The position numbers were made by a program, and so were the translations under genes. From Kiritimatiellaceae bacterium (lineage in GTDB: Bacteria > Verrucomicrobiota > Kiritimatiellia > Kiritimatiellales > Tichowtungiaceae), in assembly GCA_013141415.1 (NCBI GenBank), contig JABFQY010000001.1, forward strand, positions 1 to 64,000: a stretch of 64,000 nt of DNA, written 5' to 3'. How positions within the stretch are numbered: the first letter of the stretch is position 1; each line of letters starts with the position of its first letter. Positions 1 through 64,000 of this stretch are shown here, one piece after another. The notes under the pieces were generated by a model that was not told the DNA's origin, made no database searches, and saw only the letters and a list, made by a program, of their open reading frames with translations.

Positions 1-21
1 CTACAATCTTAAGGAGCTGAT

Positions 22-942
22 ATGTCATACATAATGGATAAAGTGAAAAATTCAGTGCCGTATATCAAATTCCGGATTTTCCTATACGGTGTTTTGCCGC
101 GAATGATTTTTCCCGGCGACCGACCACTGAGAAAAAACTTCCAACGGATATTTGGTCGACCGCTGAATCTGGATGCACCGGTCACGTTAAACGAAAAAAT
201 GATTTGGTTAATGCTGTATGACCGACAAGATTTCCATACAACTTGCGCCGACAAATATGCCGTCCGGGAGTATTTCGCCGAGAACTTTGGCGAAGAGGGA
301 TTGATTCCTCTCTTATACCGAACAACGGACTGGAGGGACATAAAATACGAGAACATTCCGGATTGTCCTTGCGTCATCAAATCCAATAGCGGTAGCGGCT
401 GGTACCAGATTGTCCGTGATAAAAACAAAATCGACTTTGCGCAGTTACGGAACAACTGCAAGAAGTGGATGCACACCAACTATTATTATTTATCCAATCA
501 GTGGCAATACAAGAACATCAAGCCATGCATCATGATCGAAAAACTGCTTCTAACGCGCGACGGGAAGCTCCCGAACGATTACAAGCTCAATTTTTTTAAC
601 GGGAAACTGGAGTTCGTCTACTGTTCGATTGATCGCGAAGGGGAAAATACGCGGAACATCTATGATGCGACGTGGAACCCGCTCCATTTTTCCTGGGTGA
701 ATGCGGCGAAAAAAAATGCTGATGTGCGCGGTGAAGATATCCCGCCTCCGCCTACATTCCAGCGAATGGTGGAAGTCGGGTCTGAAATCGCTCGGCATTT
801 CAAATATGTTCGAGTGGATTTCTACGATGTTGACGGCGCCTTATATTACGGAGAAATCACGTTGCATCATGGCGGCGGCCTGGATGTCTTTGTGCCTGAA
901 ACGTACGATACTTTGCTTGGAAATAAGCTTAACATCCTGTGA
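22..942 (+). CDS. TupA-like ATP-grasp protein
   Basis: This 306-residue protein resembles the TupA-like ATP-grasp family, enzymes thought to ligate amino-acid or similar acidic groups onto surface polysaccharides such as teichuronopeptide. The family pattern is visible: LNEKMIWLMLYDR near residues 56-68, CADKYAVREY near 76-85, a nucleotide-binding stretch VIKSNSGSGW near 117-126, and a C-terminal VRVDFYDVDG followed by GEITLHHGGG near 264-287. The start is supported by aaggag at 11-16. It is the first gene of the plus-strand polysaccharide locus in the window, 27 bases before a glycosyltransferase, so it probably decorates the polymer. The acceptor and the added group cannot be read from sequence. 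Confidence 0.8.
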   Translation: MSYIMDKVKNSVPYIKFRIFLYGVLPRMIFPGDRPLRKNFQRIFGRPLNLDAPVTLNEKMIWLMLYDRQDFHTTCADKYAVREYFAENFGEEGLIPLLYRTTDWRDIKYENIPDCPCVIKSNSGSGWYQIVRDKNKIDFAQLRNNCKKWMHTNYYYLSNQWQYKNIKPCIMIEKLLLTRDGKLPNDYKLNFFNGKLEFVYCSIDREGENTRNIYDATWNPLHFSWVNAAKKNADVRGEDIPPPPTFQRMVEVGSEIARHFKYVRVDFYDVDGALYYGEITLHHGGGLDVFVPETYDTLLGNKLNIL

Positions 943-969
943 TTTCCGTATGGAGGTTCGATTGGACTT

Positions 970-2220
970 ATGAACTTGGCTGCCCGATTTTTAAAAGTGA
1001 TTTTTTTGGAAAAGGCCGACGGCCCGCGAAAACGCAGGAGGGGAGGCCAATATGATGTTCTGTTGGCGGTTTGGAATGTCTTTCGGAGCCCGGAGCAATG
1101 GCGGGGTTTTGAGTCCGCCGGGTTATCCGTCCATTGGGTCGGAGATCATCATGTCCCGCCTCGCCGCGGAGAAGTGACAAAGCGGTCTTTTTCCTGGTTC
1201 TCATTCATAGCGCGCATGCTTTACGCTTTTGTATTGCGTAGAGAATGGCTGTTGCATCTAAGCATGAATCTCTTTGATCTTTTCTCAGGGACACGGCGGC
1301 TTAATTCGAGACTTGTTTGGGCGTATGTTGAAATGAACACACTTCTTATCCGAAGAGCCAAAAAGAAAGGGATCCCTGTCGTATTGGATAATCCGATAGC
1401 CCACATGCGCCGGTTTTGTGAAGACCTTAAACCCGAATATGAGGCACTAGGTTTGGAGTTTCACGAGAAACACATTCGTAGGTGGACCCAAAAGGCGGAG
1501 GAAGAGTATGCGTATGCCGATTGGTTTAATGTGGGCAGTCGTTTTGTAAAAAAAACTCTGGTGGGAAGAGGGGTTCCTTCAGAGAAAATATTTGTGAACC
1601 ATACCGGTGTTGACAGCCGTCGGTGGGAAGAGGCCTTTAAAAACCGGAAGCATGACCGGAGAACGATGACCTTTGTATGTACAGCACATATTACCCCGCG
1701 CAAGGGGATACAATATTTAATTAAAGCCTGGGAGCAGGCGTCCCTTGAAGATGCGGAGCTGTTGATTTGCGGCGGGGGGGCTCTTCCATGGGAACGGATT
1801 TGTCCAAAAATGCCGGACAATATCAGGTTCATCGGCCCCGTAAAACATCGGCAGCTCATGGATATCTACGCTGGCTCTGATGTTTACGTATTGCCATCAC
1901 TTTTGGAAGGGTTTGTCCGGTCCGGTCTGGAGGCTATGGCGTCAGGGCTTCCCTTGATTATCACGGAAGAGACGGGACTAACAGATGTGTGTTCGGACGG
2001 GGCCGAGGGGTGGGTGATTCCGGCGCGCAATACGGATCAGCTCGCTGAGCGACTTGTGTGGTGTCGTGCGAATCCGGATGCCGTCCGTGTTGCGGGGGAG
2101 CGAGCATTTATGAAAATGCAGGGGCGTAGCTTCGATTCGTACGGAGCGCGCTGTGCAGCCATAGCAAGGGCGATCATCGAGGGGCGCAGCCCGATGAGCG
2201 TAGAGGGCGTGGAAGCATGA
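970..2220 (+). CDS. GT4-type glycosyltransferase
   Basis: This 416-residue protein is a GT-B-fold glycosyltransferase of family 4 that would transfer a sugar from a nucleotide donor to the growing lipid-linked repeat unit on the cytoplasmic side of the membrane. The C-terminal half shows the hallmarks: FVCTAHITPRKGIQYLIKAW near 236-255, the GSDVYVLPSLLEGF stretch, and the E-x7-E donor-site motif in EGFVRSGLEAMASGLP near 313-328. The N-terminal acceptor domain is diverged and rich in basic residues. It lies between the ATP-grasp gene and the flippase gene. A 214-base gap follows in which I see no convincing gene. Sugar specificity is unknown. Confidence 0.85.
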   Translation: MNLAARFLKVIFLEKADGPRKRRRGGQYDVLLAVWNVFRSPEQWRGFESAGLSVHWVGDHHVPPRRGEVTKRSFSWFSFIARMLYAFVLRREWLLHLSMNLFDLFSGTRRLNSRLVWAYVEMNTLLIRRAKKKGIPVVLDNPIAHMRRFCEDLKPEYEALGLEFHEKHIRRWTQKAEEEYAYADWFNVGSRFVKKTLVGRGVPSEKIFVNHTGVDSRRWEEAFKNRKHDRRTMTFVCTAHITPRKGIQYLIKAWEQASLEDAELLICGGGALPWERICPKMPDNIRFIGPVKHRQLMDIYAGSDVYVLPSLLEGFVRSGLEAMASGLPLIITEETGLTDVCSDGAEGWVIPARNTDQLAERLVWCRANPDAVRVAGERAFMKMQGRSFDSYGARCAAIARAIIEGRSPMSVEGVEA

Positions 2221-2434
2221 GCCTTAAATTATAGGGGCTCTTTCGTGGAGAAATACTCCGCCGGGCCCCAAAGTACGGCTCGGCAACTTTTATTTCTCCG
2301 GTCTCAAACAGACTTTCCGTTTCGCAGCATTTCGCGATCAACTGGCGCCGAGTCTCAAGAACCCGGTTGGTCGTGTTTCTGTTACTCATTCTACGACAAC
2401 ATCTCAAGTGTTGTTAAACGCAACGAAAGTTGTC

Positions 2435-3904
2435 ATGAGCCATATAAAAACATCAGATCTCTTGAACGCGACTTCCGAGCCTTCATCTGGACATTTTAAT
2501 CTGAAAGCTCGTAAGGGGTGGCTGTGGGGTGCCGCTGAACAACTCCTTCAGCGCGGACTGACCATGGTTGTCAGTTTGGTGCTGGCTCGTATGCTGGATC
2601 CGGAAGCTTTTGGGCTGATCGCGTCGGTTTCTATTTTTTTTGCAGTGGCGCAACAGCTGATTGACGGCGGAATCGGATCGCGTATTGTGCAGAAGAAAGA
2701 AATTCTGGAAGAGGACTATCTTGCCTTTTTCTGGTGTAACGCCGGGATGTCGCTGTTGACCTGTGGACTGCTGGTTGTTTTTTCCCAAGCAATCGCCCTG
2801 TTCTATGGCGACCCTAAGCTGCAGCCTGTTGTGATGGTTATGGCTGTGGTGGTGTTCTTGATGAACGCTGGGCGAGTTCAGGACTCGAGGTTGATTCGGG
2901 AACTGCAGTTTAAGAAGTTTTCTTTAGTAGTCGTTATTTCCGTGCTGGCGGGAAGTATTGCGGGGCTTATTCTGGCTTTTGCCGGCGCAGGAGTCTGGGC
3001 TATATTGGGTCAGCAGTTGGTTTTTTCACTGACGAGAGCCGTCGCCTTGTGGAGGATTGAGTTCTGGAGACCGTCCGGTTTGCCCGCATGGCGTGCGGTC
3101 AAAGATCTCTATTCTTTCGGGCTCCCGCTCATGGTTTCTCAAACAATCCGTGGATTTTCTGAACAATTAATCAATGCACTGGGGGCTCGGTATGTGGGCA
3201 TGACTCCATTGGGGTTTTATGACCGCGGACGGTTCATTCCCGGGAATGCGGCGACATTCGTTCAATGTATTTTTTTTAGAACCAATTTGACGCTATTGTC
3301 CAAACTGCAACACCGGGACGATGAATTCAGGAGTGTGTATTTGGACTTTCTTCAGGTGGTCATTCCTTTTTGTTCTCTTTTGTTGACGGGATTGGCGGTC
3401 TGTGCCCCGGAAATCATAGAGGTTGTTCTGGGGGCGAAGTGGCTGCCTTCGATTTGGTATTTTCGGGCCGGATGTGTAATGAGCGGGTTGTATCTTTTCT
3501 TTCTGATTAATCAGGAGGCGCTGAGAGCCAAGGGGGCTGTTGCTGAATTGTTCCGGCAAAATATTATTTATGCGATTCTGCAGGTAGTTTTTGTCTCCAT
3601 CGGATTGGTTGCAGGACTCCCCGGAATGTTTGCAGGGTTGATTCTCGGTTGCGGGGTGTCTTGCCTGCTTCATATGAGAGTCGTTGGCATGAAGAGTCTG
3701 ATAACCGTCTCCTCGCAATTCAGGGTTCTTGTGAAACCGTTTTTCTGGGCGCTCTTTATGACTTTACTTATGCTTTGGATCAGGCTCAACGTGGCAGCAT
3801 TGTGGATAAAGTTTATGCTTTGCGGAATTACCGGAGCAATCACGCTTGGTCTGTTTTTATACATAATATTCACCGAAAAGACGGAATCAAAAAGTGAATT
3901 ATAA
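2435..3904 (+). CDS. Wzx-type polysaccharide flippase (WzxC-like)
   Basis: This is a polytopic membrane protein of about 489 residues in the MOP/polysaccharide-transporter superfamily, expected to flip undecaprenyl-linked repeat units across the inner membrane. The segment WGAAEQLLQRGLTMVVSLVL followed by ARMLDPEAFGLIA and DGGIGSRIVQKK is typical of the WzxC/colanic-acid branch, and about 12 hydrophobic segments follow. I place the start at the ATG at 2435. A GTG at 2408 in the same frame would add nine residues, and neither has a good ribosome-binding site. Its 3' end overlaps the next glycosyltransferase by 11 bases, indicating co-transcription. It is the single flippase candidate in the locus. 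Confidence 0.85.
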   Translation: MSHIKTSDLLNATSEPSSGHFNLKARKGWLWGAAEQLLQRGLTMVVSLVLARMLDPEAFGLIASVSIFFAVAQQLIDGGIGSRIVQKKEILEEDYLAFFWCNAGMSLLTCGLLVVFSQAIALFYGDPKLQPVVMVMAVVVFLMNAGRVQDSRLIRELQFKKFSLVVVISVLAGSIAGLILAFAGAGVWAILGQQLVFSLTRAVALWRIEFWRPSGLPAWRAVKDLYSFGLPLMVSQTIRGFSEQLINALGARYVGMTPLGFYDRGRFIPGNAATFVQCIFFRTNLTLLSKLQHRDDEFRSVYLDFLQVVIPFCSLLLTGLAVCAPEIIEVVLGAKWLPSIWYFRAGCVMSGLYLFFLINQEALRAKGAVAELFRQNIIYAILQVVFVSIGLVAGLPGMFAGLILGCGVSCLLHMRVVGMKSLITVSSQFRVLVKPFFWALFMTLLMLWIRLNVAALWIKFMLCGITGAITLGLFLYIIFTEKTESKSEL

Positions 3905-5090
3905 AAACTGGATCACCTGTACCCCGGTGGCGTTTCGCGGGGATGAAAAAACTTTTTTCAGCCGGGATTCAGGGTTGTGTTGCCGCGCACTGCAAGCGCT
4001 GGGAGCCAGCGCTAAGGTCGTGATGCCTGAGCCGGTTTGGGACGATGAGCCGGATGTCTTACGCGCACCTTATGGCCGGTTAAGTGACCCCGGATTCTGG
4101 CGGGAGCAGGGGGTTGACGCCGTCATTCTGTATTCCTGGGCACATCCTCGATATACATCAATTGCCGAAGCAATCCGTGCGAGTGGATTAAAGCTCTACT
4201 TGAACATGGATATGGAAGGGTTAATCAGCCCGTTTGTTGAGTCGGTCGCTTATGTCCGGATGATGTGGGCTGTTCAACGGCAGAAACGGGGCGTATTGTT
4301 CGGGACAATGAACACTCTTTGCCGGCTGGGCTGGCAGTGTATCGGACTTCATAAACATTTTTCCCGGTTGCGGCACATGGATTGCGCAGATGCCATCGGA
4401 GTGGTTTCGCCGATCGCCGCAGAGAGGGTTCGAAAATATGCCCGGTTTCTCGGCCGGAACGATATCGCCAAAAAGGTTCACTTTGTTCCCCATCCGATTG
4501 ATCAAACCATGCACTACGCCAGCTCTGCAAAACAGGAACAGGTGGTCGCTGTGGGCAGGTGGGATGATTTTGTTCAAAAACGTCCTGATGTCTTGATTGA
4601 AGTTGCGGCAAAAGTGCTGGCGAAAAATTCGACCGTCCGGTTTGTAATTGCTGGGAAAGATTCCGGCCGGTGCGCAGCGGAGATCGCGGCCAATGTGCCG
4701 GAAGCTAAAAACCGGGTAGTTGGTTATGAACGGCTTGAGCACGATGAATTGTGCGAGCAGATGAGCCGGGCGCAGATATCACTTTGTACTTCGCGGTATG
4801 AGAGTTTCCATATCGCCTCCGGCGAGGCGCTTTTGTGTGGCTGCTCTATTGTTGCGCCCAAGTCGCCCTGTTTGCCATCGCTGCCTTATTTTATCGACGG
4901 GAATTTTTCGGGGCGGCTGGCTGAAAACAATCCGGACGCGCTGGCCGATGCGGTGTTGGCTGAGCTGGATGCCTGGAAGTTCGGCGAGCGCGATGCGGCA
5001 GCGATTGCTCATATCTGGCGGGAACGTATTTCTTCTGGAGCCGTTATCCGGCAAATTGACGTGTTACTGTCGACTGCAAGGAATCGATAA
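3894..5090 (+). CDS. GT4-like glycosyltransferase
   Basis: This 398-residue protein is a predicted GT-B glycosyltransferase. It starts at a GTG inside the last codons of the flippase gene, so translation is probably coupled. The C-terminal nucleotide-sugar domain is recognisable by VAVGRWDDFVQKRPDVLIEV, the FVIAGKDSGR segment and the E-x7-E type motif in RYESFHIASGEALLCG. The N-terminal domain contains ILYSWAHPRYTSIAEAIRAS, a typical acceptor-domain strand-helix pattern. It is followed after three bases by another GT4 gene. Donor and acceptor sugars are not deducible. Confidence 0.75.
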   Translation: MNYKNWITCTPVAFRGDEKTFFSRDSGLCCRALQALGASAKVVMPEPVWDDEPDVLRAPYGRLSDPGFWREQGVDAVILYSWAHPRYTSIAEAIRASGLKLYLNMDMEGLISPFVESVAYVRMMWAVQRQKRGVLFGTMNTLCRLGWQCIGLHKHFSRLRHMDCADAIGVVSPIAAERVRKYARFLGRNDIAKKVHFVPHPIDQTMHYASSAKQEQVVAVGRWDDFVQKRPDVLIEVAAKVLAKNSTVRFVIAGKDSGRCAAEIAANVPEAKNRVVGYERLEHDELCEQMSRAQISLCTSRYESFHIASGEALLCGCSIVAPKSPCLPSLPYFIDGNFSGRLAENNPDALADAVLAELDAWKFGERDAAAIAHIWRERISSGAVIRQIDVLLSTARNR

Positions 5091-5093
5091 ACA

Positions 5094-6254
5094 ATGAAGG
5101 TTCTCTGGTTATGTGGTGTGCCGCAGGAAGTGCAAACAGTGGCGCTTGACGGCAAAAACGTTGGGGCGTATGCCGCCTGGTCCTGGGTAATGGGTCATCT
5201 GCCTCCGCCGGAGGGAGTGGAGTTGCATATTGCCTGTCCGGCGAAGAACATCTCCGCGCCGCTTGAGGTCGAATATAGAGGCGTGACATTTCATCTGTTC
5301 CCGTATGTCCGCGGAGCGGCCTATACATTCTTCCAGACCTGGCTGCCGGGGTTTCGGCGCGTATATGAAAAGATCAGCCCGGATTGGGTGCAGGGATGGG
5401 GCACCGAAGCCGGATTCAGCTCGGCGGCATTACGGCTGACGCCGAACCGGAGTATCGTTGAAATTCAGGGCATCCTTTCTGACTATTATCCGCATATGCA
5501 GAAATCTCTGATGTTATGGTTTAGTATTTTGAATGAGCGGATCACGTTACGGAAAGCACCCCGTCTGCTGGCTGAAAGTGAATATTCGGCACAGGAGACC
5601 AAAAAATATACCCGGGGCGGGGTTGGCGTTATCCCCCATCCTTTACGGGATGACTTCCTGCAGATTGATGCCGGACAGAAAAAGAAACCCCAGATTGTTT
5701 TTCTTGGCGCGTTAACGGATCGGAAAGGCATTAAAGATGCCGTTCGCGCATTCGCCGGTGCTTCGTCCAATGATTGGAATCTGATTTGCATTGGACGGGG
5801 CAAGATCGAGTACGAACAGGAAGTCCGCGACCTGATACGGGAGCTTGGGGTTGAAGCGCGCGTCAAAATGTGCGGCACGTTGAATCCGGTAGAAATTATA
5901 AAGCTGTTTCAGGAAAGCCCGGTTTTCCTTCTGCCAACGTACATGGATACCGGTCCGACAGCGTTGAAAGAGGCTTTATCCATGGGACTTTGGCCGGTCT
6001 GCTATAATAATTCCGGGCCGCAGGAATTGATCGGGCATTATCAATATGGGTCATTGGCTCCAACCGGCGATATTCCGGCGCTAACCGAGAGTTTGCGGAA
6101 CGTGCTGGCTGGTCGGCCGTGGGATGGTCCTGGACGGATGAAGCAGTGCATCGGGCAGGTGCGGCACGACTTGAGCCGCGAAACAGTCTGGGCACAGCTG
6201 ATGGCGTGCTATACAGATAAGTATTGGGAAAGCGCGGCGAATGCTACGCATTAA
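5094..6254 (+). CDS. GT4-type glycosyltransferase
   Basis: This 386-residue protein has a GT4 C-terminal domain: IVFLGALTDRKGIKDAVRAF near 202-221, LICIGRGKIEYEQEVRDLI, and a D-x7-E variant of the donor motif in YMDTGPTALKEALSMG. The N-terminal half contains QGWGTEAGFSSAALR and the PHPLRDDFLQ interdomain linker characteristic of the fold. The gene begins three bases after the stop of the upstream glycosyltransferase, so it belongs to the same operon. It would add one sugar to the repeat unit. The exact linkage is unknown. Confidence 0.82.
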   Translation: MKVLWLCGVPQEVQTVALDGKNVGAYAAWSWVMGHLPPPEGVELHIACPAKNISAPLEVEYRGVTFHLFPYVRGAAYTFFQTWLPGFRRVYEKISPDWVQGWGTEAGFSSAALRLTPNRSIVEIQGILSDYYPHMQKSLMLWFSILNERITLRKAPRLLAESEYSAQETKKYTRGGVGVIPHPLRDDFLQIDAGQKKKPQIVFLGALTDRKGIKDAVRAFAGASSNDWNLICIGRGKIEYEQEVRDLIRELGVEARVKMCGTLNPVEIIKLFQESPVFLLPTYMDTGPTALKEALSMGLWPVCYNNSGPQELIGHYQYGSLAPTGDIPALTESLRNVLAGRPWDGPGRMKQCIGQVRHDLSRETVWAQLMACYTDKYWESAANATH

Positions 6255-6295
6255 AGCTTAATGACGGACTCCAAACAATCAATCCAAAGATACCT

Positions 6296-7876
6296 ATGAA
6301 TAATCCTCCCAACAGCCAGATGTTAACCATCTGGGGCTTTGTTTTGGTTTTTTTTGGGGCGATCCTTTATTTCGTCAGCAAGGGACAGTTTATTCATGCC
6401 GGTGTAGCGGCCGCTTTGATTCCGCTTCTGACCTTGGCGCATTCCCCAGGTAAATGGTGGCTGGTGGCGGTAATGCTCTCCAATAGCGGGCTGGTAATTC
6501 CGGGCGCTGCGACAAAGCTCGCCGCCCCTCTTCTTGCCAGTGCTGGCTTTATCGGGCTTTCACTGCTGGACCGTATTTCTCACGGAACCAAATTGAGGAC
6601 TCTGGGTTCGCCCCAACGAATGGCGGGGGCGCTGGTTCTTTTATTGGTGTGTCTTGCTTCGTATCGCGGCTGGGGGCTGAAGTTTTTGGGAAGCGCCAAC
6701 TGGGGCGGGATGCAATACATTCAGTTGATGGTCGGGCTCCTATTTTTCTTTTACTCCAGACAAGTGAAAGTCGGTGAGAAATGGCTTTCCCGGGCGATTA
6801 TGCTTTATTTCGGTTTAGCGCTTCTGCCTACAACGATTACGTTGCTCGCCCTTTATATTCCGGCGTTGTCTGCACTCGGGGCGTTTATTGAAATTGAAAA
6901 ATCGACGCAGTTTGATCCGTCTGCGATCGGGGCTGGGATTAAGCGGGTTCAATCTCTGCATATGCCGGCGACCGTGCTTAGCTACTTCGCTCTGCTGCTG
7001 TTCGATCGGAATCTTAAAGTTTCCTGGAAAGTGCTCGGAGTGGGAGCGGGCTCCTTTGTGCTGGCGGGAATGTCCGGCCATCGCGTTGTAATCGTTAAGA
7101 TGGGGTTGCTGGTGGCAATTTATGCAGTGATACGATGGCGGAAAATTCCTCAGGCAGTGAAGCTGAAGGGGGCCGTTGCGGGCCTTTGTTTGCTGGCTTC
7201 AATTTATGCTTTTGCCCAGTTTCTGCCGCTTGGATTCCAGCGGTCACTGAGCGTTCTGCCGGGAATTACAGTAGGGGGTGTTGCCAGAGGAGACGCGCAG
7301 AATACATCTGACTGGCGCATTGAGATGTGGCGCAAGGCGCTGCCGATGATTCCGGAATATCTGTTGATCGGTCGCGGGTCGGGATTTAACCTGAAAGAAG
7401 CCTATGGCGCGTATACTTTGGCATCCGATACAACTACGAAGCATGAGTTTTTTATCGCCACGCACAGCTATCATAACGGCCCGCTTTGGGCCTTGGTTGA
7501 CTTGGGGGCGCCAGGCGCTTTTCTGGTGTTTGGGTTTATGGTGACAGCCATTATCCGCTATGGCCGGAGGCTTACCTGGAACCATTCGCCATTTATGGGA
7601 TCCGCCTATGCCGTTTTCTATTCCGTGCTGATTTCATATTTCATCTTTTTTCTGGCGGTTTTCGGCTATTCTGGAGACGTTATTCAGATGGCGTTGCTAG
7701 CCGCTATCCTTGAGGTAATCAGCGAGCAGGTGAAGGGAGCGTCTAAAAACAGCCAGACAAGGACGGAGATCAGATCCGGATGGAGGTCTTTACAAAAGAC
7801 GGGTCACCCTAACGGCACCCGGCATCCATCGCCCGACCCTTACCGCCTGACTAACAATCCGAAAACGACAGTATGA
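6296..7876 (+). CDS. Wzy / O-antigen ligase-type membrane protein
   Basis: This protein of about 526 residues has roughly 11-12 membrane segments and a large periplasmic loop near residues 340-420, the architecture of Wzy polymerases and WaaL-type ligases. Within the loop, YLLIGRGSGFNLKEAYGAYT followed by FFIATHSYHNGPLWALVDLG resembles the Wzy_C region. I chose the ATG at 6296 because the longer reading frame begins at a TTG inside the upstream glycosyltransferase gene. The C-terminal 45 residues are polar and not membrane-embedded. A second Wzy_C protein is encoded at 22.7 kb, so one may polymerise and the other ligate or transfer. Assignment between the two roles is not possible here. Confidence 0.78.
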   Translation: MNNPPNSQMLTIWGFVLVFFGAILYFVSKGQFIHAGVAAALIPLLTLAHSPGKWWLVAVMLSNSGLVIPGAATKLAAPLLASAGFIGLSLLDRISHGTKLRTLGSPQRMAGALVLLLVCLASYRGWGLKFLGSANWGGMQYIQLMVGLLFFFYSRQVKVGEKWLSRAIMLYFGLALLPTTITLLALYIPALSALGAFIEIEKSTQFDPSAIGAGIKRVQSLHMPATVLSYFALLLFDRNLKVSWKVLGVGAGSFVLAGMSGHRVVIVKMGLLVAIYAVIRWRKIPQAVKLKGAVAGLCLLASIYAFAQFLPLGFQRSLSVLPGITVGGVARGDAQNTSDWRIEMWRKALPMIPEYLLIGRGSGFNLKEAYGAYTLASDTTTKHEFFIATHSYHNGPLWALVDLGAPGAFLVFGFMVTAIIRYGRRLTWNHSPFMGSAYAVFYSVLISYFIFFLAVFGYSGDVIQMALLAAILEVISEQVKGASKNSQTRTEIRSGWRSLQKTGHPNGTRHPSPDPYRLTNNPKTTV

Positions 7877-8496
7877 AACGAACACTTAGAAATAAACTTT
7901 ACTCCGCATGGGATCTGCTTTGGATCAAGCTGGATTTCGGCAGTTCAACTCTGTGCAGCCGGATTTCTCTATGGTGGCAGGGCTGTTCTCCGGGGAAGGG
8001 ACTCAAAACAAGCGGCCCTTGCTATTTCAAAGCACGGGCAGCGGGATCCATCGTGATCGGGGAAAGTATGTACCTCAATGCAAGTCACCGCACAAACAGA
8101 GTGGGATTGAATAATCCCGTATTGATAGAAACTCTGGGCGACGGGGTTATTGAAATTGGATCCTGCAGCGGGGCTTCATCGGTGGTGATATCTTCCCGTT
8201 CCAGAATAACCATCGGCAGCAACACCATAATGGGCGGAAACGTCCGGATATTTGATCACGACTTTCACTCATTGAATCCATCTGCGTGGCGAACCAGTGA
8301 GGACGCAAAGCTGGTTCAGTCCAGACCGGTTACGATCGGGAACAATGTTTTTATTGGAACCAACGCCATGGTTCTTAAAGGCGTCAGTATCGGCGATAAC
8401 GCGGTTATTGGCGCGGGATCTGTTGTTACAAAAAATGTCGGGAACGGGGAAATTTGGGCGGGCAATCCCGCCAGGAAAATCGGGATGGTTAAGTGA
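7873..8496 (+). CDS. Hexapeptide-repeat acyltransferase
   Basis: This 207-residue protein belongs to the left-handed beta-helix (LbH) acyltransferases, which use acyl-CoA to O- or N-acylate sugars. Hexapeptide turns are visible in IEIGSCSGASSVVISSRSRI, the conserved FDHDFHS stretch that contributes the catalytic histidine is near residues 126-132, and PVTIGNNVFIGTNAMVLKGV plus SIGDNAVIGAGSVVTKNV form the last coils. Its start overlaps the stop of the Wzy-like gene (ATGA), and it overlaps the next acyltransferase by four bases. It probably acetylates a sugar of the polymer. Confidence 0.85.
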   Translation: MKRTLRNKLYSAWDLLWIKLDFGSSTLCSRISLWWQGCSPGKGLKTSGPCYFKARAAGSIVIGESMYLNASHRTNRVGLNNPVLIETLGDGVIEIGSCSGASSVVISSRSRITIGSNTIMGGNVRIFDHDFHSLNPSAWRTSEDAKLVQSRPVTIGNNVFIGTNAMVLKGVSIGDNAVIGAGSVVTKNVGNGEIWAGNPARKIGMVK

Positions 8497-8990
8497 GCAG
8501 AGGCGCCGGCAGGCACGGATTGGACGATCGTATGAACAGAAATGACAGGTATCCCAGAAATAAATGGGTTGGAAACACCCGGTTGGTGCTGTTTTATTTT
8601 TTCTTGAAAAAGCACGGGATCAAAATCCTGTTCCGTCCCTTGGAGGTCATCTTCGGAACAGAGATCTATTGCCCGCTTCCCGAAAAACTTTTTCTGCCCC
8701 ACCCCTATGGCATTATCGTGGGGCGGTACGTCAGATTGGGCAATAATGTAGTCCTTATGCAGCAGGTGACTCTCGGCGGGAAGAACCCTCACCTTGGCGA
8801 TGAAACGTGCGAAGATCAGTTCCCGATTCTGGAAGAGGGCGTGTATGTTGGAGCCGGTGCAAAAATATTGGGAAATGTCCGGGTAGGGGAATGGTCGATC
8901 GTTGCCGCAAATGCTGTTGTCGTGAAGGATGTCCCTCCTCATTCGATCGTTGGCGGGGTCCCGGCAACAGTCATCGGTTCAACATTGTAA
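8493..8990 (+). CDS. Serine-acetyltransferase-like hexapeptide acyltransferase
   Basis: This 165-residue protein has the short LbH domain of the serine acetyltransferase group, with GIIVGRYVRLGNNVVLMQQV, TLGGKNPHLGDE and the terminal coils VYVGAGAKILGNVRVGEW and NAVVVKDVPPHSIVGGVPA. It lacks the long N-terminal domain of CysE, so in this locus a polysaccharide acetyltransferase is more likely than cysteine synthesis. A GTG start at 8493 overlaps the upstream gene; an ATG at 8532 in the same frame is an alternative that removes a weakly conserved N-terminus. Confidence 0.82.
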   Translation: MSRGAGRHGLDDRMNRNDRYPRNKWVGNTRLVLFYFFLKKHGIKILFRPLEVIFGTEIYCPLPEKLFLPHPYGIIVGRYVRLGNNVVLMQQVTLGGKNPHLGDETCEDQFPILEEGVYVGAGAKILGNVRVGEWSIVAANAVVVKDVPPHSIVGGVPATVIGSTL

Positions 8991-9002
8991 TTGGCGTAAC
9001 GA

Positions 9003-9872
9003 ATGAACAAAAAAATCTCCATCATCACACCGAATCTGAATTGTGGAAAATACCTGTTGGAGGCGATTCGCAGTGTGAGAGACCAGAACGGCCCCGCTGT
9101 GGAGCATATTGTGCTCGATGGCGGAAGTACCGATGAGTCCCTGAATATTCTCCGGGAATGGACGGGAGCGGTAAACTGCGGACAGAGGATGGCGGCCGAT
9201 CCGGCAGACGAACGGGCGATGGAAGGCTCGGCGGTCAGTCCGGACGGGAAATATTCATTCAGATGGATCAGCGGGAAAGACAAGGGACAGACCGATGCGA
9301 TCAATAAGGGATTCCGCATGGCGAGCGGCGAAATCCGCGCCTGGCTGAACGCAGATGAGTTTTATTATCCAGGAACCCTGCAGGCGGTCTCGGACTTTTT
9401 CGACAAAAAACCTGAAACCGGATTGTTGTACGGGCAGGCCATGTTTACACGGGAGGATGGAAGTCCTCTGCGGGTGCGCCCGACTCATCGGCCGGACCGG
9501 AATATATTTATTTATTACGGATGTTACATTGTTTCTGTTGCGACGTTTTATAACGGGAAAATATTCAATGAGGGCATTTTTCTGGATGACAGCTACCGGG
9601 TGACGATGGATTTTGAATTTTATGCCCGGCTGTGGAAGCTGGGCTATGTATTTGAGTATCTTCCGTGCGTGCTCGGAGCGTTTCGTCTGACCGGCGATAA
9701 TGTGAGCGTCCGGCTGGCGGAGCGAAGAAGGCAGGAGCGCCTTCAGGTTCAGCAAAAATACGGAGCCAGACTTCTCTGGGGACCGATGCCCCGGGTTGTT
9801 TTGGGCGGTCTGCGGCAATTATACCGGTTGAAGTCCGGCTGGATACGGATGAAGGACCGGATTCGTTCTTAA
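9003..9872 (+). CDS. GT2 family glycosyltransferase
   Basis: This 289-residue protein is a GT-A-fold family 2 glycosyltransferase. The nucleotide-binding start SIITPNLNCGKYLLEAIRSV and VEHIVLDGGSTDES are near residues 5-45. GQTDAINKGFRMASGEIRAW leads into the metal-binding NADE motif near 117-120. A segment near residues 55-85 (AVNCGQRMAADPADERAME) is longer than usual and looks like an insertion between the first two strands. It is the first of two similar GT2 proteins in the locus; the other begins at 25144. It starts 12 bases after the acetyltransferase stop. The sugar is unknown. Confidence 0.85.
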   Translation: MNKKISIITPNLNCGKYLLEAIRSVRDQNGPAVEHIVLDGGSTDESLNILREWTGAVNCGQRMAADPADERAMEGSAVSPDGKYSFRWISGKDKGQTDAINKGFRMASGEIRAWLNADEFYYPGTLQAVSDFFDKKPETGLLYGQAMFTREDGSPLRVRPTHRPDRNIFIYYGCYIVSVATFYNGKIFNEGIFLDDSYRVTMDFEFYARLWKLGYVFEYLPCVLGAFRLTGDNVSVRLAERRRQERLQVQQKYGARLLWGPMPRVVLGGLRQLYRLKSGWIRMKDRIRS

Positions 9873-9938
9873 ATAACGGGGCGTTGACAGCGTGCTCCTT
9901 GTCGTGACGCTGACGGTGTAAAAAGTCGAAGAAAAGAT

Positions 9939-11270
9939 ATGGCATGCAGATCAGAAAAATGGGTTCCTGCGCTCTTCAGTGCATGGGAGGCGGCAGGGAT
10001 AAAATATGTCGTTTTGCGGAATTACGAAAAACTCCCGGCGGATACAGGGAATGACCTCGACCTTCTGGTTGATCCGGTCCGGATTCGCGTGGCGGAACAG
10101 ATTTTAATCCGGGTGATGAATGAACGAGGCGGGATTCTCCACAACCGGGCCGAGTTTTCACCGGTCTCTCTTTTCTTTCATGATCCGCTGACGAAAGAAC
10201 AGTTCCATGTGGATTTATTCCGCGATTTGAAATGGCGCGGATTCGACCTGCTCCGGCCTGAGAAGGTTCTGGATCGTTCGATCCGGTATAACGGGATGTC
10301 TATTCCGTCTCCGGCGGATGAGTCTATTTTGAATCTGCTGACCCGGCTTGTTTTCGGCGGGTATGTTAAGGAAAAATATAAACTTCCGGTCCGGGATGTA
10401 TTTCTTGCCCGGGCGGAAGAAACAAAGCGCGGCCTTCAAATGGTTCTGGGGCCGCTGGGACTGCGAATTTGGCAGCAGGTGGAGCGCAAGGAATTTGGTG
10501 CGATAGAAAAGCAGGTTCATCGTATCAGGGGGATCTTGATTTTGAGATCTGTCTGTCAAAGACCCTTGCAGACCGCCGGGGAGATCTGCCGCGATGCGGG
10601 ACGACTGATTGCCCGCTGGGTGCGGACTCCCGGCCTGTCGATTGTGCTGATGGGCCCCGACGGTTGCGGAAAGACGAGCGTCGGAACGGCGCTGAAAAAA
10701 CGTCTGGCCGGAACCTTTTATGAAGAATATGTGCACCATCTTCATTGGAAACCGCGCCTGATGAAAAAGATGGCAGATGCCGCCGTTCCTTTTGGCATCC
10801 CCTGCACCGATCCGCACGGGAAGCCCGCAAGAAATCCGGTGGTGAATATTCTCTATTTTCTGGCGCACAGTCTCGAGATTCCTCCCGCCTGGCTGTTGCG
10901 GGTTCGACCCCGCCTGTTTCGCAATATGCTGGTGATGATTGACCGCTACTACTACGATTTTATGGTCGATTCGAAGCGCTACCGGATGAATGTATCGGAA
11001 AAGTGGGCCTGGTTCATGTACCGCTTTATGCCGAAACCTGATCTGGTTTTTTGTCTGACGGCCCCGACGGAAGTGATCCAGGCCCGGAAGCAAGAAGTCT
11101 CAGCGGAGGAAACGGAGCGGCAACGGCTGGCTTATGAAAAGGTTGCCTGTCAGTTGCCTTATGGCCACGTGATCGATACCAACCGGCCACTGAATCAGGT
11201 GGTGGATGAAGTGGAGTCGGTTGTTTTGAAGCAACTTTCAGAGCGGGCGGCAAAAAGAATAAAGAAGTAA
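9939..11270 (+). CDS. Nucleotidyltransferase-like / thymidylate-kinase-like fusion protein
   Basis: This 443-residue protein appears to be a two-domain fusion. The N-terminal part carries a nucleotidyltransferase-fold signature, GNDLDLLVD near 37-45 with a third acidic residue in FHVDLFRD near 89-96. The C-terminal part is a P-loop kinase of the thymidylate-kinase type, with a Walker A in LMGPDGCGKTS at about 237-247 and a DRYYYDFMVD motif near 325-334. Housekeeping Tmk would not have the N-terminal domain, and the location inside the EPS locus points to a role in sugar or sugar-phosphate metabolism. It is followed by an APH-fold kinase gene, suggesting the two act together. Substrates are not known. 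Confidence 0.7.
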   Translation: MACRSEKWVPALFSAWEAAGIKYVVLRNYEKLPADTGNDLDLLVDPVRIRVAEQILIRVMNERGGILHNRAEFSPVSLFFHDPLTKEQFHVDLFRDLKWRGFDLLRPEKVLDRSIRYNGMSIPSPADESILNLLTRLVFGGYVKEKYKLPVRDVFLARAEETKRGLQMVLGPLGLRIWQQVERKEFGAIEKQVHRIRGILILRSVCQRPLQTAGEICRDAGRLIARWVRTPGLSIVLMGPDGCGKTSVGTALKKRLAGTFYEEYVHHLHWKPRLMKKMADAAVPFGIPCTDPHGKPARNPVVNILYFLAHSLEIPPAWLLRVRPRLFRNMLVMIDRYYYDFMVDSKRYRMNVSEKWAWFMYRFMPKPDLVFCLTAPTEVIQARKQEVSAEETERQRLAYEKVACQLPYGHVIDTNRPLNQVVDEVESVVLKQLSERAAKRIKK

Positions 11271-11307
11271 CCGCCGATTTCAACTGAGTTGTCGGCACTG
11301 AAACGGC

Positions 11308-12771
11308 ATGCGAACCGATCTCCCGACATTTCGAGCATCTTTGCGACTAAAAATGAGCGCCCAAAAAACAAGCTGGTTTTTGTTTTTCGACAAAGGTGAT
11401 GAGGTGCTGGCTTTGCCGTCATGGGCTGCGCCGCGCATTCTGATCGTTTCGCGCTCACTGCGGCAGCGCTGGCGCGACAGTGCCGCTTTCTATCCGGCAT
11501 TTCGTTTTCGAGCCAGACTTGTGAAGCTGGTTGTCCGGACAGCTGCGGCCTTTTTCCCGAGGCTGTTTTTGCGGCAGAGCAGAAAAGATGCAGGCGGTAC
11601 AAAGTACAGGCTGGCAAAGTTCTTAAATCACACATTTCCCAGCTTCAAACAGTCGGCCATCGCCTATTCACTGTTTTCGGATTATTTCATTTCCACCGGA
11701 ATCCTTGCGGCAGACGAATATGTTGACTGTGCTGATCGACGGGGGCAGCTGACCGATCTGCTTCGCAACTGGTTTCCCCAAACTGATCGGGTGGTCTTGG
11801 TGGCCGGCGCAGCTTCTGATCCCAAGCAAAAGCTCGTTGCCAAGCTGGTGGATCAAGGCGGCAAGATGGTCGGATTTGTTAAATTCGGAGAAAAGCCTCT
11901 TGCGCGCCAGCGCATTGAAACTGAGGCTGAGATTCTGCAGTCACTGCCTGCGGGATGCGGCCCCTGTTTCCAGGGAGTGGAGAAATCTGAACCCTACTCC
12001 TGTTTTGCCATGAGCGCAGTGGACGGAAAGATGCCGGAAGCGAAGCTTCCTGCATCGGTTGACAGTTATCAGCTGTCGGCAGTCAGGGAATATTTAGAAA
12101 GGCTCCGGATATCCGATGTCACATTTGGTGTGGACGACCATCCCGCTATTATGAGGATACGTAAAGAAGTGGCGGGTGGCGGGTGGCAAGTGGCAAGCGA
12201 CCCCCGCCAGCCATCAACCATCAACGAACAACTGGACAGCTTGCTGGAGCCTCTGCGGGAGCAGCGCTGGCCGCTAGTCATTCAACATGGTGATTTCACA
12301 CCGTGGAACGTGTTGCGCATCTCCGAGGGCAGAAGACTGAAGGTGGAGGATGGCAGCCTATCGTCTGTTGTCAGTCATCAGTCGTCCGAACTATGCGCGA
12401 TTGACTGGGAAGAAGGAACGACCGAAGGATTCCCTCATTTTGATTTTATTTATTACATTCTGCAAACGGCCTATTTCATGCACCACTGGTCCGCCGCGCA
12501 GGCATCCGCTTATGCTCGGGATGTTCTTAGTTCCCAGTTGTCAGTTGATAGGGACTGCCCAACAACGACCAACTATCAACCATCAACTGAGCCGTTTTCT
12601 GTTCCCAGTCATCCGTCTTCCGTCATCAGTTCTCTGATAAAGCTTGCTGCATTGGATGCCTGGTTGGCCGGAGAACGCGGTGGCCTTTCCGGCAAGCCGC
12701 TTCAGCAATTCCGTCTTTCAATAGTTAACTTTTCTGCCGCAGGCGGATCTGCCAGAGGCAGAAAGACCTAG
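11308..12771 (+). CDS. APH/choline-kinase-like phosphotransferase
   Basis: This 487-residue protein ends in an aminoglycoside-phosphotransferase-fold kinase domain: FVKFGEKPLARQRIETEAEI near 190-210, the catalytic loop HGDFTPWN at about 327-334 and the metal-binding IDWEEG near 364-369. The first 150 residues are not recognised. Three stretches of low-complexity residues (near 288-308, 341-361 and 408-442) coincide exactly with 7-bp repeat arrays in the DNA, and the last residues are encoded by a REP-like palindrome, so the gene has been expanded in frame by repeats. Together with the preceding kinase fusion it may phosphorylate a sugar or alcohol precursor. The substrate is unknown. Confidence 0.65.
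   Translation: MRTDLPTFRASLRLKMSAQKTSWFLFFDKGDEVLALPSWAAPRILIVSRSLRQRWRDSAAFYPAFRFRARLVKLVVRTAAAFFPRLFLRQSRKDAGGTKYRLAKFLNHTFPSFKQSAIAYSLFSDYFISTGILAADEYVDCADRRGQLTDLLRNWFPQTDRVVLVAGAASDPKQKLVAKLVDQGGKMVGFVKFGEKPLARQRIETEAEILQSLPAGCGPCFQGVEKSEPYSCFAMSAVDGKMPEAKLPASVDSYQLSAVREYLERLRISDVTFGVDDHPAIMRIRKEVAGGGWQVASDPRQPSTINEQLDSLLEPLREQRWPLVIQHGDFTPWNVLRISEGRRLKVEDGSLSSVVSHQSSELCAIDWEEGTTEGFPHFDFIYYILQTAYFMHHWSAAQASAYARDVLSSQLSVDRDCPTTTNYQPSTEPFSVPSHPSSVISSLIKLAALDAWLAGERGGLSGKPLQQFRLSIVNFSAAGGSARGRKT
12168..12234. repeat. In-frame degenerate repeat array with inverted arms
   Basis: The left arm repeats ggcgggt and ggcaagt with about 7-bp period. The right arm carries cgccagc, catcaac and catcaac. 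The arms are roughly complementary in base composition, G-rich followed by C-rich, and lie in frame in the APH-like kinase gene. Confidence 0.7.
12330..12390. repeat. In-frame degenerate repeat array with inverted arms
   Basis: The left arm contains gaagact, gaaggtg and gaggatg; the right arm contains gtctgtt, gtcagtc, atcagtc and gtccg. Reverse-complementing the right arm gives ggacgac, tgatgac and tgacaac, so the two sides can form an imperfect hairpin. It encodes the serine-rich insert after the catalytic loop of the kinase. Confidence 0.7.
12529..12632. repeat. In-frame degenerate repeat array
   Basis: The left side has cagttgt, cagttga; the right side has caacaacg, accaact, atcaacc and atcaact, followed by a second block of cagtcatccg, tcttccg and tcatcag. 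The left and first right block are complementary (cagttgat with atcaactg). It encodes a Ser/Thr/Pro-rich stretch of the kinase. Confidence 0.7.
12731..12764. repeat. REP-like palindrome at 3' end of kinase gene
   Basis: The arms tttctgcc (12731-12738) and ggcagaaa (12757-12764) are perfect complements, with a small inner hairpin ccgc/gcgg. It encodes the last residues of the kinase. Confidence 0.6.
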
Positions 12772-12804
12772 CACCTTCCGTTTAACCCCTTGTCTGGATT
12801 TCTC

Positions 12805-14097
12805 ATGCCCACTAATAGCCAATCTCAAATAACTAATAACCCGCCGAAATCAAAACGCCTTCGCGTCCTGATTTCGGCATATGCCTGTGAACCCGGAAAA
12901 GGATCCGAAGCCGGTGTCGGCTGGAATATGGCTTTGCAGATGTCCAGGTTGCACGACGTTCACGTTATCACCCGTGCTAACAACCGAGGCGTGATCGAAA
13001 AAGGGCTTCCCGCCGGCAGCACGGTTCAGTTTATTTACTACGATCTCCCCAAATGGGCCATGTGGTGGAAACGCGGCCTGCGCGGTGCCCAGCTCTATTA
13101 TTACTTATGGCAGATTTTTTCGGGGCGTATGTTGAAAAATAAATATGCCGGCGTCTTTGATGTCGGTCATCACGTCACGTATGTGCGTTACTGGATGCCG
13201 ACCAGTTTCCCAATGCTTGGAATCCCTTACCTGATCGGTCCGGTCGGCGGGGGGGAATTCGCGCCGATGAAATTTGAAAACCGCTTCGCCTTGAGGCCGT
13301 TGATTTATGAAAAGGTGCGCCGTCTGGTTCGGACCTTTGTGCCGCTTGATCCTTTTGTCCGCGCCAGTATCGCCGGTGCCTCATTCGTTCTGTCCACAAC
13401 CAAGGAGTCCGCTCGGAAAATCCAAAAACTGAAAGCCCGGCGGGTGGAAATCTACCCGGAATCCGGTCTTCGCCGCGATGAATTCGACCGGCTGGCTTGT
13501 GTGCCGGGAAGTCCGGAATCCAATCCGATGGTGTTTGTGAGTTCCGGAAGGCTGCTGGCTTTAAAGGGATTCGAGATGGGACTGCGTGCATTTGCGAGAG
13601 CCGGTATAGAAAATGCGAAGTACTGGTTCATTGGTGACGGGCCGGAACGAAAACGGATCGAGCTGCTGGCAGAGGAACTCGGAATTACGAAAAAGGTTTC
13701 CTTTAAGGGATGGGTGAAACGGGAGGAGGGGTTGCGTATTCTCTCTTCCGCCCATGTGCTGGTACATCCCAGTCTGCATGACTCCGGCGGATGGGTCTGC
13801 CCGGAGGCTATGGCGATGGGCAAGGCGGTTATTTGCCTGAATCTTGGCGGTCCCGGCGCGCAGGTAACAGATGCAACCGGCATCCGGGTTGAGCCTGCCG
13901 GATACGAAGAAACGATTGAGCGGTTGGCTCAGGCAATGAAAAAGCTGGCAGCCGACCGTACCCTTCTTCGACGGATGGGTGAAGCCGGACGGCGGGAAGT
14001 CGCGGCTAGATATATCTGGGAAAACAAGTGCGAGCATTATTCGGTCATTTACCGGCAGATTGCAGACCAGTCGAAAAGCGGAGGGTCAAATGCGTAA
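12805..14097 (+). CDS. GT4-type glycosyltransferase
   Basis: This protein of about 430 residues is a typical family 4 glycosyltransferase. The N-terminus RVLISAYACEPGKGSEAGVG is the classical acceptor-domain strand and loop. The C-terminus shows FVSSGRLLALKGFEMGLRAF, YWFIGDGPERKRIELLAEEL and the D-x7-E motif in HDSGGWVCPEAMAMG. I chose the ATG at 12805 over a TTG at 12790. The first 12 codons are encoded by a short repeat (ctaatagc, caatctca, aataacta), so the true start in an ancestral gene may have been later. It overlaps the next acetyltransferase gene by eight bases. Confidence 0.88.
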   Translation: MPTNSQSQITNNPPKSKRLRVLISAYACEPGKGSEAGVGWNMALQMSRLHDVHVITRANNRGVIEKGLPAGSTVQFIYYDLPKWAMWWKRGLRGAQLYYYLWQIFSGRMLKNKYAGVFDVGHHVTYVRYWMPTSFPMLGIPYLIGPVGGGEFAPMKFENRFALRPLIYEKVRRLVRTFVPLDPFVRASIAGASFVLSTTKESARKIQKLKARRVEIYPESGLRRDEFDRLACVPGSPESNPMVFVSSGRLLALKGFEMGLRAFARAGIENAKYWFIGDGPERKRIELLAEELGITKKVSFKGWVKREEGLRILSSAHVLVHPSLHDSGGWVCPEAMAMGKAVICLNLGGPGAQVTDATGIRVEPAGYEETIERLAQAMKKLAADRTLLRRMGEAGRREVAARYIWENKCEHYSVIYRQIADQSKSGGSNA

Positions 14098-14851
14098 ACA
14101 AATAGCCAGGTTCTTCGCGTCCCGCAAGGGAATGAATGTCGAAACACTTAATGACTGGACGGCCCGGGAGTGGCTTGGATTTGCCTGGCTGCTGGGGTGC
14201 CGGTTGCTGCGCGGCATTTTGGTGCGCCTGCGGCTGGGAAAAACTTCCGGACTGGTTCTGTGCGAGAAAAAGGTTCGTTTGCTTTATCCCCGCTGCATTC
14301 GCGCCGGGCGCTCGTTAAGTCTGGAAGAAGGATGCGAAATCGTTGGCTTATCAAAACGTGGAGTAGTTTTCGGAAACCGCTGTACCATGGGCCGTTTCGC
14401 AACCATCCGTCCGACCAATGTGCTGGTGGATGAGGCCGGGGAAGGGTTGAAAATGGGGGATCATTCCAACATAGGGGCCTATTCCTATATCGGCTGTTCT
14501 GGCTATATCGAACTTGGCGATAATGTGATGATGGGACCGCGGGTCAACCTGTTGGCTGAAAACCATAATTTTGAGCGCACGGATGTGCCGATGAAAGAGC
14601 AGGGTGTGTCTCGCGGCACGATTATTATCGAAGATGACTGCTGGCTGGGTGCCAATTGCTCAGTGCTTTCCAATGTTCGGATCGGACGAGGCTCCATTGT
14701 GGCGACCGGAGCGGTGGTTACCAAAGACGTTCCACCTTATTCAATTGTTGCCGGAGTTCCGGCGAGAGTGATCAGAAGCCGGGTGTCAACAACGCTCCAC
14801 CCAACGGATTCGGGCTCGCGGGCAATCTGGGTGACCGGCCTATCGGACTGA
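14090..14851 (+). CDS. Hexapeptide acetyltransferase with IS-derived tail
   Basis: This protein of 253 residues is an LbH acetyltransferase of the WbbJ/maltose-acetyltransferase type. Helical coils are seen in GDHSNIGAYSYIGCSGYIEL, the LLAENHNFE stretch contains the catalytic histidine, and the last coils are DDCWLGANCSVLSNVRIGRG and VVTKDVPPYSIVAGVPARVI. The start at 14090 is supported by ggaggg a few bases upstream. The final 20 or so residues after VIRSRVS are unusual because they are read antisense through a remnant of an IS3-type transposase gene, so the original C-terminus was probably replaced when the IS inserted. It likely acetylates a sugar of the polymer. Confidence 0.85.
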   Translation: MRKQIARFFASRKGMNVETLNDWTAREWLGFAWLLGCRLLRGILVRLRLGKTSGLVLCEKKVRLLYPRCIRAGRSLSLEEGCEIVGLSKRGVVFGNRCTMGRFATIRPTNVLVDEAGEGLKMGDHSNIGAYSYIGCSGYIELGDNVMMGPRVNLLAENHNFERTDVPMKEQGVSRGTIIIEDDCWLGANCSVLSNVRIGRGSIVATGAVVTKDVPPYSIVAGVPARVIRSRVSTTLHPTDSGSRAIWVTGLSD

Positions 14852-14916
14852 TCTGTTAGACGCACCGCCTCGATCTTAAACTCCCGGCCGTAGGTCTTGT
14901 ACGGTTCTCGGCTCAT
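14785..14916 (-). pseudogene. Remnant of IS3-family OrfA transposase
   Basis: On the minus strand a short frame starts MSREPYKTYGREFKIEAVRL and continues TDQSDRPVTQIARE, matching the N-terminal helix-turn-helix region of IS3-family OrfA. The similarity then fades into the 3' end of the acetyltransferase gene. Catalytic OrfB is absent and I see no clear terminal inverted repeats, so this is a decayed fragment. The bases from about 14940 to 15110 hold a short plus-strand frame rich in Lys/Arg that I do not recognise. Confidence 0.7.
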
Positions 14917-15129
14917 GGGACTCTCCTTCCGGAACACTATAGACCAACCGCAAGGCAGGTGAATCGAAGCTGAAGATCAAAGAGATGGGCAACCGCTATC
15001 TCTTCATCGTGTTTTACTGTTGGCTGGAAAAACGGCTTTCGCGCGGCGATTATCATCGCGCGAAGAACTCCGCCGCTGTTAAAAAAGGCGCTTAAAGTCA
15101 AAAACCACCACCTCCATCTTCTGAGCAAA

Positions 15130-16290
15130 ATGAAATTTTTATATATCCAGTGCACATCGGATTTATATGGTGCCGGGCGAATGTTGCTGCGAACGGCGTT
15201 CCGGCAGATCCTTGACGGACATGCCGTTTGTGTCGTGCTACCGGAAGACGGGCCCTTAGTTCCTGCTCTCAGGGAAATTGGTGTGTCGGTCGAGATCGTT
15301 CCGCTCGACCCGACAATCCGGAAAAAGTATTTCAAGTCACCTGTTTCCTTTTGCCGCTTCATAGTCGAATGCATGCGGTCGGTTTCGGCGTTTAAGGCGA
15401 TATGCCGCAAGTACGACGTGGGTGTCATATATTCAAACACTTCACAGTCTGTGACGGGTGGGATTGTCGCTAAACAGCTCGGAATTCCGCATGTCTGTCA
15501 TGTTCGCGAGAGCTATGCCGGGTTTGGCTTCTTCTGGAAACTATACCGGCAGTTTCTTTTGAAATACTCCGGGAAAATTATTTGCGTGTCTGATGCCATT
15601 GCCGCCCAGTTTCCCAAGGGAAAAATCGGGAATAAAGTCGTGGCGGTGCATGACGGATTTCCGCTCGATGAATTTGATCCGGTTCCGGCCGAACGGATTG
15701 CAGGATTTAAAGACAAGTTTGATTTGAATAACCGGTTACTGGTCGGACTTGTCGGCCGGATTATTCTTCAGCGCAAAGGGCAGGATGTTTTTGTAAAAGC
15801 AATTGCCCGCCTGAAAGACAAATGGCCCGAGGTTCGTTTTTTAATGATCGGAGCCTGTTATCCCGGGAACGAGTACCATTTGGACAACTTGAACAGGCTG
15901 ATTGATGATCTTGGGATTCGTAACTTAATTGTTTTCACCGGCGAGGTTAAAGATATCAAAGCCGCCTACGCCGCCCTGGATGTTTCAGTGATGGCCTCGG
16001 CCACGCCGGAACCGTTCGGCGGAACAACGATTGAATCTATGGCGTTCGCTAAGCCGGTTGTGGGCACAAATATCGGAGGCACACCGGAACAGATCGGCGA
16101 CGGTGAAACCGGAATTTTGATTCCGCCGAACGACCCCGACGCTATGGCCGATGCCATTTCGAAATTATTGGCGGATGAGCCGTTGCGCAGCAAGATGGGC
16201 CGGGCCGGACGTCAGCGGTTTGAGCGGGAGTTCGGGTTCGGGCCGTATTATAAAAAACTTATGACCGCGGTATCCGGCGTTAATGCCTGA
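15130..16290 (+). CDS. GT4-type glycosyltransferase
   Basis: This 386-residue protein is a clear GT4 enzyme: N-terminal IQCTSDLYGAGRMLLRTAFR, the interdomain VSDAIAAQFPKGKIGNKVVA, then LVGLVGRIILQRKGQDVFVK near 199-218 and the E-x7-E motif in PEPFGGTTIESMAFAKPVVG near 297-316. It is the first gene after the IS remnant and a gap of about 280 bases, so it may have its own promoter, although I found no convincing -35/-10 pair. It would add a sugar to the lipid-linked unit. Confidence 0.9.
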   Translation: MKFLYIQCTSDLYGAGRMLLRTAFRQILDGHAVCVVLPEDGPLVPALREIGVSVEIVPLDPTIRKKYFKSPVSFCRFIVECMRSVSAFKAICRKYDVGVIYSNTSQSVTGGIVAKQLGIPHVCHVRESYAGFGFFWKLYRQFLLKYSGKIICVSDAIAAQFPKGKIGNKVVAVHDGFPLDEFDPVPAERIAGFKDKFDLNNRLLVGLVGRIILQRKGQDVFVKAIARLKDKWPEVRFLMIGACYPGNEYHLDNLNRLIDDLGIRNLIVFTGEVKDIKAAYAALDVSVMASATPEPFGGTTIESMAFAKPVVGTNIGGTPEQIGDGETGILIPPNDPDAMADAISKLLADEPLRSKMGRAGRQRFEREFGFGPYYKKLMTAVSGVNA

Positions 16291-16323
16291 CAACCAACAT
16301 CGAATAACCCATATAAAAGTTGT

Positions 16324-17562
16324 ATGAAAATTGCATTAATCGGTTCCAGAGGTATTCCCGCACGATACAGCGGGTTTGAGCAGTTCTATGAACAGTTTGC
16401 TGTTCGTCTGGCGGAGCGCGGTCATGAGGTGACGGTCTATAACCGTTCTCATTTTATTAAGGACGTGAAGAAGGAATATAAGGGAGTACGGATTGTTTCT
16501 TTGCCGTCGATTCCGACAAAACATCTGGACACAATCGTTCATACGGCGCTTTCCACGCTCCACGCTCTTTTTTGCCGTTACGACGTTGTTTATTACTGCA
16601 TCGTCGGCAACAGTCCGCTGGTCTGGATTCCCCGGCTGGCCGGAGCGAAGACGCTGATCAATGTGGACGGCGAGGACTGGGCGCGTGGGAAGTGGTCTGG
16701 TTTCGCGAAGACCTATCAAAAGTGGTGTGAAGGTGTCGCCTGTAAAGCGGCTAACGCCGTGATAGCCGACGCGAAGGGAATCCTGACCCGCTATCGCGAG
16801 TTATATAATCACGAAACTATATTTGTTCCGTACGGCGCAAATATCCGGAAAAATCTGCGATTTATTCCGGATTTTGCGCAGAAGTCAGAGGACAGAGGAC
16901 AGAAGTTTGAGGAACGTAGTGACAGACCTAATGCCCAAAGCCTAATGCCTAATGCCTTAAAAAAATATAATCTTCGTCCCGAAGAATATATTTTTTATGT
17001 CGGGCGGTTTGTTCCTGAAAACGCGATTGATCTGCTGATTCGGGCGTTCAGACGGTTGAAGACAGAAAAGAAACTGGTGGTGGTCGGCGATGCGCCGTAT
17101 GCCGACGGCTTCAAAAAGTCTCTGTACGAACTGGCCGCCGGCGATGAGCGGATTATTTTCACCGGGTATGCTTTCGGAGATGATTATGCGCAGCTGAGTG
17201 CAAACGCGTATTTCTATGTGCAGCCGGCTGGCATCGACGGAACGCGGCCTGCACTGCTGGATCAGATGGGCTTCGGTAACTGCGTGCTGGTGCGCAACTC
17301 CATTGTCAATATGGAGGTTATTGGTGACTGCGGCTGTTTTTTTGATAAAGAACGGCTGGAAGATTCGTTGGTCGAGGTCATGCAGGAACTGGTTGAAAAC
17401 GGCGACAAGGTGCAGGGTTACAGGGAGAGGGTAACCTCCCGCATCGAGAGCTACTACAACTGGGAATGGGTTACCGCCTTTTATGAAGATCTGTTTCTTC
17501 GTCTTAAAGAAGGCCGACCGGCCATTCAATACGATGACTTTTTAAAGGCGATACACGGATAG
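16324..17562 (+). CDS. DUF1972-type rhamnosyl/glycosyltransferase
   Basis: This 412-residue protein has the N-terminal DUF1972 signature IALIGSRGIPARYSGFEQFY near 3-22, typical of rhamnosyltransferase-like GT4 enzymes of capsule loci, and a C-terminal GT domain with EEYIFYVGRFVPENAIDLLI and IIFTGYAFGDDYAQLSANAY. A stretch near residues 186-212 (SEDRGQKFEERSDRPNAQS and following) is encoded by a 7-bp repeat array and sits in the linker between domains, where an insertion is tolerable. The gene follows the previous GT4 gene by 33 bases. Confidence 0.88.
   Translation: MKIALIGSRGIPARYSGFEQFYEQFAVRLAERGHEVTVYNRSHFIKDVKKEYKGVRIVSLPSIPTKHLDTIVHTALSTLHALFCRYDVVYYCIVGNSPLVWIPRLAGAKTLINVDGEDWARGKWSGFAKTYQKWCEGVACKAANAVIADAKGILTRYRELYNHETIFVPYGANIRKNLRFIPDFAQKSEDRGQKFEERSDRPNAQSLMPNALKKYNLRPEEYIFYVGRFVPENAIDLLIRAFRRLKTEKKLVVVGDAPYADGFKKSLYELAAGDERIIFTGYAFGDDYAQLSANAYFYVQPAGIDGTRPALLDQMGFGNCVLVRNSIVNMEVIGDCGCFFDKERLEDSLVEVMQELVENGDKVQGYRERVTSRIESYYNWEWVTAFYEDLFLRLKEGRPAIQYDDFLKAIHG
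16880..16958. repeat. In-frame degenerate repeat array with two different arms
   Basis: The left half repeats gaagtca, gaggaca, gaggaca and gaagttt with 7-bp period. The right half repeats cctaatg, cccaaag, cctaatg, cctaatg. The two halves are purine-rich then pyrimidine-biased, as in other arrays here, but the pairing between them is weak. Confidence 0.7.
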
Positions 17563-17570
17563 CTTCCGGG

Positions 17571-18902
17571 ATGAATACTTGCCGAACAGGGCTGATGAAC
17601 ACTCGATGCATAAATATTTGCATTTGGATAATTTTGTTCGCGGCGCTGGCGATCCGGTTTTGTCTGATTCCGTTGTATCCCGGATTTCGTTTCCCGGACG
17701 AACACTGGTACGCAGAGATTGCGCAGAATCTGCTGGCGGGCAAGGGATATGTTATGGCAGGGGACGGGGTGCAGCGTTTTGCAATCTGCAAGGCGCCCGC
17801 ACTGCCGTTTACCCTTGCCGGATGGGGGTTTCTTTTTCCTCTCACCGCCATCTCCATAAAAATTGTTAACGCGCTGTTAAGCTGGTTTGGAATTGTTTTT
17901 TTAACGCGGGCGGCGATCCGTTTGTCGAACAGCCGGTGGCCGGCGTTGCTGACGGCGTTATTTGCCGGCTTTCATCCCGCCGTTCTATTCGCAAGCCTGA
18001 CCAACTATCCCCAGAACGGCCAGCTCCTTTGCATCGGCCTTCTTGTCTGGAATTTAGCCCGCCGGGAGCGCCTCTCTTTTTGCGGCATGATCACGGATGG
18101 AATGTTGATCGGCCTAGGGGCGCTGTTTGTTCCTACACATATTTATGCGGTTCCCGCTGTGCTGACGTTTTACGGAGTACGGGGTACGGTGGAAGGCCGC
18201 GCCTCGAAACATGATCGCCCAGCCGCTCTGCTGTTGAAAGGTGCCGCGGCACTTTTCGTTGGCGGGCTGATCACAGTCTCTCCATGGCTGATTCGCAATG
18301 CATTTGTCGAAAAAGCCTTTATTCCGTTTACGGCGACAGCAGGGCAGCAATTTTACACCGGGTTCAATAAAGAGGCCGGAATGAACACCGGAACAAAGGT
18401 CGGCTGTTCAGATGAGATGATTGCGGATCTGCGGGCCGCACAAACAGGCAGGAAGTTTGAAGCGGTTCATTGGACGTATGCAATGAAGTGGGTGGAAGAG
18501 AACAGGCTCGCTGCGGCAAAACTCTGGGGGCTTAAATTTTTGAACTGGTTTCGGTGGGACAACGGAACGCTGAATACGGAGCAGGCTCAGGCTGGCGCGG
18601 GATCGGTCTGGATTCAGCGGTTGAGCTCGGTGTTTGTGTTGGTTGTATGTGTAACAGGATGCGTACGCCGGTGGCCGAAGGAAAAGCGCTGGCCGTTGTT
18701 TATTGCAGTACTGATGCTGGCGAACGCGTTCGGACATGCTTTTTTTATTTCCCGCTATCGTTACCGGCTTCCGTTTGAACCGCTACTGCTGATGGCCGGG
18801 TTCTGTGGATGGGGCGCCTGGATGCGGATGTTAAAACAAAAAGATACAGTTGGAGTCACGGAAATACAGGATGGCACTGCCGGCCTTCACCATGAAAAAT
18901 AA
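17571..18902 (+). CDS. GT-C type membrane glycosyltransferase (PMT/ArnT-like)
   Basis: This 443-residue protein has about ten hydrophobic segments and the first periplasmic loop motif RFPDEHWYAEIAQNLLAGKG near 41-60, where the acidic residues after the first helix match the catalytic/metal site of ArnT- and PMT-type enzymes. These use polyprenyl-phosphate-linked sugars outside the inner membrane. It may therefore add a side-branch or modify a lipid-linked product after flipping. It starts nine bases after the DUF1972 gene and overlaps the next gene. The lipid-sugar donor is unknown. Confidence 0.75.
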   Translation: MNTCRTGLMNTRCINICIWIILFAALAIRFCLIPLYPGFRFPDEHWYAEIAQNLLAGKGYVMAGDGVQRFAICKAPALPFTLAGWGFLFPLTAISIKIVNALLSWFGIVFLTRAAIRLSNSRWPALLTALFAGFHPAVLFASLTNYPQNGQLLCIGLLVWNLARRERLSFCGMITDGMLIGLGALFVPTHIYAVPAVLTFYGVRGTVEGRASKHDRPAALLLKGAAALFVGGLITVSPWLIRNAFVEKAFIPFTATAGQQFYTGFNKEAGMNTGTKVGCSDEMIADLRAAQTGRKFEAVHWTYAMKWVEENRLAAAKLWGLKFLNWFRWDNGTLNTEQAQAGAGSVWIQRLSSVFVLVVCVTGCVRRWPKEKRWPLFIAVLMLANAFGHAFFISRYRYRLPFEPLLLMAGFCGWGAWMRMLKQKDTVGVTEIQDGTAGLHHEK

Positions 18903-20598
18903 TAAAGTCATAAATCGGGTACTTAATGCACTGCCGCTACTTATCTTTTCGGCAATGCTTATCGGTCTGCTTCTGGTTCGGATGCTGTTCGATATGGTTC
19001 TTCCGGCTTGGGGCGCATGGGGAATCGGCCTTATCTGGTGTGTGATGGCATTCGATTATTTAGTCCGCGCAGAGCTGTTTAAGCAGATCGGCGGGTTTGC
19101 CGTGATGGCCCTCTCTGTTCTGATTCTGATTGGTGCGCTGATGCCTAAAGAGGACGTCGCCTGTTATCCGCGTATGGCTTCCGAGGAGATAGTTCAGAAG
19201 TTTGAATCGACGTGGAATGCGCTCTACACAGGAAATATTTTTGAGACCTATAGCCCGAAGCAACAGTTGCTTGATTATGGAACGTCGCTCAGAAACCTCG
19301 ACCCGTTTCGTCACGGGAAGATGATTTTATTCGGTCTGCTCGGATTTGCGCTGGCCGTTTGTTATCTGTTTCCGATCGAGCCGTTCCCGCGCAAGCGGAG
19401 GGTTGATGGTTGTCAAATGGAAGTTGATAAGGAACCCCCAACAACTCAACAACTTAACAACCTAACAACTGGCGCGAAAACCGCTTACGCGAATCGCTTC
19501 GCGCTCCTCTTCCTTACCGGTGCTGTTTTCGCCGTTCAGATGGAGCTGCTTCAGGTGCTTTCACCGACCCGTATGGTGACCGGGGGCAGTGTTCTGGACA
19601 GCTGTTTCGGAATTCTGGCCGGACTTCTGCTTTTTGTGCCGATACACTTTTTTTATCTTCGGCTGGCAGAGCATCGCGCAAAAGGATCTCGGCGGTTTAA
19701 TGTTCTTGGGGTTGGCGTTGATGCGGTGAATATGGAGGACTGTCTTCAATTATTCGAACGAATCATTGAAGGCGAGAGGACGGAGGACGGAGGACGGAGG
19801 ACAGAAAGTGAAGGTCTGTCATCGGTTGTCTGTCATCAGTCATCCGGGCTAAAAGCCCGTCTTCCTGCGATGACGAGCGCGCTCGGAGTCGCGGGAATCA
19901 TGGAAGCCCGGCGCAATCCGGAAATGCAGCGTATCCTGAACGAGTCGGTGCTGAATACGCCGGACGGCATGCCGCTGGTCTGGTTGGGCAAGCTATTTGG
20001 TTATCAGAATATCGAACGGGTTTACGGCCCCGACCTGTTGCGCGATGTTTGCGCCTATTCGGCGTCCAAGGGCCGAGTTACGCCGGAAGGGCTGATTGAA
20101 GGCGGATGGAAACACTTTTTTTACGGTGCGGCCCCGGGAATTGTTGAAAAACTGAAGACGGAGTTAGAGCGAAAACATCCCGGCATCCGGGTCGCCGGAA
20201 TTTACTGTCCGCCGTTTCGTCCGCTGACGCCAGAGGAAGAAGCTGACCTGATTGCGCAAGTGGCGAAGGCCAAGCCGGATATTTTCTGGATCGGTATCAG
20301 CACGCCCAAACAACTCTACTTTATGGATCAGATGCGCGATAAGCTGGACTGCAAGATCATCTGTCCGGTCGGCTACGCCTTTGACGTGAACGCTGGCGTT
20401 CAGGAAGATGCCCCGGATTGGGCGAAGTATTCGGGCTTCCAGTGGCTGCATCGGGCCATCAAACAACCGCGACTTTGGAAGCGCTATCTACCGGACAATC
20501 CCGGCTTTGTTTTTAAAGTGACTTTGCAAATTCTCCATCTGAGAAAATATCCGATGTTGACCGGCGGGCAGCAGGTGAAAAGGCGAACAACGGAGTGA
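18892..20598 (+). CDS. VanZ-like membrane domain fused to WecG/TagA/CpsF glycosyltransferase
   Basis: This protein of about 568 residues combines an N-terminal membrane domain with a WecG/TagA/CpsF (GT26) domain. The membrane part has a VanZ-like pattern, RHGKMILFGLLGFAL near 139-153 and ELLQVLSPTRMVTGGSVLDS near 216-235. The GT26 part begins at FNVLGVGVDAVNMEDCLQLF and includes TPDGMPLVWLGKLFGY, FFYGAAPGIVEKL and KPDIFWIGISTPKQ, followed by the conserved VGYAFDVNAGVQEDAPDW. Such enzymes usually add the second sugar to undecaprenyl-PP-sugar, which fits the adjacent WbaP-type gene. Two repeat arrays lie in the domain borders. I chose the ATG at 18892, overlapping the upstream stop. Confidence 0.85.
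   Translation: MKNNKVINRVLNALPLLIFSAMLIGLLLVRMLFDMVLPAWGAWGIGLIWCVMAFDYLVRAELFKQIGGFAVMALSVLILIGALMPKEDVACYPRMASEEIVQKFESTWNALYTGNIFETYSPKQQLLDYGTSLRNLDPFRHGKMILFGLLGFALAVCYLFPIEPFPRKRRVDGCQMEVDKEPPTTQQLNNLTTGAKTAYANRFALLFLTGAVFAVQMELLQVLSPTRMVTGGSVLDSCFGILAGLLLFVPIHFFYLRLAEHRAKGSRRFNVLGVGVDAVNMEDCLQLFERIIEGERTEDGGRRTESEGLSSVVCHQSSGLKARLPAMTSALGVAGIMEARRNPEMQRILNESVLNTPDGMPLVWLGKLFGYQNIERVYGPDLLRDVCAYSASKGRVTPEGLIEGGWKHFFYGAAPGIVEKLKTELERKHPGIRVAGIYCPPFRPLTPEEEADLIAQVAKAKPDIFWIGISTPKQLYFMDQMRDKLDCKIICPVGYAFDVNAGVQEDAPDWAKYSGFQWLHRAIKQPRLWKRYLPDNPGFVFKVTLQILHLRKYPMLTGGQQVKRRTTE
19400..19472. repeat. In-frame degenerate repeat array with inverted arms
   Basis: The left arm has ggttgat, ggttgtc and aagttgat. 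The right arm has caacaact, caacaact, taacaacc and taacaact with about 8-bp period. The right arm reverse-complements to agttgtt units, so the arms can pair. It encodes a Thr/Gln/Asn-rich loop between membrane helices of the VanZ-like domain. Confidence 0.72.
19771..19860. repeat. In-frame degenerate repeat array plus small palindrome
   Basis: The left arm repeats ggaggac with exact 7-bp period four times. The right arm has gtctgtc, atcggtt, gtctgtc, atcagtc and atccg. It is followed by the hairpin cgggct-aaa-agcccg. The array encodes an Arg/Glu/Ser-rich insert inside the GT26 domain. Confidence 0.75.
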
Positions 20599-20678
20599 CT
20601 TTTTGTGTTTTTTATGACACAAGGGAAGCTGTTCCGCTGGACGCAACGGCAGTAAGACAGGGAGTTTTTTAGCAATTT

Positions 20679-22112
20679 ATGAATTCATACACTGAAGGAA
20701 TAACCATTGACCCGGATTCTCGCGGGGTAAATCCGTTTCTGAAGCGTCGGCTGACGGACGCACTTGCGCTGAGTGTTTCGGACGGCCTGATGCTTTTCCT
20801 GGCGATGCTTGCCGGCGGGGGGTTGCTTTTCTATATTCGCGGCGTTCCGGTTGAAATGGAGCCGATCTTTCTGCTGATTCCTGCCTGGTGGGTGGGCGCA
20901 TGGATGACACATCTGGTTCCCGGCTGGGGGCTGGGGGCCGTGGAAGAGTTGCGCCGCACACAGCTTCTGTTGCTAACACTGTTTGCTGCGGCGCTTGTCA
21001 TAATATTTCTACAAAATGACATTGGACTCAGCCGGATTTCGTTTTTTGCCGCCTATGCTTTTGCTTCTGTCATGATCCCGCTCGGCCGGTTTCTAACAAA
21101 AAAAATGCTGGCCGCGCTGAATCTGTGGGGCGTTCCGGCTGTTATTTACGGCACCCGGGCAACGGTTCCGATCGTTGCCGAAGCACTGCGGCAGGATCGC
21201 ACGCTCGGATTTATTCCCAAGGCGGTGCTGAGCGATGATTTCCGTCAGGGGGATATCGTTGGCGGACTGCCGGTTCTGGGAACTCTTCAAAACACAACAC
21301 GGCGGATGCCGGTGGCCATTGTGGCACTGCCGGAAATGAGTCGGCATAATTTGATTAATCTGCTGGAAGGCCCGCTTCAAACCTACAACACCATCCTGCT
21401 GGTTCCGGATCTGAAAGATGCGCCGTCCCTCTGGGTTAAGCCGTGCGATTTGCAGGGCATTCTCGCCCTCGAAATCCGCCGCAATCTGCTCGATCCGATC
21501 CCTTCGGTTTCTAAGACAGTTATAGAACGGTCGCTGGTCGTTCTTACACTTCCATTATGGGGGCCGCTCTGCCTGTTCTTCATGCTGCTGGTATGGCTGA
21601 AAGATTTTAGCGCTCCGGTTTATGCACAGGAACGGATCGGACGAAACAACGTTCTGTTTAAAACCTATAAATTGCGCACAATGGTGCCGGATGCTGAAAA
21701 TGTGCTTAAGCGTAAGCTGGCGCAGGATCCGGTGCTTAAGGCCGAATGGGATCAGCACTATAAGCTCAAAGAAGACCCCCGGATTACTTTTATCGGACAG
21801 TTTCTGCGGAAAACGTCTCTGGATGAGCTTCCGCAACTATGGTGCGTTCTGATCGGCACCATGGCGCTGGTCGGCCCCAGACCGCTGCCGAAATATCATC
21901 ACGATGAATTACAGTTGCGTACACAGCGGCTGCGTGTTCGTGTCCGACCCGGCATTACCGGCCTCTGGCAGGTTTCAGGGCGCAGCGACTCCGGAACGGC
22001 GGGCATGGATAAGTGGGACACGTTTTATGTAACCAACTGGTCCATCTGGCTGGATGTAATCATCATTGCCCGCACTGTGCGCGTTGTTTTGTTCGGGAGC
22101 GGGGCTTATTAG
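20679..22112 (+). CDS. WbaP-type undecaprenyl-phosphate sugar-1-phosphate transferase
   Basis: This 477-residue protein is a polyisoprenyl-phosphate hexose-1-phosphate transferase, the enzyme that starts repeat-unit synthesis on undecaprenyl phosphate. It has four to five N-terminal membrane helices, a CoA-binding-like middle domain (VPAVIYGTRATVPIVAEALR) and the C-terminal catalytic domain: YAQERIGRNNVLFKTYKLRT, DPRITFIGQFLRKTSLDELP and ALVGPRPLP, then VRPGITGLWQVSGRSD. The complete domain order matches WbaP rather than the short PglC type. It follows the GT26 gene, consistent with the first two steps of assembly. A gggag sequence precedes the ATG. Which sugar is transferred (galactose or glucose type) cannot be decided. 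Confidence 0.92.
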   Translation: MNSYTEGITIDPDSRGVNPFLKRRLTDALALSVSDGLMLFLAMLAGGGLLFYIRGVPVEMEPIFLLIPAWWVGAWMTHLVPGWGLGAVEELRRTQLLLLTLFAAALVIIFLQNDIGLSRISFFAAYAFASVMIPLGRFLTKKMLAALNLWGVPAVIYGTRATVPIVAEALRQDRTLGFIPKAVLSDDFRQGDIVGGLPVLGTLQNTTRRMPVAIVALPEMSRHNLINLLEGPLQTYNTILLVPDLKDAPSLWVKPCDLQGILALEIRRNLLDPIPSVSKTVIERSLVVLTLPLWGPLCLFFMLLVWLKDFSAPVYAQERIGRNNVLFKTYKLRTMVPDAENVLKRKLAQDPVLKAEWDQHYKLKEDPRITFIGQFLRKTSLDELPQLWCVLIGTMALVGPRPLPKYHHDELQLRTQRLRVRVRPGITGLWQVSGRSDSGTAGMDKWDTFYVTNWSIWLDVIIIARTVRVVLFGSGAY

Positions 22113-22134
22113 CGATGCGCTACATCGCTAATAA
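22106..22134. terminator. Perfect 12-bp hairpin over the wbaP-like stop codon
   Basis: The arms ttattagcgatg (22106-22117) and catcgctaataa (22123-22134) are perfect complements around a 5-base loop. The stop codon lies in the left arm. No T-tract follows, so this may be a weak terminator, an mRNA-stability element or the outer edge of the adjoining repeat cassette. Confidence 0.45.
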
Positions 22135-22136
22135 AT

Positions 22137-22745
22137 GTATGGGAGTCGTGGGGTAAGGGAGTATGGGCGTGATCATGTATGGACATGTCGGAGTTTGAAT
22201 TTTTTTACACTCTGTTACTCCGCTACACCCTTGCCCCGATACTCTAGGGAAGGTTTTAGATATGGGTGAGTTCGCGAAAAGTTTTCGGGATTTAGACGTG
22301 TATCAGGAGTCGTTGGCGCTCGCGCTGGGAATCCACGAGTTCGCAAAGACGCTTCCTCCTGAAGAACGGTTTGTTCTAGCAGATCAAATGCGACGCGCAT
22401 CTCGCTCCGTTCCCGCAAATATTTCCGAGGCTTGGCGCAAACGGCGTTATAAAGCGGCCTTTATTTCCAAACTAAGTGATGCAGAAACTGAAGCGGCAGA
22501 AATGCAATGCTGGCTCGATTTCGCGCTGAAAGCTAAATACATGGAACAGATTGTGTATCAAGATTTTGACCAACGATATGAGCATGTGATCGCTCAGCTT
22601 ATTACAATGATTGATGGTGCCGCCGGTTGGTGCCGACAGTGAAGTGGGGGTGTAATGATGTATGGGAGTTAATGAGTCTACTCCCGCACTCCGCCGCTCC
22701 CGTACGCCCACACGCCCACACTCCCCTACACCCACACCCCTTCTG
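22137..22745. mobile_element. IVS-like cassette 1: S23 four-helix-bundle gene between repeat arrays
   Basis: The cassette consists of a left array with gggagtcgt, ggggtaa, gggagtat and gggcgtga units followed by a C-rich return arm (22206-22246), the S23-type gene at 22262-22642, and a right array (22645-22745) with gtgggggt and tatgggagt followed by a long C-rich arm. Reverse-complementing that arm gives 8-bp units gggagtgt, gggcgtgt, gggcgtac and gggagcgg. The layout, inverted degenerate arms around an S23 gene, resembles the intervening sequences found in some 23S rRNA genes, but it sits between two EPS genes. No transposase is present, so mobility is inferred. Confidence 0.55.
22262..22642 (+). 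CDS. S23 / four-helix-bundle protein (23S rRNA intervening-sequence type)
   Basis: This 126-residue protein belongs to the S23/bIVP family of small helical proteins first found in intervening sequences of 23S rRNA and related to Avd, the helical accessory protein of diversity-generating retroelements. The conserved pattern is visible: FRDLDVYQESLALALGIHEF near 8-27, LADQMRRASRSVPANISEAW near 39-58 and FISKLSDAETEAAEMQCWLD near 67-86. A tctagggaagg ribosome-binding region precedes the ATG. The family is basic and may bind nucleic acid, but its biochemical role is unsettled. No reverse transcriptase gene is present in the window. It is nested between inverted arrays of 8-bp repeats. Confidence 0.88.
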   Translation: MGEFAKSFRDLDVYQESLALALGIHEFAKTLPPEERFVLADQMRRASRSVPANISEAWRKRRYKAAFISKLSDAETEAAEMQCWLDFALKAKYMEQIVYQDFDQRYEHVIAQLITMIDGAAGWCRQ

Positions 22746-22747
22746 CT

Positions 22748-24157
22748 ATGTCCAAAATTGAAAAACTAACCGTAGCGACCCTTCTCATCGCCGCGACCCT
22801 CTCCGCCGCTCTCTACGGCATATGGGAGGACAAGGCGACGCTTTGTGCACCACTTCTTGTCTTGGTCTATATCGCACTTGCCGCATGGATTCTGTCCTCA
22901 GTCTTCCGTCGTCCGACCTCCGACCTCCGACCTCCGGCCTCTGGAAGCATGATCCCGCCCGGCGGGATCATGCTTCTCCTCTTCTGGCTCTACAGCCTGG
23001 CTCTGATTCCTTTTTCGGTGCTTCCGTATGAAGCCAAAATCAGCTCGCTCGAATTCGGAGGCTATCTGGCCGTTTACTGGCTTGCCGCAAATATTCTTTC
23101 CCGCTTTTCTTACCGACGAGCCGTCTGGACAACCGTTTTTGTTTTGCTGGTTTTTGTCGCACTCTACAGTCTGGTGCAGCACCGCATCGCGCCTAACTTG
23201 ATTTTTGGCATGGAGCGTTACACGACGTATTGGGAGTCAGGCCGTCTGGGCGGAACCTATCAATGTCCCAACCATATCGCCCATCTCTTCCAGATGTGGC
23301 TCCCATTCTGTCTGGTTTTTCTTTTTATTCCGCAGTTCGGCTGGTTCTGGCGTATTTGCTTTGCCTACGCTCTGGCGCTGTTTGCATTGCTGATCTACCA
23401 AACGCAGTCGCGCGCGGGACTTCTCGGCAGCGTGGCGGCGCTGGGCGCAACCGTGCTCTTTCTGATTCTGCGCAAAAGCCGCCGCGCCGTTATGGTCTCG
23501 ATTCTGATCGTCCCCTTGCTCGTCGCGGCGACTCTTGGCGGACTCTGGACGGGCTCCGCGATGTTCCGTACCCGCATGCAGCCGGTTGTGAATGTTTTAT
23601 CGCTGGCGGCGGCCGGAGATTGGGAGCGCGTGGCGGCCATCGATTTCCGTCCGCAGACATGGCTCGATACGATTGAGATGATCAAAACTCGGCCGGTCTT
23701 CGGATTCGGCCCGGGGAATTACGAACTGACGTATGAAGATTACCGTCAGCGGTGTCAGGCTGTTCGTATCGAAACGGTTCATGCACACAACGAATACCTC
23801 GAACTGACCGCAGAATACGGATTGGTTGGCGGTGCGCTGGCTCTTTGGGCGCTGATCAGTTTGTCGGCGACCGCGATCCGCTTCGTAAAAACATCAGATC
23901 GTTCCTACCACGCCTTACCGGTCATTGCCCTGCTTGGCGCACTGACTGGCACGGCCGTACACGGATTTTTCGATTTCGAACTCCGCATTTTTCCGAATGC
24001 GATCATGCTGGCCCTGCTGGCTGGCTGTGCGGTCGCTCCCATCATGCAGACTGGAGGACGGAGGGCGGAAAACGGAAGACAGAGGACGGAGGTCGGGGGG
24101 AGGAAGACAGAGGACGGAAGTGAGGGGGATCATGGGAGACAGAATAGAGTCGTTTGA
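22748..24157 (+). CDS. O-antigen ligase / Wzy_C family membrane protein
   Basis: This 469-residue protein has about ten membrane segments and a Wzy_C loop: RPVFGFGPGNYELTYED near 314-330 followed by VHAHNEYLELTAEYGLVGGA near 343-362, the typical histidine-containing motif of O-antigen ligases and Wzy polymerases. Two repeat arrays lie in the gene. The first, near residues 55-75, extends a loop and includes a palindrome. The second replaces the C-terminus after AGCAVAPIMQT with an Arg/Glu/Gly tail and runs into the next S23 cassette. Homologues often carry a C-terminal TPR domain; here a TPR gene follows separately at 24518, so the original gene may have been split. Confidence 0.85.
   Translation: MSKIEKLTVATLLIAATLSAALYGIWEDKATLCAPLLVLVYIALAAWILSSVFRRPTSDLRPPASGSMIPPGGIMLLLFWLYSLALIPFSVLPYEAKISSLEFGGYLAVYWLAANILSRFSYRRAVWTTVFVLLVFVALYSLVQHRIAPNLIFGMERYTTYWESGRLGGTYQCPNHIAHLFQMWLPFCLVFLFIPQFGWFWRICFAYALALFALLIYQTQSRAGLLGSVAALGATVLFLILRKSRRAVMVSILIVPLLVAATLGGLWTGSAMFRTRMQPVVNVLSLAAAGDWERVAAIDFRPQTWLDTIEMIKTRPVFGFGPGNYELTYEDYRQRCQAVRIETVHAHNEYLELTAEYGLVGGALALWALISLSATAIRFVKTSDRSYHALPVIALLGALTGTAVHGFFDFELRIFPNAIMLALLAGCAVAPIMQTGGRRAENGRQRTEVGGRKTEDGSEGDHGRQNRVV
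22891..22976. repeat. In-frame repeat array followed by a perfect palindrome
   Basis: The first part repeats ccgacct three times and then ccggcct with 7-bp period, after cagtcttccgtcgt. It is followed by a REP-like hairpin with 16-bp perfect arms, 22944-22959 and 22961-22976, starting gaagcatgat. The whole block stays in the reading frame of the O-antigen ligase-like gene. Confidence 0.72.
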
Positions 24158-24606
24158 GGATTTGGAAGTTTATCAATTAGCTCTGGAGTTGCAGCAGGAG
24201 ATATTTGCGCTGACAAAAGCGTTTCCGGCTGAAGAAAAGTATTCACTAACGGATCAGATTCGAAGGTCTTCCCGATCCATTGGGGCAAACATTAGCGAAG
24301 CGTGGGGTAAGCGACAGTACCCTGCCCATTTTGTAAGCAAGCTGAGTGATTCAGACGGAGAGCAGAATGAAACGCGGCATTGGTTGCGATCAGCTTTCTT
24401 GTGCAAATATATTTCAGAGTTGGAGTTTAATGCGCTGGTTGAGAAGTGCAAAATCATCGGGCGCAAGCTTGGCAATATGATGCAACACCCAGATCAATGG
24501 ATTCCCAAGGGGCATCGATGAAAAATCGTTTTTCACCGTCAGTCTTCTGTCGTCGGTCTTCGGTTCTCCATTCCGTCTTCCGTCTTCTGTTCTCGGTCTT
24601 CATCCT
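24048..24606. mobile_element. IVS-like cassette 2: S23 four-helix-bundle gene between inverted 7-bp arrays
   Basis: The left array (24048-24126) is purine-rich with units ggaggac, ggaagac, agaggac and ggaagac. The right array (24537-24606) is its degenerate reverse complement with gtcttct, gtcgtcg, gtcttcc and gtcttct. The S23-type gene lies between them. Left and right arms could pair into a long imperfect stem of about 70 bases, as in rRNA intervening sequences. The left array ends in gaggggg just before the ATG of the S23 gene and so supplies its ribosome-binding site. Mobility is inferred from layout alone. Confidence 0.6.
24132..24521 (+). CDS. S23 / four-helix-bundle protein, second copy
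   Basis: This protein of about 129 residues is a paralogue of the S23-type protein at 22262 and keeps the family pattern: FEDLEVYQLALELQQEIFAL near 8-27, LTDQIRRSSRSIGANISEAW near 39-58 and FVSKLSDSDGEQNETRHWLR near 67-86. The two copies are clearly homologous but strongly diverged, so they are not a recent duplication. I chose the ATG at 24132 because the longer frame reads through the repeat array. The stop overlaps the start of the TPR gene (ATGA). Function of the family is not established; RNA or DNA binding is plausible. Confidence 0.88.
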   Translation: MGDRIESFEDLEVYQLALELQQEIFALTKAFPAEEKYSLTDQIRRSSRSIGANISEAWGKRQYPAHFVSKLSDSDGEQNETRHWLRSAFLCKYISELEFNALVEKCKIIGRKLGNMMQHPDQWIPKGHR

Positions 24607-25147
24607 TCTCGCAGCAGTCTGGTCCGCGCAGGTCATGAGTTCGGCCTGGATCCGCGCACGCGCCGACCAAGTTCTGCTGGAGTTGAACTTCCGGCGGGCC
24701 GAAACGCTTTTTAAAACGGCGGAACAAATCGATGCGCAAAACTGGCGGGCGCAAATGGGCCTCGGACAGGTTTATTATCATGATCGGTATTATGAACTCG
24801 ATCCGGCTCTCAAACACGAATGGGCGCTCAAGGAGCAGGCGGCCTATGCGGCTGCCTACCGGACAAACGCAAAAAAAGACGAAGTAATTTACGGCTTGGG
24901 GCGCGTCGAACTGTTTCTCGGCAATCGGGACAAGGGGCTGGATTATTTGCGGCAGGTCGCGCGCTACAAACGCTTCAACGATTTTTACTGGCGTAAGCTC
25001 GGCATCGAACTGCGTAAAGCCGGACTCTATGACGAGGCACTAAGCGCGTTCGAGTACGCACAGAAGTTGGACAACTCCAATGCGACCGTGAAGCGGAACA
25101 TCGCGTGGATCAAGTCAAAGACCGGCTCTGCCGGCGGTAAAAAATGA
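24518..25147 (+). CDS. Membrane-anchored TPR protein, probably split from O-antigen ligase
   Basis: This protein of about 209 residues has one hydrophobic segment (VFRLLFSVFILLAAVWSAQV near 20-39) followed by tetratricopeptide-like helical pairs: RAETLFKTAEQIDAQNWRAQ, YGLGRVELFLGNRDKGLDYL and LRKAGLYDEALSAFEYAQKL. Such a helix-plus-TPR module is often the C-terminal part of O-antigen ligase proteins. Its first 20 residues are encoded by the right array of the S23 cassette, and the ATG overlaps the S23 stop, so this start is probably secondary to an insertion that split the ligase gene. It overlaps the next GT2 gene by four bases. Confidence 0.7.
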   Translation: MKNRFSPSVFCRRSSVLHSVFRLLFSVFILLAAVWSAQVMSSAWIRARADQVLLELNFRRAETLFKTAEQIDAQNWRAQMGLGQVYYHDRYYELDPALKHEWALKEQAAYAAAYRTNAKKDEVIYGLGRVELFLGNRDKGLDYLRQVARYKRFNDFYWRKLGIELRKAGLYDEALSAFEYAQKLDNSNATVKRNIAWIKSKTGSAGGKK

Positions 25148-26055
25148 AGTTTTCGATCATAACACCTGCCCTCAACCAGCTGCCGTATCTCAAGCGCTGT
25201 ATTGCATCCGTCGCCGACCAGCAGGGCGTCGAGGTGGAACACATCGTAATCGACGGCGGCTCAACAGACGGAACCGTCGAGTGGCTGAATACTGTTGCGG
25301 ATCGCTACCGCTTGACGTTTATCAGCGAGCCGGACAAGGGAATGTACGACGCGCTCAACAAAGGCGTAACTCTTGCCCTGCAAAAACAGGGTGATGAGAA
25401 TTTGCCCGACAACTGGCAACAGACAACTGGCAACTGCGACGATGAAATCGTCGCTTGGCTCAACTGCGACGAGCAATACTTGCCCGGCACGCTGGAGAAA
25501 GTGGCTCAGTATTTTACAGAACACCCGGACGCGGACGCAGCGTATGGAGATGTTTTGCTGGTTAGCCCGGACGGCGGACTGTTGACTTGCCGTAAAAACC
25601 CGCCGTTGCGCCGAGCGTACATTCTCGCAGATCATCTTTATGCACACAGTGCGTCCATGTTTTTCCGTTCCGGAATTTTTGATTCAGGCCTCCGGTTTGA
25701 TTCTTCGTGGAAAGCGGTCAGCGACTGCGATTTTATTCTGCGCGTACTGAAATCCGGATTCCGGTTCGGGCAGATTAAAAAATATCTGTCCGCTTGCACC
25801 ATGAGCGGGGAAAACCTGAGTCGCCAGCAAGCCGGCATAGAGGAGCTGAAAGCTTTTCGCCGCCTTTCGCCACCGCTGTATCGCATGGGCCGTCCGGCGT
25901 GGAACGCCTTCCGATACCTTGAAAAATTTCTGCGCGGCGGATATGCGCAGGCCTTGCCGCTGGAGTACGAATTGTACACGGAAGATTTGGATCGCCGTCG
26001 GCTGATTCGTGCGAGGGCCGCGAGCTGTAAGTTCAGGTGGGACGGTAATGAATAG
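25144..26055 (+). CDS. GT2 family glycosyltransferase
   Basis: This 303-residue GT-A enzyme is a homologue of the GT2 protein at 9003. It shows SIITPALNQLPYLKRCIASV, VEHIVIDGGSTDGTVEWL, the DKGMYDALNKGV stretch and the NCDEQYLPGTL metal-site region. A short insert near residues 85-100 (NLPDNWQQTTGNCDD) is encoded by a 7-bp repeat and lies just before the NCDE site. It is translationally coupled to genes on both sides (ATGA overlap upstream, eight-base overlap downstream). The transferred sugar is unknown. Confidence 0.87.
   Translation: MKFSIITPALNQLPYLKRCIASVADQQGVEVEHIVIDGGSTDGTVEWLNTVADRYRLTFISEPDKGMYDALNKGVTLALQKQGDENLPDNWQQTTGNCDDEIVAWLNCDEQYLPGTLEKVAQYFTEHPDADAAYGDVLLVSPDGGLLTCRKNPPLRRAYILADHLYAHSASMFFRSGIFDSGLRFDSSWKAVSDCDFILRVLKSGFRFGQIKKYLSACTMSGENLSRQQAGIEELKAFRRLSPPLYRMGRPAWNAFRYLEKFLRGGYAQALPLEYELYTEDLDRRRLIRARAASCKFRWDGNE
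25408..25440. repeat. Short in-frame 7-bp repeat array
   Basis: The units caactgg, caacaga, caactgg and caactgc follow each other with 7-bp period inside the GT2 gene, adding about ten residues. Confidence 0.7.
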
Positions 26056-27154
26056 CCGTCGTAAACTCATCATCGTCGGGCAGACTCCGCCGCCATATAA
26101 CGGGCAGGCGAAGATGATTCGGCAGATGATAGATGGCCTTCGGGATGAGTTTGATCTGCTGCATATCCGGATGGGCTACAGTGATTCTGTTGTATCGGCC
26201 GGAAAGTTTAGGATGTCCAAAATCACGCACCTGTTTCACCTGATTCGTGAAACGCGGCGGGCGCTGCAACAACACCCCGGTGCCGTCCTTTATTATCCGC
26301 CCGCATCCCCGAATTGGATTCCGGTTCTGCGCGACATCATTTATCTGCTTGCGGTGCGCCCCCTCGCGGCGAAAACCGTGTTGCATTTTCATTCCGGCGG
26401 AGTTTCTGAGTTTGTTCTGCAACACCGCTGGCTGAAAAGACCGGCTTGCAAGGCTTATGGAAAGGCGGATGTTGCGATCGAGCTCGGCCGCTCCTGTCCG
26501 CATGACGGTAAGTTTTTCGAAGCTCGCCGGGTTGTGGTTGTTCCGAACGGAATCAATATTCCCGTGTCGGCAAGAAATCGGCAATCGGCAATCGGCAATC
26601 TAAAAATTCTCCATGTCGGCATTCACACTGAATCGAAAGGCCTGTTTGACTTGCTGGAAACGGCGAAAGAATTAAAACGGCGCGGCGTTTCTTTTGAAAT
26701 CCGGACGGCAGGGTTGTGGTATACAGATCGGGAAAGAGACCGATTCAACCGGATGCGCAAAGAATACGGGCTGGAGGCCGAGGTGTTGACGACGGGACAA
26801 AAAACCGGCGCAGAGCTTTGGTCGCTTTACAGCTGGGCCGATGTGTTTTTCTTTCCGACATTCTATCCGTGGGAAACGTTCGGTATCGTACAGTTGGAAG
26901 CGATGGCTTACGGACTGCCTGTGGTTGCCTCCGATTGGCAGGGGCCGAAAGATGTGGTACTCAACGGCGAAACCGGATTCCTCTGTCCTGCACGCGACAC
27001 AAAAGGGTTTGCTGATGCGCTGCAACGTCTCGCTCAAGACGGCGCCATGCGGGCGCAAATGGGCCGGGCCGGACTGGAGCATTACCGACGGCACTTTACG
27101 GCGGATTGTTTTGTCCGGAACATGAAACAGGTTTTTGACGAGGTGCTCACATGA
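26048..27154 (+). CDS. GT4-type glycosyltransferase
   Basis: This protein of about 368 residues has the N-terminus KLIIVGQTPPPYNGQAKMIR typical of GT4 enzymes of EPS loci, a GT-B linker with VVVPNGINIPVSARN, and the C-terminal motifs ILHVGIHTESKGLFDLLETA and YPWETFGIVQLEAMAYGLPV (E-x7-E). Residues near 177-188 are encoded by a short gcaatcg repeat at the domain border. The ATG at 26048 overlaps the end of the GT2 gene, and the 3' end overlaps the SDR gene by four bases. Confidence 0.88.
   Translation: MNSRRKLIIVGQTPPPYNGQAKMIRQMIDGLRDEFDLLHIRMGYSDSVVSAGKFRMSKITHLFHLIRETRRALQQHPGAVLYYPPASPNWIPVLRDIIYLLAVRPLAAKTVLHFHSGGVSEFVLQHRWLKRPACKAYGKADVAIELGRSCPHDGKFFEARRVVVVPNGINIPVSARNRQSAIGNLKILHVGIHTESKGLFDLLETAKELKRRGVSFEIRTAGLWYTDRERDRFNRMRKEYGLEAEVLTTGQKTGAELWSLYSWADVFFFPTFYPWETFGIVQLEAMAYGLPVVASDWQGPKDVVLNGETGFLCPARDTKGFADALQRLAQDGAMRAQMGRAGLEHYRRHFTADCFVRNMKQVFDEVLT
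26569..26600. repeat. Short in-frame 7-bp repeat array
   Basis: The unit ggcaatc is repeated three times after ggcaagaaatc, in the interdomain linker of the GT4 gene. Confidence 0.72.
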
Positions 27155-28125
27155 AAAAATCACTGGTAACAGGCGGATGCGGATTTGTCGGGCGGCATTT
27201 AATTGCGCGACTGCTCAAGGCGGGCCATGAAGTCCATTGTGTGGATCCGATTGCCCCGCTCAGCGGCGGAATTGCGCCGGGAAGCTGGCCGCTTTTCAGT
27301 CCGCTGGATTTTCAAAATTTCCACTTTTACAATCAGGATTGCCGCGACTGGTTCCGAACAAACAGCGACACGGATTTTGATTATGCGTTCCACCTCGCCG
27401 CAATGGTTGGCGGACGGGAGATGATCGAAAATAATCCGCTCGCCGTTGCGGATGACCTTTCAATCGACGCGCAGTACTGGCAGTGGGCGGTCAAGGCTCG
27501 TCCTGCGAAGAACGTCGTCTTTAGTTCCAGCGCGGCATATCCGATCGAACTTCAGCGCCCGGATCATTACGAACTTCTCCGCGAAGAAATGATTACCTTT
27601 GAAAACCGCATCGGCATGCCGGATATGACCTATGGCTGGGCCAAGCTGACCAATGAATATCTGGCGCAGTTGGCCTTTGAAAAACACGGGCTGAAGTCCG
27701 TTTGCTATCGTCCGTTTTCCGGCTACGGCGAAGATCAGGACAATTCCTATCCGTTCCCCGGAATCTGTAAGCGGGTGCTGGCGAACCGCTCCGCTCCGGA
27801 AATCACGGTTTGGGGCAGCGGACGCCAGATGCGCGATTTCATTTACATTGACGACTGTGTGGAAGGAATTCTATCCACGATGGATAAAATCAACGACGCT
27901 TCCGCGCTGAATCTTTCCACCGGCATCTATACCTCCTTCATCGAATTTGCGCAGATCGCCGCGGAACTTTGCGGCTTTAAGCCGCGGATCAAAGGAACCT
28001 CGGATAAACCGGAAGGCGTATTTGCCCGGGGCGGCGACACAACACGCCAGCGGAGCTTCGGGTTCACACATACCGTCAGCTTCAGAGAAGGAATCGCCAA
28101 AGCGCTTGCATATTACGGCGGATGA
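27151..28125 (+). CDS. NAD-dependent epimerase/dehydratase (extended SDR)
   Basis: This 324-residue extended short-chain dehydrogenase acts on a nucleotide sugar. The NAD(P)-binding GGCGFVGRHL is at 8-17, the FHLAAMVGG strand is near 80-88, and the catalytic Ser and Tyr-x3-Lys are in FSSSAAYP and TYGWAKL. The C-terminal RQMRDFIYIDDCVEGI is the usual sugar-binding segment. The overall pattern is closest to GDP-mannose 3,5-epimerase or GDP-fucose synthase-like proteins, but substrate assignment is uncertain. It is overlapped on both sides by ATGA junctions and probably supplies an activated sugar to the glycosyltransferases. Confidence 0.85.
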   Translation: MKKSLVTGGCGFVGRHLIARLLKAGHEVHCVDPIAPLSGGIAPGSWPLFSPLDFQNFHFYNQDCRDWFRTNSDTDFDYAFHLAAMVGGREMIENNPLAVADDLSIDAQYWQWAVKARPAKNVVFSSSAAYPIELQRPDHYELLREEMITFENRIGMPDMTYGWAKLTNEYLAQLAFEKHGLKSVCYRPFSGYGEDQDNSYPFPGICKRVLANRSAPEITVWGSGRQMRDFIYIDDCVEGILSTMDKINDASALNLSTGIYTSFIEFAQIAAELCGFKPRIKGTSDKPEGVFARGGDTTRQRSFGFTHTVSFREGIAKALAYYGG

Positions 28126-29819
28126 AAAAGTCGATCAACATTCTGATCCTGCTGGCAGTCGCCGCATTCTCGCTCTGGTGTACCGGCGACCTGATGCGCA
28201 AAAACGATCAAGCAACCATCCTTGCCGGCGCATATGATTTGGCGCACGGACGGATGCAGGATTCTTCCGCCTACTATCAGTATGACAAAACCTATGTTCT
28301 CTATTGGACCTGCGCCGCCATTCTTAAAATTTTTCCCGACACCGTTTCGCCGATTGTTATCACGAACATTAGCCTGGCGATCCTGTTCTGGTCGGCGCTG
28401 GCGGCCTTTGTTGTGCGCTTCCGCCGCACGCTGGAGCCGCTGGTGCTGCTGTGTTTTCTAACGGCGCCAGCGGTTCTGCTGAACACGCTTTATGTAAACA
28501 GCTCCGTTTTGTCGTCGGCCTTTTTGTTGCTGAGCGCGGCATTTCTTTTGCAGGAAAAACAGCGCGGCAGCTGGCTGGCTGGAATCTTTTTCTTTCTGGC
28601 GGTCGGTTCGCGGGCCGACGCAATTCTTCTGCTTCCTCTGCTTCTCTGGCTGATCACGCCGTTCCCGGTAGCCGGAAAATCTCTGGCGGATTTTTCCAGA
28701 CACCTGAAACTTTGCGCGGCAGGTGTGCTTGCTTTGGGTGCGGGCCGGATACTTTGCCCAGAGGCTGGCGCATCGATTGACCCGATTTTTAATTTAAAGA
28801 TGGTTGCCGGGTACGCGGTTTTCGGTTTCGGTGCCGCCGGGCTGCTTTTCGCTTTATATTCTTTTCGGCTGATTGCGCCGTCGGCAGAAAAACGCGGATT
28901 GGAAAAACTGTACGGGCTTGCCGGGCTGGCCGCGTTTCTCCTGCCCGTTCTGTTTTTTATTCCGCAACTGCATGCGCCGCGCTATTTCTGGCGCGGCTGT
29001 GAGGCGGTTCTTCTGCTGGCGGTTTCCGGACGGTTCCCGGCGTGGAATAACCGGATGCTCAAAACCTGTTTCGTCCTGATTGCTCTGTTGCCGATGTTTC
29101 TTGGTGTGCGGCTGCCCGCCCTGACTCGTCCGCAACTGACCGTTACACAGCCGACACTGTTTCCGAGCGGCGACGGGTTTTATCCGATGGGCGGAACCGT
29201 TCCGTTTCTGCTGAAGTTACGTCATGCGGTCGAACAGCCGGTTGATCACAACCAGATGGTCTGGTCCGCGGTGCATTCTGCGCAGTTTGATTTCTCTCCG
29301 GAAAAAACCATCGATGTGCTCTACACCCCGATGTACGGATATTTCATGCTGGAGGCCTCATTGCGCGGCGGATTTGCACGCTGTCTTCCGTATGAACAGC
29401 TACATGACCGTCCGTTCTATGCGGACAGCCGGAGTCTGATGCGCGCCGATCCGAAAACTCCATTGAACGCGCAACAGCAGGTTCTGACGCTTCCGGCGCT
29501 ATTTGTTTCTCCGGTATCCGGCGGGATCGGAGTTCTCCGGTTCGGTGTCGGCGACGACCAGTGGGGAAACCAGACCCGTTTGCTGACCCGGCTCTTTGCC
29601 GGAAACGAGTATCGCATTTTGAACGCAGGAATTTTGCCGGATGAGACAAAGCAAACGGTTTGTTTTTCCGCGCTTCCGTTTGCGAACAGTGAAAGAGATG
29701 CCGCCACCGGACTCTATTATTCATCTGACAGCAAGAGTTCTGTTTCAGACGGAATCCATTGTGCAGAAGCCGCGCTGCCAAGGTGGATGTCTCTGCGGGC
29801 GTTCGGCTCCGGGCAATAA
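28122..29819 (+). CDS. Polytopic membrane protein, GT-C glycosyltransferase-like
   Basis: This 565-residue protein has an N-terminal region with about nine to ten hydrophobic segments and a soluble C-terminal part of about 200 residues. The first loop, DLMRKNDQATILAGAYDLAH and HGRMQDSSAYYQYDKTYVLY, has the acidic and Tyr-rich character of GT-C transferases, but I do not recognise a specific family. It is the last glycan gene before the exosortase and overlaps the SDR gene by four bases. It could transfer a sugar from a lipid donor on the periplasmic side. No repeat array is seen in it. Confidence 0.6.
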   Translation: MKKSINILILLAVAAFSLWCTGDLMRKNDQATILAGAYDLAHGRMQDSSAYYQYDKTYVLYWTCAAILKIFPDTVSPIVITNISLAILFWSALAAFVVRFRRTLEPLVLLCFLTAPAVLLNTLYVNSSVLSSAFLLLSAAFLLQEKQRGSWLAGIFFFLAVGSRADAILLLPLLLWLITPFPVAGKSLADFSRHLKLCAAGVLALGAGRILCPEAGASIDPIFNLKMVAGYAVFGFGAAGLLFALYSFRLIAPSAEKRGLEKLYGLAGLAAFLLPVLFFIPQLHAPRYFWRGCEAVLLLAVSGRFPAWNNRMLKTCFVLIALLPMFLGVRLPALTRPQLTVTQPTLFPSGDGFYPMGGTVPFLLKLRHAVEQPVDHNQMVWSAVHSAQFDFSPEKTIDVLYTPMYGYFMLEASLRGGFARCLPYEQLHDRPFYADSRSLMRADPKTPLNAQQQVLTLPALFVSPVSGGIGVLRFGVGDDQWGNQTRLLTRLFAGNEYRILNAGILPDETKQTVCFSALPFANSERDAATGLYYSSDSKSSVSDGIHCAEAALPRWMSLRAFGSGQ

Positions 29820-29874
29820 AGCCTGTTAATTTGCGGGCCAATGCAGTACACTCTGAGGCTGATTAAGGATTTTT

Positions 29875-30852
29875 ATGCAGAATCAATCATCGATCAAGGT
29901 CTGGAGCGAGCGCTGGCGCCTCGGCGCTTTAAGCACCCCCGAACTGGTTCGGATCGGACTGGTTTCCGTGATCATCGGCCTGATGTTCATGCTGTTCCAC
30001 ATGCTGGGGAATACGGTTGAAGGCGTCGGCAGCCGTTCCGCGTTCCAGTGGATGTTTTCCCGCTGGAGCGACACGATTTCTTTCGGTGCCGACTACTCGC
30101 ACGGCTATTTCATCCCTTTCGTCAGTCTCGGCGTAATCTGGTACAAGCGGAAAGAAATCTTTTCGGTCGATATGCACACCGATTCACGCGGACTGGCCGT
30201 TGTGATTTTCGCGCTGTGTCTGCATTGGCTCGGCGCCAAGATGCAGCAAACCCACTTTTCACTGGTCAGCCTTGTTCTGCTGATCTGGGGCGTTCCGTTC
30301 TATCTCTTCGGCTGGGAACTGGCGAAGAAGCTGATTTTTCCCTGCTCTTATCTGGCTTTTTGCATACCGCTGAACTTCATGGACGTTATGGCGTTTCCTC
30401 TGCGCATGTTTTCAACCAGTCTGGCGGCGGCCATGCTGAACGGTCTGGGGATCAGTGCGGAGCAGACGGGAACCGCCATTCGATCAACCGTTGCCGGTGG
30501 ATTTGAGTTCGACGTCGCCGACCCGTGCAGCGGGTTGCGCTCACTGCTTGCCATGACGGCGCTGACGGCGGTTTATGCCTACTTCACCCAGCGCACCATC
30601 CCGCGCAAATGGATTCTTTTCATGGCCTCCATTCCTCTGGCGGTTATCGGTAACATCGCCCGCATTGTCACCGTGGCCATTGTGGCTGAGGCGTTTGGCG
30701 GAAAACTGGCGCTGGGGATCTACCATGACTATTCCGGCTACATTCTTTTTACTGCGGCGATCACCATGATGGTCGCCATCGGCGGGCTGTTGAACCTTAA
30801 ATTCAGCGAGGTGTTTGCAAAATGGAAATCAACGCTTTTAAACCGCACCTAG
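29875..30852 (+). CDS. Exosortase (PEP-CTERM sorting transpeptidase)
   Basis: This 325-residue polytopic membrane protein is an exosortase, the cysteine transpeptidase-like enzyme that processes PEP-CTERM proteins during export. All three catalytic positions are visible: Cys218 in DPCSGLRSL, Arg263 in VIGNIARI and His284 in YHDYSGYILF. The N-terminal DYSHGYFIP near 73-81 is another family mark. A ribosome-binding aagga lies before the ATG. It is followed by, and overlaps, the EpsI gene, and it closes the EPS locus, as in the eps-linked exosortase systems. No PEP-CTERM substrate is encoded in this window. Confidence 0.93.
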   Translation: MQNQSSIKVWSERWRLGALSTPELVRIGLVSVIIGLMFMLFHMLGNTVEGVGSRSAFQWMFSRWSDTISFGADYSHGYFIPFVSLGVIWYKRKEIFSVDMHTDSRGLAVVIFALCLHWLGAKMQQTHFSLVSLVLLIWGVPFYLFGWELAKKLIFPCSYLAFCIPLNFMDVMAFPLRMFSTSLAAAMLNGLGISAEQTGTAIRSTVAGGFEFDVADPCSGLRSLLAMTALTAVYAYFTQRTIPRKWILFMASIPLAVIGNIARIVTVAIVAEAFGGKLALGIYHDYSGYILFTAAITMMVAIGGLLNLKFSEVFAKWKSTLLNRT

Positions 30853-31619
30853 TGCTCATCGGGTTGATGCTTATCTCGGCGCTGGCGCTGGCGTTCACGG
30901 TGGACGTGACGCTCAATGACCGGGCCGGGGTCAGTATGAAGCTGCCCTCCGCACTGGACGGCGGGTGGGTCGGCGACGAATTGCGCTATTCCCACAACCC
31001 CGAAAACCCCAAGCAGTACCGCGCCAGCGAACTGGATTTGCCGAACATTGATCCGGTAACCGGCGAAAAACTTTTTACCATGAGTCTGGCCGAATATGAG
31101 GCGCTGGCAAAAGACACGCAGTTTGTGAAATCCATTTACACCAATGATGCCGCGGCGCAGATGTTTGTCTCCGTTGTGCTTTCCGGCCGCGAACGCGACA
31201 GTATTCACCGCCCCGAACGATGCCTGGTCGGGCAGGGCAGCTCCATTGTCAACCAGCATTTCTGGAACGTCGTCATGCCGGGAATCATCGAAGTCCCGCT
31301 GGAAGGACGCGAGCCGCTTAAAGTCGCCGTGCTTGAAACCATCCGCAACTATCGCGGTGCCAACGGAGAACGGAAAGCATATTACGGCTATTACGCCTAC
31401 TGGTTCGTCGGTCAGAACCGCGAAACGCCCAGCCACTACATGCGTATGCTTTGGCTCGCCTGGGACCGTGTTGTACACAGCCGGTCTCATAAATGGGCCT
31501 ACATTGCGGTGGCAGGCGATCGCGGCGATGAAAAGTCAGATGCCTACAAACAAGAGGTCGTCGATTTCATTCAGAAACTCTACCCGCATCTGCTGATCAA
31601 CAAACAGGGCGGAAGTTGA
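30822..31619 (+). CDS. epsI: EpsI family exosortase-associated protein
   Basis: This 265-residue protein has one N-terminal membrane anchor (HLVLIGLMLISALALAFTV) and the EpsI-domain signature DSIHRPERCLVGQGSSI near 126-142, with conserved His129, Arg130 and Cys134. EpsI domains occur either fused to exosortases or as separate neighbours, and are linked to exopolysaccharide production. Its start overlaps the exosortase by 31 bases, so the two are co-translated. Its stop codon lies inside the -35 element proposed for the leucine operon. Confidence 0.9.
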   Translation: MEINAFKPHLVLIGLMLISALALAFTVDVTLNDRAGVSMKLPSALDGGWVGDELRYSHNPENPKQYRASELDLPNIDPVTGEKLFTMSLAEYEALAKDTQFVKSIYTNDAAAQMFVSVVLSGRERDSIHRPERCLVGQGSSIVNQHFWNVVMPGIIEVPLEGREPLKVAVLETIRNYRGANGERKAYYGYYAYWFVGQNRETPSHYMRMLWLAWDRVVHSRSHKWAYIAVAGDRGDEKSDAYKQEVVDFIQKLYPHLLINKQGGS

Positions 31620-31644
31620 CAAATTCAGGCCCGCCGCCTACTCT
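31616..31644 (+). promoter_or_regulatory. Candidate promoter of leu attenuator/leuA
   Basis: A perfect TTGACA is at 31616-31621, and 17 bases later there is TACTCT at 31639-31644 as a weak -10. The expected start of transcription, near 31651, is only a few bases before the ATG of the leader peptide, so the leader would be nearly leaderless. Confidence 0.5.
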
Positions 31645-31653
31645 CCCGGCGCA

Positions 31654-31728
31654 ATGACAAACCAATTCAACAGCCTTGAACTCCTTCTACTCGCCGGGGA
31701 AACCCTGCGGGAGTTCTGCGCTTGTTGA
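31654..31728 (+). CDS. Leucine leader peptide (leuL-like)
   Basis: A 24-codon frame encodes MTNQFNSLELLLLAGETLRE followed by FCAC. Six of 24 codons are leucine, with four in a row at 31681-31692 (CTC CTT CTA CTC), including the less-used CTA. The peptide ends 26 bases before a perfect terminator hairpin, and its later codons overlap the antiterminator strand. This is the arrangement of amino-acid attenuators: lack of charged tRNA-Leu stalls the ribosome on the run. No Shine-Dalgarno sequence is visible, which fits a near-leaderless transcript. Confidence 0.8.
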   Translation: MTNQFNSLELLLLAGETLREFCAC

Positions 31729-31784
31729 TCTGACCCTCCAACAAAATTTTGCCGAACCTCTCCGCAGCCCGGAGAGGTTTTTTT
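31705..31784 (+). terminator. Leucine attenuator: antiterminator strand and intrinsic terminator
   Basis: The terminator has 10-bp perfect arms aacctctccg (31755-31764) and cggagaggtt (31770-31779), a 5-base loop and a T-tract. A competing strand ctgcgg-gag at 31705-31713 is complementary to ctc-t-ccgcag at 31758-31767 with one bulge. A ribosome stalled at the leucine run would leave 31705-31713 free to pair and so prevent the terminator. A ribosome that reaches the leader stop would cover that strand and let the terminator form before leuA. Confidence 0.85.
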
Positions 31785-31831
31785 ATTTTCATGATGGGTT
31801 TAACAGAGAAAAAACAGTAAAGGAAAGAACA

Positions 31832-33517
31832 ATGAAAACACCGAAATACAAAGCCCCCGCGCCGTTCGAAATGCCGGATCGGCAATGGCCCTCACGGACG
31901 CTGTCTGCCAGCCCCGCCTGGTGCTCTGTGGATTTGCGCGACGGCAATCAGGCGCTGCCAAATCCTATGGATCCCGATCAGAAGCTGGAATACTTCCAGA
32001 TGCTGTGCCGGATCGGCTTTAAAGAAATCGAAGCGGGCTTTCCGTCCGCCAGTCAGGATGACTTCGATTTCTTCCGTTGCCTGATTGAAAAGAAGCATAT
32101 TCCGGGCGATGTGTTCATTATGGGGCTGACCCAGTGCCGTCCGCATTTGATCGATCGCACCTTCGAAGCGTTCAAGGGCGTCAAGAAGGGAATCATTCAC
32201 GCGTACATCGCCACGTCTGATCTGCACATGAAGCATGTCTTCGGAACCGATCAGAAGGGCACGATGAAGTCGGCGGTTGAAGCCACCCGCCGGATCCGTA
32301 CGCTGGCCGACGCTATGCCGGAGAGCGATATCCGCTATGAATTCTCTCCCGAAGAATTCACCGACACCGACCTGCCGTTCTGCCTGGAAATGTGCAAAGC
32401 CGTTTACGATGCCTGGGGTAAAGCGACTCCGGAAAAACCGTTGATCCTGAATCTGCCCGCTACGGTTGAGCGCCGTCCGCCCAACCACTACGCCGACATG
32501 ATCGAATGGTTTATCAAAAACTTTCCGCATCGCGACTGCGTAAAAATTTCACTGCACGCCCACAACGATCAGGGGATGGCCGTAGCCGCCACCGAGCTGG
32601 CGCTGCTGGCTGGCGGCGACCGCGTCGAAGGAACGCTGTTCGGACACGGCGAGCGCACCGGCAACGTCGATCTGGTTACCGTGGCCAACAACCTGTTCTC
32701 GCGCGGCCTTGATACCGGGCTGAACTTTTCCAGCCTGAACGAAATCGCTGCAACCGTCGAACGGCTGACCGGCATGGCGGTGTATTACCGCCAGCCTTAT
32801 GCCGGCGAATATGCCTTCACGGCATTTTCCGGTTCACATCAGGATGCCATTAATAAAGGCATGCATCGTTTGGAAGAGGCGGCCAAAGCATTCGGCATGA
32901 AGTGGAAAGTGCCGTACCTGCATGTCGATCCCGCCGACTTGGGCCGCAACTTCGAGAAGCTGATTCGCATCAATTCGCAGTCCGGCAAAGGCGGCATCGC
33001 CTGGGTGCTGGAGCAGGATTACGGCATTCAAATCCCGAAAACCATGCAGCCCGAATTGCGCGAAGAAGTGCAGACCTACAGCGAAGCGGCCGGACGCGAA
33101 ATTTCGGCGGAAGAAGTTCATAACGTCTTCCGCGAAAAATTCGTCAATCCGGCGGGTCCCTATGAACTGGTCGGTTACTGGCCGCGCCCTGACGATAAGG
33201 ATCCGACCTTCATCCATGGCGAAGTCCGCGTCCGCGTTAATGGCGTGGAAAAGATCGCCGTCGCCGACGGCAACGGCCCGATCTCCGCTTTTGTTCATGC
33301 CGTTCGCAACATCGTCGGCATTGACTTCACGGTGGCGGACTACCACGAACAGGCTGTCGGTAAAGGCGCGGATGCTCAGGCGCTGGCCTATGTGCCGCTG
33401 AAGCTGGAGGGCAACGGAATCGTCTTCGGCGTCGGCTCCGATTCCAACATCGATCAGGCCGCCGTCAAAGCCATCATCGCCGGACTGAATCGCATCGCGG
33501 GGAAAAAACAGAAATGA
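31832..33517 (+). CDS. leuA: 2-isopropylmalate synthase
   Basis: This protein of about 561 residues condenses acetyl-CoA and 2-ketoisovalerate, the first committed step of leucine synthesis. The catalytic DLRDGNQ is at 34-40, the metal-binding HAHNDQG and the GHGERTGNVDLVT stretch follow, and the C-terminal regulatory domain (GEVRVRVNGVEKIAVADGNG) is complete. The N-terminus FEMPDRQWPSRTL puts it in the long LeuA2 class. I chose the ATG at 31832, preceded by aaggaa, because the upstream frame runs through the attenuator. Leucine attenuation is expected to control it. It is coupled to aroE by an ATGA overlap. Confidence 0.95.
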   Translation: MKTPKYKAPAPFEMPDRQWPSRTLSASPAWCSVDLRDGNQALPNPMDPDQKLEYFQMLCRIGFKEIEAGFPSASQDDFDFFRCLIEKKHIPGDVFIMGLTQCRPHLIDRTFEAFKGVKKGIIHAYIATSDLHMKHVFGTDQKGTMKSAVEATRRIRTLADAMPESDIRYEFSPEEFTDTDLPFCLEMCKAVYDAWGKATPEKPLILNLPATVERRPPNHYADMIEWFIKNFPHRDCVKISLHAHNDQGMAVAATELALLAGGDRVEGTLFGHGERTGNVDLVTVANNLFSRGLDTGLNFSSLNEIAATVERLTGMAVYYRQPYAGEYAFTAFSGSHQDAINKGMHRLEEAAKAFGMKWKVPYLHVDPADLGRNFEKLIRINSQSGKGGIAWVLEQDYGIQIPKTMQPELREEVQTYSEAAGREISAEEVHNVFREKFVNPAGPYELVGYWPRPDDKDPTFIHGEVRVRVNGVEKIAVADGNGPISAFVHAVRNIVGIDFTVADYHEQAVGKGADAQALAYVPLKLEGNGIVFGVGSDSNIDQAAVKAIIAGLNRIAGKKQK

Positions 33518-34356
33518 AAAAACTGGCAGTCCTCGGACACCCCATCGGCCACACGCTGTCGCCCGTTATGCACAACGCCTCCATCAAGGCGCTTGGGCTG
33601 AACGGAAAATATGAATACGGCAAGCTCGACGTTCCGCCCGGCGAACTGATGGCGCGGCTGGCGCAGCTTCCTTCCGAAGGCTATGCCGGAGTCAACCTCA
33701 CCATTCCGCTCAAGGAAGCTGCCTTCAAAGGGCTTAAACATTTGGCGGACAGCGCGCGGATTCTCGGTGCGGTTAACACCGTCGAGTTCGCATCGAGCGG
33801 AATGATCGGCCACAACACCGACGGCTGCGGGTTTCTCAAAGCGCTCGAAGAAGCGTTCGGGAAAACAGTCGCAGGCGACAACGTTTTTGTCCTCGGGTGC
33901 GGCGGAGCGGGGCGCGCCGCGGCTCTCATGGCCGCGCTCAACGGTGCAAAAACCATTACACTTTGCGATGTTGATTTGTTGAGAATGCAGAATCTGATGG
34001 AAGAAATCAAAATGGCGGCCCCGCAAGTCGCCGTTTGGTTTGCGAGCGAAGCGAGTAAGATTCAGCTGTGCCGCGAAGCCGATTTGGTCATACAGGCTTC
34101 ACCGGTCGGCATGAAAAAAGAGGATCCGTCGCTCTTGCCGCCGGAAGCCTTTCGCGCCGGACAGCGCGCCTTCGATTTAATCTACATGTATCCCGAAACC
34201 GCGTTTCTCAGCACGGCCAAAGCCGCAGGCGCGCAGACGGCCAACGGTCTCGGCATGCTGTTGCATCAGGGGGCGAAGGCGTTTACTATCTGGACCGGAA
34301 TCGAACCTGATATCGGAGCAATGCGTAAAGCATTAGAAAAGGCGGTGTACTCATGA
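33514..34356 (+). CDS. aroE: Shikimate dehydrogenase
   Basis: This 280-residue enzyme reduces 3-dehydroshikimate with NADPH in aromatic amino-acid synthesis. Shikimate-binding residues are in GHPIGHTLSPVMHNASIKAL, the catalytic Lys in NLTIPLKEAA, the Asp in NTDGCGF and the NADPH-binding GCGGAGRAAA. The C-terminal NGLGMLLHQGAKAF is standard. It overlaps leuA by four bases and the prepilin peptidase gene by four bases, so it should also be under the leucine attenuator, which is an unusual pathway mix. Confidence 0.93.
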   Translation: MKKLAVLGHPIGHTLSPVMHNASIKALGLNGKYEYGKLDVPPGELMARLAQLPSEGYAGVNLTIPLKEAAFKGLKHLADSARILGAVNTVEFASSGMIGHNTDGCGFLKALEEAFGKTVAGDNVFVLGCGGAGRAAALMAALNGAKTITLCDVDLLRMQNLMEEIKMAAPQVAVWFASEASKIQLCREADLVIQASPVGMKKEDPSLLPPEAFRAGQRAFDLIYMYPETAFLSTAKAAGAQTANGLGMLLHQGAKAFTIWTGIEPDIGAMRKALEKAVYS

Positions 34357-35162
34357 CAGAATTCTGGACGATTTACTGGATGGGCGTGGTGTTCATTTTG
34401 GGCCTTTGTCTCGGCAGTTTTCTCAACGTCTGTGTCTGCCGCATCCCGCAGGAAAAATCGGTTGTCTTCCCGCCGTCCGCCTGCCCGAACTGCAAGACAC
34501 GCATCAAGTGGTACGACAATATTCCGGTTCTCAGCTGGTTTCTGCTCGGTGCCAAATGCCGCACCTGCAAACTGCCGATCTCTGTGGTTTATCCGATCAT
34601 CGAACTGCTCACCGCCTTCTTTTTTATCACGCTCTGGCTCATCTACGGCTTCAGCTGGTTCACTCCCATCTACGCGCTCGCCGTCTTCGGACTGCTGATG
34701 GGCACCTTCATCGACCTCGAACACATGATTCTTCCGGATCGTCTGACAATTGGCGGCATGATTCTTTTTCCGATCCTTAGCACACTGTTCCCTCCGTTGC
34801 AGGACGCAACGACCTGGGGGGAAGGACTCAAGGACTCATTGATCGGCCTCGCCGCCGGCTTCGGTTCGCTTTGGATGGTTCGCGAAATCGGCACGGCCGC
34901 GCTCAAGAAAGAAGCGATGGGCTTCGGCGATGTTAAACTGATGGGCGCTCTCGGCGCGCTCTTCGGCTGGGAAGCCGTCATCTACATCGTATTCGTTTCT
35001 GCCTTCATCGGCTCTATCGCGGGCATCAGCCTCATCGCGTTGCAGCGCAAAGGCATCAAGAGCGAAATTCCGTACGGCCCGTACATCGCGCTGGCGGCGT
35101 TTTCCTGGATTCTCGGCGGCTACCGCCTCTGGCATGCCTATCTCGCCTTCATGGGGCTGTAG
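34353..35162 (+). CDS. Prepilin peptidase (PilD/GspO type)
   Basis: This 269-residue membrane enzyme cleaves and N-methylates type IV prepilins or pseudopilins. It has the two Cys-x2-Cys pairs of the cytoplasmic zinc loop (CPNCKTRI and CRTCKLP), and both catalytic aspartates in GTFIDLEHMILPD and GFGDVKLMGALG, with about seven membrane segments. The conserved LGSFLNVCVCRIP start is present. It follows aroE with overlap, a gene order that also occurs elsewhere. No pilin gene is in the window, so the substrates lie outside. Confidence 0.93.
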   Translation: MTEFWTIYWMGVVFILGLCLGSFLNVCVCRIPQEKSVVFPPSACPNCKTRIKWYDNIPVLSWFLLGAKCRTCKLPISVVYPIIELLTAFFFITLWLIYGFSWFTPIYALAVFGLLMGTFIDLEHMILPDRLTIGGMILFPILSTLFPPLQDATTWGEGLKDSLIGLAAGFGSLWMVREIGTAALKKEAMGFGDVKLMGALGALFGWEAVIYIVFVSAFIGSIAGISLIALQRKGIKSEIPYGPYIALAAFSWILGGYRLWHAYLAFMGL

Positions 35163-35177
35163 GCGAAACGCTGTTTC

Positions 35178-35215
35178 CCAGCCTCAGTGTTCCTCTGTGT
35201 TCTCTGTGGTGAAAA
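35178..35215. repeat. Short degenerate repeat of the ctctgtgttc type
   Basis: A tandem-like stretch with cagtgttc, ctctgtgttc and tctgtggtg lies between the convergent prepilin peptidase and amidohydrolase genes. It belongs to the degenerate short-period repeats seen elsewhere in this window. Confidence 0.5.
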
Positions 35216-36781
35216 TCAGTCCAGAAACTGTCCGCTTCGCTTGCCGGTCAGCGAACCGTTTTCGATCGTCAGCGTTCCGTTAACGACCAGCGTCTCGACC
35301 CCTTCGGAAAGCTGGTGCGGTTTGGCGTAAGTCGTATTCTCTTTAATTTTCGCCGGATCAAAAACCACGACGTCAGCGAAGTTGCCTTTTTTCAAAACGC
35401 CGCGACCGTTCAGCCGGAAATGTTCCGCCGCCAGCGACGTCATCTTACGAATCATTTCGGGAAGCGGAACCGTTTGTCCGTCGAGCGAAGCGCGCAGGAG
35501 TTTGGTGAAACTGCCGTAAGCCCGTGGATGCGGATGATCCTTGCTCAGAATTCCGTCCGGCGCGCGCAATGACGCATCGCAGCCGATCATCACCCACGGC
35601 TGCGCCAGAATCTTCCACATATTCTCTTCGCACATGCCGAAGAAAATTCCGCCGGTGCGCAGTTCATCCTTCTCGATAATATGCAGCAGCGCGTCGACCG
35701 GCTCCATGCCGAGCAGTTTGGCGGCTTCATCCACCTTCATTCCCTTCAGCGCGTGAAGCGCCGGATTTTCTACTGAGCCGATCATCACCGTGTTGAAACC
35801 GAACTCGCCGCGTCCTTCGAGAATTTCGGCGCGGATTTTTTTGCGCGTGGCGGAATCCGCCAGCCGCGCCAGCACGGCGGCTTTACCGTCGTAGAGCGCC
35901 CAGTCGGGCAGAATAATATCGAGATCGGTGCTGGCCGCAGTGTACGGATACCGATCAGCGGCGACCTGAATCCCTTCGGCACGGGCCGCTTCAATTTTAG
36001 CCAACGCGGCGTCAAGCTTATGCCAGTTGGCTTGCCCGGAAGTTTTCAAATGGGAAATCTGAATCCGCGCGCCGGAGTTCCGGCCGATCATCAGCGCTTC
36101 ATCAATCGCTTCGATCAACTGCTTGCCTTCGCTGCGCATGTGCGAGGTGTAGATTTTATTGCGCCCGGCGCAGACCTTTGCCAGCGCGATGATTTCGTCA
36201 GACGGTACGGCGGAAGCGGGCGGATAAATCAGTCCGGTACTCAGACCGCATCCGCCTTCGTCGAGTGCCTGTTCCAGCGCTTTGCACATCGCCTTCAGTT
36301 CATCGGGCGTCGCGCCGCGCGGCTCATAGCCGCTGACGCCGCGATGCAGGGTGTTATGGCCGATCAGCAGCGCTTCGTTCACGGCGGGCTTCGCCTGATC
36401 GAAAAGTTTCCGGTACTCGGAAACTGTGCTCCACGTTCCGGGGAACGGCTTATCCTGCCAGTCGGACGGCAGTTTCGCGTCGCCGAGGCGCGGCGCGGCT
36501 GACGCGCCGCAGTTGCCGCACACTTCGGTGGTGACGCCCTGAAACACCTTGCTCGACGCGCGCGGATCAATCAGCAGATAGGCGTCCGAGTGGGAATGAA
36601 CATCAATAAATCCGGGGCAGACGATCTTGCCGGTCGCGTCGATGGTTTGCTTCGCTTCGGCTTTCGACAGATCGCCGACCGCCGCAATCCGCTCACCGGA
36701 AATTCCGATATCGGCACGAATTTCTTCCGCACCGGTTCCATCCAGTACGCTTCCATTCTTAATCAGCAGGTCGAAGTTCAT
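35216..36781 (-). CDS. N-acyl-D-amino-acid deacylase (amidohydrolase)
   Basis: This 521-residue protein belongs to the D-aminoacylase group of the amidohydrolase superfamily, zinc enzymes that release D-amino acids from N-acyl derivatives. The metal-binding His-x-His is in GFIDVHSHSD near 57-66, the conserved CGNCGAS is near 88-94, and the YTSHMRSEG and LKTSGQANW stretches supply other ligands. Zn-binding Cys and His are complete. The gene is followed upstream on the same strand by a toxin-antitoxin pair and then an MFS gene whose 3' end contains a copy of this gene's first 12 codons. Confidence 0.9.
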   Translation of the reverse strand: MNFDLLIKNGSVLDGTGAEEIRADIGISGERIAAVGDLSKAEAKQTIDATGKIVCPGFIDVHSHSDAYLLIDPRASSKVFQGVTTEVCGNCGASAAPRLGDAKLPSDWQDKPFPGTWSTVSEYRKLFDQAKPAVNEALLIGHNTLHRGVSGYEPRGATPDELKAMCKALEQALDEGGCGLSTGLIYPPASAVPSDEIIALAKVCAGRNKIYTSHMRSEGKQLIEAIDEALMIGRNSGARIQISHLKTSGQANWHKLDAALAKIEAARAEGIQVAADRYPYTAASTDLDIILPDWALYDGKAAVLARLADSATRKKIRAEILEGRGEFGFNTVMIGSVENPALHALKGMKVDEAAKLLGMEPVDALLHIIEKDELRTGGIFFGMCEENMWKILAQPWVMIGCDASLRAPDGILSKDHPHPRAYGSFTKLLRASLDGQTVPLPEMIRKMTSLAAEHFRLNGRGVLKKGNFADVVVFDPAKIKENTTYAKPHQLSEGVETLVVNGTLTIENGSLTGKRSGQFLD

Positions 36782-36813
36782 TTAGAAAGTTTTTGCGGGA
36801 TGATATCCGGCGG

Positions 36814-37101
36814 TTATCTGTTCCGCCAATAATCAGGTTTCCGGTGCAGATTCATTACCGAGGTAATGATCAAAACCTGATCCAGAACCGTGTAGATTAA
36901 TGCGTAAGGAAACTGTTTAACGAGGCAGCGATGGAACGTGTCGTCCAGCGGTGTCCATCCGGCGGGAAACTCGATGATTTGCTCGATAGTTGCGTACACC
37001 TGCTCTGCAAAGGCTAAGCCGAGACCGGTTTGCTGGAGCTCGTAATATTCAATGCTGGCGATGAGTTCTTCCCGGGCGGCCTGAGCGAACTCGAATCTCA
37101 T
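36814..37101 (-). CDS. RelE/ParE-family toxin
   Basis: This 95-residue protein has the RelE/ParE fold pattern: FAQAAREELIASIEYYELQQ, FAEQVYATIEQIIEFPAGW and the C-terminal strand CLVKQFPYALIYTVLD with LIITSVMNLHRKPDYWRNR. Such toxins act on gyrase or as ribosome-dependent mRNA nucleases. It overlaps the antitoxin gene by four bases, in the usual order antitoxin first. Confidence 0.88.
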   Translation of the reverse strand: MRFEFAQAAREELIASIEYYELQQTGLGLAFAEQVYATIEQIIEFPAGWTPLDDTFHRCLVKQFPYALIYTVLDQVLIITSVMNLHRKPDYWRNR

Positions 37102-37331
37102 TTCTGGAATCTCTCTTTGATTTCCTGAAATACGGATTCCCCGGAACTGGTTTTTGTCTTGCCGGAACGAATGGCAGCCAACCGTTTATGCGATTCGTTC
37201 AGCCAGGCTTTTTCAATGTCTGCTGGGGCGGGGATGGTTATAACGTGTAGCAGTTTATCCAGCAGGGAAAGCCGCTCGTCAGTCGGGAGGTCGAGTACCT
37301 CATTATAGATTTTTTCAGCCAATGCCGTCAT
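37098..37331 (-). CDS. Addiction-module antitoxin
   Basis: This 77-residue protein matches the addiction-module component family paired with RelE/ParE toxins: EKIYNEVLDLPTDERLSLLD and IEKAWLNESHKRLAAIRSGK. It is expected to neutralise the toxin and repress its own promoter. The start lies 80 bases from the MFS gene. The pair was inserted between the amidohydrolase gene and a fragment of its 5' end. Confidence 0.85.
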   Translation of the reverse strand: MTALAEKIYNEVLDLPTDERLSLLDKLLHVITIPAPADIEKAWLNESHKRLAAIRSGKTKTSSGESVFQEIKERFQK

Positions 37332-37408
37332 TTTTCACCTCACGCCGGTAAGCTAACCGGTATCGCCGGATTTTTCAATTTTCTTTTCTGAATGCCATCC
37401 ATGCCCGC

Positions 37409-37450
37409 TCAGTCCAGCACGGTTCCGTTCTTAATCAGCAGGTCGAATTT
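37409..37450 (-). pseudogene. Duplicated 5' fragment of the amidohydrolase gene
   Basis: The last 12 codons of the MFS gene (FDLLIKNGTVLD) repeat the N-terminus of the amidohydrolase (FDLLIKNGSVLDG). The DNA is almost identical over about 40 bases. The ATG position reads ACG here, so the fragment is not translated from its own start but is read as a tail of the MFS protein. It suggests that a second copy of the amidohydrolase gene once followed the MFS gene, or that a partial duplication accompanied insertion of the toxin-antitoxin pair. Confidence 0.75.
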
Positions 37451-38635
37451 CGTGGGAGAGACAGACGTTCCGCGCCAGGCGAACCAGAGGGTGCCGAGTA
37501 CGCCGAAACCGAAGGCTACCATTAAGTTGAGTTCCGGCGAGACGCGCCAGAGCAGGGCGCCGCCGAAGGCGGCGAAGGCGACGATGACGTCGCGCACCAG
37601 ATAGTAGAGTCCGAACATGGCGGCTTTGCGGCCTTCCGGCGCGAGATCCATGATGAGCGCTTTGCGGGTCGGTTCGCCGAATTCCTTGAGTCCGCGCAGT
37701 ATGAATACCGCCACCAGCGGCCAGAGTGAGGTCGCGTGCATCAGCGCCAGCGGGAAGCAGGTGAAGAAGGCGAAGGTGATCAGGACGAATGGTTTTTTGC
37801 CGAAGCGGTCGGCCATGTAAGCGACGGGAACATACACCAGCACGGCGGTGATGTTTTCGACGGCGGAGAGCCAGCCGAAGGTGAGTTCAGAGACCGGATG
37901 CAGAATGGTGCGCGTGACCCAGATGACGACGAAGGCGTCGGGAATCCGTTCGCAGAAGCGGATGAGAATATCCGACAGAAGCAGGTTGCGCAGACCGATC
38001 GGCATTTCTTTCCACAGCTTCAACGGATTGGCTTCGGCTTCTTTGGCGTCTTGCGAGTCGTCGGTGATCATTGTCTGCTGAAGTACGGAAGCGACGAGTG
38101 CGAGCGCCAGCGCCGCGATGAAAGCGGCGCGCACGCCGTGTTCGACGCCCCAGACGGCGATGCACGCGCCGCCGACAACCGGCCCCAGCATTTTCGGAAC
38201 GCGCCGTACCAGCGCCAGCACCGACACGCCCATCGTGCGCCGGTGTTTCGGTACGATCTTGGCCAGCAGATCCATGGTGGCTGGCAGTGAAATCGCCGAC
38301 CATGAAATGAAGAACGCCGCGCCGAGCAGTACCGCCCACCATGCGTGGATGAAAATGACGCACAGGTAGCCGATCATCGAGAGCGCGTTGAAGAAAAGCA
38401 GTGCACGCTTGGTGCCGAGCCGGTCGCTCAGGTAGCCGCCGGGAAAAGAGTAGAGCGCAGAAAGCAGATCGTCCATGCCTGCCAGCAGTCCGATAGCCAG
38501 CACGGCGGTCGAAGCCTGCGCCAGTTGCTGGAGATAGAGCGGCAGAAAGCGCTCGGCCATGTGTTCGCCCATGCCGACGAGAATGATCATACCGAGCAGG
38601 CCGGTCATACTGCGCTTGTCTGAGGAAGCTTTCAT
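37409..38635 (-). CDS. MFS transporter
   Basis: This 408-residue protein is a 12-helix major facilitator superfamily carrier. The loop 2-3 motif is seen in GGYLSDRLGTKRALLFFNAL near 76-95, and the second half has YMADRFGKKPFVLITF. It faces the amidohydrolase gene on the same strand, so it may import a peptide or N-acyl amino acid substrate, but the substrate is not known. Its last 12 residues derive from a duplicated amidohydrolase start, so the original C-terminus probably ended shortly before this. Confidence 0.85.
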   Translation of the reverse strand: MKASSDKRSMTGLLGMIILVGMGEHMAERFLPLYLQQLAQASTAVLAIGLLAGMDDLLSALYSFPGGYLSDRLGTKRALLFFNALSMIGYLCVIFIHAWWAVLLGAAFFISWSAISLPATMDLLAKIVPKHRRTMGVSVLALVRRVPKMLGPVVGGACIAVWGVEHGVRAAFIAALALALVASVLQQTMITDDSQDAKEAEANPLKLWKEMPIGLRNLLLSDILIRFCERIPDAFVVIWVTRTILHPVSELTFGWLSAVENITAVLVYVPVAYMADRFGKKPFVLITFAFFTCFPLALMHATSLWPLVAVFILRGLKEFGEPTRKALIMDLAPEGRKAAMFGLYYLVRDVIVAFAAFGGALLWRVSPELNLMVAFGFGVLGTLWFAWRGTSVSPTKFDLLIKNGTVLD

Positions 38636-38720
38636 TTGCGCTGAGTGTGAAAACGTGGTTCAGGCCTGTCAACTCTCCTCTTTGGAGGGGCGCGCTCCGT
38701 GACTATAGGGATGTCGGTAC

Positions 38721-38807
38721 AGCCGGAACTCAGGCGAAGCCGTGGATCCGGCTGCTTCGCGCTGACAGAAGCCGGTTCTACGGGCAAATATGCCCTAAGT
38801 TCCGGCT
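38721..38807. repeat. Structured palindromic element (REP/BIME-like)
   Basis: The outer inverted repeat agccggaact (38721-38730) and agttccggct (38798-38807) encloses two smaller hairpins, gcgaagc/gcttcgc and gggca/tgccc. It lies in the divergent 264-base gap between the MFS and AddA-like genes. It looks like a structured RNA or repetitive extragenic palindrome. Confidence 0.6.
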
Positions 38808-38830
38808 TTACCTTGGGGCGGTGTGGCAGC

Positions 38831-38876
38831 CGTCCTTCCACCCAACAATCCATCAATCCAACATTCCAATCTTCCG
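38831..38876. repeat. Degenerate 7-8 bp repeat array
   Basis: The units ccttcca, caacaat, catcaat, caacatt and caatctt lie just upstream of the AddA-like gene. Confidence 0.65.
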
Positions 38877-38899
38877 TTTTTCTCCCCATAATCCGCTGC

Positions 38900-41800
38900 A
38901 TGAACATGATTTTCAACGCATCGGCGGGAACGGGCAAGACCTGGCAGGTCACCGAACTCTATACCGCGCTGGTGCTGGGAAAAGATCATGAACACCTGCC
39001 TGCCGGACGGCAGGCGATCGATCCGCGCCGGATTCTTCTGATGACCTTCACCGACAACGCCGCCGCCGAACTGCGCTGTCGCGTCGCGGAAAAAATGCTC
39101 GCCGCCGAAAAGAGCGGCGATGATGAGCAGGCCGACCGTGCACGGCGGGTTTTGCGTTCACTGCCTGCCGCCGGCATTTCTACTATCCATGCCTTTTGTG
39201 CCGGGCTGCTTCGCGAGCATGCGCTGGAACTCGGGCTCTCCCCGGCTTTCCAGACCTTGGAAGACGAAGAACGCGACGCGTTGCTCGACGAGGTGTTGAA
39301 GGCGGAAATTTTTCAAAACCTGGAGGGCGACGCGGACTTCCGCGAATTCTGTTCCGGTGTTTCGATTCTTGGTTCGCTGGATAATCAGTACAGTCTGATC
39401 AACACCATCCGCTCGCTGCTCGAAAAATCCGCCAGCCGCGGACTCAATCTGAATAACGCCGAAGCGATGCTTCCGCCGCCGGAACGCACGGTTGGTGAAA
39501 AAGATTTCCGCAAACTCTATGAACAGCTTCGCTCGATTGAAGCGGATCGCGGCCTGCCAGCTAAAGCCACAACCGCGCTCCAATGTCTGGAAGAAATCTG
39601 TAGGCCGGGTGACCTCACCCGGCGAATTCCTTTGATCGAATCGCTGACCAAATTTACCGGTAAGGGGATGAAAGAAATTTCCGATGAACTGGCGGAACTG
39701 AAAGAACGGTTTCTGACGGGATATTTTTACGAACAGAATATTAGTCAGTTCCGCGCCTTTGCACGGTGCTTGTCGGCCTGTTCGTGCGGCTTTACCGAAG
39801 CGAAGCGGTCGCGCGATGCGGTGGATTTCGGCGATCAGCTTTTGCTGGCGCGCGATCTGCTCCGGAGGGGACAGCTCAAGAATCTGTTTGACTGGATTAT
39901 CGTAGATGAAGTGCAGGACACCTCGCGGGTGCAGTGCGATGTCATAGAAGCGCTTTGGGGTAAAGAGGCGCATCTGGTGATCTGCGGCGACCGTAAACAG
40001 TCGATTTATGCCTGGCGCAGTGCCGATCCCGATGTCATGCCGATGCTGGGAAAAAAAATGGCTACGCACGGCGGATTTAAACCGGTTCCGCTAAAGAAGA
40101 GCAGGCGAAGCAAAGACCGTGTGATTGATGCGGTCAATAAACTTTTCGGGTCGCTCTACGATTCTTATGACGCACTGGAGCCCTGTGAAGAGATTGGCGC
40201 TGTGACAGACGGAGAAGGGCCTTGCGTTGAATTTTTGATGCAGGACGGCGACGAAAGCACAACCGATGACGAAATGACGGCGGTCGCGAGCCGTATCCGT
40301 CTGCTGGTGGATGGCGGCGCGGAATGGCGTCCAAGGTTTGGATACAACGGTAAAACTTTTTCCAAAGGCGAACCGTTCAATTACGGCGATATCCTGATTT
40401 TGCTGAAACGCTCGACGCATCAGTCGGTGCTGGAGGAAGCGCTGCGCGATGCTGGGATTCCATATACCAGCGGCGGCAAAGGCCGCGCTCTCTTTGAACA
40501 GCAGGAAGTTCGTGATCTGCTTTTGTTTCTGCAAGTGCTTTGCGAGCCGACGAACGATCTGGCGCTGATTGGATTTTTGCGTTCACCGTTCGCCAGTGTG
40601 CCGGACGATGAAATCGTTAAACTCGGCTGGGACGGTGAAACGTTCAGCCACGAAATCCTTCGCAAACAGTTTTTTGCGACAGCCCCAGTTGTAGGACAAG
40701 GTTGCCGTTCCTTGCAGTCACTGCCTCGCAATAACGAGGCCTCTCTCTCTTCGTTCGAGTCTCTGTATTCAGAGAGCTTGTGTTCTTCGTGCGGACAGGA
40801 CGACACACGCTCCCGGATACGGGAAGCGCGTCCTACAAGCTTCAGTGATACGACATCAGCGGCGGCAGAACGGCTCTTGCGCTACCGCGCCCAGACCGGC
40901 GGGAAACTGGCGGCGCAGCTGGTGCGCGAAATCGTCCGCGAAACAGCGTTCGATGCACAGCTAGCCGGACTGCCGGGCGGTGAACAGCGGCTGGCGAATT
41001 TTAAAAAGGCGCTCGACTGGATTCGCGCCGCCGAACGCGGCGGGCAGGTTCTTCTGCCGGATGTGGTGCGGCGGTTTGAAAAATATATTCAGACGCCGCC
41101 GCGCAGCGGAGCGGCGGAAGCGCTGCTGCCCGATCCAGAACAGAACTCGGTGACGCTGATGACGGTACACAGCGCGAAAGGGCTGACGAAACGGGTCTGT
41201 TTTGTGCCGGATATCAGCTTTGGCGAAAATACCGAGCCGGGCTTCGCGATGTTTTCTCCGGAAGGTCAGCTGGAGATGAAAATTTCCGGCCTTGCCGGAG
41301 ACGAAGTGAAATCGCCGGGCTGGGACGCGGCGCGCGAGGCCGATAAAGAGGTGCGCGATGTCGAACTGACGAATGTGTTTTATGTGGCGATGACCCGCGC
41401 CCGCGACCTCGTTGTTCTTTCCGGCGCCGGAACAAAAGATCCGAAAGGCTGGCGGAAGTTGGCAGAGGGTTTTTTGAGCGGCGCGTCTGCGAACATACTG
41501 CGCCGTTTGGCATTTTTAGATATCCCAGTGATAGCCGCGCCGCCTTCAGGAGTCAGGAATCAGGAGTCAGGAGCCGTTTGTGTTTCGCTCAGGATTCCAG
41601 TGGGAATTGAGCGAAAGACGGTAACTTCACTTTGTGAGAGAAATTCATCAATCGCCAATCGCCAATCATCAATCATCAATCCCGCCGTATACGGCTCTCT
41701 CGGTCATGCGGTATTGGAAGACCTGACGAAAAATAACTGGGCCGGAAATATTCCGGAACTGGTAGCGCTGTTCAGCGCGGAGTTCGGCGAAGTGGAAATG

Positions 41801-42133
41801 GATTTGCTGATTCCGCAACTTGAAGCGGCGCGCGAGATTTTACGAACGGAAACAGCCGGCGCAACCGCTCTGTTTGCAGAGCATCCGTTTGTGCTGAAGC
41901 GCGGCGATGTGATTCTGGACGGAACAATCGATCTGCTCGCGAAGTTTTCCAATCAGTTCAAAATTTTCGATTACAAGTTTACCGATGACTCGCCGGAATC
42001 GGCCTTGGAGATTTATGCTCCGCAACTGGCCGCCTACAAAGAAGCGGTTCAAAAACTCTATTCCGGCGCGACGGTTTCAGCGGCGCTGGTGCTGATTGGC
42101 GAGTCGGTTAAGCTTGCGCCATTCTCAACGTAG
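38900..42133 (+). CDS. AddA-like UvrD-family helicase/exonuclease
   Basis: This protein of about 1077 residues combines a superfamily 1 helicase with a C-terminal PD-(D/E)XK nuclease, as in AddA of the AddAB double-strand-break repair complex. The Walker A ASAGTGKT is at 7-14, then ILLMTFTDNAAAELRCRV, the DEAD-like WIIVDEVQDTSRVQ and GDRKQSIYAWRSADP, and LMTVHSAKGLTKRVCF. The nuclease end has LDGTIDLLAKF and FDYKFTDD followed by YAPQLAAYKEAV. Three insertions expand it: a LPAGRQ palindrome near 33-39, a 50-codon insert near 597-646, and a composite insert near 882-928 between helicase and nuclease. I chose the ATG at 38900. No AddB gene is in the window. Confidence 0.85.
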   Translation: MNMIFNASAGTGKTWQVTELYTALVLGKDHEHLPAGRQAIDPRRILLMTFTDNAAAELRCRVAEKMLAAEKSGDDEQADRARRVLRSLPAAGISTIHAFCAGLLREHALELGLSPAFQTLEDEERDALLDEVLKAEIFQNLEGDADFREFCSGVSILGSLDNQYSLINTIRSLLEKSASRGLNLNNAEAMLPPPERTVGEKDFRKLYEQLRSIEADRGLPAKATTALQCLEEICRPGDLTRRIPLIESLTKFTGKGMKEISDELAELKERFLTGYFYEQNISQFRAFARCLSACSCGFTEAKRSRDAVDFGDQLLLARDLLRRGQLKNLFDWIIVDEVQDTSRVQCDVIEALWGKEAHLVICGDRKQSIYAWRSADPDVMPMLGKKMATHGGFKPVPLKKSRRSKDRVIDAVNKLFGSLYDSYDALEPCEEIGAVTDGEGPCVEFLMQDGDESTTDDEMTAVASRIRLLVDGGAEWRPRFGYNGKTFSKGEPFNYGDILILLKRSTHQSVLEEALRDAGIPYTSGGKGRALFEQQEVRDLLLFLQVLCEPTNDLALIGFLRSPFASVPDDEIVKLGWDGETFSHEILRKQFFATAPVVGQGCRSLQSLPRNNEASLSSFESLYSESLCSSCGQDDTRSRIREARPTSFSDTTSAAAERLLRYRAQTGGKLAAQLVREIVRETAFDAQLAGLPGGEQRLANFKKALDWIRAAERGGQVLLPDVVRRFEKYIQTPPRSGAAEALLPDPEQNSVTLMTVHSAKGLTKRVCFVPDISFGENTEPGFAMFSPEGQLEMKISGLAGDEVKSPGWDAAREADKEVRDVELTNVFYVAMTRARDLVVLSGAGTKDPKGWRKLAEGFLSGASANILRRLAFLDIPVIAAPPSGVRNQESGAVCVSLRIPVGIERKTVTSLCERNSSIANRQSSIINPAVYGSLGHAVLEDLTKNNWAGNIPELVALFSAEFGEVEMDLLIPQLEAAREILRTETAGATALFAEHPFVLKRGDVILDGTIDLLAKFSNQFKIFDYKFTDDSPESALEIYAPQLAAYKEAVQKLYSGATVSAALVLIGESVKLAPFST
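38998..39015. repeat. REP-like palindrome in AddA-like gene
   Basis: The arms gcctgccg and cggcaggc surround a GA loop. It is in frame and encodes LPAGRQ, a peptide signature of such palindromes within coding regions. Confidence 0.7.
40689..40838. repeat. 150-bp palindromic insertion inside AddA-like gene
   Basis: The segment is bounded by 9-bp perfect inverted repeats, ttgtaggac (40689-40697) and gtcctacaa (40830-40838), and holds internal hairpins such as gcctcg/cgaggc and ctctg/cagag. Its length of 150 keeps the frame and adds 50 low-complexity residues to the protein. Confidence 0.7.
41545..41682. repeat. Composite in-frame insertion: two 7-bp arrays around a palindrome
   Basis: The left array repeats ggagtca, ggaatca, ggagtca. 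A palindrome with arms tttcgctca and tgagcgaaa lies at about 41581-41614. The right array repeats atcgcca twice and atcatca twice. The block lies in the linker between the helicase and nuclease domains of the AddA-like protein. Confidence 0.72.
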
Positions 42134-42178
42134 GACAGCCATCTTGGCGGTCTTAGACAGGCTGGAAGCCCGTCCTAC
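42130..42178. repeat. gtaggac/gtcctac palindrome between convergent genes
   Basis: The arms gtaggac (42130-42136) and gtcctac (42172-42178) enclose gacaggct-ggaa-gcccgtc. The stop codon of the AddA-like gene (TAG at 42131-42133) and, on the other strand, the stop of the WYL gene (TAG at 42175-42177) both lie in the arms. Confidence 0.7.
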
Positions 42179-43152
42179 TTTCGAGAGCCTGCGTTTCCCA
42201 GCATGGCGCGGACTTCTTCGGCGATGTCGTCTTTCAGCCATTTTGGGCTTTTGACTTTTGCGTAGCGGCCATAGGCCATGACCCAGCGTTTGATTTCAAT
42301 GTCGCCTTTGGCTTCAAAACTGATTTCCACGCCGCCACCCTTCAGATTCTTCACCTTTTGTTCCGGATGCCACTGGCGTTCCAGAACGCTCACCGCAATT
42401 TCGGAGTGAAATTGTACCGTCACCTGAAACGCTTTATTGTCTCCGGCAAAGCGGGAGAAGGTGTTGGACAGTTCTTTCTTAGGATCGAACGAGCCAACGA
42501 TATCCGCTTTCTTGCTGAGCAGTTTGACGGTTTGGATACGGGCAAGGGCGAGCTGCCGGAAGTTGTCGAACCCGTCGTACTGAACAAAGAGATACCAGTC
42601 GCCTTGCAGATTGGCCAGATGCACCGGAGCCACGCGGGCGGTTTTTTCTCCGCTCCAGTTGCGGTACTGGATTTCAATCATCTGCCGGGTTTCCAATGCC
42701 TGAACAACCGCAGTCCAAACCTTGGAAGAAATCGGCATCGCAGGCGGGGCGGTAAAGCTGAACCGGGTGAACAGCTCTTCCGGACGCACGGTAATGTTGT
42801 CGGGGAGCAGGGCGGAGAGTTTATCGAACACGGCGGTCAGCTTTTCCGCCATCGGCGTCCCCTGAAACTGTTCGAGAGCTTTGGAGCCGATCAGCAAAGC
42901 AACCAGTTCGCCCTCGTTCAACTGCACGGCGGGCATCATGAAAGTCGGCTCGCTGTAGAAATAGCCGCGCTTTAAGGCGTCATATTCCAGCGGAGCGCCC
43001 ATGCGGTCGCGCAGAAAGTCGAAATCGCGCTGGGCGGTCTTGGTGGAGATTTCCCACTCTGCGGCGAACGACGTGCAGTTGGGAGATTCGCCGTTGCGCA
43101 GCCGCCGGTCGAGATCGAGCAGCCGTTCCGCCTGTGTCTTTGATCGTTTCAT
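42175..43152 (-). CDS. WYL-domain transcriptional regulator
   Basis: This protein of about 325 residues has an N-terminal helix-turn-helix (KTQAERLLDLDRRLRNGESP and EISTKTAQRDFDFLRDRM) and the YafY/PafC-type middle and WYL regions: GELVALLIGSKALEQFQGTP, WSGEKTARVAPVHLANLQGD and WYLFVQYDGFDNFRQLALAR. WYL proteins often respond to nucleic-acid ligands and control DNA-damage or defence genes. The start at 43152 overlaps the stop of the ATPase gene, so both form an operon. It converges on the AddA-like gene. The C-terminal WCX region is complete. Confidence 0.88.
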   Translation of the reverse strand: MKRSKTQAERLLDLDRRLRNGESPNCTSFAAEWEISTKTAQRDFDFLRDRMGAPLEYDALKRGYFYSEPTFMMPAVQLNEGELVALLIGSKALEQFQGTPMAEKLTAVFDKLSALLPDNITVRPEELFTRFSFTAPPAMPISSKVWTAVVQALETRQMIEIQYRNWSGEKTARVAPVHLANLQGDWYLFVQYDGFDNFRQLALARIQTVKLLSKKADIVGSFDPKKELSNTFSRFAGDNKAFQVTVQFHSEIAVSVLERQWHPEQKVKNLKGGGVEISFEAKGDIEIKRWVMAYGRYAKVKSPKWLKDDIAEEVRAMLGNAGSRK

Positions 43153-44306
43153 TGGAATAGCTCCGCGGTTCGCTTGAAGTTCAGTACCGAAGCGGACTCC
43201 ATGTCGGGCTGCATTTCTCCGCTGTAAATCACGGCGCCTTTTCCTGCGGAGGGAACCGTTTGTTGAAAATGACTGATGCCGCGCAGGAAGTCCGCGTTCC
43301 ACGTCATGGAGGCTTTGATTTCGATGGGGAAGAGTTTCCGGCCCTTGCTGTAGATCAGATCCACTTCGTGCCGGTTGTTGTCCCGGAAGAAATAGAGGTT
43401 GGGCATTTTACCCTGATTGCAGCGTGTTTTTAACGCTTCGATCACCACTAGATTTTCAAAGAGTCTGCCGAAAGCCGGATCGCGCATGATTTGTCCGGTA
43501 TTTTCTATGCCCAGCAGGTAGCACAGAAATCCGGTGTCGGTAAAATACAGTTTGGGTGACTTTATAATCCGTTTGCCGAAGTTCTCAAAATAGGGCGGAA
43601 GGCGGAAGACGATGAACGAGGCCTCCAGAACCGACAGCCACTCTTTCAGTGTTTTTCCGGACACTCCGATATCATTACCGAGAGAATGCAGGTTGAGCAC
43701 CTGACCGGTGCGTCCAGCCAGCAGGTGAATAAACTGCTCGAACAGGTTTAAATCCTTAATGTTCAGAATCTGGCGGACATCCCGCTCCACATACGTCCTC
43801 AAATAGTTCCGATAGAGGGTTTGCGGGTCGCTCTGCTCCGAGTAGATGCGCGGATAAAACCCCCGAAAAATGTATTCATCCCGCGACAGCTCGATCCCCG
43901 CAGACGAAAGCTCCTCAATGGAGAGCGGGAGCAGTTCCAGTAAGGCGGTTCGTCCGGCCAGAGATTGAGAGACCGCTTCACGCAAGGCAAGCTGGTGACT
44001 GCCGGTCAGAATGTACTGACCGCGTTTCTTTGTCGCATCCGCCAGCACCTGAATGTAAGAAAGCAGCTCCGGCACGCGCTGAACTTCGTCAATAATCACA
44101 GGCGCGGGATATTGTTTGAAAAAAGCATTAGGATCTTTCTCTGCCAGCCTGCGCGTTTCCGGATGCTCCAGATTGCAATAGCAGTGCTTCGGAAACTGCA
44201 TCTGCGCCAGCGTCGTTTTTCCGGACTGGCGCGGACCGGAGATGGTAACCACCGGATACTCTTTAGCCAGCCGGGCCAATTCATTCTGAATCGTTCGTTT
44301 AATCAT
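43149..44306 (-). CDS. AAA_14/DUF4143 family ATPase
   Basis: This 385-residue protein has an N-terminal AAA_14 ATPase domain with Walker A GPRQSGKTTL near 24-33, a Walker B-like VIIDEVQRVPELL near 70-82, and ILTGSHQLALREAVSQSLAG near 100-119. The C-terminal DUF4143 part contains LYFTDTGFLCYLLGI and RDNNRHEVDLIYSKGRKLFP followed by IEIKAS, which resembles a PD-(D/E)XK core (E, D, E-x-K). Such ATPases are common accessory genes of unknown role. The 3' end overlaps the WYL regulator by four bases. Confidence 0.88.
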   Translation of the reverse strand: MIKRTIQNELARLAKEYPVVTISGPRQSGKTTLAQMQFPKHCYCNLEHPETRRLAEKDPNAFFKQYPAPVIIDEVQRVPELLSYIQVLADATKKRGQYILTGSHQLALREAVSQSLAGRTALLELLPLSIEELSSAGIELSRDEYIFRGFYPRIYSEQSDPQTLYRNYLRTYVERDVRQILNIKDLNLFEQFIHLLAGRTGQVLNLHSLGNDIGVSGKTLKEWLSVLEASFIVFRLPPYFENFGKRIIKSPKLYFTDTGFLCYLLGIENTGQIMRDPAFGRLFENLVVIEALKTRCNQGKMPNLYFFRDNNRHEVDLIYSKGRKLFPIEIKASMTWNADFLRGISHFQQTVPSAGKGAVIYSGEMQPDMESASVLNFKRTAELFQ

Positions 44307-44385
44307 GGGCTGTTTATACGCTTTGGAAGTTTAAAGTCAAATCCGTATAATATCCCGTTTCTCCTGCCTGCAATCTGAAGCCGTT

Positions 44386-44414
44386 CCATCATTCATAGCT
44401 CATCATTCATCCTT
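44386..44414. repeat. Short degenerate repeat
   Basis: The sequence catcattcatagct is followed by catcattcat, in the gap between the ATPase gene and the direct repeat. The rest of the 283-base gap at 44307-44589 holds the direct repeat and no gene. Confidence 0.5.
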
Positions 44415-44420
44415 TCCCCA

Positions 44421-44482
44421 GACGCTAGGTGTCCGACCGGCTGTGTAAAATCGGAGGCATGAACTTAAACAGAGAACAGTTT
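44421..44482. repeat. 62-bp direct repeat, left copy
   Basis: It differs in three positions from 45306-45367. It contains the promoter-proximal region, the ribosome-binding site (cggagg) and the first codons (MNLNREQF) of the gene at 45344, but is followed by unrelated sequence. Confidence 0.85.
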
Positions 44483-44589
44483 GCTCAGCAGACTCCATCA
44501 GAATTTACGGCTTCCCATCTACCGCTTGGCATGAGTAGCTTCCTGACACAGAAACTTCGTTCGTTTAATAACACGGTTGGACAAAACAA

Positions 44590-45234
44590 ATGAACCCCTA
44601 TCTAAAAGACCTTGCTCCTTATCGCGGCTCTGAGCCTCTTTCTCATGAATTGCTAATTTTGAACGAAAGTTTCTACATCGAAGATCGCGACTGCGAAATT
44701 GGTGCAAACGAGTGGTATTCGAAAGGCGTGACCTTACTGGACGACTACGAACGTCAGTATGTTAATTATGCGGATATATTCAGGAATAATAAGCTTCCGG
44801 ACGGACGCTGGAAGAATCAGGGGTGTGCAATATACAGGACTTTGGAATCGGTTCTAAGGGACGCTGGCTTCTCAGATATCCACAACATGCTGGATCACTG
44901 CACACTGGCAAACTGCTTTCTTCGTCCGGCACTCAACGGGAATTCATTAATTTTAGAAGAGATTGATATCGGAGTTGCTAAAGAAAACCTGATTGAGATC
45001 ACGACTGAGCTAAATCCGAAGCTAATAATTTGTGCCTCATCAAAAGCTTACTACTCCGTAGTTCAGCACGTTGAGTTAGCGTGCCCTATCGTTCATACAG
45101 CTCACCCGGCTTGTGCATGGTGGAATCGTGACGGGGGCAGGTATGGGCGTGCAAAATTTGTCCAAGCTGTAAAAGGATACTTGTCCAACAGAGAAATAGA
45201 GTCTGTCCGGGAAGCGCCGGTCGAGATCAAGTAA
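44590..45234 (+). CDS. Unknown protein (distant uracil-DNA-glycosylase-like features)
   Basis: I do not recognise this 214-residue protein with certainty. ELLILNESFYIEDRDC near 20-35 and the C-terminal HTAHPACAWWNRDGGRYGRA near 172-191 recall the first and last motifs of uracil-DNA-glycosylase-like proteins (a nucleotide-binding strand and an HP-x motif), but the similarity is weak. It is soluble, with no signal sequence. It lies between two copies of a 62-bp direct repeat and therefore looks like inserted DNA. Base composition is more A/T-rich than in the neighbouring housekeeping genes. Confidence 0.6.
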   Translation: MNPYLKDLAPYRGSEPLSHELLILNESFYIEDRDCEIGANEWYSKGVTLLDDYERQYVNYADIFRNNKLPDGRWKNQGCAIYRTLESVLRDAGFSDIHNMLDHCTLANCFLRPALNGNSLILEEIDIGVAKENLIEITTELNPKLIICASSKAYYSVVQHVELACPIVHTAHPACAWWNRDGGRYGRAKFVQAVKGYLSNREIESVREAPVEIK

Positions 45235-45305
45235 CTATTCGTCCGGCATTTTCTCCTCCCGTGTTCCCGTAAGCAGGTTTTCCGGTGCAATAAATCAACC
45301 TCTAG

Positions 45306-45367
45306 GACGCTAAATGTCCGACCGGCTGTGTAAAATCGGAGGCATGAACTTAAACAGAGAACAATTT
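45306..45367. repeat. 62-bp direct repeat, right copy
   Basis: This copy is joined to the intact gene at 45344 and spans its 5' untranslated region, cggagg and the first eight codons. The left copy is at 44421-44482. Confidence 0.85.
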
Positions 45368-45862
45368 TTGAAAGCCGTGGAGCGCGGGCAGGCGTTGCTC
45401 AAGGCGCTGAAAAAGGATTATCCGGAGCTGGGGCTTAAGCCGGTCTTTTCGCGCTTCGGGCCGCGCTCGGGACAGTGTGACCTCACGACGGATTTGAAAA
45501 AGATCGTCATGGAGTTTCCTGAAATGCTGGAAGAGGAGGGTTTCCTCGCAAAGACGCAGAGGCCGCAAAGGGAAGGGGTCGGAAGACTTAGAACTCTGTT
45601 AAATGAAATCCGGAAGGCAGAGAAGGACGGCGAAAAAGAAACGGCCTCCAAACTTCGGAAAGAAGCGGCGGCGGTTGAGAAAGAACTTCTGGATTTTGAC
45701 TTGATGCTCTACTGCGGCGACGTGCTGGTCGAATACCGTCCCGAAAATCTGACGCATGAATCACTCCGGCGGCTCCAGCAGGATCCTCGTCTGCCGCCCG
45801 GCTTGAACGAGGTGGGCAACATCCGCGTCATCGCCGGTTCTTTGCTTGATTTGAAAGATTAA
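45344..45862 (+). CDS. Hypothetical protein
   Basis: This 172-residue protein is not recognised. It is predicted to be soluble and largely helical, with a charged coiled-coil-like stretch near 78-110 (LLNEIRKAEKDGEKETASKL). The start at 45344 is supported by cggagg and replaces a longer upstream frame. A short repeat (cgcaaaga, cgcagagg, ccgcaaag) encodes residues near 66-76. Its 5' end is duplicated about 0.9 kb upstream. It is followed 57 bases later by a SHOCT-type gene. Confidence 0.55.
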   Translation: MNLNREQFLKAVERGQALLKALKKDYPELGLKPVFSRFGPRSGQCDLTTDLKKIVMEFPEMLEEEGFLAKTQRPQREGVGRLRTLLNEIRKAEKDGEKETASKLRKEAAAVEKELLDFDLMLYCGDVLVEYRPENLTHESLRRLQQDPRLPPGLNEVGNIRVIAGSLLDLKD

Positions 45863-45919
45863 TACTCGCCTGTCAGCTTGCAACGGAGTACATAAGGCGG
45901 CATACGTGACGGAGGTGTT

Positions 45920-46249
45920 ATGAGTTCTCAAAAAGAACCTACTAAAGGCCGGTTTATGAGCGGACTAAAGAAGGGTCTGACGCGGGCTATATTGTTCGAT
46001 TCAGCCGCAACTGCATTTGATAATTTAAATGATCGCCAACAGCAGGCAGTGATCGAGAACGGTATTAAGTTGTGGTTTTTAGCGCGGTTGAATCCTGAGA
46101 AAACAAAAAAGGTCAAAGAGTTTCTAACTGGTGGCAAAAAACAATCGGCACAAGAGAGGCTGAATGAACTTAAAGCCCTGCGTGAGAGCCTGCTCATAAC
46201 GGAGCAGGAGTATGAGGTAAAGAAAGCCGAGATTCTTAACCGGCTTTGA
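45920..46249 (+). CDS. SHOCT-domain small protein
   Basis: This 109-residue protein has a C-terminal SHOCT motif, RLNELKALRESLLITEQEYE followed by VKKAEILNRL, a short helical module frequently found at the ends of membrane or phage-related proteins. The N-terminal part is basic and not recognised. A strong ggagg precedes the ATG. Function is unknown. Confidence 0.7.
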   Translation: MSSQKEPTKGRFMSGLKKGLTRAILFDSAATAFDNLNDRQQQAVIENGIKLWFLARLNPEKTKKVKEFLTGGKKQSAQERLNELKALRESLLITEQEYEVKKAEILNRL

Positions 46250-46348
46250 AATCAGCACACCGAGGATATTCGATGAAGGCGAACCAAGAGGACGTTTCGG
46301 GTGTGAAATAAAATCTCCGAAAAGAGACTAAACTACGGAGGAAATACT

Positions 46349-46561
46349 ATGGCCGAAGAGCTAAGGATTACCGGGTATCTTAGTGATATGTGGATGAAAT
46401 ACATACCATGCCCGTCTTTATGTCGCCAATGTAAGCATTTTGAAACACAAGCGACAAACTGGCCTTTTCATTGTCATGGTAATTTGTCCAGCATGGCTTC
46501 GTATAAAGCGAAGTCTACCGGCGGTACTTATGACGACTGCACTAGGTTTGAAGAAAAATAA
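46349..46561 (+). CDS. Small Cys-rich protein
   Basis: This 70-residue protein contains five cysteines (CPSLCRQC near 21-28, CHG near 42 and DDCTRF near 63-68), with histidines between them, which could form a zinc site. I do not recognise the family. The start is well supported by ggagg seven bases upstream. It is a separate transcription unit in the accessory region. Confidence 0.55.
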   Translation: MAEELRITGYLSDMWMKYIPCPSLCRQCKHFETQATNWPFHCHGNLSSMASYKAKSTGGTYDDCTRFEEK

Positions 46562-46667
46562 GCGATTTTACCGAAAGGAAACGGCAAAGGTAAGCATATC
46601 CCTGCTTTGTGTGTCAAAACGCGCGAGGCAGGGTTAATGCCTGCTGGCGTGCGCAGGGATGACGCCG

Positions 46668-47843
46668 TTACTCTTTGAGTGAATCTTGTTTTTGCCAGGC
46701 CGCAAAAGTAGTTCTGATTTGTTGATCTTGCTCGACTATACGCCGAATAAAAATTTCCAGTTCAGTATTCTTATTTGAATACAGATTAAGGACAGTTTTG
46801 AGGTCGAGACCTGCAAACCTCGTTTTCCCAGCAAATGCTGTTGGATTGTACCAGCCAAGCCAGTTGCCATTTTTTCTGAATTCAGAATTAATTTCCTTTA
46901 ACGCTTGGAAATAATGATCTGCCGTTTCAGATCCACTTTTGTTCGCCTCCCCCTCAAACAATCTATACCCAATAAAAAAACCATCACTGTCTTCGTCGGC
47001 TTCGAACCGAATAGAAAAATTAGCGGCGAGTTGGACTGGCTCTTTTGAAAACGCTTTATCAAATAATCTCCAGAAATTTTCTTCTGTCTTCTTTCTAATA
47101 GAATCTAATGTGTTTTGTGCCGCATTAATCGCAACGCTGTATTCAGGATTCTCTATTAATAGTTTTTCAATATCTTCCATCATGTATTCCTTCGTTGTCT
47201 GGTTGGTTAAATGGCGAATTAGTTCGATGTATTGCGTCAAAGCTTCCCGTACAACGGGGTGCGTAACGGCCTCTTTTCTGCAGTTTTCCAGCCATTGAAA
47301 AATCTCTTTCTTATACGACATCAGTTTAAACGAAAAATCGTTTCCTCCGGTACTTTCCGAAGATGGCTCAGTTCCGTGCAATGTCAAATATACTAAGATC
47401 GCTTGATTATCTTCTCCATGGTAGCGCAAAAGTTGGTTGGGCTGGTCTCCAGCATAGATCTTATTTTCGATGAAAATGCGGCGGTGATTTTTATCTTCCA
47501 AAAACAGGTCGATCCTGCCGCCGCGAGTGTTTGTTTTGTTGATCGGCCCAATGGGCTTCTCCGCTATCACGGTTGCAGATGGACTGTCAAAGCCAGCGGC
47601 CTGCTCATTCTTATCCGAAAGATAGCTAAGGAATAACTTTAAGAAAACAGACCCCATGCCGTGCTCTCCTTTGGGGTCAAGCAACTCCCGCAAAAACGAA
47701 GAATGAGTTCTGACCTCGAGAGCCTCCATGCCTAATATTTTAAATACATTAAAATTCTCCCCGGTCTTCGCCGCGATTTTTTCTTGGACGTCAATCATGT
47801 GGTGAATTTTTTGCAAAAGTACTTCTAAATTAGGGGAGGCCAT
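46668..47843 (-). CDS. PD-(D/E)XK nuclease superfamily protein
   Basis: This 391-residue protein matches the PDDEXK_4 group. The N-terminal HSSFLRELLDPKGEHGMGSV near 52-71 and the core GGRIDLFLEDKNHRRIFIEN near 108-127, followed by KIYAGDQPNQLLRY, supply the catalytic Asp and the Glu-x-Lys. The C-terminal 200 residues are not recognised. Such stand-alone nucleases are frequent in defence islands, but no clear partner gene is beside it. It is convergent with a small Cys-rich gene. The low G+C and A/T-rich codons suggest recent acquisition. Confidence 0.85.
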   Translation of the reverse strand: MASPNLEVLLQKIHHMIDVQEKIAAKTGENFNVFKILGMEALEVRTHSSFLRELLDPKGEHGMGSVFLKLFLSYLSDKNEQAAGFDSPSATVIAEKPIGPINKTNTRGGRIDLFLEDKNHRRIFIENKIYAGDQPNQLLRYHGEDNQAILVYLTLHGTEPSSESTGGNDFSFKLMSYKKEIFQWLENCRKEAVTHPVVREALTQYIELIRHLTNQTTKEYMMEDIEKLLIENPEYSVAINAAQNTLDSIRKKTEENFWRLFDKAFSKEPVQLAANFSIRFEADEDSDGFFIGYRLFEGEANKSGSETADHYFQALKEINSEFRKNGNWLGWYNPTAFAGKTRFAGLDLKTVLNLYSNKNTELEIFIRRIVEQDQQIRTTFAAWQKQDSLKE

Positions 47844-48024
47844 TTGTTTATCTTTCCGTTCAGGGTTCGTTTACGCCTGCTTTTGTACCATGGAAGTTAA
47901 TCGGTGTCAGTCTGCGGCCTGCCATTTTTGAAAAACGAAGTTCGATTATATTCTGCTGGGACGTCCTATGTCCTGCTTCGTCTAGTATTTGTAGCGGAAC
48001 AATTATTCACAAAAGGATGTGTTT

Positions 48025-48249
48025 ATGATTCCGCTGAGAAAAACAGTTATTAGAGAGACCACCCGAACGCGAGACGCTGGACGGAATATTATCGTCAGCC
48101 TTGAGCCGGGGGATGTTATCGGCTTCCGCCTAAAAGGTTGCCGCCAAACTTTCAGAATGCCGTTGCAAGCCTGCTATAGCGTGGCGGTAAAACTGGAATT
48201 GAAGGCCCAGCGTGAAGCAAAGAAGGCACAAAGAAAATCACGGCGGTAA
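48025..48249 (+). CDS. Conserved-looking small basic protein
   Basis: This 74-residue protein is not recognised. Its first 45 residues look ordered (PLRKTVIRETTRTRDAGRNI, then IVSLEPGDVIGFRLKG and CRQTFRMPLQACYSVAVK), with a beta-rich SH3-like feel, and the tail is Lys/Arg-rich. I chose the ATG at 48025 with aaagga upstream; a GTG six bases earlier is possible. It is an isolated gene after a 181-base gap in which I see nothing else. Confidence 0.6.
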   Translation: MIPLRKTVIRETTRTRDAGRNIIVSLEPGDVIGFRLKGCRQTFRMPLQACYSVAVKLELKAQREAKKAQRKSRR

Positions 48250-48280
48250 AGTGAGCCGTTCTTTTTAGGCGGGCGGCGGA

Positions 48281-49279
48281 TTATTTCGCTTTTGCGCGGG
48301 AGACGTCGGAGAGGTAGGCGGCGATGCCGTCGGCGATGCCGCGAGCGATCCGGTCACGTCCGGCGGGATCCATCACGATTGATTCGTCCTTAGGATTGCT
48401 GAGGAAGGCCATTTCGACAAGGGTTGCCGGACAAGGTGCGTCACGCAGAACTTCAAAGCGGGCGCGTTTGATGCCGCGGTCTTCCTGTCCGGTGGCTTTG
48501 ATGAGGTTTTGCTGAATGCGGTAGCTTAGAATCATGTTGGCTGCGTCGTACCGGTTTCCTGTGTTGGTGGCAGTGGGAAGTTTTCCGCCGCCGTAGGAGT
48601 TGCTGCTGTAGCGTCCGGGCAGGGCGAGAACAAATGTTTCAGCTCCGCGGACGTTGCGGTTTTTTCCGGCGGAGTTTGCGTGGATGCTGACGAGAAGGTC
48701 GGCCCGGAGTGCGCCGGCTTTCCGGCAGCGTGCGTCGAGTTCCAGATTGCGGTCTGCTTCGCGGGTGAGTTCCACGTTGATTCCGCGGGATTCGAGTTTT
48801 GCTTTAACCCGTTTAGCAACGTCGAGTGTGACGGCCTTTTCCTGAAGGTTGCGCGGGCTGCTGGCGCCTTTGTCGTCGCCACCGTGTCCGGGATCCAGAA
48901 CCACGGTACGGGTTCCGGCTGTTTTGAGGAATTCCGACGGGCGAGACACCGGTTCGATTGTTTTGTTAAAGTCGGTTGTATCGACGGCCCATGACCAGCC
49001 GACTTTGCGAACCGGTTCGTTAAGTGCGATAAGGGTTCCGTTGATCCAGACGCTGCGGGAGTCGGTTTCAAATTCGATCTTGTTGTATTTGTTCTGCATC
49101 CGGATGCGGGTTTTGGCGGGCTGGGTGACGGACATGCCGTAGTAGTTCGCCATGCCGGACAGGGTGACATAGCTTTTTCCACGGGAGGTGACGGTGCGGA
49201 CGCCGGCGAAGGCGCTTGCGGCTGTAAGAACGGCGGCCAGACCGATGACGAACAGCAGAGCAGTTTTGTTCGGGCGCAT
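48281..49279 (-). CDS. N-acetylmuramoyl-L-alanine amidase (Amidase_3)
   Basis: This 332-residue protein has a signal peptide (ALLFVIGLAAVLTAASAFAG) and a C-terminal AmiC-type zinc amidase that cuts the amide between MurNAc and the stem peptide. Zinc ligands are visible in LDPGHGGDDKGA, LQEKAVTLDVA and LLVSIHANSA, and the catalytic Glu in LVEMAFLSNPKDE. The N-terminal part resembles a copper-amine-oxidase-N-like domain. I chose the start at 49279 because the longer frame has no sensible N-terminus and a ribosome-binding aaggt precedes it. It is divergent from the potassium channel gene. Confidence 0.92.
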   Translation of the reverse strand: MRPNKTALLFVIGLAAVLTAASAFAGVRTVTSRGKSYVTLSGMANYYGMSVTQPAKTRIRMQNKYNKIEFETDSRSVWINGTLIALNEPVRKVGWSWAVDTTDFNKTIEPVSRPSEFLKTAGTRTVVLDPGHGGDDKGASSPRNLQEKAVTLDVAKRVKAKLESRGINVELTREADRNLELDARCRKAGALRADLLVSIHANSAGKNRNVRGAETFVLALPGRYSSNSYGGGKLPTATNTGNRYDAANMILSYRIQQNLIKATGQEDRGIKRARFEVLRDAPCPATLVEMAFLSNPKDESIVMDPAGRDRIARGIADGIAAYLSDVSRAKAK

Positions 49280-49345
49280 GAAATAACCTTTTAAGCACAA
49301 GAGTTCATTTGTATAGTCTGCGAAACAGTTACCACGGAAGAACTC

Positions 49346-50353
49346 ATGAAGCGAGGCATATATCATTTTGACCAGTCCCGTACGCTTCGACTGGGGCTTT
49401 ATCTTTTGCTGGTTCTGTCGGTTTTGGTTGGCGGCACCGCCGGGTATCATTTGATCGAGGGCTGGCCGCTGGACGAAAGCCTCTATATGACGGTCATTAC
49501 CGTTTCGACCGTCGGGTTCGGGGAGGTGCACGCCCTTTCACATAACGGCAGAATTTTCACGATCCTGCTGATTTTTTTCGGGGTGACTTCCGTCGCGCTG
49601 TCGCTGACTTCGATGTTTGAATATTTCATTCTGCGCGGGCTGAAAAATCTTTTCGGGAGAAATAAAATGGATAAGCAAATTGAAAAGCTCAATCGGCACA
49701 TCATCATTTGCGGCTTCGGGCGCACCGGCGACTATATCGCCCGCGATTTGAAAAAAATGAACAAACCGTTTGTGGTGATCGAAAACGATCCGGCGCGGAT
49801 CAAGGTTCTGGAAGAAGAAGGTGTGCTCTATATCCAGGGCGACCCGGCGGAGGAGGATCAACTGGAAGCCGCTGGCGTTGCCCGGGCCGAGTCGCTGGTG
49901 GCCTCGCTGCCGAAAGATGCGGACAATCTCTTTCTGACGATTAACGCCCGCAGCATGAACCGCGATCTGCATATCATTGCGCGGGTTCAGGATTCTGACA
50001 ACGGCCGCAAGCTGATCAAGGCAGGAGCCAATCAGGTGGTGTCGCCGTTTTCAACCGGCGCCTCGCGGATTGTTCAGTTGCTGACCCGCCCGTCGGCGGT
50101 GGATATGATCGAACTGGTGACCCAGCGTGAAAATCTTGAACTGGAAGTTTGTGAAATCCTCGTGGATGAAAAGAGCAATCTGGTTCGCAAGACGCTGGCG
50201 GAGTCGCGAGTCCGCCAGACTCTCGGATGTATGGTGTTTGCTGTTAAACGGCTGAGCGGCGAGACGCTGTTCGATCCGGATCCGCAACTGCGGATTGAGT
50301 CAGGCGATGTCCTGCTGGCGATTAAGAAACCGCGCCCCGCATCCGGTCAGTAA
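49346..50353 (+). CDS. Two-helix potassium channel with RCK (TrkA-N/C) domain
   Basis: This 335-residue protein has two membrane helices around the selectivity filter TVGFGE at 55-60 and a cytoplasmic RCK domain beginning HIIICGFGRTGDYIARDLKK near 113-132 with a Rossmann nucleotide-binding site, followed by a TrkA-C region. It is a MthK/Kch-type ligand-gated K+ channel. The filter has F in place of the usual Y. Its 3' end overlaps the convergent lipoprotein gene by seven bases. Confidence 0.92.
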   Translation: MKRGIYHFDQSRTLRLGLYLLLVLSVLVGGTAGYHLIEGWPLDESLYMTVITVSTVGFGEVHALSHNGRIFTILLIFFGVTSVALSLTSMFEYFILRGLKNLFGRNKMDKQIEKLNRHIIICGFGRTGDYIARDLKKMNKPFVVIENDPARIKVLEEEGVLYIQGDPAEEDQLEAAGVARAESLVASLPKDADNLFLTINARSMNRDLHIIARVQDSDNGRKLIKAGANQVVSPFSTGASRIVQLLTRPSAVDMIELVTQRENLELEVCEILVDEKSNLVRKTLAESRVRQTLGCMVFAVKRLSGETLFDPDPQLRIESGDVLLAIKKPRPASGQ

Positions 50354-50670
50354 GGTTTCTGATCGCCGCGCAGAAGAAGATAGCGCCGGAGCGAGTCGGG
50401 CGCGACCTTGTCGCTGATTGTTACCTGCTTCCCGGCCCCGCGCAGATTGGTTGCCTGCGGCAGGGTCTTCCAGTCCGGCTTCGTTCCGTACGGAACGTCT
50501 GTGTAATACACGGTGTAGGTCTGGTTGCTTTCCGCTTTCCAGGTGATTGTCATGGCTCCTTCGGCATACGCGGTAGCCATCATCGGAGAAACGGGATAGT
50601 CCGCCGGCTTGGGCGTGGAGGAGCACCCGGCCAGTACAAGAACCGTCAGCAGGATAAGAGGTTTATTCAT
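50347..50670 (-). CDS. Small lipoprotein
   Basis: This protein of about 107 residues has a lipoprotein signal peptide with lipobox LAGC near 14-17 (ILLTVLVLAGCSS). The mature part is not recognised; it contains MTITWKAESNQTYTVYYTDV, which resembles a fibronectin-type strand pattern found after sugar- or protein-binding modules. The start at 50670 overlaps the stop of the upstream Pro-rich gene, so the two genes are co-transcribed. Confidence 0.7.
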   Translation of the reverse strand: MNKPLILLTVLVLAGCSSTPKPADYPVSPMMATAYAEGAMTITWKAESNQTYTVYYTDVPYGTKPDWKTLPQATNLRGAGKQVTISDKVAPDSLRRYLLLRGDQKPY

Positions 50671-51671
50671 TAGAATAGTTTCCACCAGGGTTTTTTCAGC
50701 GGTTGCGGAACGACAATTTCAGCAGCCGGAATTTCTTCTGTTGCAAAGGGGTCGGCTTCGATCGCTGGCACCGGAGTGTTGGTTGCCGTTTCGCTCACAA
50801 CAGGAGCGAGCGCTTTTTCTGCTTCAACAGCCGGAGCCGCGGGTGTCGGCTCGCAAATGGGGGCCGGCGCAGGGAGCGGCGTCTTTGGGGCAGGCTCAAT
50901 AACAGGCGCGGGCACAACCTTTACCGGAGCTTTTGGTGCCGGTTCGACAACCGGTGCAGGCACAATGGCCGGGGCTTTGGGTGTTACAGTTGTGCCGGAC
51001 TCGATCGGCTTCGGTGCGGCGGGTTTGATGACGGGAAGTTTTTCCGCCTCGGCCGCAGGGGTAACGGGCGGCGGCGGAAGCGTTCTGACGTCCTGCCATT
51101 TATTCAGATCAGTTGAGAACTCGCGCTGAGCAGTTGCTTCAAGCTGCGCGTTGCGACGGTAGTTCCACCAGTGAACATTTTTCATCGTCGGATTAATCTG
51201 CTCAATCGAATAGCCGTAACGCTTCGCAAGCTGATCCCAATTACTGAAAGAGAAGTCGAAATGAAGGCCGAGTAAATGGAGCATCACGCGCGGATCGGTG
51301 GATGTCAGGCGGCTGGCGCCTTCACACCATGTGCTGTTCGGAATTAATACATCCGGGGCGCGAACCCGTTCGTTTTCAACAATGACAGCGTGTTTCGGCC
51401 GGTTGGCGAAGAAGGTTCCGCTGGTATAGTCCCCGACCGGAACGGCAACCCAGTCGTCACCGTTCCATGCATGGAGCTTCAAACTGCCGCGCGTAAGCTG
51501 GTAGCTCACCAGCAGAACCGGATAGCGGCGGGAAATATCCTGTCCGACCTGAATCGGAATTACGTCGCGCGGCACCACCAGCATCGTGATGGTATTCTCC
51601 TGACCGGCCTGGGCAGGCAGTGAAAAGGCGGACAGAATAAAAACAATCGCCAGAACCAGTTGTTTGAACAT
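50670..51671 (-). CDS. Secreted Pro/Ala-rich protein of unknown function
   Basis: This 333-residue protein has a signal peptide (LAIVFILSAFSLPAQA) and an N-terminal domain of about 170 residues that I do not recognise (VVPRDVIPIQVGQDISRRYP and HAWNGDDWVAVPVGDY). The second half is a low-complexity Pro/Ala/Glu region with repeats of the form PAPVxEPAPKxP, likely an extended linker through the cell wall or periplasm, ending in PWWKLF. It is followed by the lipoprotein gene and probably works with it at the envelope. Confidence 0.65.
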   Translation of the reverse strand: MFKQLVLAIVFILSAFSLPAQAGQENTITMLVVPRDVIPIQVGQDISRRYPVLLVSYQLTRGSLKLHAWNGDDWVAVPVGDYTSGTFFANRPKHAVIVENERVRAPDVLIPNSTWCEGASRLTSTDPRVMLHLLGLHFDFSFSNWDQLAKRYGYSIEQINPTMKNVHWWNYRRNAQLEATAQREFSTDLNKWQDVRTLPPPPVTPAAEAEKLPVIKPAAPKPIESGTTVTPKAPAIVPAPVVEPAPKAPVKVVPAPVIEPAPKTPLPAPAPICEPTPAAPAVEAEKALAPVVSETATNTPVPAIEADPFATEEIPAAEIVVPQPLKKPWWKLF

Positions 51672-51686
51672 AGTCGAGTCCTCTTC

Positions 51687-52205
51687 TTAAGCCTGTGCGG
51701 CGGCGGCAGGCGCGGGCGGCAGCCGCAGGCTGAGCTTGTCATCAATCATCATCAAGGCCGCGCCGTTGTCGCCGATCATTCTCAGACGATCAACGATTTC
51801 TTTCGCGTTGGCTTCTTCTTCGACCTGTTCGGTGATGAACCACTGCAGAAAGACCTGTGTGGCGTGGTCTTTCTCTTCCACCGCGATGTTCAGCAGTTCG
51901 TTAATCGACTCCGTCACAAACCGCTCGTGTTTCTGGCTGGCTTCGAAAGCGCCGAGGATCGAGCCGAAATCGGCAGGCGGCTCGTCGATTTTCAGCAACC
52001 GGGCTTCACCGCCGTGCTGCATGACGTAGTCGAACATTTTGGTCATGTGGATGACTTCTTCGTCGTATTGGATGCGGAACCAGTGTTCGCACCCCGGCAT
52101 GTTGACTTTGTTGCAATAGGCCGACATAGCGAGGTAAAGATAAGCGGAGTAAAATTCCTTATTAATCTGCGCGTTCAGCGCCTTTTCCATCTTTTTTGTG
52201 ATCAT
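51687..52205 (-). CDS. Ferritin
   Basis: This protein of about 172 residues is a bacterial non-haem ferritin that stores iron as a 24-mer. The four-helix bundle and ferroxidase ligands are seen in INKEFYSAYLYLAMSAYCNK, then EHWFRIQYDEEVIHMTKMFD and QWFITEQVEEEANAKEIVD. The start at 52205 is preceded by ggggag. The last 15 residues are a Pro/Ala tail beyond the usual end. It is divergent from mutY with a gap of about 40 bases. Confidence 0.93.
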   Translation of the reverse strand: MITKKMEKALNAQINKEFYSAYLYLAMSAYCNKVNMPGCEHWFRIQYDEEVIHMTKMFDYVMQHGGEARLLKIDEPPADFGSILGAFEASQKHERFVTESINELLNIAVEEKDHATQVFLQWFITEQVEEEANAKEIVDRLRMIGDNGAALMMIDDKLSLRLPPAPAAAAQA

Positions 52206-52245
52206 GATTGAATCTCCCCTTGTTTGCAGGAATTCTAGCCCAACT

Positions 52246-53379
52246 ATGCAGGCAGTCAAATCACAACCCCCGAAAATAGCCAGCCTTCAAAAGGCGGTTA
52301 AGTTGTGCCTTCTGCCATGGTTTGAAACAAACGCCCGCGATCTGCCGTGGCGCCGCAACCGTACGCCGTACCGTGTCTGGGTATCGGAGATCATGCTTCA
52401 GCAGACGCGGGTTGATACCGTAATTCCGTACTATCGCCGCTGGATGAAGGCCTTTCCGTCGTGGAAGGCGCTGGCCTGTGCGCCGCAAAGCGACGTTCTA
52501 AAATGCTGGGAAGGGCTGGGCTACTACAGCCGAGCCCGCAATTTGCACGCCGCCGCAAAAATTATTTCGGATGAATTTGGCGGAAAGATTCCGTCTTCGG
52601 TTGCCGACCTGAAGAAGTTGCCGGGCATAGGCGCTTACACGGCGGCGGCGATTTCCAGTTTGGCCTTTAATGAGGACGCGGCGGTTGTCGATGGAAACGT
52701 CGTTCGCGTTCTGAGTCGCCTTTTCGTCTTTGGCGGCGACACGCGTTCGACGGCGGGCAAAAAACAGATGCAAGTCTGGGCCGACGGTCTGCTGGTGAAG
52801 GGCCGGGCGGGACAATTTAACGAAGCCATGATGGAGCTTGGCGCACTGGTTTGTCTGCCGAAGAATCCGAAATGCCCGGAGTGTCCACTGTCGAAAAGTT
52901 GCGCCGCCTTTGCCGGAGGTGCCCCGGATAAGTTTCCTGTAATGAGGAAAAAGAAAAAAGTTCCGCACATCGTCGTTGGCGCGGCGGTTGCCGCCAACCG
53001 CAAAGGCGAGGTGCTGATTGCCCAGCGCAAACAGGACGATATGCTCGGCGGACTTTGGGAGTTTCCCGGCGGCAAGCAGGAGCCGGACGAGACGATTCAG
53101 GAGTGCGTCGCCCGCGAACTGTCAGAGGAGCTTGGCATCAAAACCGCTGTCGGAGAACATCTTATGACAGTGAAACACGCCTACAGCCACTTCACCATGA
53201 CGATGCATGTGCACCGCGCCAAAATTATTTCGGGGCGTCCGCGCCCGATCCATTGCGCCGATTACGACTGGGTAAAGGTTCCTGACCTTGGGAACTTTGC
53301 CTGGTCCAAAGCCGATTTGCAGGTTGTCGAAAAACTGCAGGGCCGTCCGGCGGGGTTAAAAAAACGGAAAAAAGGTTGA
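52246..53379 (+). CDS. mutY: A/G-specific adenine DNA glycosylase
   Basis: This protein of about 377 residues removes adenine opposite 8-oxoguanine. The catalytic Glu is in SEIMLQQTRV (Glu48), the helix-hairpin-helix is LPGIGAYTAAAI, the catalytic Asp is in VVDGNVVRVL, and the iron-sulfur cluster cysteines are CPKCPECPLSKSC-like (CLPKNPKCPECPLSKSC). The C-terminus carries a Nudix-type domain whose box GGKQEPDETIQECVARELSE followed by ELGI is complete, which suggests it may also hydrolyse nucleotides rather than only recognise 8-oxoG. The start at 52246 was chosen because the longer frame overlaps the ferritin start region. Confidence 0.95.
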   Translation: MQAVKSQPPKIASLQKAVKLCLLPWFETNARDLPWRRNRTPYRVWVSEIMLQQTRVDTVIPYYRRWMKAFPSWKALACAPQSDVLKCWEGLGYYSRARNLHAAAKIISDEFGGKIPSSVADLKKLPGIGAYTAAAISSLAFNEDAAVVDGNVVRVLSRLFVFGGDTRSTAGKKQMQVWADGLLVKGRAGQFNEAMMELGALVCLPKNPKCPECPLSKSCAAFAGGAPDKFPVMRKKKKVPHIVVGAAVAANRKGEVLIAQRKQDDMLGGLWEFPGGKQEPDETIQECVARELSEELGIKTAVGEHLMTVKHAYSHFTMTMHVHRAKIISGRPRPIHCADYDWVKVPDLGNFAWSKADLQVVEKLQGRPAGLKKRKKG

Positions 53380-53460
53380 TGCCGGGGGGTGAATCATATA
53401 GACAGGTTCCTCTTTTTCCGCGGACAGGAGTCCGCAACTTGGACTGGAGATTACAGAAAT

Positions 53461-53769
53461 ATGGCAACAAAAATACGTTTACGTCGAATGGGCACCATCA
53501 AAAAGCCGTTTTACCGCATTGTGGTGGCTGATTCCCGCTTCGCGACCACCGGTCGCTTCCTCGAAATTCTCGGCTGGTACGATCCCAAGCAGAAGAAAGA
53601 CAATTTCAGCGTCAATGTTGAACGCGTCAAACACTGGATTGGCACTGGCGCGCAGCTTTCCAACACCGCCGCGAACCTTTTGAAGCGGGCCGAAGCCGGC
53701 GAAGGTGTTCCTGTTGGCGCAGCTCCGGCTGCCGCCGCTAAGGCCGCCTCCGAACAGCAGGAGGCTTAA
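53461..53769 (+). CDS. rpsP: 30S ribosomal protein S16
   Basis: This 102-residue protein is ribosomal protein S16: ATKIRLRRMGTIKKPFYRIV, then ADSRFATTGRFLEILGWYDP and VNVERVKHWIGTGAQLSNTA. The C-terminal Ala/Glu-rich extension after residue 80 is common. A small hairpin, gcggac-agga-gtccgc at 53420-53435, sits in the leader and may take part in regulation. It starts the rpsP-khpA-trmD-rplS cluster and is followed by khpA after two bases. Confidence 0.96.
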   Translation: MATKIRLRRMGTIKKPFYRIVVADSRFATTGRFLEILGWYDPKQKKDNFSVNVERVKHWIGTGAQLSNTAANLLKRAEAGEGVPVGAAPAAAAKAASEQQEA

Positions 53770-53771
53770 AC

Positions 53772-54002
53772 ATGAAGAAGCTCGTAAAGCAGATGGTCGC
53801 CGCTCTGGTTGACCACCCCCGCCATGTCAAGATCACTGAAGTCAAAGGCGAAAAAAGCGTCGTCTATGAACTGCGCTGTCACGAAAAAGATGTCGGCAAA
53901 GTGATTGGTCGCAGCGGAAAAACCGTTGGCGCCATGCGTACACTTCTCGGCGCAATCGCCGCCCGTGACGGTCGCCGCGCAATGCTCGAAGTTGTGGAAT
54001 AA
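53772..54002 (+). CDS. khpA: KH-domain RNA-binding protein KhpA
   Basis: This 76-residue protein is a single KH domain with the GxxG loop in IGRSGKTVGAMRTLLGAIAA. It binds RNA, usually with KhpB, and is found between rpsP and the ribosome-maturation genes in many bacteria. It is followed by an intrinsic terminator rather than reading directly into trmD. Confidence 0.93.
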   Translation: MKKLVKQMVAALVDHPRHVKITEVKGEKSVVYELRCHEKDVGKVIGRSGKTVGAMRTLLGAIAARDGRRAMLEVVE

Positions 54003-54024
54003 AAAACCGCACCGTGGTACAAAG

Positions 54025-54047
54025 GCGGCCGAGAGGCCGCTTTTTTT
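54025..54047 (+). terminator. Intrinsic terminator between khpA and trmD
   Basis: The arms gcggcc (54025-54030) and ggccgc (54035-54040) surround a GAGA loop and are followed by seven T. The T-tract ends three bases before the trmD ATG, so it occupies the place of the trmD ribosome-binding site. Confidence 0.85.
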
Positions 54048-54050
54048 GTT

Positions 54051-54749
54051 ATGCAGATCGACGTGATAGCTCTTTTCCCGGAAATGCTCGACGGCTTCCT
54101 CGGCCAGAGCATGATGAAGCGTGCCGCCAAGGCAGGCCACGTCAGCTTTCGGTTCATCAACCTCCGTGACTTCGCCGAAGACAAACATCGCACGACCGAC
54201 GAACGTCCGTTCGGCGGCGGCCCCGGCATGGTCATGAAGCCCGAACCGATTTTTAAAGCGGTCGAATCCATTCGTACGGAAAAATCCCGCGTCATTCTGA
54301 TGTGCCCGCAAGGGAAGCCGTTTGCCCAGAAGCGGGCGCAGAAACTTTCGACCGAAGAACACCTGATTTTTGTCTGCGGTCATTACGAAGGAATAGACGA
54401 GCGGATCCGCGCGGCGCTCATCGACGAAGAAATTTCCATTGGTGATTATGTGCTGACCAACGGTGTATTGCCTGCGGCGGTTGTAATCGACGCGGTCGTG
54501 CGGCTGATTCCCGGCGTGCTGGGCGGGGAGGGTTCCGCCGAGCAGGAATCATTCAGTGAACCGCTTCTGGAATATCCGCAGTACACCCGGCCGGCCGAAT
54601 TCCGCGGCATGGTTGTGCCCGAAGAACTGGTTTCCGGCGACCACGCCGCCATTGCAAAATGGCGGCGCCAGCAGTCTGAAAAACGGACTGAGGAACGCCG
54701 CCCCGACCTGCGGACCTGCCGTCCGGCAGAAAACGGAGATGGCGCTTGA
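54051..54749 (+). CDS. trmD: tRNA (guanine-N1)-methyltransferase
   Basis: This 232-residue enzyme makes m1G37 in tRNAs, using S-adenosylmethionine, and prevents frameshifting. It is a SPOUT trefoil-knot protein: [57 protein letters not shown] and [20 protein letters not shown] are all present. The start is fixed by family alignment, but no Shine-Dalgarno sequence is available because a terminator T-tract directly precedes it. Transcription of trmD-rplS therefore depends on readthrough or an undetected promoter. Confidence 0.95.
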
Positions 54750-54813
54750 CCGAAAGACGCAGTTGGGTATTATTCGACGCTCACTTTTGGAATCTGGAAG
54801 AAAGAGAACAATT

Positions 54814-55161
54814 ATGAACCCGGTAGTCGCAAATATAGGCAAAGAGCAGTGCACCAAGGAAATTCCCGCTTTCAATATCGGTGATACCGTTGACGTGCAT
54901 GTAAAAATTAAAGAAGGCACCAAGGAACGCATTCAGGTGTACACCGGCACGGTCATCGCCCGTGAAGGCTCCGGCGTTTCCGAAACATTTGTTGTTCGCC
55001 GTGTCGCTTTCGGCGAAGGCATCGAACGCGTATTCCCGTTGCAAAGCCCGAACATCGCGAAGATTGAAGTGGTGCGCAGCGGCAAGACCCGCCGTGCGAA
55101 ACTTTACTATCTCCGTGACATTTCCGGCAAAAAAGCGCGCATCAAAGAACGCCGCGCGTAG
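54814..55161 (+). CDS. rplS: 50S ribosomal protein L19
   Basis: This 115-residue protein is ribosomal protein L19: [20 protein letters not shown] near 22-41, [20 protein letters not shown] and [20 protein letters not shown]. The start at 54814 is preceded by a ggaagaaagag region. It follows trmD after 64 bases, the usual order. A perfect intrinsic terminator follows at 55187-55218, inside the start of rnhB. Confidence 0.96.
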
Positions 55162-55167
55162 GGTTCA

Positions 55168-55812
55168 ATGGACATGCTCCGCTATGAAAAAGAGGCCTGG
55201 AATTCAGGCCTCTTTTTTATTGCCGGAATTGACGAAGCCGGGCGCGGTCCACTGGCCGGCCCGGTCGTGGCCGCCGCAGTCGCTTTTGAACGCGGCCCGC
55301 TCGAAAACGGCGGCGCAGAAATTTTCTCCGGACTCACCGACTCCAAAGCACTTTCTGAGAAGCGGCGTGAACATTTTTTTGAGCGGCTTCAAGGTTGCAG
55401 CTTTGCCCGCATCGGTTGTGCTGTTATCGGGCCGGAAATTATTGATGACATCAATATTCTGCAGGCGACATGGAAAGCCATGGCCGAAGCCGTTGCGCAG
55501 ATCAGCCCGCGACCTGATCTGGCGCTGGTTGATGGCCGTCCGGTTCGCGGACTCTGTTGTAAATCGCAAAGCATCGTTAAAGGCGATGCACAAAGCCTCT
55601 CAATCGCCGCCGCCAGCGTTATCGCTAAAGTCACTCGCGACCGCCTGATGGTTGAGCTCGATGCCAGATTTCCAGAATACGGTTTTGCCAAACATAAAGG
55701 CTACGGCACCAAGGAACATCTAGCCGCCATCCGCTGTCACGGCCCGTGCCCCCATCATCGCAAAACGTTTCGACCGGTCTCTGATTTCGGCCAGGGAGAA
55801 TTGGAGCTGTGA
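55168..55812 (+). CDS. rnhB: Ribonuclease HII
   Basis: This 214-residue enzyme cleaves RNA in RNA-DNA hybrids, including single ribonucleotides. The active-site acidic residues lie in IAGIDEAGRGPLAGPVVAAA (Asp-Glu), GLTDSKALSEKRRE and ALVDGRP, and AKHKGYGTKEHLAAI follows. The N-terminus MLRYEKEAWNSG matches the family's usual opening, so the start at 55168 is right even though a 13-bp terminator hairpin is encoded by these codons. It overlaps yraN by four bases. Confidence 0.95.
   Translation: MDMLRYEKEAWNSGLFFIAGIDEAGRGPLAGPVVAAAVAFERGPLENGGAEIFSGLTDSKALSEKRREHFFERLQGCSFARIGCAVIGPEIIDDINILQATWKAMAEAVAQISPRPDLALVDGRPVRGLCCKSQSIVKGDAQSLSIAAASVIAKVTRDRLMVELDARFPEYGFAKHKGYGTKEHLAAIRCHGPCPHHRKTFRPVSDFGQGELEL
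55187..55218 (+). terminator. Intrinsic terminator embedded in the 5' codons of rnhB
   Basis: The arms aaaaagaggcctg (55187-55199) and caggcctcttttt (55205-55217) are perfect 13-bp complements around a 5-base loop and are followed by further T. It lies 26 bases after the rplS stop but 19 bases downstream of the rnhB start codon, so it overlaps conserved rnhB codons. Confidence 0.85.
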
Positions 55813-56216
55813 ACTGGTTGTTCCGATGGTTCAGAAAAGAAGCCGCGCATTTGCGCACGGGGCGGATCGGCGAGGCGCAGGCGGAAAAGTTTCTGAAAAA
55901 AGCCGGATTGAAAATCATCGCCCGGAATGTGCGGGTGGGGTACGACGAGATCGACCTGATTGCCAAGCAGGGCGACACGCTGATTTTTGTAGAGGTTAAA
56001 ACCCGCGCGAACGAAGACTTCGGCCGGCCAGTGGCGGCAGTCAATCGAGCTAAACGGAAGAAGTTATCGCGTGCCGCGATTCACTTTCTGAAAAACCGAA
56101 AATTACGTCCACCGTACATTCGCTTCGATGTAGTCGAGGTGATTGGCGACAAGCCGGAAATCCGTCACATTCAAAACGCCTTCACGCTTGAAGGCGGGTA
56201 TCGCATCTGGTGGTGA
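55809..56216 (+). CDS. yraN: UPF0102/YraN family nuclease-like protein
   Basis: This 135-residue protein belongs to the YraN family with a PD-(D/E)XK-like core: GRIGEAQAEKFLKKAGLKII, then ARNVRVGYDEIDLIAKQGDT and LIFVEVKTRANEDFG, which keep the Glu, Asp and Glu-x-Lys positions. It starts at GTG, overlapping the rnhB stop, a common gene order. The function is not established but a role in recombination has been proposed. It converges on rny with a gap of five bases. Confidence 0.9.
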   Translation: MNWLFRWFRKEAAHLRTGRIGEAQAEKFLKKAGLKIIARNVRVGYDEIDLIAKQGDTLIFVEVKTRANEDFGRPVAAVNRAKRKKLSRAAIHFLKNRKLRPPYIRFDVVEVIGDKPEIRHIQNAFTLEGGYRIWW

Positions 56217-56221
56217 CTAAA

Positions 56222-57793
56222 TTATTTGGCGTATTCGATGGCGCGGGTTTCGCGGATGACCGTCACTTTGACTTGGCCGGGATATTTGACTTCGGTTTGG
56301 ATGCGGTTGGCGATTTCCCGCGCCAGAATCAGCGCGCGGGCATCATCCACCTTGTCACCCTCCACGATCACACGCAGTTCACGTCCCGCCTGAATGGCGT
56401 AGCACTTGTCGACGCCTTTGAATGAGGTTGCGATTTTTTCGAGCTTATCGAGACGCTGGAAGTAGAGGTCGGTGGTGTCCATGCGCGCACCGGGCCGGGC
56501 GGCAGTCATGGCGTCGGCGGCGGAGGCCAGCACAGCATAGACGCTGTTCTTTTCGACGTCGTCATGATGCGCGGCGACAGCGTTATAGATCAGCGGCGCC
56601 TCGCCGTATTTGCGGAGCAGGTTGGCGCCGATGACGGCGTGAGAGCCTTCGACTTCGTGGTCAACGGCTTTTCCGAGGTCATGAAAAATGCCGACGCGTC
56701 TGGCGAGGTCGACATCCAGGCCGAGATCGGCGGCCATCATGGCCATCAGCGAGGCCATTTCAATGGAGTGGTCGAGCACGTTTTGTTTATAGCTGGTGCG
56801 GTATTTCAGACGTCCAAGAATTTTAACCAGCTCCGGCGCGACGCCGGAGATGCCGAGTTTATAGAGGGCGTCTTCGCCTGCCTGCCGGATAATTTCGTCA
56901 ACTTCCGTGCGGGTCTTTTTAACCGTTTCCTCGATGCTGGCCGGATGGATTCGTCCGTCGGCGATCAGTTTTTCGAGCGCGACACGCGCCACTTCGCGGC
57001 GCACCGGATCAAAGCTGGAAAGCTGAACCATGCCGGGCGTTTCATCGACAATCAGATTGACGCCTGATTCCATTTCAAACGATTTGAAGTTGCGGCCTTC
57101 TTTGCCGATCAGGCGGCCCTTCATGTCTTCAGAGGGAATTGCCACCTGTGTTACGGTGATATTACTGACGTGTTCACCGGCGTAGCGCTCAATGGCTGTA
57201 CAGATCAGATCGCGGGCTTCAGCCCGAACCTGCTCATAAACGGTTTTCTGCTGATGCCGGATCAGCCCGCTGATTTCCGATTCCAGCTCTTTTTCCATCT
57301 GCTCCATGATTAATTTGCGCGCATCTTCTCTGGAAAGATTTCCCGCCTCCTGAACGCGCCGGGTTTCTTCTTCAATCCGGCTTTTCAGCTCGGCCTGCTG
57401 AGCCTTGAGGTCCTCATTCTGCCGCTCCGCCTTATCGATTTTTTCGGTCAGCGCACGATCCTTGGCCTCAAGCAGTTCGAGTTTTCTGGAAATATCTTTT
57501 TCACGGGCGACAACGCGGTCTTCCAGCGCAATGATACTTTGCCGTTTGGTTTCCTGCTCCCTTTCGGCCCGCTCGCGCGCCTTGAGCACTTCTTCGCGGG
57601 CGTTTACATCCGCTTCGTGTTTAATCGCTTCGGCCTGTTTTTTTGCCTCTTCCAGAATGACTGCGCCCCGATGACTGGCAGCCACCGCATTGGTGCGGGT
57701 TAGATAAGCGTGAAAAAAGAAGCCGAGAATGACGAACCCGATACTGAGTACGAAATCCTGCATTCCGCCCCACCAGATTTCTAAACTGTCCAT
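56222..57793 (-). CDS. rny: Ribonuclease Y
   Basis: This 523-residue protein is RNase Y, the membrane-anchored endonuclease that starts mRNA decay. It has an N-terminal membrane helix (FVLSIGFVILGFFFHAYL), a long coiled coil near 45-170, a KH domain (IPSEDMKGRLIGKEGRNFKS) and an HD domain with FHDLGKAVDHEVEGSHAVIG and AHHDDVE. Full length and all domains agree with the family. It is followed on the same strand by no near gene and is divergent from none; the 5-formyl-THF ligase gene upstream is transcribed in the same direction. Confidence 0.95.
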   Translation of the reverse strand: MDSLEIWWGGMQDFVLSIGFVILGFFFHAYLTRTNAVAASHRGAVILEEAKKQAEAIKHEADVNAREEVLKARERAEREQETKRQSIIALEDRVVAREKDISRKLELLEAKDRALTEKIDKAERQNEDLKAQQAELKSRIEEETRRVQEAGNLSREDARKLIMEQMEKELESEISGLIRHQQKTVYEQVRAEARDLICTAIERYAGEHVSNITVTQVAIPSEDMKGRLIGKEGRNFKSFEMESGVNLIVDETPGMVQLSSFDPVRREVARVALEKLIADGRIHPASIEETVKKTRTEVDEIIRQAGEDALYKLGISGVAPELVKILGRLKYRTSYKQNVLDHSIEMASLMAMMAADLGLDVDLARRVGIFHDLGKAVDHEVEGSHAVIGANLLRKYGEAPLIYNAVAAHHDDVEKNSVYAVLASAADAMTAARPGARMDTTDLYFQRLDKLEKIATSFKGVDKCYAIQAGRELRVIVEGDKVDDARALILAREIANRIQTEVKYPGQVKVTVIRETRAIEYAK

Positions 57794-57858
57794 AGACGCA
57801 CTTTCTTTTCAGAGTTTTGTTTTCGTGAATTGAGAATAGCTCCGACAACTCCGCTTGT

Positions 57859-58404
57859 CTAACTGTTCATCGCAATTTCAAGAATCCGCTTTTCTGTTAT
57901 CAGCCAGTTCGCCCGGACATCATGTTCCTCTGCCGGAACAGTTTCTAAATACTGGAAGTCGAAACAAACGCCGGCACGTACAGTGCGGTACTGCGGCAGT
58001 AAACGGTCATAAAACCCGCCGCCGCGCCCGATCCGGCGGCCTGCGCGGTCAAATGCCACGCCCGGCACAATAATCAGGTCAAGTTCGTTTTCCTCCGCGA
58101 AAACCGGAGCCGCCGGTTCCAGAATACCGAAACGCCCTGTTTTTAATTCTGCCGTAAGCCGCGCCATCCGGTAAAGGCCGGACTCCGGATCGAACGCCGG
58201 AACGAAAAATATTTTTTCCAAACACCGGAAGAGAGGAGCGATGTTCACCTCATCCGGAAGCGGCATGTAGGCTCCGACGGTTCGCGCAGAACGGAAGATT
58301 TTCAGCGATTGGAGATTTTCCACGGCTCCGGCGCTTAAAGCGTCCAGATTCCGAAAACTTTTTTTCCGCTCGGCAATTTTCGCGCGTATTTCCGCTTTCG
58401 TCAT
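57859..58404 (-). CDS. 5-formyltetrahydrofolate cyclo-ligase
   Basis: This 181-residue enzyme converts 5-formyl-THF to 5,10-methenyl-THF using ATP. The family signature GRRIGRGGGFYDRLLPQY is present near 129-146, with VGAYMPLPDEVNIAPLF and LIIVPGVAFDRAGR. It overlaps the rarA stop by four bases, so the two genes are co-transcribed. I looked for a 6S RNA, which often lies next to this gene, and saw none in the 65 bases to rny. Confidence 0.92.
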   Translation of the reverse strand: MTKAEIRAKIAERKKSFRNLDALSAGAVENLQSLKIFRSARTVGAYMPLPDEVNIAPLFRCLEKIFFVPAFDPESGLYRMARLTAELKTGRFGILEPAAPVFAEENELDLIIVPGVAFDRAGRRIGRGGGFYDRLLPQYRTVRAGVCFDFQYLETVPAEEHDVRANWLITEKRILEIAMNS

Positions 58405-59717
58405 TTTTTCTTTTTCCGCATGGAGGCCCAGTGCTCCAGCCGCTTCCGGATGGTTTCTTCATAGCCCTGGTCGGTCGGGGCGTAATAAACCCGGTCGGTC
58501 GGCACATATTCCTGATCAACAAAATGATCCGTACCGTCGTGAGCGTATTGGTACTGCACATCGCCTTTGCCGGGATGCGGCGCGTTTTTCAGATGGTCCG
58601 GCACCGGCAGCGTGCGGCCGCTTTCCACATCGGCCAGTGCCGCATCAATGGCGAGATAGCTGGCGTTGCTTTTCGGCGCACAGGCCAGATAGGTTGTCGC
58701 CTGCGCCAGAATAATGCGCGCTTCCGGCATGCCGACAAAATCGACCGCCTGCATGGCCGCTATTGCCACTGACAGTCCGCGCGGATCGGCGTTGCCGATA
58801 TCTTCAGAGGCCAGAATCACCAGTCGGCGGGCGATGAAGCGCGGGTCTTCGCCGGCGTAGACCATTTTTGCCAGCCAGTAGATCGCCGCGTTCGCATCGG
58901 AGCCGCGCACGCTTTTGATGAAAGCCGAAATGGTGTCGTAGTGTTCGTCTTCGTCGTGATCGTATGACACCGCTTTTTTCTGAACCGACTCTTCGGTTTC
59001 ATGGCGCGTCAAATGAACGACACCGTCCTTGCCGGGCGGCGTGGTCAGTGCGGCGATTTCGAGCGCGTTCAGCGCGCGGCGGGCGTCGCCTTCGCAAACG
59101 GTCGCCAGATGCTCCAGCGCGTCGTCGTCAGCAGTCACCAGTCCGTTCAGTCCTGCCGGATGTTCCATCGCGCGCTTCAGCACGGTCTTGATGGCCTCTT
59201 CGCTCAGCGGGTTGAGCTGGAAAATCTGTGAGCGTGAGTTGAGCGGTGTGTTGATGAAAAAGAATGGATTATGCGTCGTCGCGCCGATCAGAATAATGTC
59301 GCCGCTCTCGACGTAGGGCAGGAGCACGTCCTGCTGCGATTTGTTGAAGCGGTGGATTTCGTCGATAAAAAGAATTGTGTCCTGCCGGTGAATTTTTTTC
59401 CATCCAGCGGCCTGTTCGAGCAACTTGCGCAGAATGGCGACATTAGCCAGTACGCCGCTGGTGCGCTCGAAACGGCGGTCGGTGACGAGCGCAATCACTT
59501 CGGCCAGCGAAGTTTTGCCGCAGCCGGGCGGGCCGTAGAGAATGACGCTCGAGATGCGGTCGGCCTCAATTGCGCGGCGTAGGAGTTTGCTCGCGCCGAG
59601 GATGTGATCCTGCCCGGCGATTTCGTCGAGAGTTCGCGGACGCATCCGCGCCGCCAGCGGCGCGGTGCCTGCGCCGGGTTTTGGATTAACAGACGGGGTT
59701 CCCTCGAAAAGTTCCAT
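58401..59717 (-). CDS. rarA: Replication-associated recombination protein A (RarA/MgsA)
   Basis: This 438-residue AAA+ ATPase acts at stalled replication forks and resembles clamp-loader subunits. Walker A is GPPGCGKTSL near 60-69 and Walker B is LFIDEIHRFNKSQQD near 118-132; the sensor 1 LIGATTHNPFFFIN and the C-terminal tetramerisation region (IYWLAKMVYAGEDPRFIARR) are complete. The N-terminus LAARMRPRTLDEIAGQDHIL is the usual start. It heads an operon with the folate enzyme. Confidence 0.95.
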   Translation of the reverse strand: MELFEGTPSVNPKPGAGTAPLAARMRPRTLDEIAGQDHILGASKLLRRAIEADRISSVILYGPPGCGKTSLAEVIALVTDRRFERTSGVLANVAILRKLLEQAAGWKKIHRQDTILFIDEIHRFNKSQQDVLLPYVESGDIILIGATTHNPFFFINTPLNSRSQIFQLNPLSEEAIKTVLKRAMEHPAGLNGLVTADDDALEHLATVCEGDARRALNALEIAALTTPPGKDGVVHLTRHETEESVQKKAVSYDHDEDEHYDTISAFIKSVRGSDANAAIYWLAKMVYAGEDPRFIARRLVILASEDIGNADPRGLSVAIAAMQAVDFVGMPEARIILAQATTYLACAPKSNASYLAIDAALADVESGRTLPVPDHLKNAPHPGKGDVQYQYAHDGTDHFVDQEYVPTDRVYYAPTDQGYEETIRKRLEHWASMRKKKK

Positions 59718-59754
59718 ACGAGAGGAGTTTAGTCATCCGCCGCCGCTTTACAAG

Positions 59755-62469
59755 CTATGGCGCACAGAGGACTTCGACGCCTTCCGGGGCGGTGTAGTTC
59801 AGTTCGATTTTCCCTTCGACCCGCTTCCACTCCACATGAATACTGCCTTTTGGATGAGGATAGGTTCCTCTGGCCCAGTCAATGGTGTCGGCTTGCGGAG
59901 CGATGAGAACCTTGTTCGGATTTTTCGGGTCGGGCAGTTGAACGCCCAGCGTATGCCGCATGGCGCTGATGAGAGGTTCTCCGCCCCACGAGTGGCAGCG
60001 GCTGCCGACTTCCTGAACCCCCCGGCACAGGCATTCCCACAGCGTACCGGAATCCGCTTTCATCATGGGCCGGTAATGGTCACGGATGACCTGTTCCGCT
60101 GTGCCGATGCGACCCCGCTGATAGAGCATCTCAATTGCATAGAAGAGAAAGTAATATTCCGCGTGACCGGAAAACTGACCGTTTATCTGCGCGTCGGCTG
60201 CGTTGCGTTTAAGGCGCTTTTCAATATATCGGCAGGCGGCATCCTGCTGCTTTTCGCTGCCGATGCGATAGAGCGTTGCCAGAATGTTCGCGTGCAGTGC
60301 CGTGGTTTTTGCCTGCGATCCGTCCGCGTTCAGATAAGGGGCAAACCGATCTTCTGAATCAATCCAGAGGTGTTTTTCAAAAGCAGTGCGTACCGCAGAC
60401 AGTTCCTCGCGCAACGCTTCGGCGCGATTTGTTTTTCCGATCACACCGGCCATTACAGCGGCACACTCCAGTGCGCGGATGCGAAAGGCGTTCAGTACGG
60501 CATTGGCCCGCCCGAGCCGTTCTTCGCGAAGCACACCCCAGTCGATGAAAACATTCAGATGGTCTGATCCCCAGAGGCCGGTTTCGTCGGCAATCCATTC
60601 GGGACTGCTTAGAATGTTTTCGAGTGCGGGCCACAACGTTTCGACGAGCGCGGCATCTTGCGTGAGTTTCCAGTAGTCGTGCAGACAAAGAATCCAGATC
60701 AGGGTGAAATCTGAGAGACAAGAAACCGTCCATGAAGGTGCCGAAGCGGGCATTTGCCCGTTTCCAAGCTGGGAATATGCAAACAGCCGGAGAAAGCGAT
60801 TTGGAATCCGCCGGTCCGCATTGACCATCTCATGCATGTGGATGTTGACGTACCCGTCGCCAAGGTAGGTTCCGCGTTCACGCCACGGGCAGTCGGCATA
60901 GGAATCCTCGGTGGAAACCTGCAGGGTGCGGAATGCTGTTGCATAGGCCCAGTTGAGAACGGGCTCGGAGCACTCAAAGCTCCCGAGATTCGGGAAATGG
61001 CAGTTTGCGCTTAGTATATGAGCGTCGTGAATGTGCGCCGTTCCGGTTTCGCCGTCAGGCAGGGAGAGTGTAAGCTGAAGAAAATGCCCGCCGCGCACAT
61101 GGAAGCTTTGAATTTTCTGACGGCCGCCGCGCAGAATATAGCGGTCGACGGCATTGACGAAAGGATTGGAACCATAGAGGCGGATGAGCCCGTCTTTGCG
61201 GAGCCAGTCGTCCACGCCCACGTCCAGAACAGTTCCGGCGGGCGCTTCAACCTCCACGGTGATGTAGCCGTCGAATTCTTTTTTGAATTCATAGACCCAT
61301 GCGCGGGCCCCGGTTTGCATCGGGGCGGTTTCTTCTGATGTTCCGGCGACAATATCCCAGGCCCGGAGGCGGGCCGGAAGCTGCGGCTCGCTGTCAGCCG
61401 GTACGGTATTCCAAACGATACCCGAAGACCGGAGGCTTTCATGGTCGAACGGCACCGCATTATTCGCGGACGGTGTGTTTTCGGGCGGGGTAAGTTCGGA
61501 ATAAAGCAGCCCGGTTGTACAGTGGACCTCCGGCTCGGATCGGATTGTGAGTCCGGCCTGCCGAGGAATTCCAAGCAGCAACCCCCAGACCTCTTCGAGC
61601 TGCTCAATTTCTCCGTACAGCAGGTTCCAGCCCGCTTTGAGGTGGAGCGTGGTGTTCTGCCGGTTTCCGCGCAGGGGTTCCGCCCGATATACCAGCGGAG
61701 TTCCGTTGAGGTAATGCTTTCCCCAGAAAATTCCAATATCTGTCATTTGCTCGCGCGGGGCGTGAATCCATGCGGCATAGAGAACACAGCGCTTGGCGGA
61801 GTTTTTTGAACAACGGTCCGGATACATCTGGCGGAATCCGATAATGGATTCATCCCGGGCCAGATCGAAGATCGCCTTTTTATCCGGCATGAGCGCTGCG
61901 AAGGTCGAGCACGGAACGCTGCGCGGCATCAGGGTTCCCCACCGGTTCTGATTGGCAATTTTCACCGGAGTGCGGGGTTTGTTTGCGTCCAGTTTTCGTG
62001 TGTCCAGAATTTCCGCCGGGCCGATCGCAAAACTGAAAGTAGGAGCCTGAGCATCCCATGCGTCCATTACCTGAACGCTCCACGCGCCGGGGGTGGCAAA
62101 ACTAATTGTTTCGCCGGCGACCGCTTCGCCCCAGGCAATGAACCCGCCAGCGCTTTCGCGTGAGGTTTGAAAGGAACTGGCTCCGTAAGAAGTTGCTTCC
62201 ACGCAAATGGTATTGCTTCCGGGATGCAGGTGCGCGGCGATGTCGTAGGAATCATATTCGGGATGACCCGGCGCAAACCGAGCCGGCCCCGCACCGATGA
62301 AGGCTCCGTTGACGATTAACCGGTAACGCGAGTCGGCAAAAAGATTCAGGGTGGCTGAGGTCGCCGGGGAACTCAATGTGAAGTTAAGCAGGAAGCGTCG
62401 GAAAAGGTTGCGGCCGTTTCCAGTTGGCTCATCCCAGATAAACGAAGCCGGATGCGAAGCGCGATCCAT
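59755..62469 (-). CDS. Alpha-L-rhamnosidase-like (GH78-type) protein
   Basis: This 904-residue protein resembles bacterial alpha-L-rhamnosidases: N-terminal beta-sandwich domains (SRYRLIVNGAFIGAGPARFA), an (alpha/alpha)6 barrel with SYADCPWRERGTYLGDGYVN near 517-536, where acidic residues of the catalytic site are expected, and a C-terminal beta domain with ARGTYPHPKGSIHVEWKRVE. No signal peptide is seen, so it may act in the cytoplasm on imported or recycled rhamnosides. The catalytic pair is not fully conserved in the usual wording, so activity is uncertain. It stands alone, upstream of the tRNA genes. Confidence 0.8.
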   Translation of the reverse strand: MDRASHPASFIWDEPTGNGRNLFRRFLLNFTLSSPATSATLNLFADSRYRLIVNGAFIGAGPARFAPGHPEYDSYDIAAHLHPGSNTICVEATSYGASSFQTSRESAGGFIAWGEAVAGETISFATPGAWSVQVMDAWDAQAPTFSFAIGPAEILDTRKLDANKPRTPVKIANQNRWGTLMPRSVPCSTFAALMPDKKAIFDLARDESIIGFRQMYPDRCSKNSAKRCVLYAAWIHAPREQMTDIGIFWGKHYLNGTPLVYRAEPLRGNRQNTTLHLKAGWNLLYGEIEQLEEVWGLLLGIPRQAGLTIRSEPEVHCTTGLLYSELTPPENTPSANNAVPFDHESLRSSGIVWNTVPADSEPQLPARLRAWDIVAGTSEETAPMQTGARAWVYEFKKEFDGYITVEVEAPAGTVLDVGVDDWLRKDGLIRLYGSNPFVNAVDRYILRGGRQKIQSFHVRGGHFLQLTLSLPDGETGTAHIHDAHILSANCHFPNLGSFECSEPVLNWAYATAFRTLQVSTEDSYADCPWRERGTYLGDGYVNIHMHEMVNADRRIPNRFLRLFAYSQLGNGQMPASAPSWTVSCLSDFTLIWILCLHDYWKLTQDAALVETLWPALENILSSPEWIADETGLWGSDHLNVFIDWGVLREERLGRANAVLNAFRIRALECAAVMAGVIGKTNRAEALREELSAVRTAFEKHLWIDSEDRFAPYLNADGSQAKTTALHANILATLYRIGSEKQQDAACRYIEKRLKRNAADAQINGQFSGHAEYYFLFYAIEMLYQRGRIGTAEQVIRDHYRPMMKADSGTLWECLCRGVQEVGSRCHSWGGEPLISAMRHTLGVQLPDPKNPNKVLIAPQADTIDWARGTYPHPKGSIHVEWKRVEGKIELNYTAPEGVEVLCAP

Positions 62470-62608
62470 AAAATCCCTTTGGTTATGGCCCGAAATTTCT
62501 GCGTCGGGAAGGTTCGTAAGGTGGCGGAACAGCCGGGCTTAATCAATATGTTTTTTCCGCGCGCCAGAACGGCTTTGCTCCGCCCTGCGAACTTATCCCA
62601 GTTTGCGC

Positions 62609-62636
62609 TTGAAATAAGAAGTTCGCCGACTATCCT
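62609..62636 (+). promoter_or_regulatory. Candidate promoter of tRNA-Asp
   Basis: TTGAAA at 62609-62614 is followed after 16 bases by TATCCT at 62631-62636. The predicted start, near 62643, is ten bases before the tRNA. The rest of the 184-base gap holds nothing else I can identify. Confidence 0.5.
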
Positions 62637-62653
62637 CCTTGTCTCTTTCTTGC

Positions 62654-62729
62654 GGGGGCGTAGCTCAATGGTTAGAGTGCCAGCCTGTCACGCTGGATGT
62701 TGCGGGTTCGAGTCCCGTCGCTCCCGCCA
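62654..62729 (+). tRNA. tRNA-Asp (anticodon GTC)
   Basis: The acceptor arms ggggcg-type (62654-62660) and cgctccc pair, with G discriminator and encoded CCA. The D-arm, the anticodon loop cctgtcacg and the T-arm gttcgagtc are standard. The anticodon is GTC and the G discriminator fits aspartate. Confidence 0.96.
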
Positions 62730-62913
62730 CTTCTAACCGATTCCAAATCTGAGAACGGTTTTTCAGAGGAAGTTTTTCGCGAATAAAATTTTGGCATTTC
62801 AGGCGGGCTTTTTGTCGAATTCAAAAAACCTGCTCGTTTAGGAATAACTATTGCTTTATTTACCACAAATGCAGAAATTGTATCCGGAAAATTGAGCGGG
62901 AGGCAAACGGACA

Positions 62914-63177
62914 GTGATTTCAATGGGAGACAGAGTTCCGATGTTCAAGTTGCGGCCGTATCGCGGACTGCTGATAGCGGCCGTGTTTGTATTGGTTGTC
63001 GGCGGGCTGCTTTCCGCTTATTTTTTTACGGAAGACGTCTATCGCGCTGGAGCCCATCGAGGACTCTTTACTCTGATTGTTACGCTGGTTCTTGCCCTTC
63101 TTCTGGTGATGGTATCCTTTTCGCGGTACGGTTTCCGCCACCTGTGGCACCATCGCCCCGGTTATAAACGCGGCTGA
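62914..63177 (+). CDS. Small two-helix membrane protein
   Basis: This protein of at most 87 residues has two hydrophobic segments (GLLIAAVFVLVVGGLLSAYF and FTLIVTLVLALLLVMVSF) and a basic C-terminus, indicating a small inner-membrane protein. I do not recognise a family. A GTG at 62914 has gggagg ten bases upstream; ATGs at 62923 and 62941 are possible, and the last would leave out only polar residues. It lies between the two tRNA genes. Confidence 0.5.
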   Translation: MISMGDRVPMFKLRPYRGLLIAAVFVLVVGGLLSAYFFTEDVYRAGAHRGLFTLIVTLVLALLLVMVSFSRYGFRHLWHHRPGYKRG

Positions 63178-63181
63178 GGGT

Positions 63182-63209
63182 TTGACTTCGCCGGAACTTT
63201 TCGCATAAT
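63182..63209 (+). promoter_or_regulatory. Promoter of tRNA-Thr
   Basis: TTGACT at 63182-63187 and CATAAT at 63204-63209 are 16 bases apart and each match the sigma-70 consensus in five of six positions. The tRNA begins 17 bases after the -10. Confidence 0.7.
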
Positions 63210-63225
63210 CCCGCCTCTTTTTGAT

Positions 63226-63300
63226 GCCGGCGTAGCTCAGTGGTAGAGCAGCTGATTTGTAATCAGCTGGTCGGGGGTTCAAATCCCTCCGCCGGCTCCA
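63226..63300 (+). tRNA. tRNA-Thr (anticodon TGT)
   Basis: The acceptor arms gccggcg (63226-63232) and cgccggc pair, followed by a discriminator T and encoded CCA. The anticodon loop is tttgtaa with anticodon TGT, and the T-arm ggttcaaatcc is standard. Confidence 0.96.
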
Positions 63301-63303
63301 GTT

Positions 63304-64000
63304 CTAAAGTCCGGGCTCGGTTTTCCACCCTTTGGAAATCCGTTTCTGCAGCGCATCCCAGGTCGGAATTCCACTGATTGCATCTGCGGCCTCGACGTTG
63401 CACGCGCCGCTTCCAGTGGCGGAGTCCATGACGGCTTCGGGGTTTTGGCCGTAAAGCAGTCCGGCAAGAAAGCCCGCGATAGCGCAGTCCCCCGCGCCGG
63501 TTGTGCCGACTACTTGCTTCTCAAAGCAGGGATGATAAAGCTCGCGGTCAATCCATTGGGCCGGATTGGCTGGCGCGCCGTTTCCAAACTTTAACAACCG
63601 TGCGGAATTGGCGGAACTGCGAAGATAGAGACCGTATGCGCCGAGTTTCATAACGACCATTCCGGTGCCCATCGCAATCAGTTCGTCCGACAGAGCGCGC
63701 AGATCCGTTTGTCGGAGTCCGCCAAGCGGTTCACCGGCCTCGAGCGCGGCTTCAAATTTTGCAAAGCGCGGGCGGTCGAGCATATAGAGCAGTTCGTCCA
63801 CGCTGGGCAGGAAAATATCGACGTGCGGCAGAATATTGCGGAGCAGAGCGCGCCAGTCGACGCGGCCTGATTCCGCGCCGGAGTCCGGCCGGGCCATATC
63901 CAGAGAGGTTGTCAGACCGTTCGCCTTGGCGTTGCAAAACAGCTTTGCCGTTTCTGCACCGCAGTCTAAAAACATACGACGCATCAGCGGCGGATAGCCG
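63304..64000 (-). CDS. PfkB-family carbohydrate kinase, 5' end cut by window edge
   Basis: The visible part, about 232 residues, is the C-terminal two thirds of a ribokinase-like sugar kinase. The catalytic base and anion hole are in VGTTGAGDCAIAGFLAGLLY near the end, and VDIFLPSVDELLYMLDRP and MVVMKLGAYGLYLRS are typical strands. The frame stays open through position 64000, so the start lies outside the window. The sugar substrate is not known. It is transcribed toward the tRNA-Thr gene. Confidence 0.9.
   Translation of the reverse strand, partial: GYPPLMRRMFLDCGAETAKLFCNAKANGLTTSLDMARPDSGAESGRVDWRALLRNILPHVDIFLPSVDELLYMLDRPRFAKFEAALEAGEPLGGLRQTDLRALSDELIAMGTGMVVMKLGAYGLYLRSSANSARLLKFGNGAPANPAQWIDRELYHPCFEKQVVGTTGAGDCAIAGFLAGLLYGQNPEAVMDSATGSGACNVEAADAISGIPTWDALQKRISKGWKTEPGL

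Follow-up and report, generated by a model that had tools for sequence, protein, structure and literature searches.

A gene for an S23-type protein lies in the loop of two inverted arms, each an array of degenerate heptamers, in the window analysed here (the whole stretch of 64,000 nucleotides of Kiritimatiellaceae DNA). Around S23 genes across phyla such arms are enriched and have a fixed polarity. The repeat word of the arms goes with the subfamily of the S23 protein, also where the sites are unrelated, and about half of the S23-less arrays dispersed in this genome carry the words of its resident S23 genes. That the same arrangement recurs across many phyla suggests a widespread mobile hairpin element, with a protein matched to its own 7-letter repeat. 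On balance, we lean toward the view that the locus holds a hairpin element of the intervening-sequence (IVS) type, with its own putative recognition protein, which resides in protein-coding transcripts and has REPIN-like derivatives that lack S23. For decades S23 proteins have been met in rRNA intervening sequences with no function assigned to them, and the heptamer repeats of bacteria have been without an explanation; linking the two, and matching word to protein, provides each with a testable partner. If the view is right, this class of element needs no recognisable transposase or reverse transcriptase to move or multiply.

The features of the locus and its surroundings are collected in Table 1. 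The first-pass annotation had described an S23 gene between inverted 7-bp arrays, and both its coordinates and its description hold. When periods 4-12 were compared in the two arrays, period 7 scored 21 within 24048-24131 (other periods at most 6) and 20 within 24522-24606 (other periods at most 5), and neither score was reached in 500 dinucleotide shuffles. The same annotation had proposed a stem with the gene in its loop, pairing better than shuffled sequence, and this is what folding predicts: the RNA of 24040-24610 has a fold of -204.8 kcal/mol vs. -176 +/- 7.1 kcal/mol for its shuffles (z=-4.05; 0/100) that includes a long arm-to-arm stem. The arms are also coding. The C-terminal tail of Wzy is read from the upstream arm, and an N-terminal segment of the TPR protein from the downstream arm. 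The S23 start overlaps the Wzy ORF at its end, and the S23 stop (TGA, 24519-24521) overlaps the TPR start as ATGA.

Table 1. The S23 element at the wzy-TPR locus, its host gene and neighbouring repeat features, in window coordinates
Feature	Position	Strand	Remarks
GGGAGTA-type repeat hairpin, upstream of cassette 1	22136-22248	+	G-arm 22136-22169, C-arm 22207-22248
Second S23 gene (cassette 1)	22262-22642	+	between a sugar transferase gene and wzy
GGGAGTA/ACTCCC-type repeat hairpin, downstream of cassette 1	22643-22740	+	period near 8
Host gene, 5' part	22748-24157	+	O-antigen ligase (Wzy_C) ORF; runs into the upstream arm
S23-less array TCCGACC / GGTCGGA	22891-22944	-	inside the wzy ORF
Upstream arm	24053-24118	+	G-rich degenerate heptamer array; units GGAGGAC, GGAAGAC, AGAGGAC
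S23 gene	24132-24521	+	S23 / 23S_rRNA_IVP / four-helix-bundle protein, 129 aa
Host gene, 3' part	24518-25147	+	transmembrane segment and TPR domain; restarts at the ATGA overlap
Downstream arm	24539-24608	+	heptamer array of reverse-complement polarity; units GTCTTC

The product belongs to the S23 protein family, with matches to PF05635 (E=2.5e-32; 111.7 bits vs. a cut-off of 33.8) and TIGR02436 (100.3 vs. a cut-off of 24). In profile searches the flanked gene matched only PF05635, bAvd and related S23-type models, the matches to PF22296 (bAvd) and DivGenRetAVD being weak. Its solved structural relatives, 2gsc and 2rld, assemble as pentamers. We know of no catalytic domain recognised in S23.

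In most relatives Wzy and TPR form a single ORF of about 620-790 aa. In the window, the S23 element is an insertion that splits this gene, and it sits in the linker between ...LAGCAVAPIMQT and ...ILLAAVWSAQVMSSAW. The locus shows how a gene becomes split while both of its halves remain readable. The earlier idea of an IVS-like element living between mRNA genes survives in part: the anatomy is that of an IVS placed outside rRNA, but the site lies inside what was formerly one continuous gene. One relative (G003) has an orthologous S23 insertion in wzy-TPR; in two congeners (G006 and G012) the point of insertion holds a heptamer hairpin that keeps the reading frame and lacks S23. Two other sites are informative. 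The gltB/gltD spacer is only 2-25 bp long in many genomes (empty), carries S23 in nine, and in G032 retains a remnant from which most of S23 has been deleted; lpd/pdhA is empty in most genomes, filled in the present one, and in G006 its S23 is partly deleted. Comparisons therefore show the same site filled in one genome, with S23 deleted in another and empty in a third, and the empty sites in relatives that the first-pass annotation had anticipated are among them. No target-site duplication was seen by eye at the junctions of these three sites. At a locus in another genome (L134, G009), the S23 gene at 7788-8158 is split over two frames, apparently a decaying copy, with a second S23 gene in the same locus.

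The second S23 gene of the window has a complete pair of G-arm and C-arm on each side. Its repeats are GGGAGTAT-like with a period near 8, so octamer families may exist. Around S23 genes of this phylum, period 8 is mildly enriched (13% and 11% vs. ~2% in controls), and periods 5, 6, and 9-11 little or not at all.

This genome has seven convincing S23 genes, each, as judged by eye, with its own repeat word in opposite polarity on the two sides. Among 120 distinct S23 genes of the phylum, which include many from related genomes and some from orthologous sites and so are not phylogenetically independent, 51% have period-7 arrays on both flanks vs. 1.1% of 1293 control genes, the flanks of which can include S23 arms. 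An array on either flank is found in 78% vs. 13%, and flanks similar in inverted orientation in 62% vs. 1.8%; the thresholds are our own choice. One locus, L008, was left out as doubtful because its match to PF05635 is weak. A named, cross-phylum genome collection supplied 75 loci, of which 84% have an array on either flank and 53% on both, with similarity between the flanks inverted in 63% and direct in 11%. Inverted arrays are thus enriched around other S23 genes, as the annotation had led one to expect, although some S23 genes have no detectable period-7 array. Upstream arms have more G than C in 66/71 cases and downstream arms more C than G in 74/84; the polarity of control-gene arrays was not used as evidence because the controls include neighbours of S23 genes and are confounded. 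The first array ends a median of 13 bp before the S23 start and the next begins 5 bp after the stop. Array length varies strongly (e.g., L181 and L330). The upstream neighbour is co-directional with S23 in 101 of 115 cases (88%) vs. 68% for control genes. None of the 55 S23 loci checked overlaps an rRNA family, and the candidate view of the loci as rRNA IVSs was rejected.

The word is coupled to the protein. Where two S23 genes have unrelated neighbours and their proteins are at least 0.8 identical, the word is shared in all five pairs. At non-homologous sites sharing falls to 40% at identities of 0.7-0.8, 28% at 0.6-0.7, and ~0.3% below 0.45 (Mantel test of word vs. S23 protein, 7/1000 permutations). 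At the gltB/gltD loci (L001 and its orthologues L032, L121, L126, L124, L125, L160, and L033) the units switch base together, reading TAG, CAG or GAG in different species in all units of both arms. At orthologous sites, chiefly gltB/gltD, with proteins 0.5-0.65 identical, similarity is greater between the upstream and downstream arms of an element than between corresponding arms of two species, in 9/9 pairs. Beneath the family-specific words there is a common grammar, NNNYYRG, in the upstream arms of different families and phyla. Its G is at 0.95 in the cross-phylum set, and in each of four sets the information content of the heptamer exceeds that of all 30 position-shuffled controls. The association of word and protein could reflect recognition of the word by the protein, and would also fit with co-inheritance of the two as a unit. 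The first-pass suggestion that the protein may recognise the arrays gains indirect backing at the level of sequence comparison, from this association and from the matching words in dispersed arrays.

In the 1.63 Mb of the 2.22 Mb genome that was covered, read as stretches, there are 67 period-7 segments with a score of at least 12, vs. 2-12 segments for periods 4, 5, 8, 10, 11, and 13. About 70 of the 81 arrays in the sampled 1.6 Mb do not adjoin an S23 gene. Of 58 S23-less arrays, 52% use a word that belongs to one of this genome's own seven S23 elements, vs. 4% after base relabelling. Of the 54 S23-less arrays that could be placed, 34 lie inside ORFs, and these are without strand bias (19:15). 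An example from the window is the S23-less array inside wzy, which has a word matching that of the S23 element at 24132 and sits in a linker whose length varies among relatives. Seven further S23-less heptamer arrays were noted in the window (12169-12232, 12563-12587, 16879-16957, 19776-19805, 25410-25436, 26576-26600, and 41546-41681). They are mostly in long ORFs with the frame kept, and several of their words are those of S23 elements of this genome or of relatives.

Xanthomonas arboricola (L333) and Luteimonas (L343) each have one S23 gene; it lies between accB and accC, which were recognised by the sequence they encode, and is flanked by GGGAATC arms. The dimer (GGGAATC)2 has 188 copies in Xanthomonas and 140 in Luteimonas; six other genomes, in which S23 goes with a different word, have none. 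Away from the S23 gene the copies form hairpins whose loops vary, and these have a subterminal A[AG]AGC motif in common with the S23 element (16/29 vs. 2.7% expected). The GGGAATC repeats had been described in 2015 as unexplained G-quadruplex repeats, with 90% of the array sites common to two species of xanthomonads (PMC4692102). This is an independent case, and it is the one that weighs most with us. That every genome with S23 disperses its word proved false: (GTTGGCT)2 and (ACTCGGA)2 are confined to the S23 locus in Maribacter, Marixanthotalea, and Geobacter. In Thiohalocapsa (AGTGGTT)2 was found as expected, but it also occurs at one place in Maribacter, and its reversed control is not clean.

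How else might these observations be explained? The arms could pair only in the sense transcript, where RNase III would cut the stem and release the S23 RNA, and neither S23 nor the arrays would have a role in spread. An anatomy like that of rRNA IVSs (PMC4990558), the strong fold at the locus, the co-directional upstream gene, and the better pairing of cognate than of non-cognate arms (median -82 vs. -64 kcal/mol) all speak for such an RNA-level IVS. We nonetheless consider it unlikely. Mismatches in the arms have no G-U bias in the sense RNA, G-U and A-C being equally frequent (176:176 and 93:111), and selection on the stem specific to sense RNA was rejected for this reason. The S23-less arrays inside ORFs ignore the strand, and dispersed arrays with the words of resident S23 genes would be left unexplained. 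Regulation deserves a similarly low credence. Here S23 would bind the arms of its own mRNA, controlling translation of its own and the flanking cistrons, and the other arrays would be the sites of a regulon. The close spacing of the arrays to the start and stop of S23, the overlapping starts and stops at the wzy-S23-TPR locus, and the co-directional placement in operons would suit such a module, as would the regulatory role proposed for TAACTGA heptamers upstream of starts (PMC4679880). It sits poorly, however, with the majority of the S23-less arrays lying inside ORFs in either orientation, and with sites that vary between related species and are often empty.

Passive simple-sequence repeats are still less probable, and we give them little weight. 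Polymerase slippage would expand the heptamers, S23 would be associated by chance, and homogenisation in the hairpin would keep the arms alike. Heptamer repeats are indeed over-represented in many bacteria (PMC4692102), the lengths of the arrays vary strongly, and words switch at once in all units of both arms. But slippage is not expected to produce the two-sided association with S23 or the fixed polarity, nor is it expected to produce the coupling of word and protein or a grammar common to different phyla.

The favored IVS-type element has likenesses to several known systems, and the S23 element may work by analogy with two of them, the 23S rRNA IVS and the REPIN-RAYT systems. In the 23S rRNA IVSs of Leptospira and Coxiella, too, a sense S23 ORF lies in a loop closed by terminal inverted repeats, and the size is similar, about 0.4-0.5 kb. 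The Coxiella rRNA IVS is excised by RNase III and has tandem heptamers before the S23 ORF (PMC4990558); in a search of the journal literature, this was the only prior link of S23 with heptamers. In contrast to the rRNA IVSs, the elements described here are in protein-coding transcripts (wzy-TPR, gltB/gltD, lpd/pdhA, and accB/accC), and have as arms heptamer arrays with family-specific words and dispersed S23-less relatives. Lying in wzy-TPR, the window element is by location not a 23S rRNA IVS. With REP/REPIN sequences and their RAYT (TnpA-REP) it has in common a gene flanked by inverted repeats, which recur throughout the genome in the form of short hairpins, and families of repeat and protein that match. 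Yet S23 is a small four-helix bundle and no Y1 (IS200-type) transposase, and the repeats are period-7 arrays instead of palindromes of ~20 nt; by its protein the window element is not a RAYT system. The GGGAATC repeats of Xanthomonas and GGGGA(C/T)T of Nostoc (PMC4692102) are the same kind of dispersed inverted heptamer pairs, and the Xanthomonas word is identical to that of the arms of the accB-S23-accC element, whereas that study regards them as G-quadruplex repeats, assigns them no protein partner and does not mention S23. Finally, Avd/bAvd of diversity-generating retroelements is a homologous helical bundle, as the weak profile matches indicate, but no reverse transcriptase, template repeat or variable repeat was seen, and the window element is not a retroelement. 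The reverse transcriptase family RVT_1 is absent from this genome and present in only 2 of 14 genomes of the genus; retro-mobility via a resident reverse transcriptase was rejected for this genome on that ground.

The course of events at the locus may be envisaged as follows. The linker of a once continuous wzy-TPR gene would have received a hairpin element, which left wzy, S23, and TPR as overlapping cistrons that could be translated in series. The host would tolerate the element because it is placed at cistron junctions or in flexible linkers of transcribed genes. We infer that the S23 protein recognises the arms by its own heptamer word when the nucleic acid is folded into a hairpin. S23 together with host enzymes might then make it possible to copy, move or rewrite the element and its derivatives without S23 in a REPIN/RAYT-like manner. 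The stem may also be a site of transcript cleavage, comparable to the cutting of rRNA IVSs by RNase III. The seven S23 copies of this genome are divergent, so no recent transposition is seen. Also weighing against the favored view are the array sites common to two xanthomonad species, the junctions at which no target-site duplication was seen, the lack of a known catalytic domain in S23 and of RVT_1 in this genome, pairing that is not specifically favoured in the sense RNA, and the many arrays that do not adjoin an S23 gene.

A broader proposal, which we put forward tentatively and hold to be somewhat less probable than its opposite, is that S23 proteins, each subfamily with its own heptamer word of the NNNYYRG grammar, are readers of these words that maintain or rewrite all units of both arms in concert, and that they belong to a bacteria-wide class of hairpin elements free of both transposase and reverse transcriptase. 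The rRNA IVSs and many dispersed heptamers (GGGAATC of Xanthomonas, and perhaps TAACTGA of Beggiatoaceae and cyanobacteria) would be its members or products. The TAACTGA arrays of Beggiatoaceae, cyanobacteria, and Bacteroidetes (PMC4679880) may, as candidates, be products of S23 elements.
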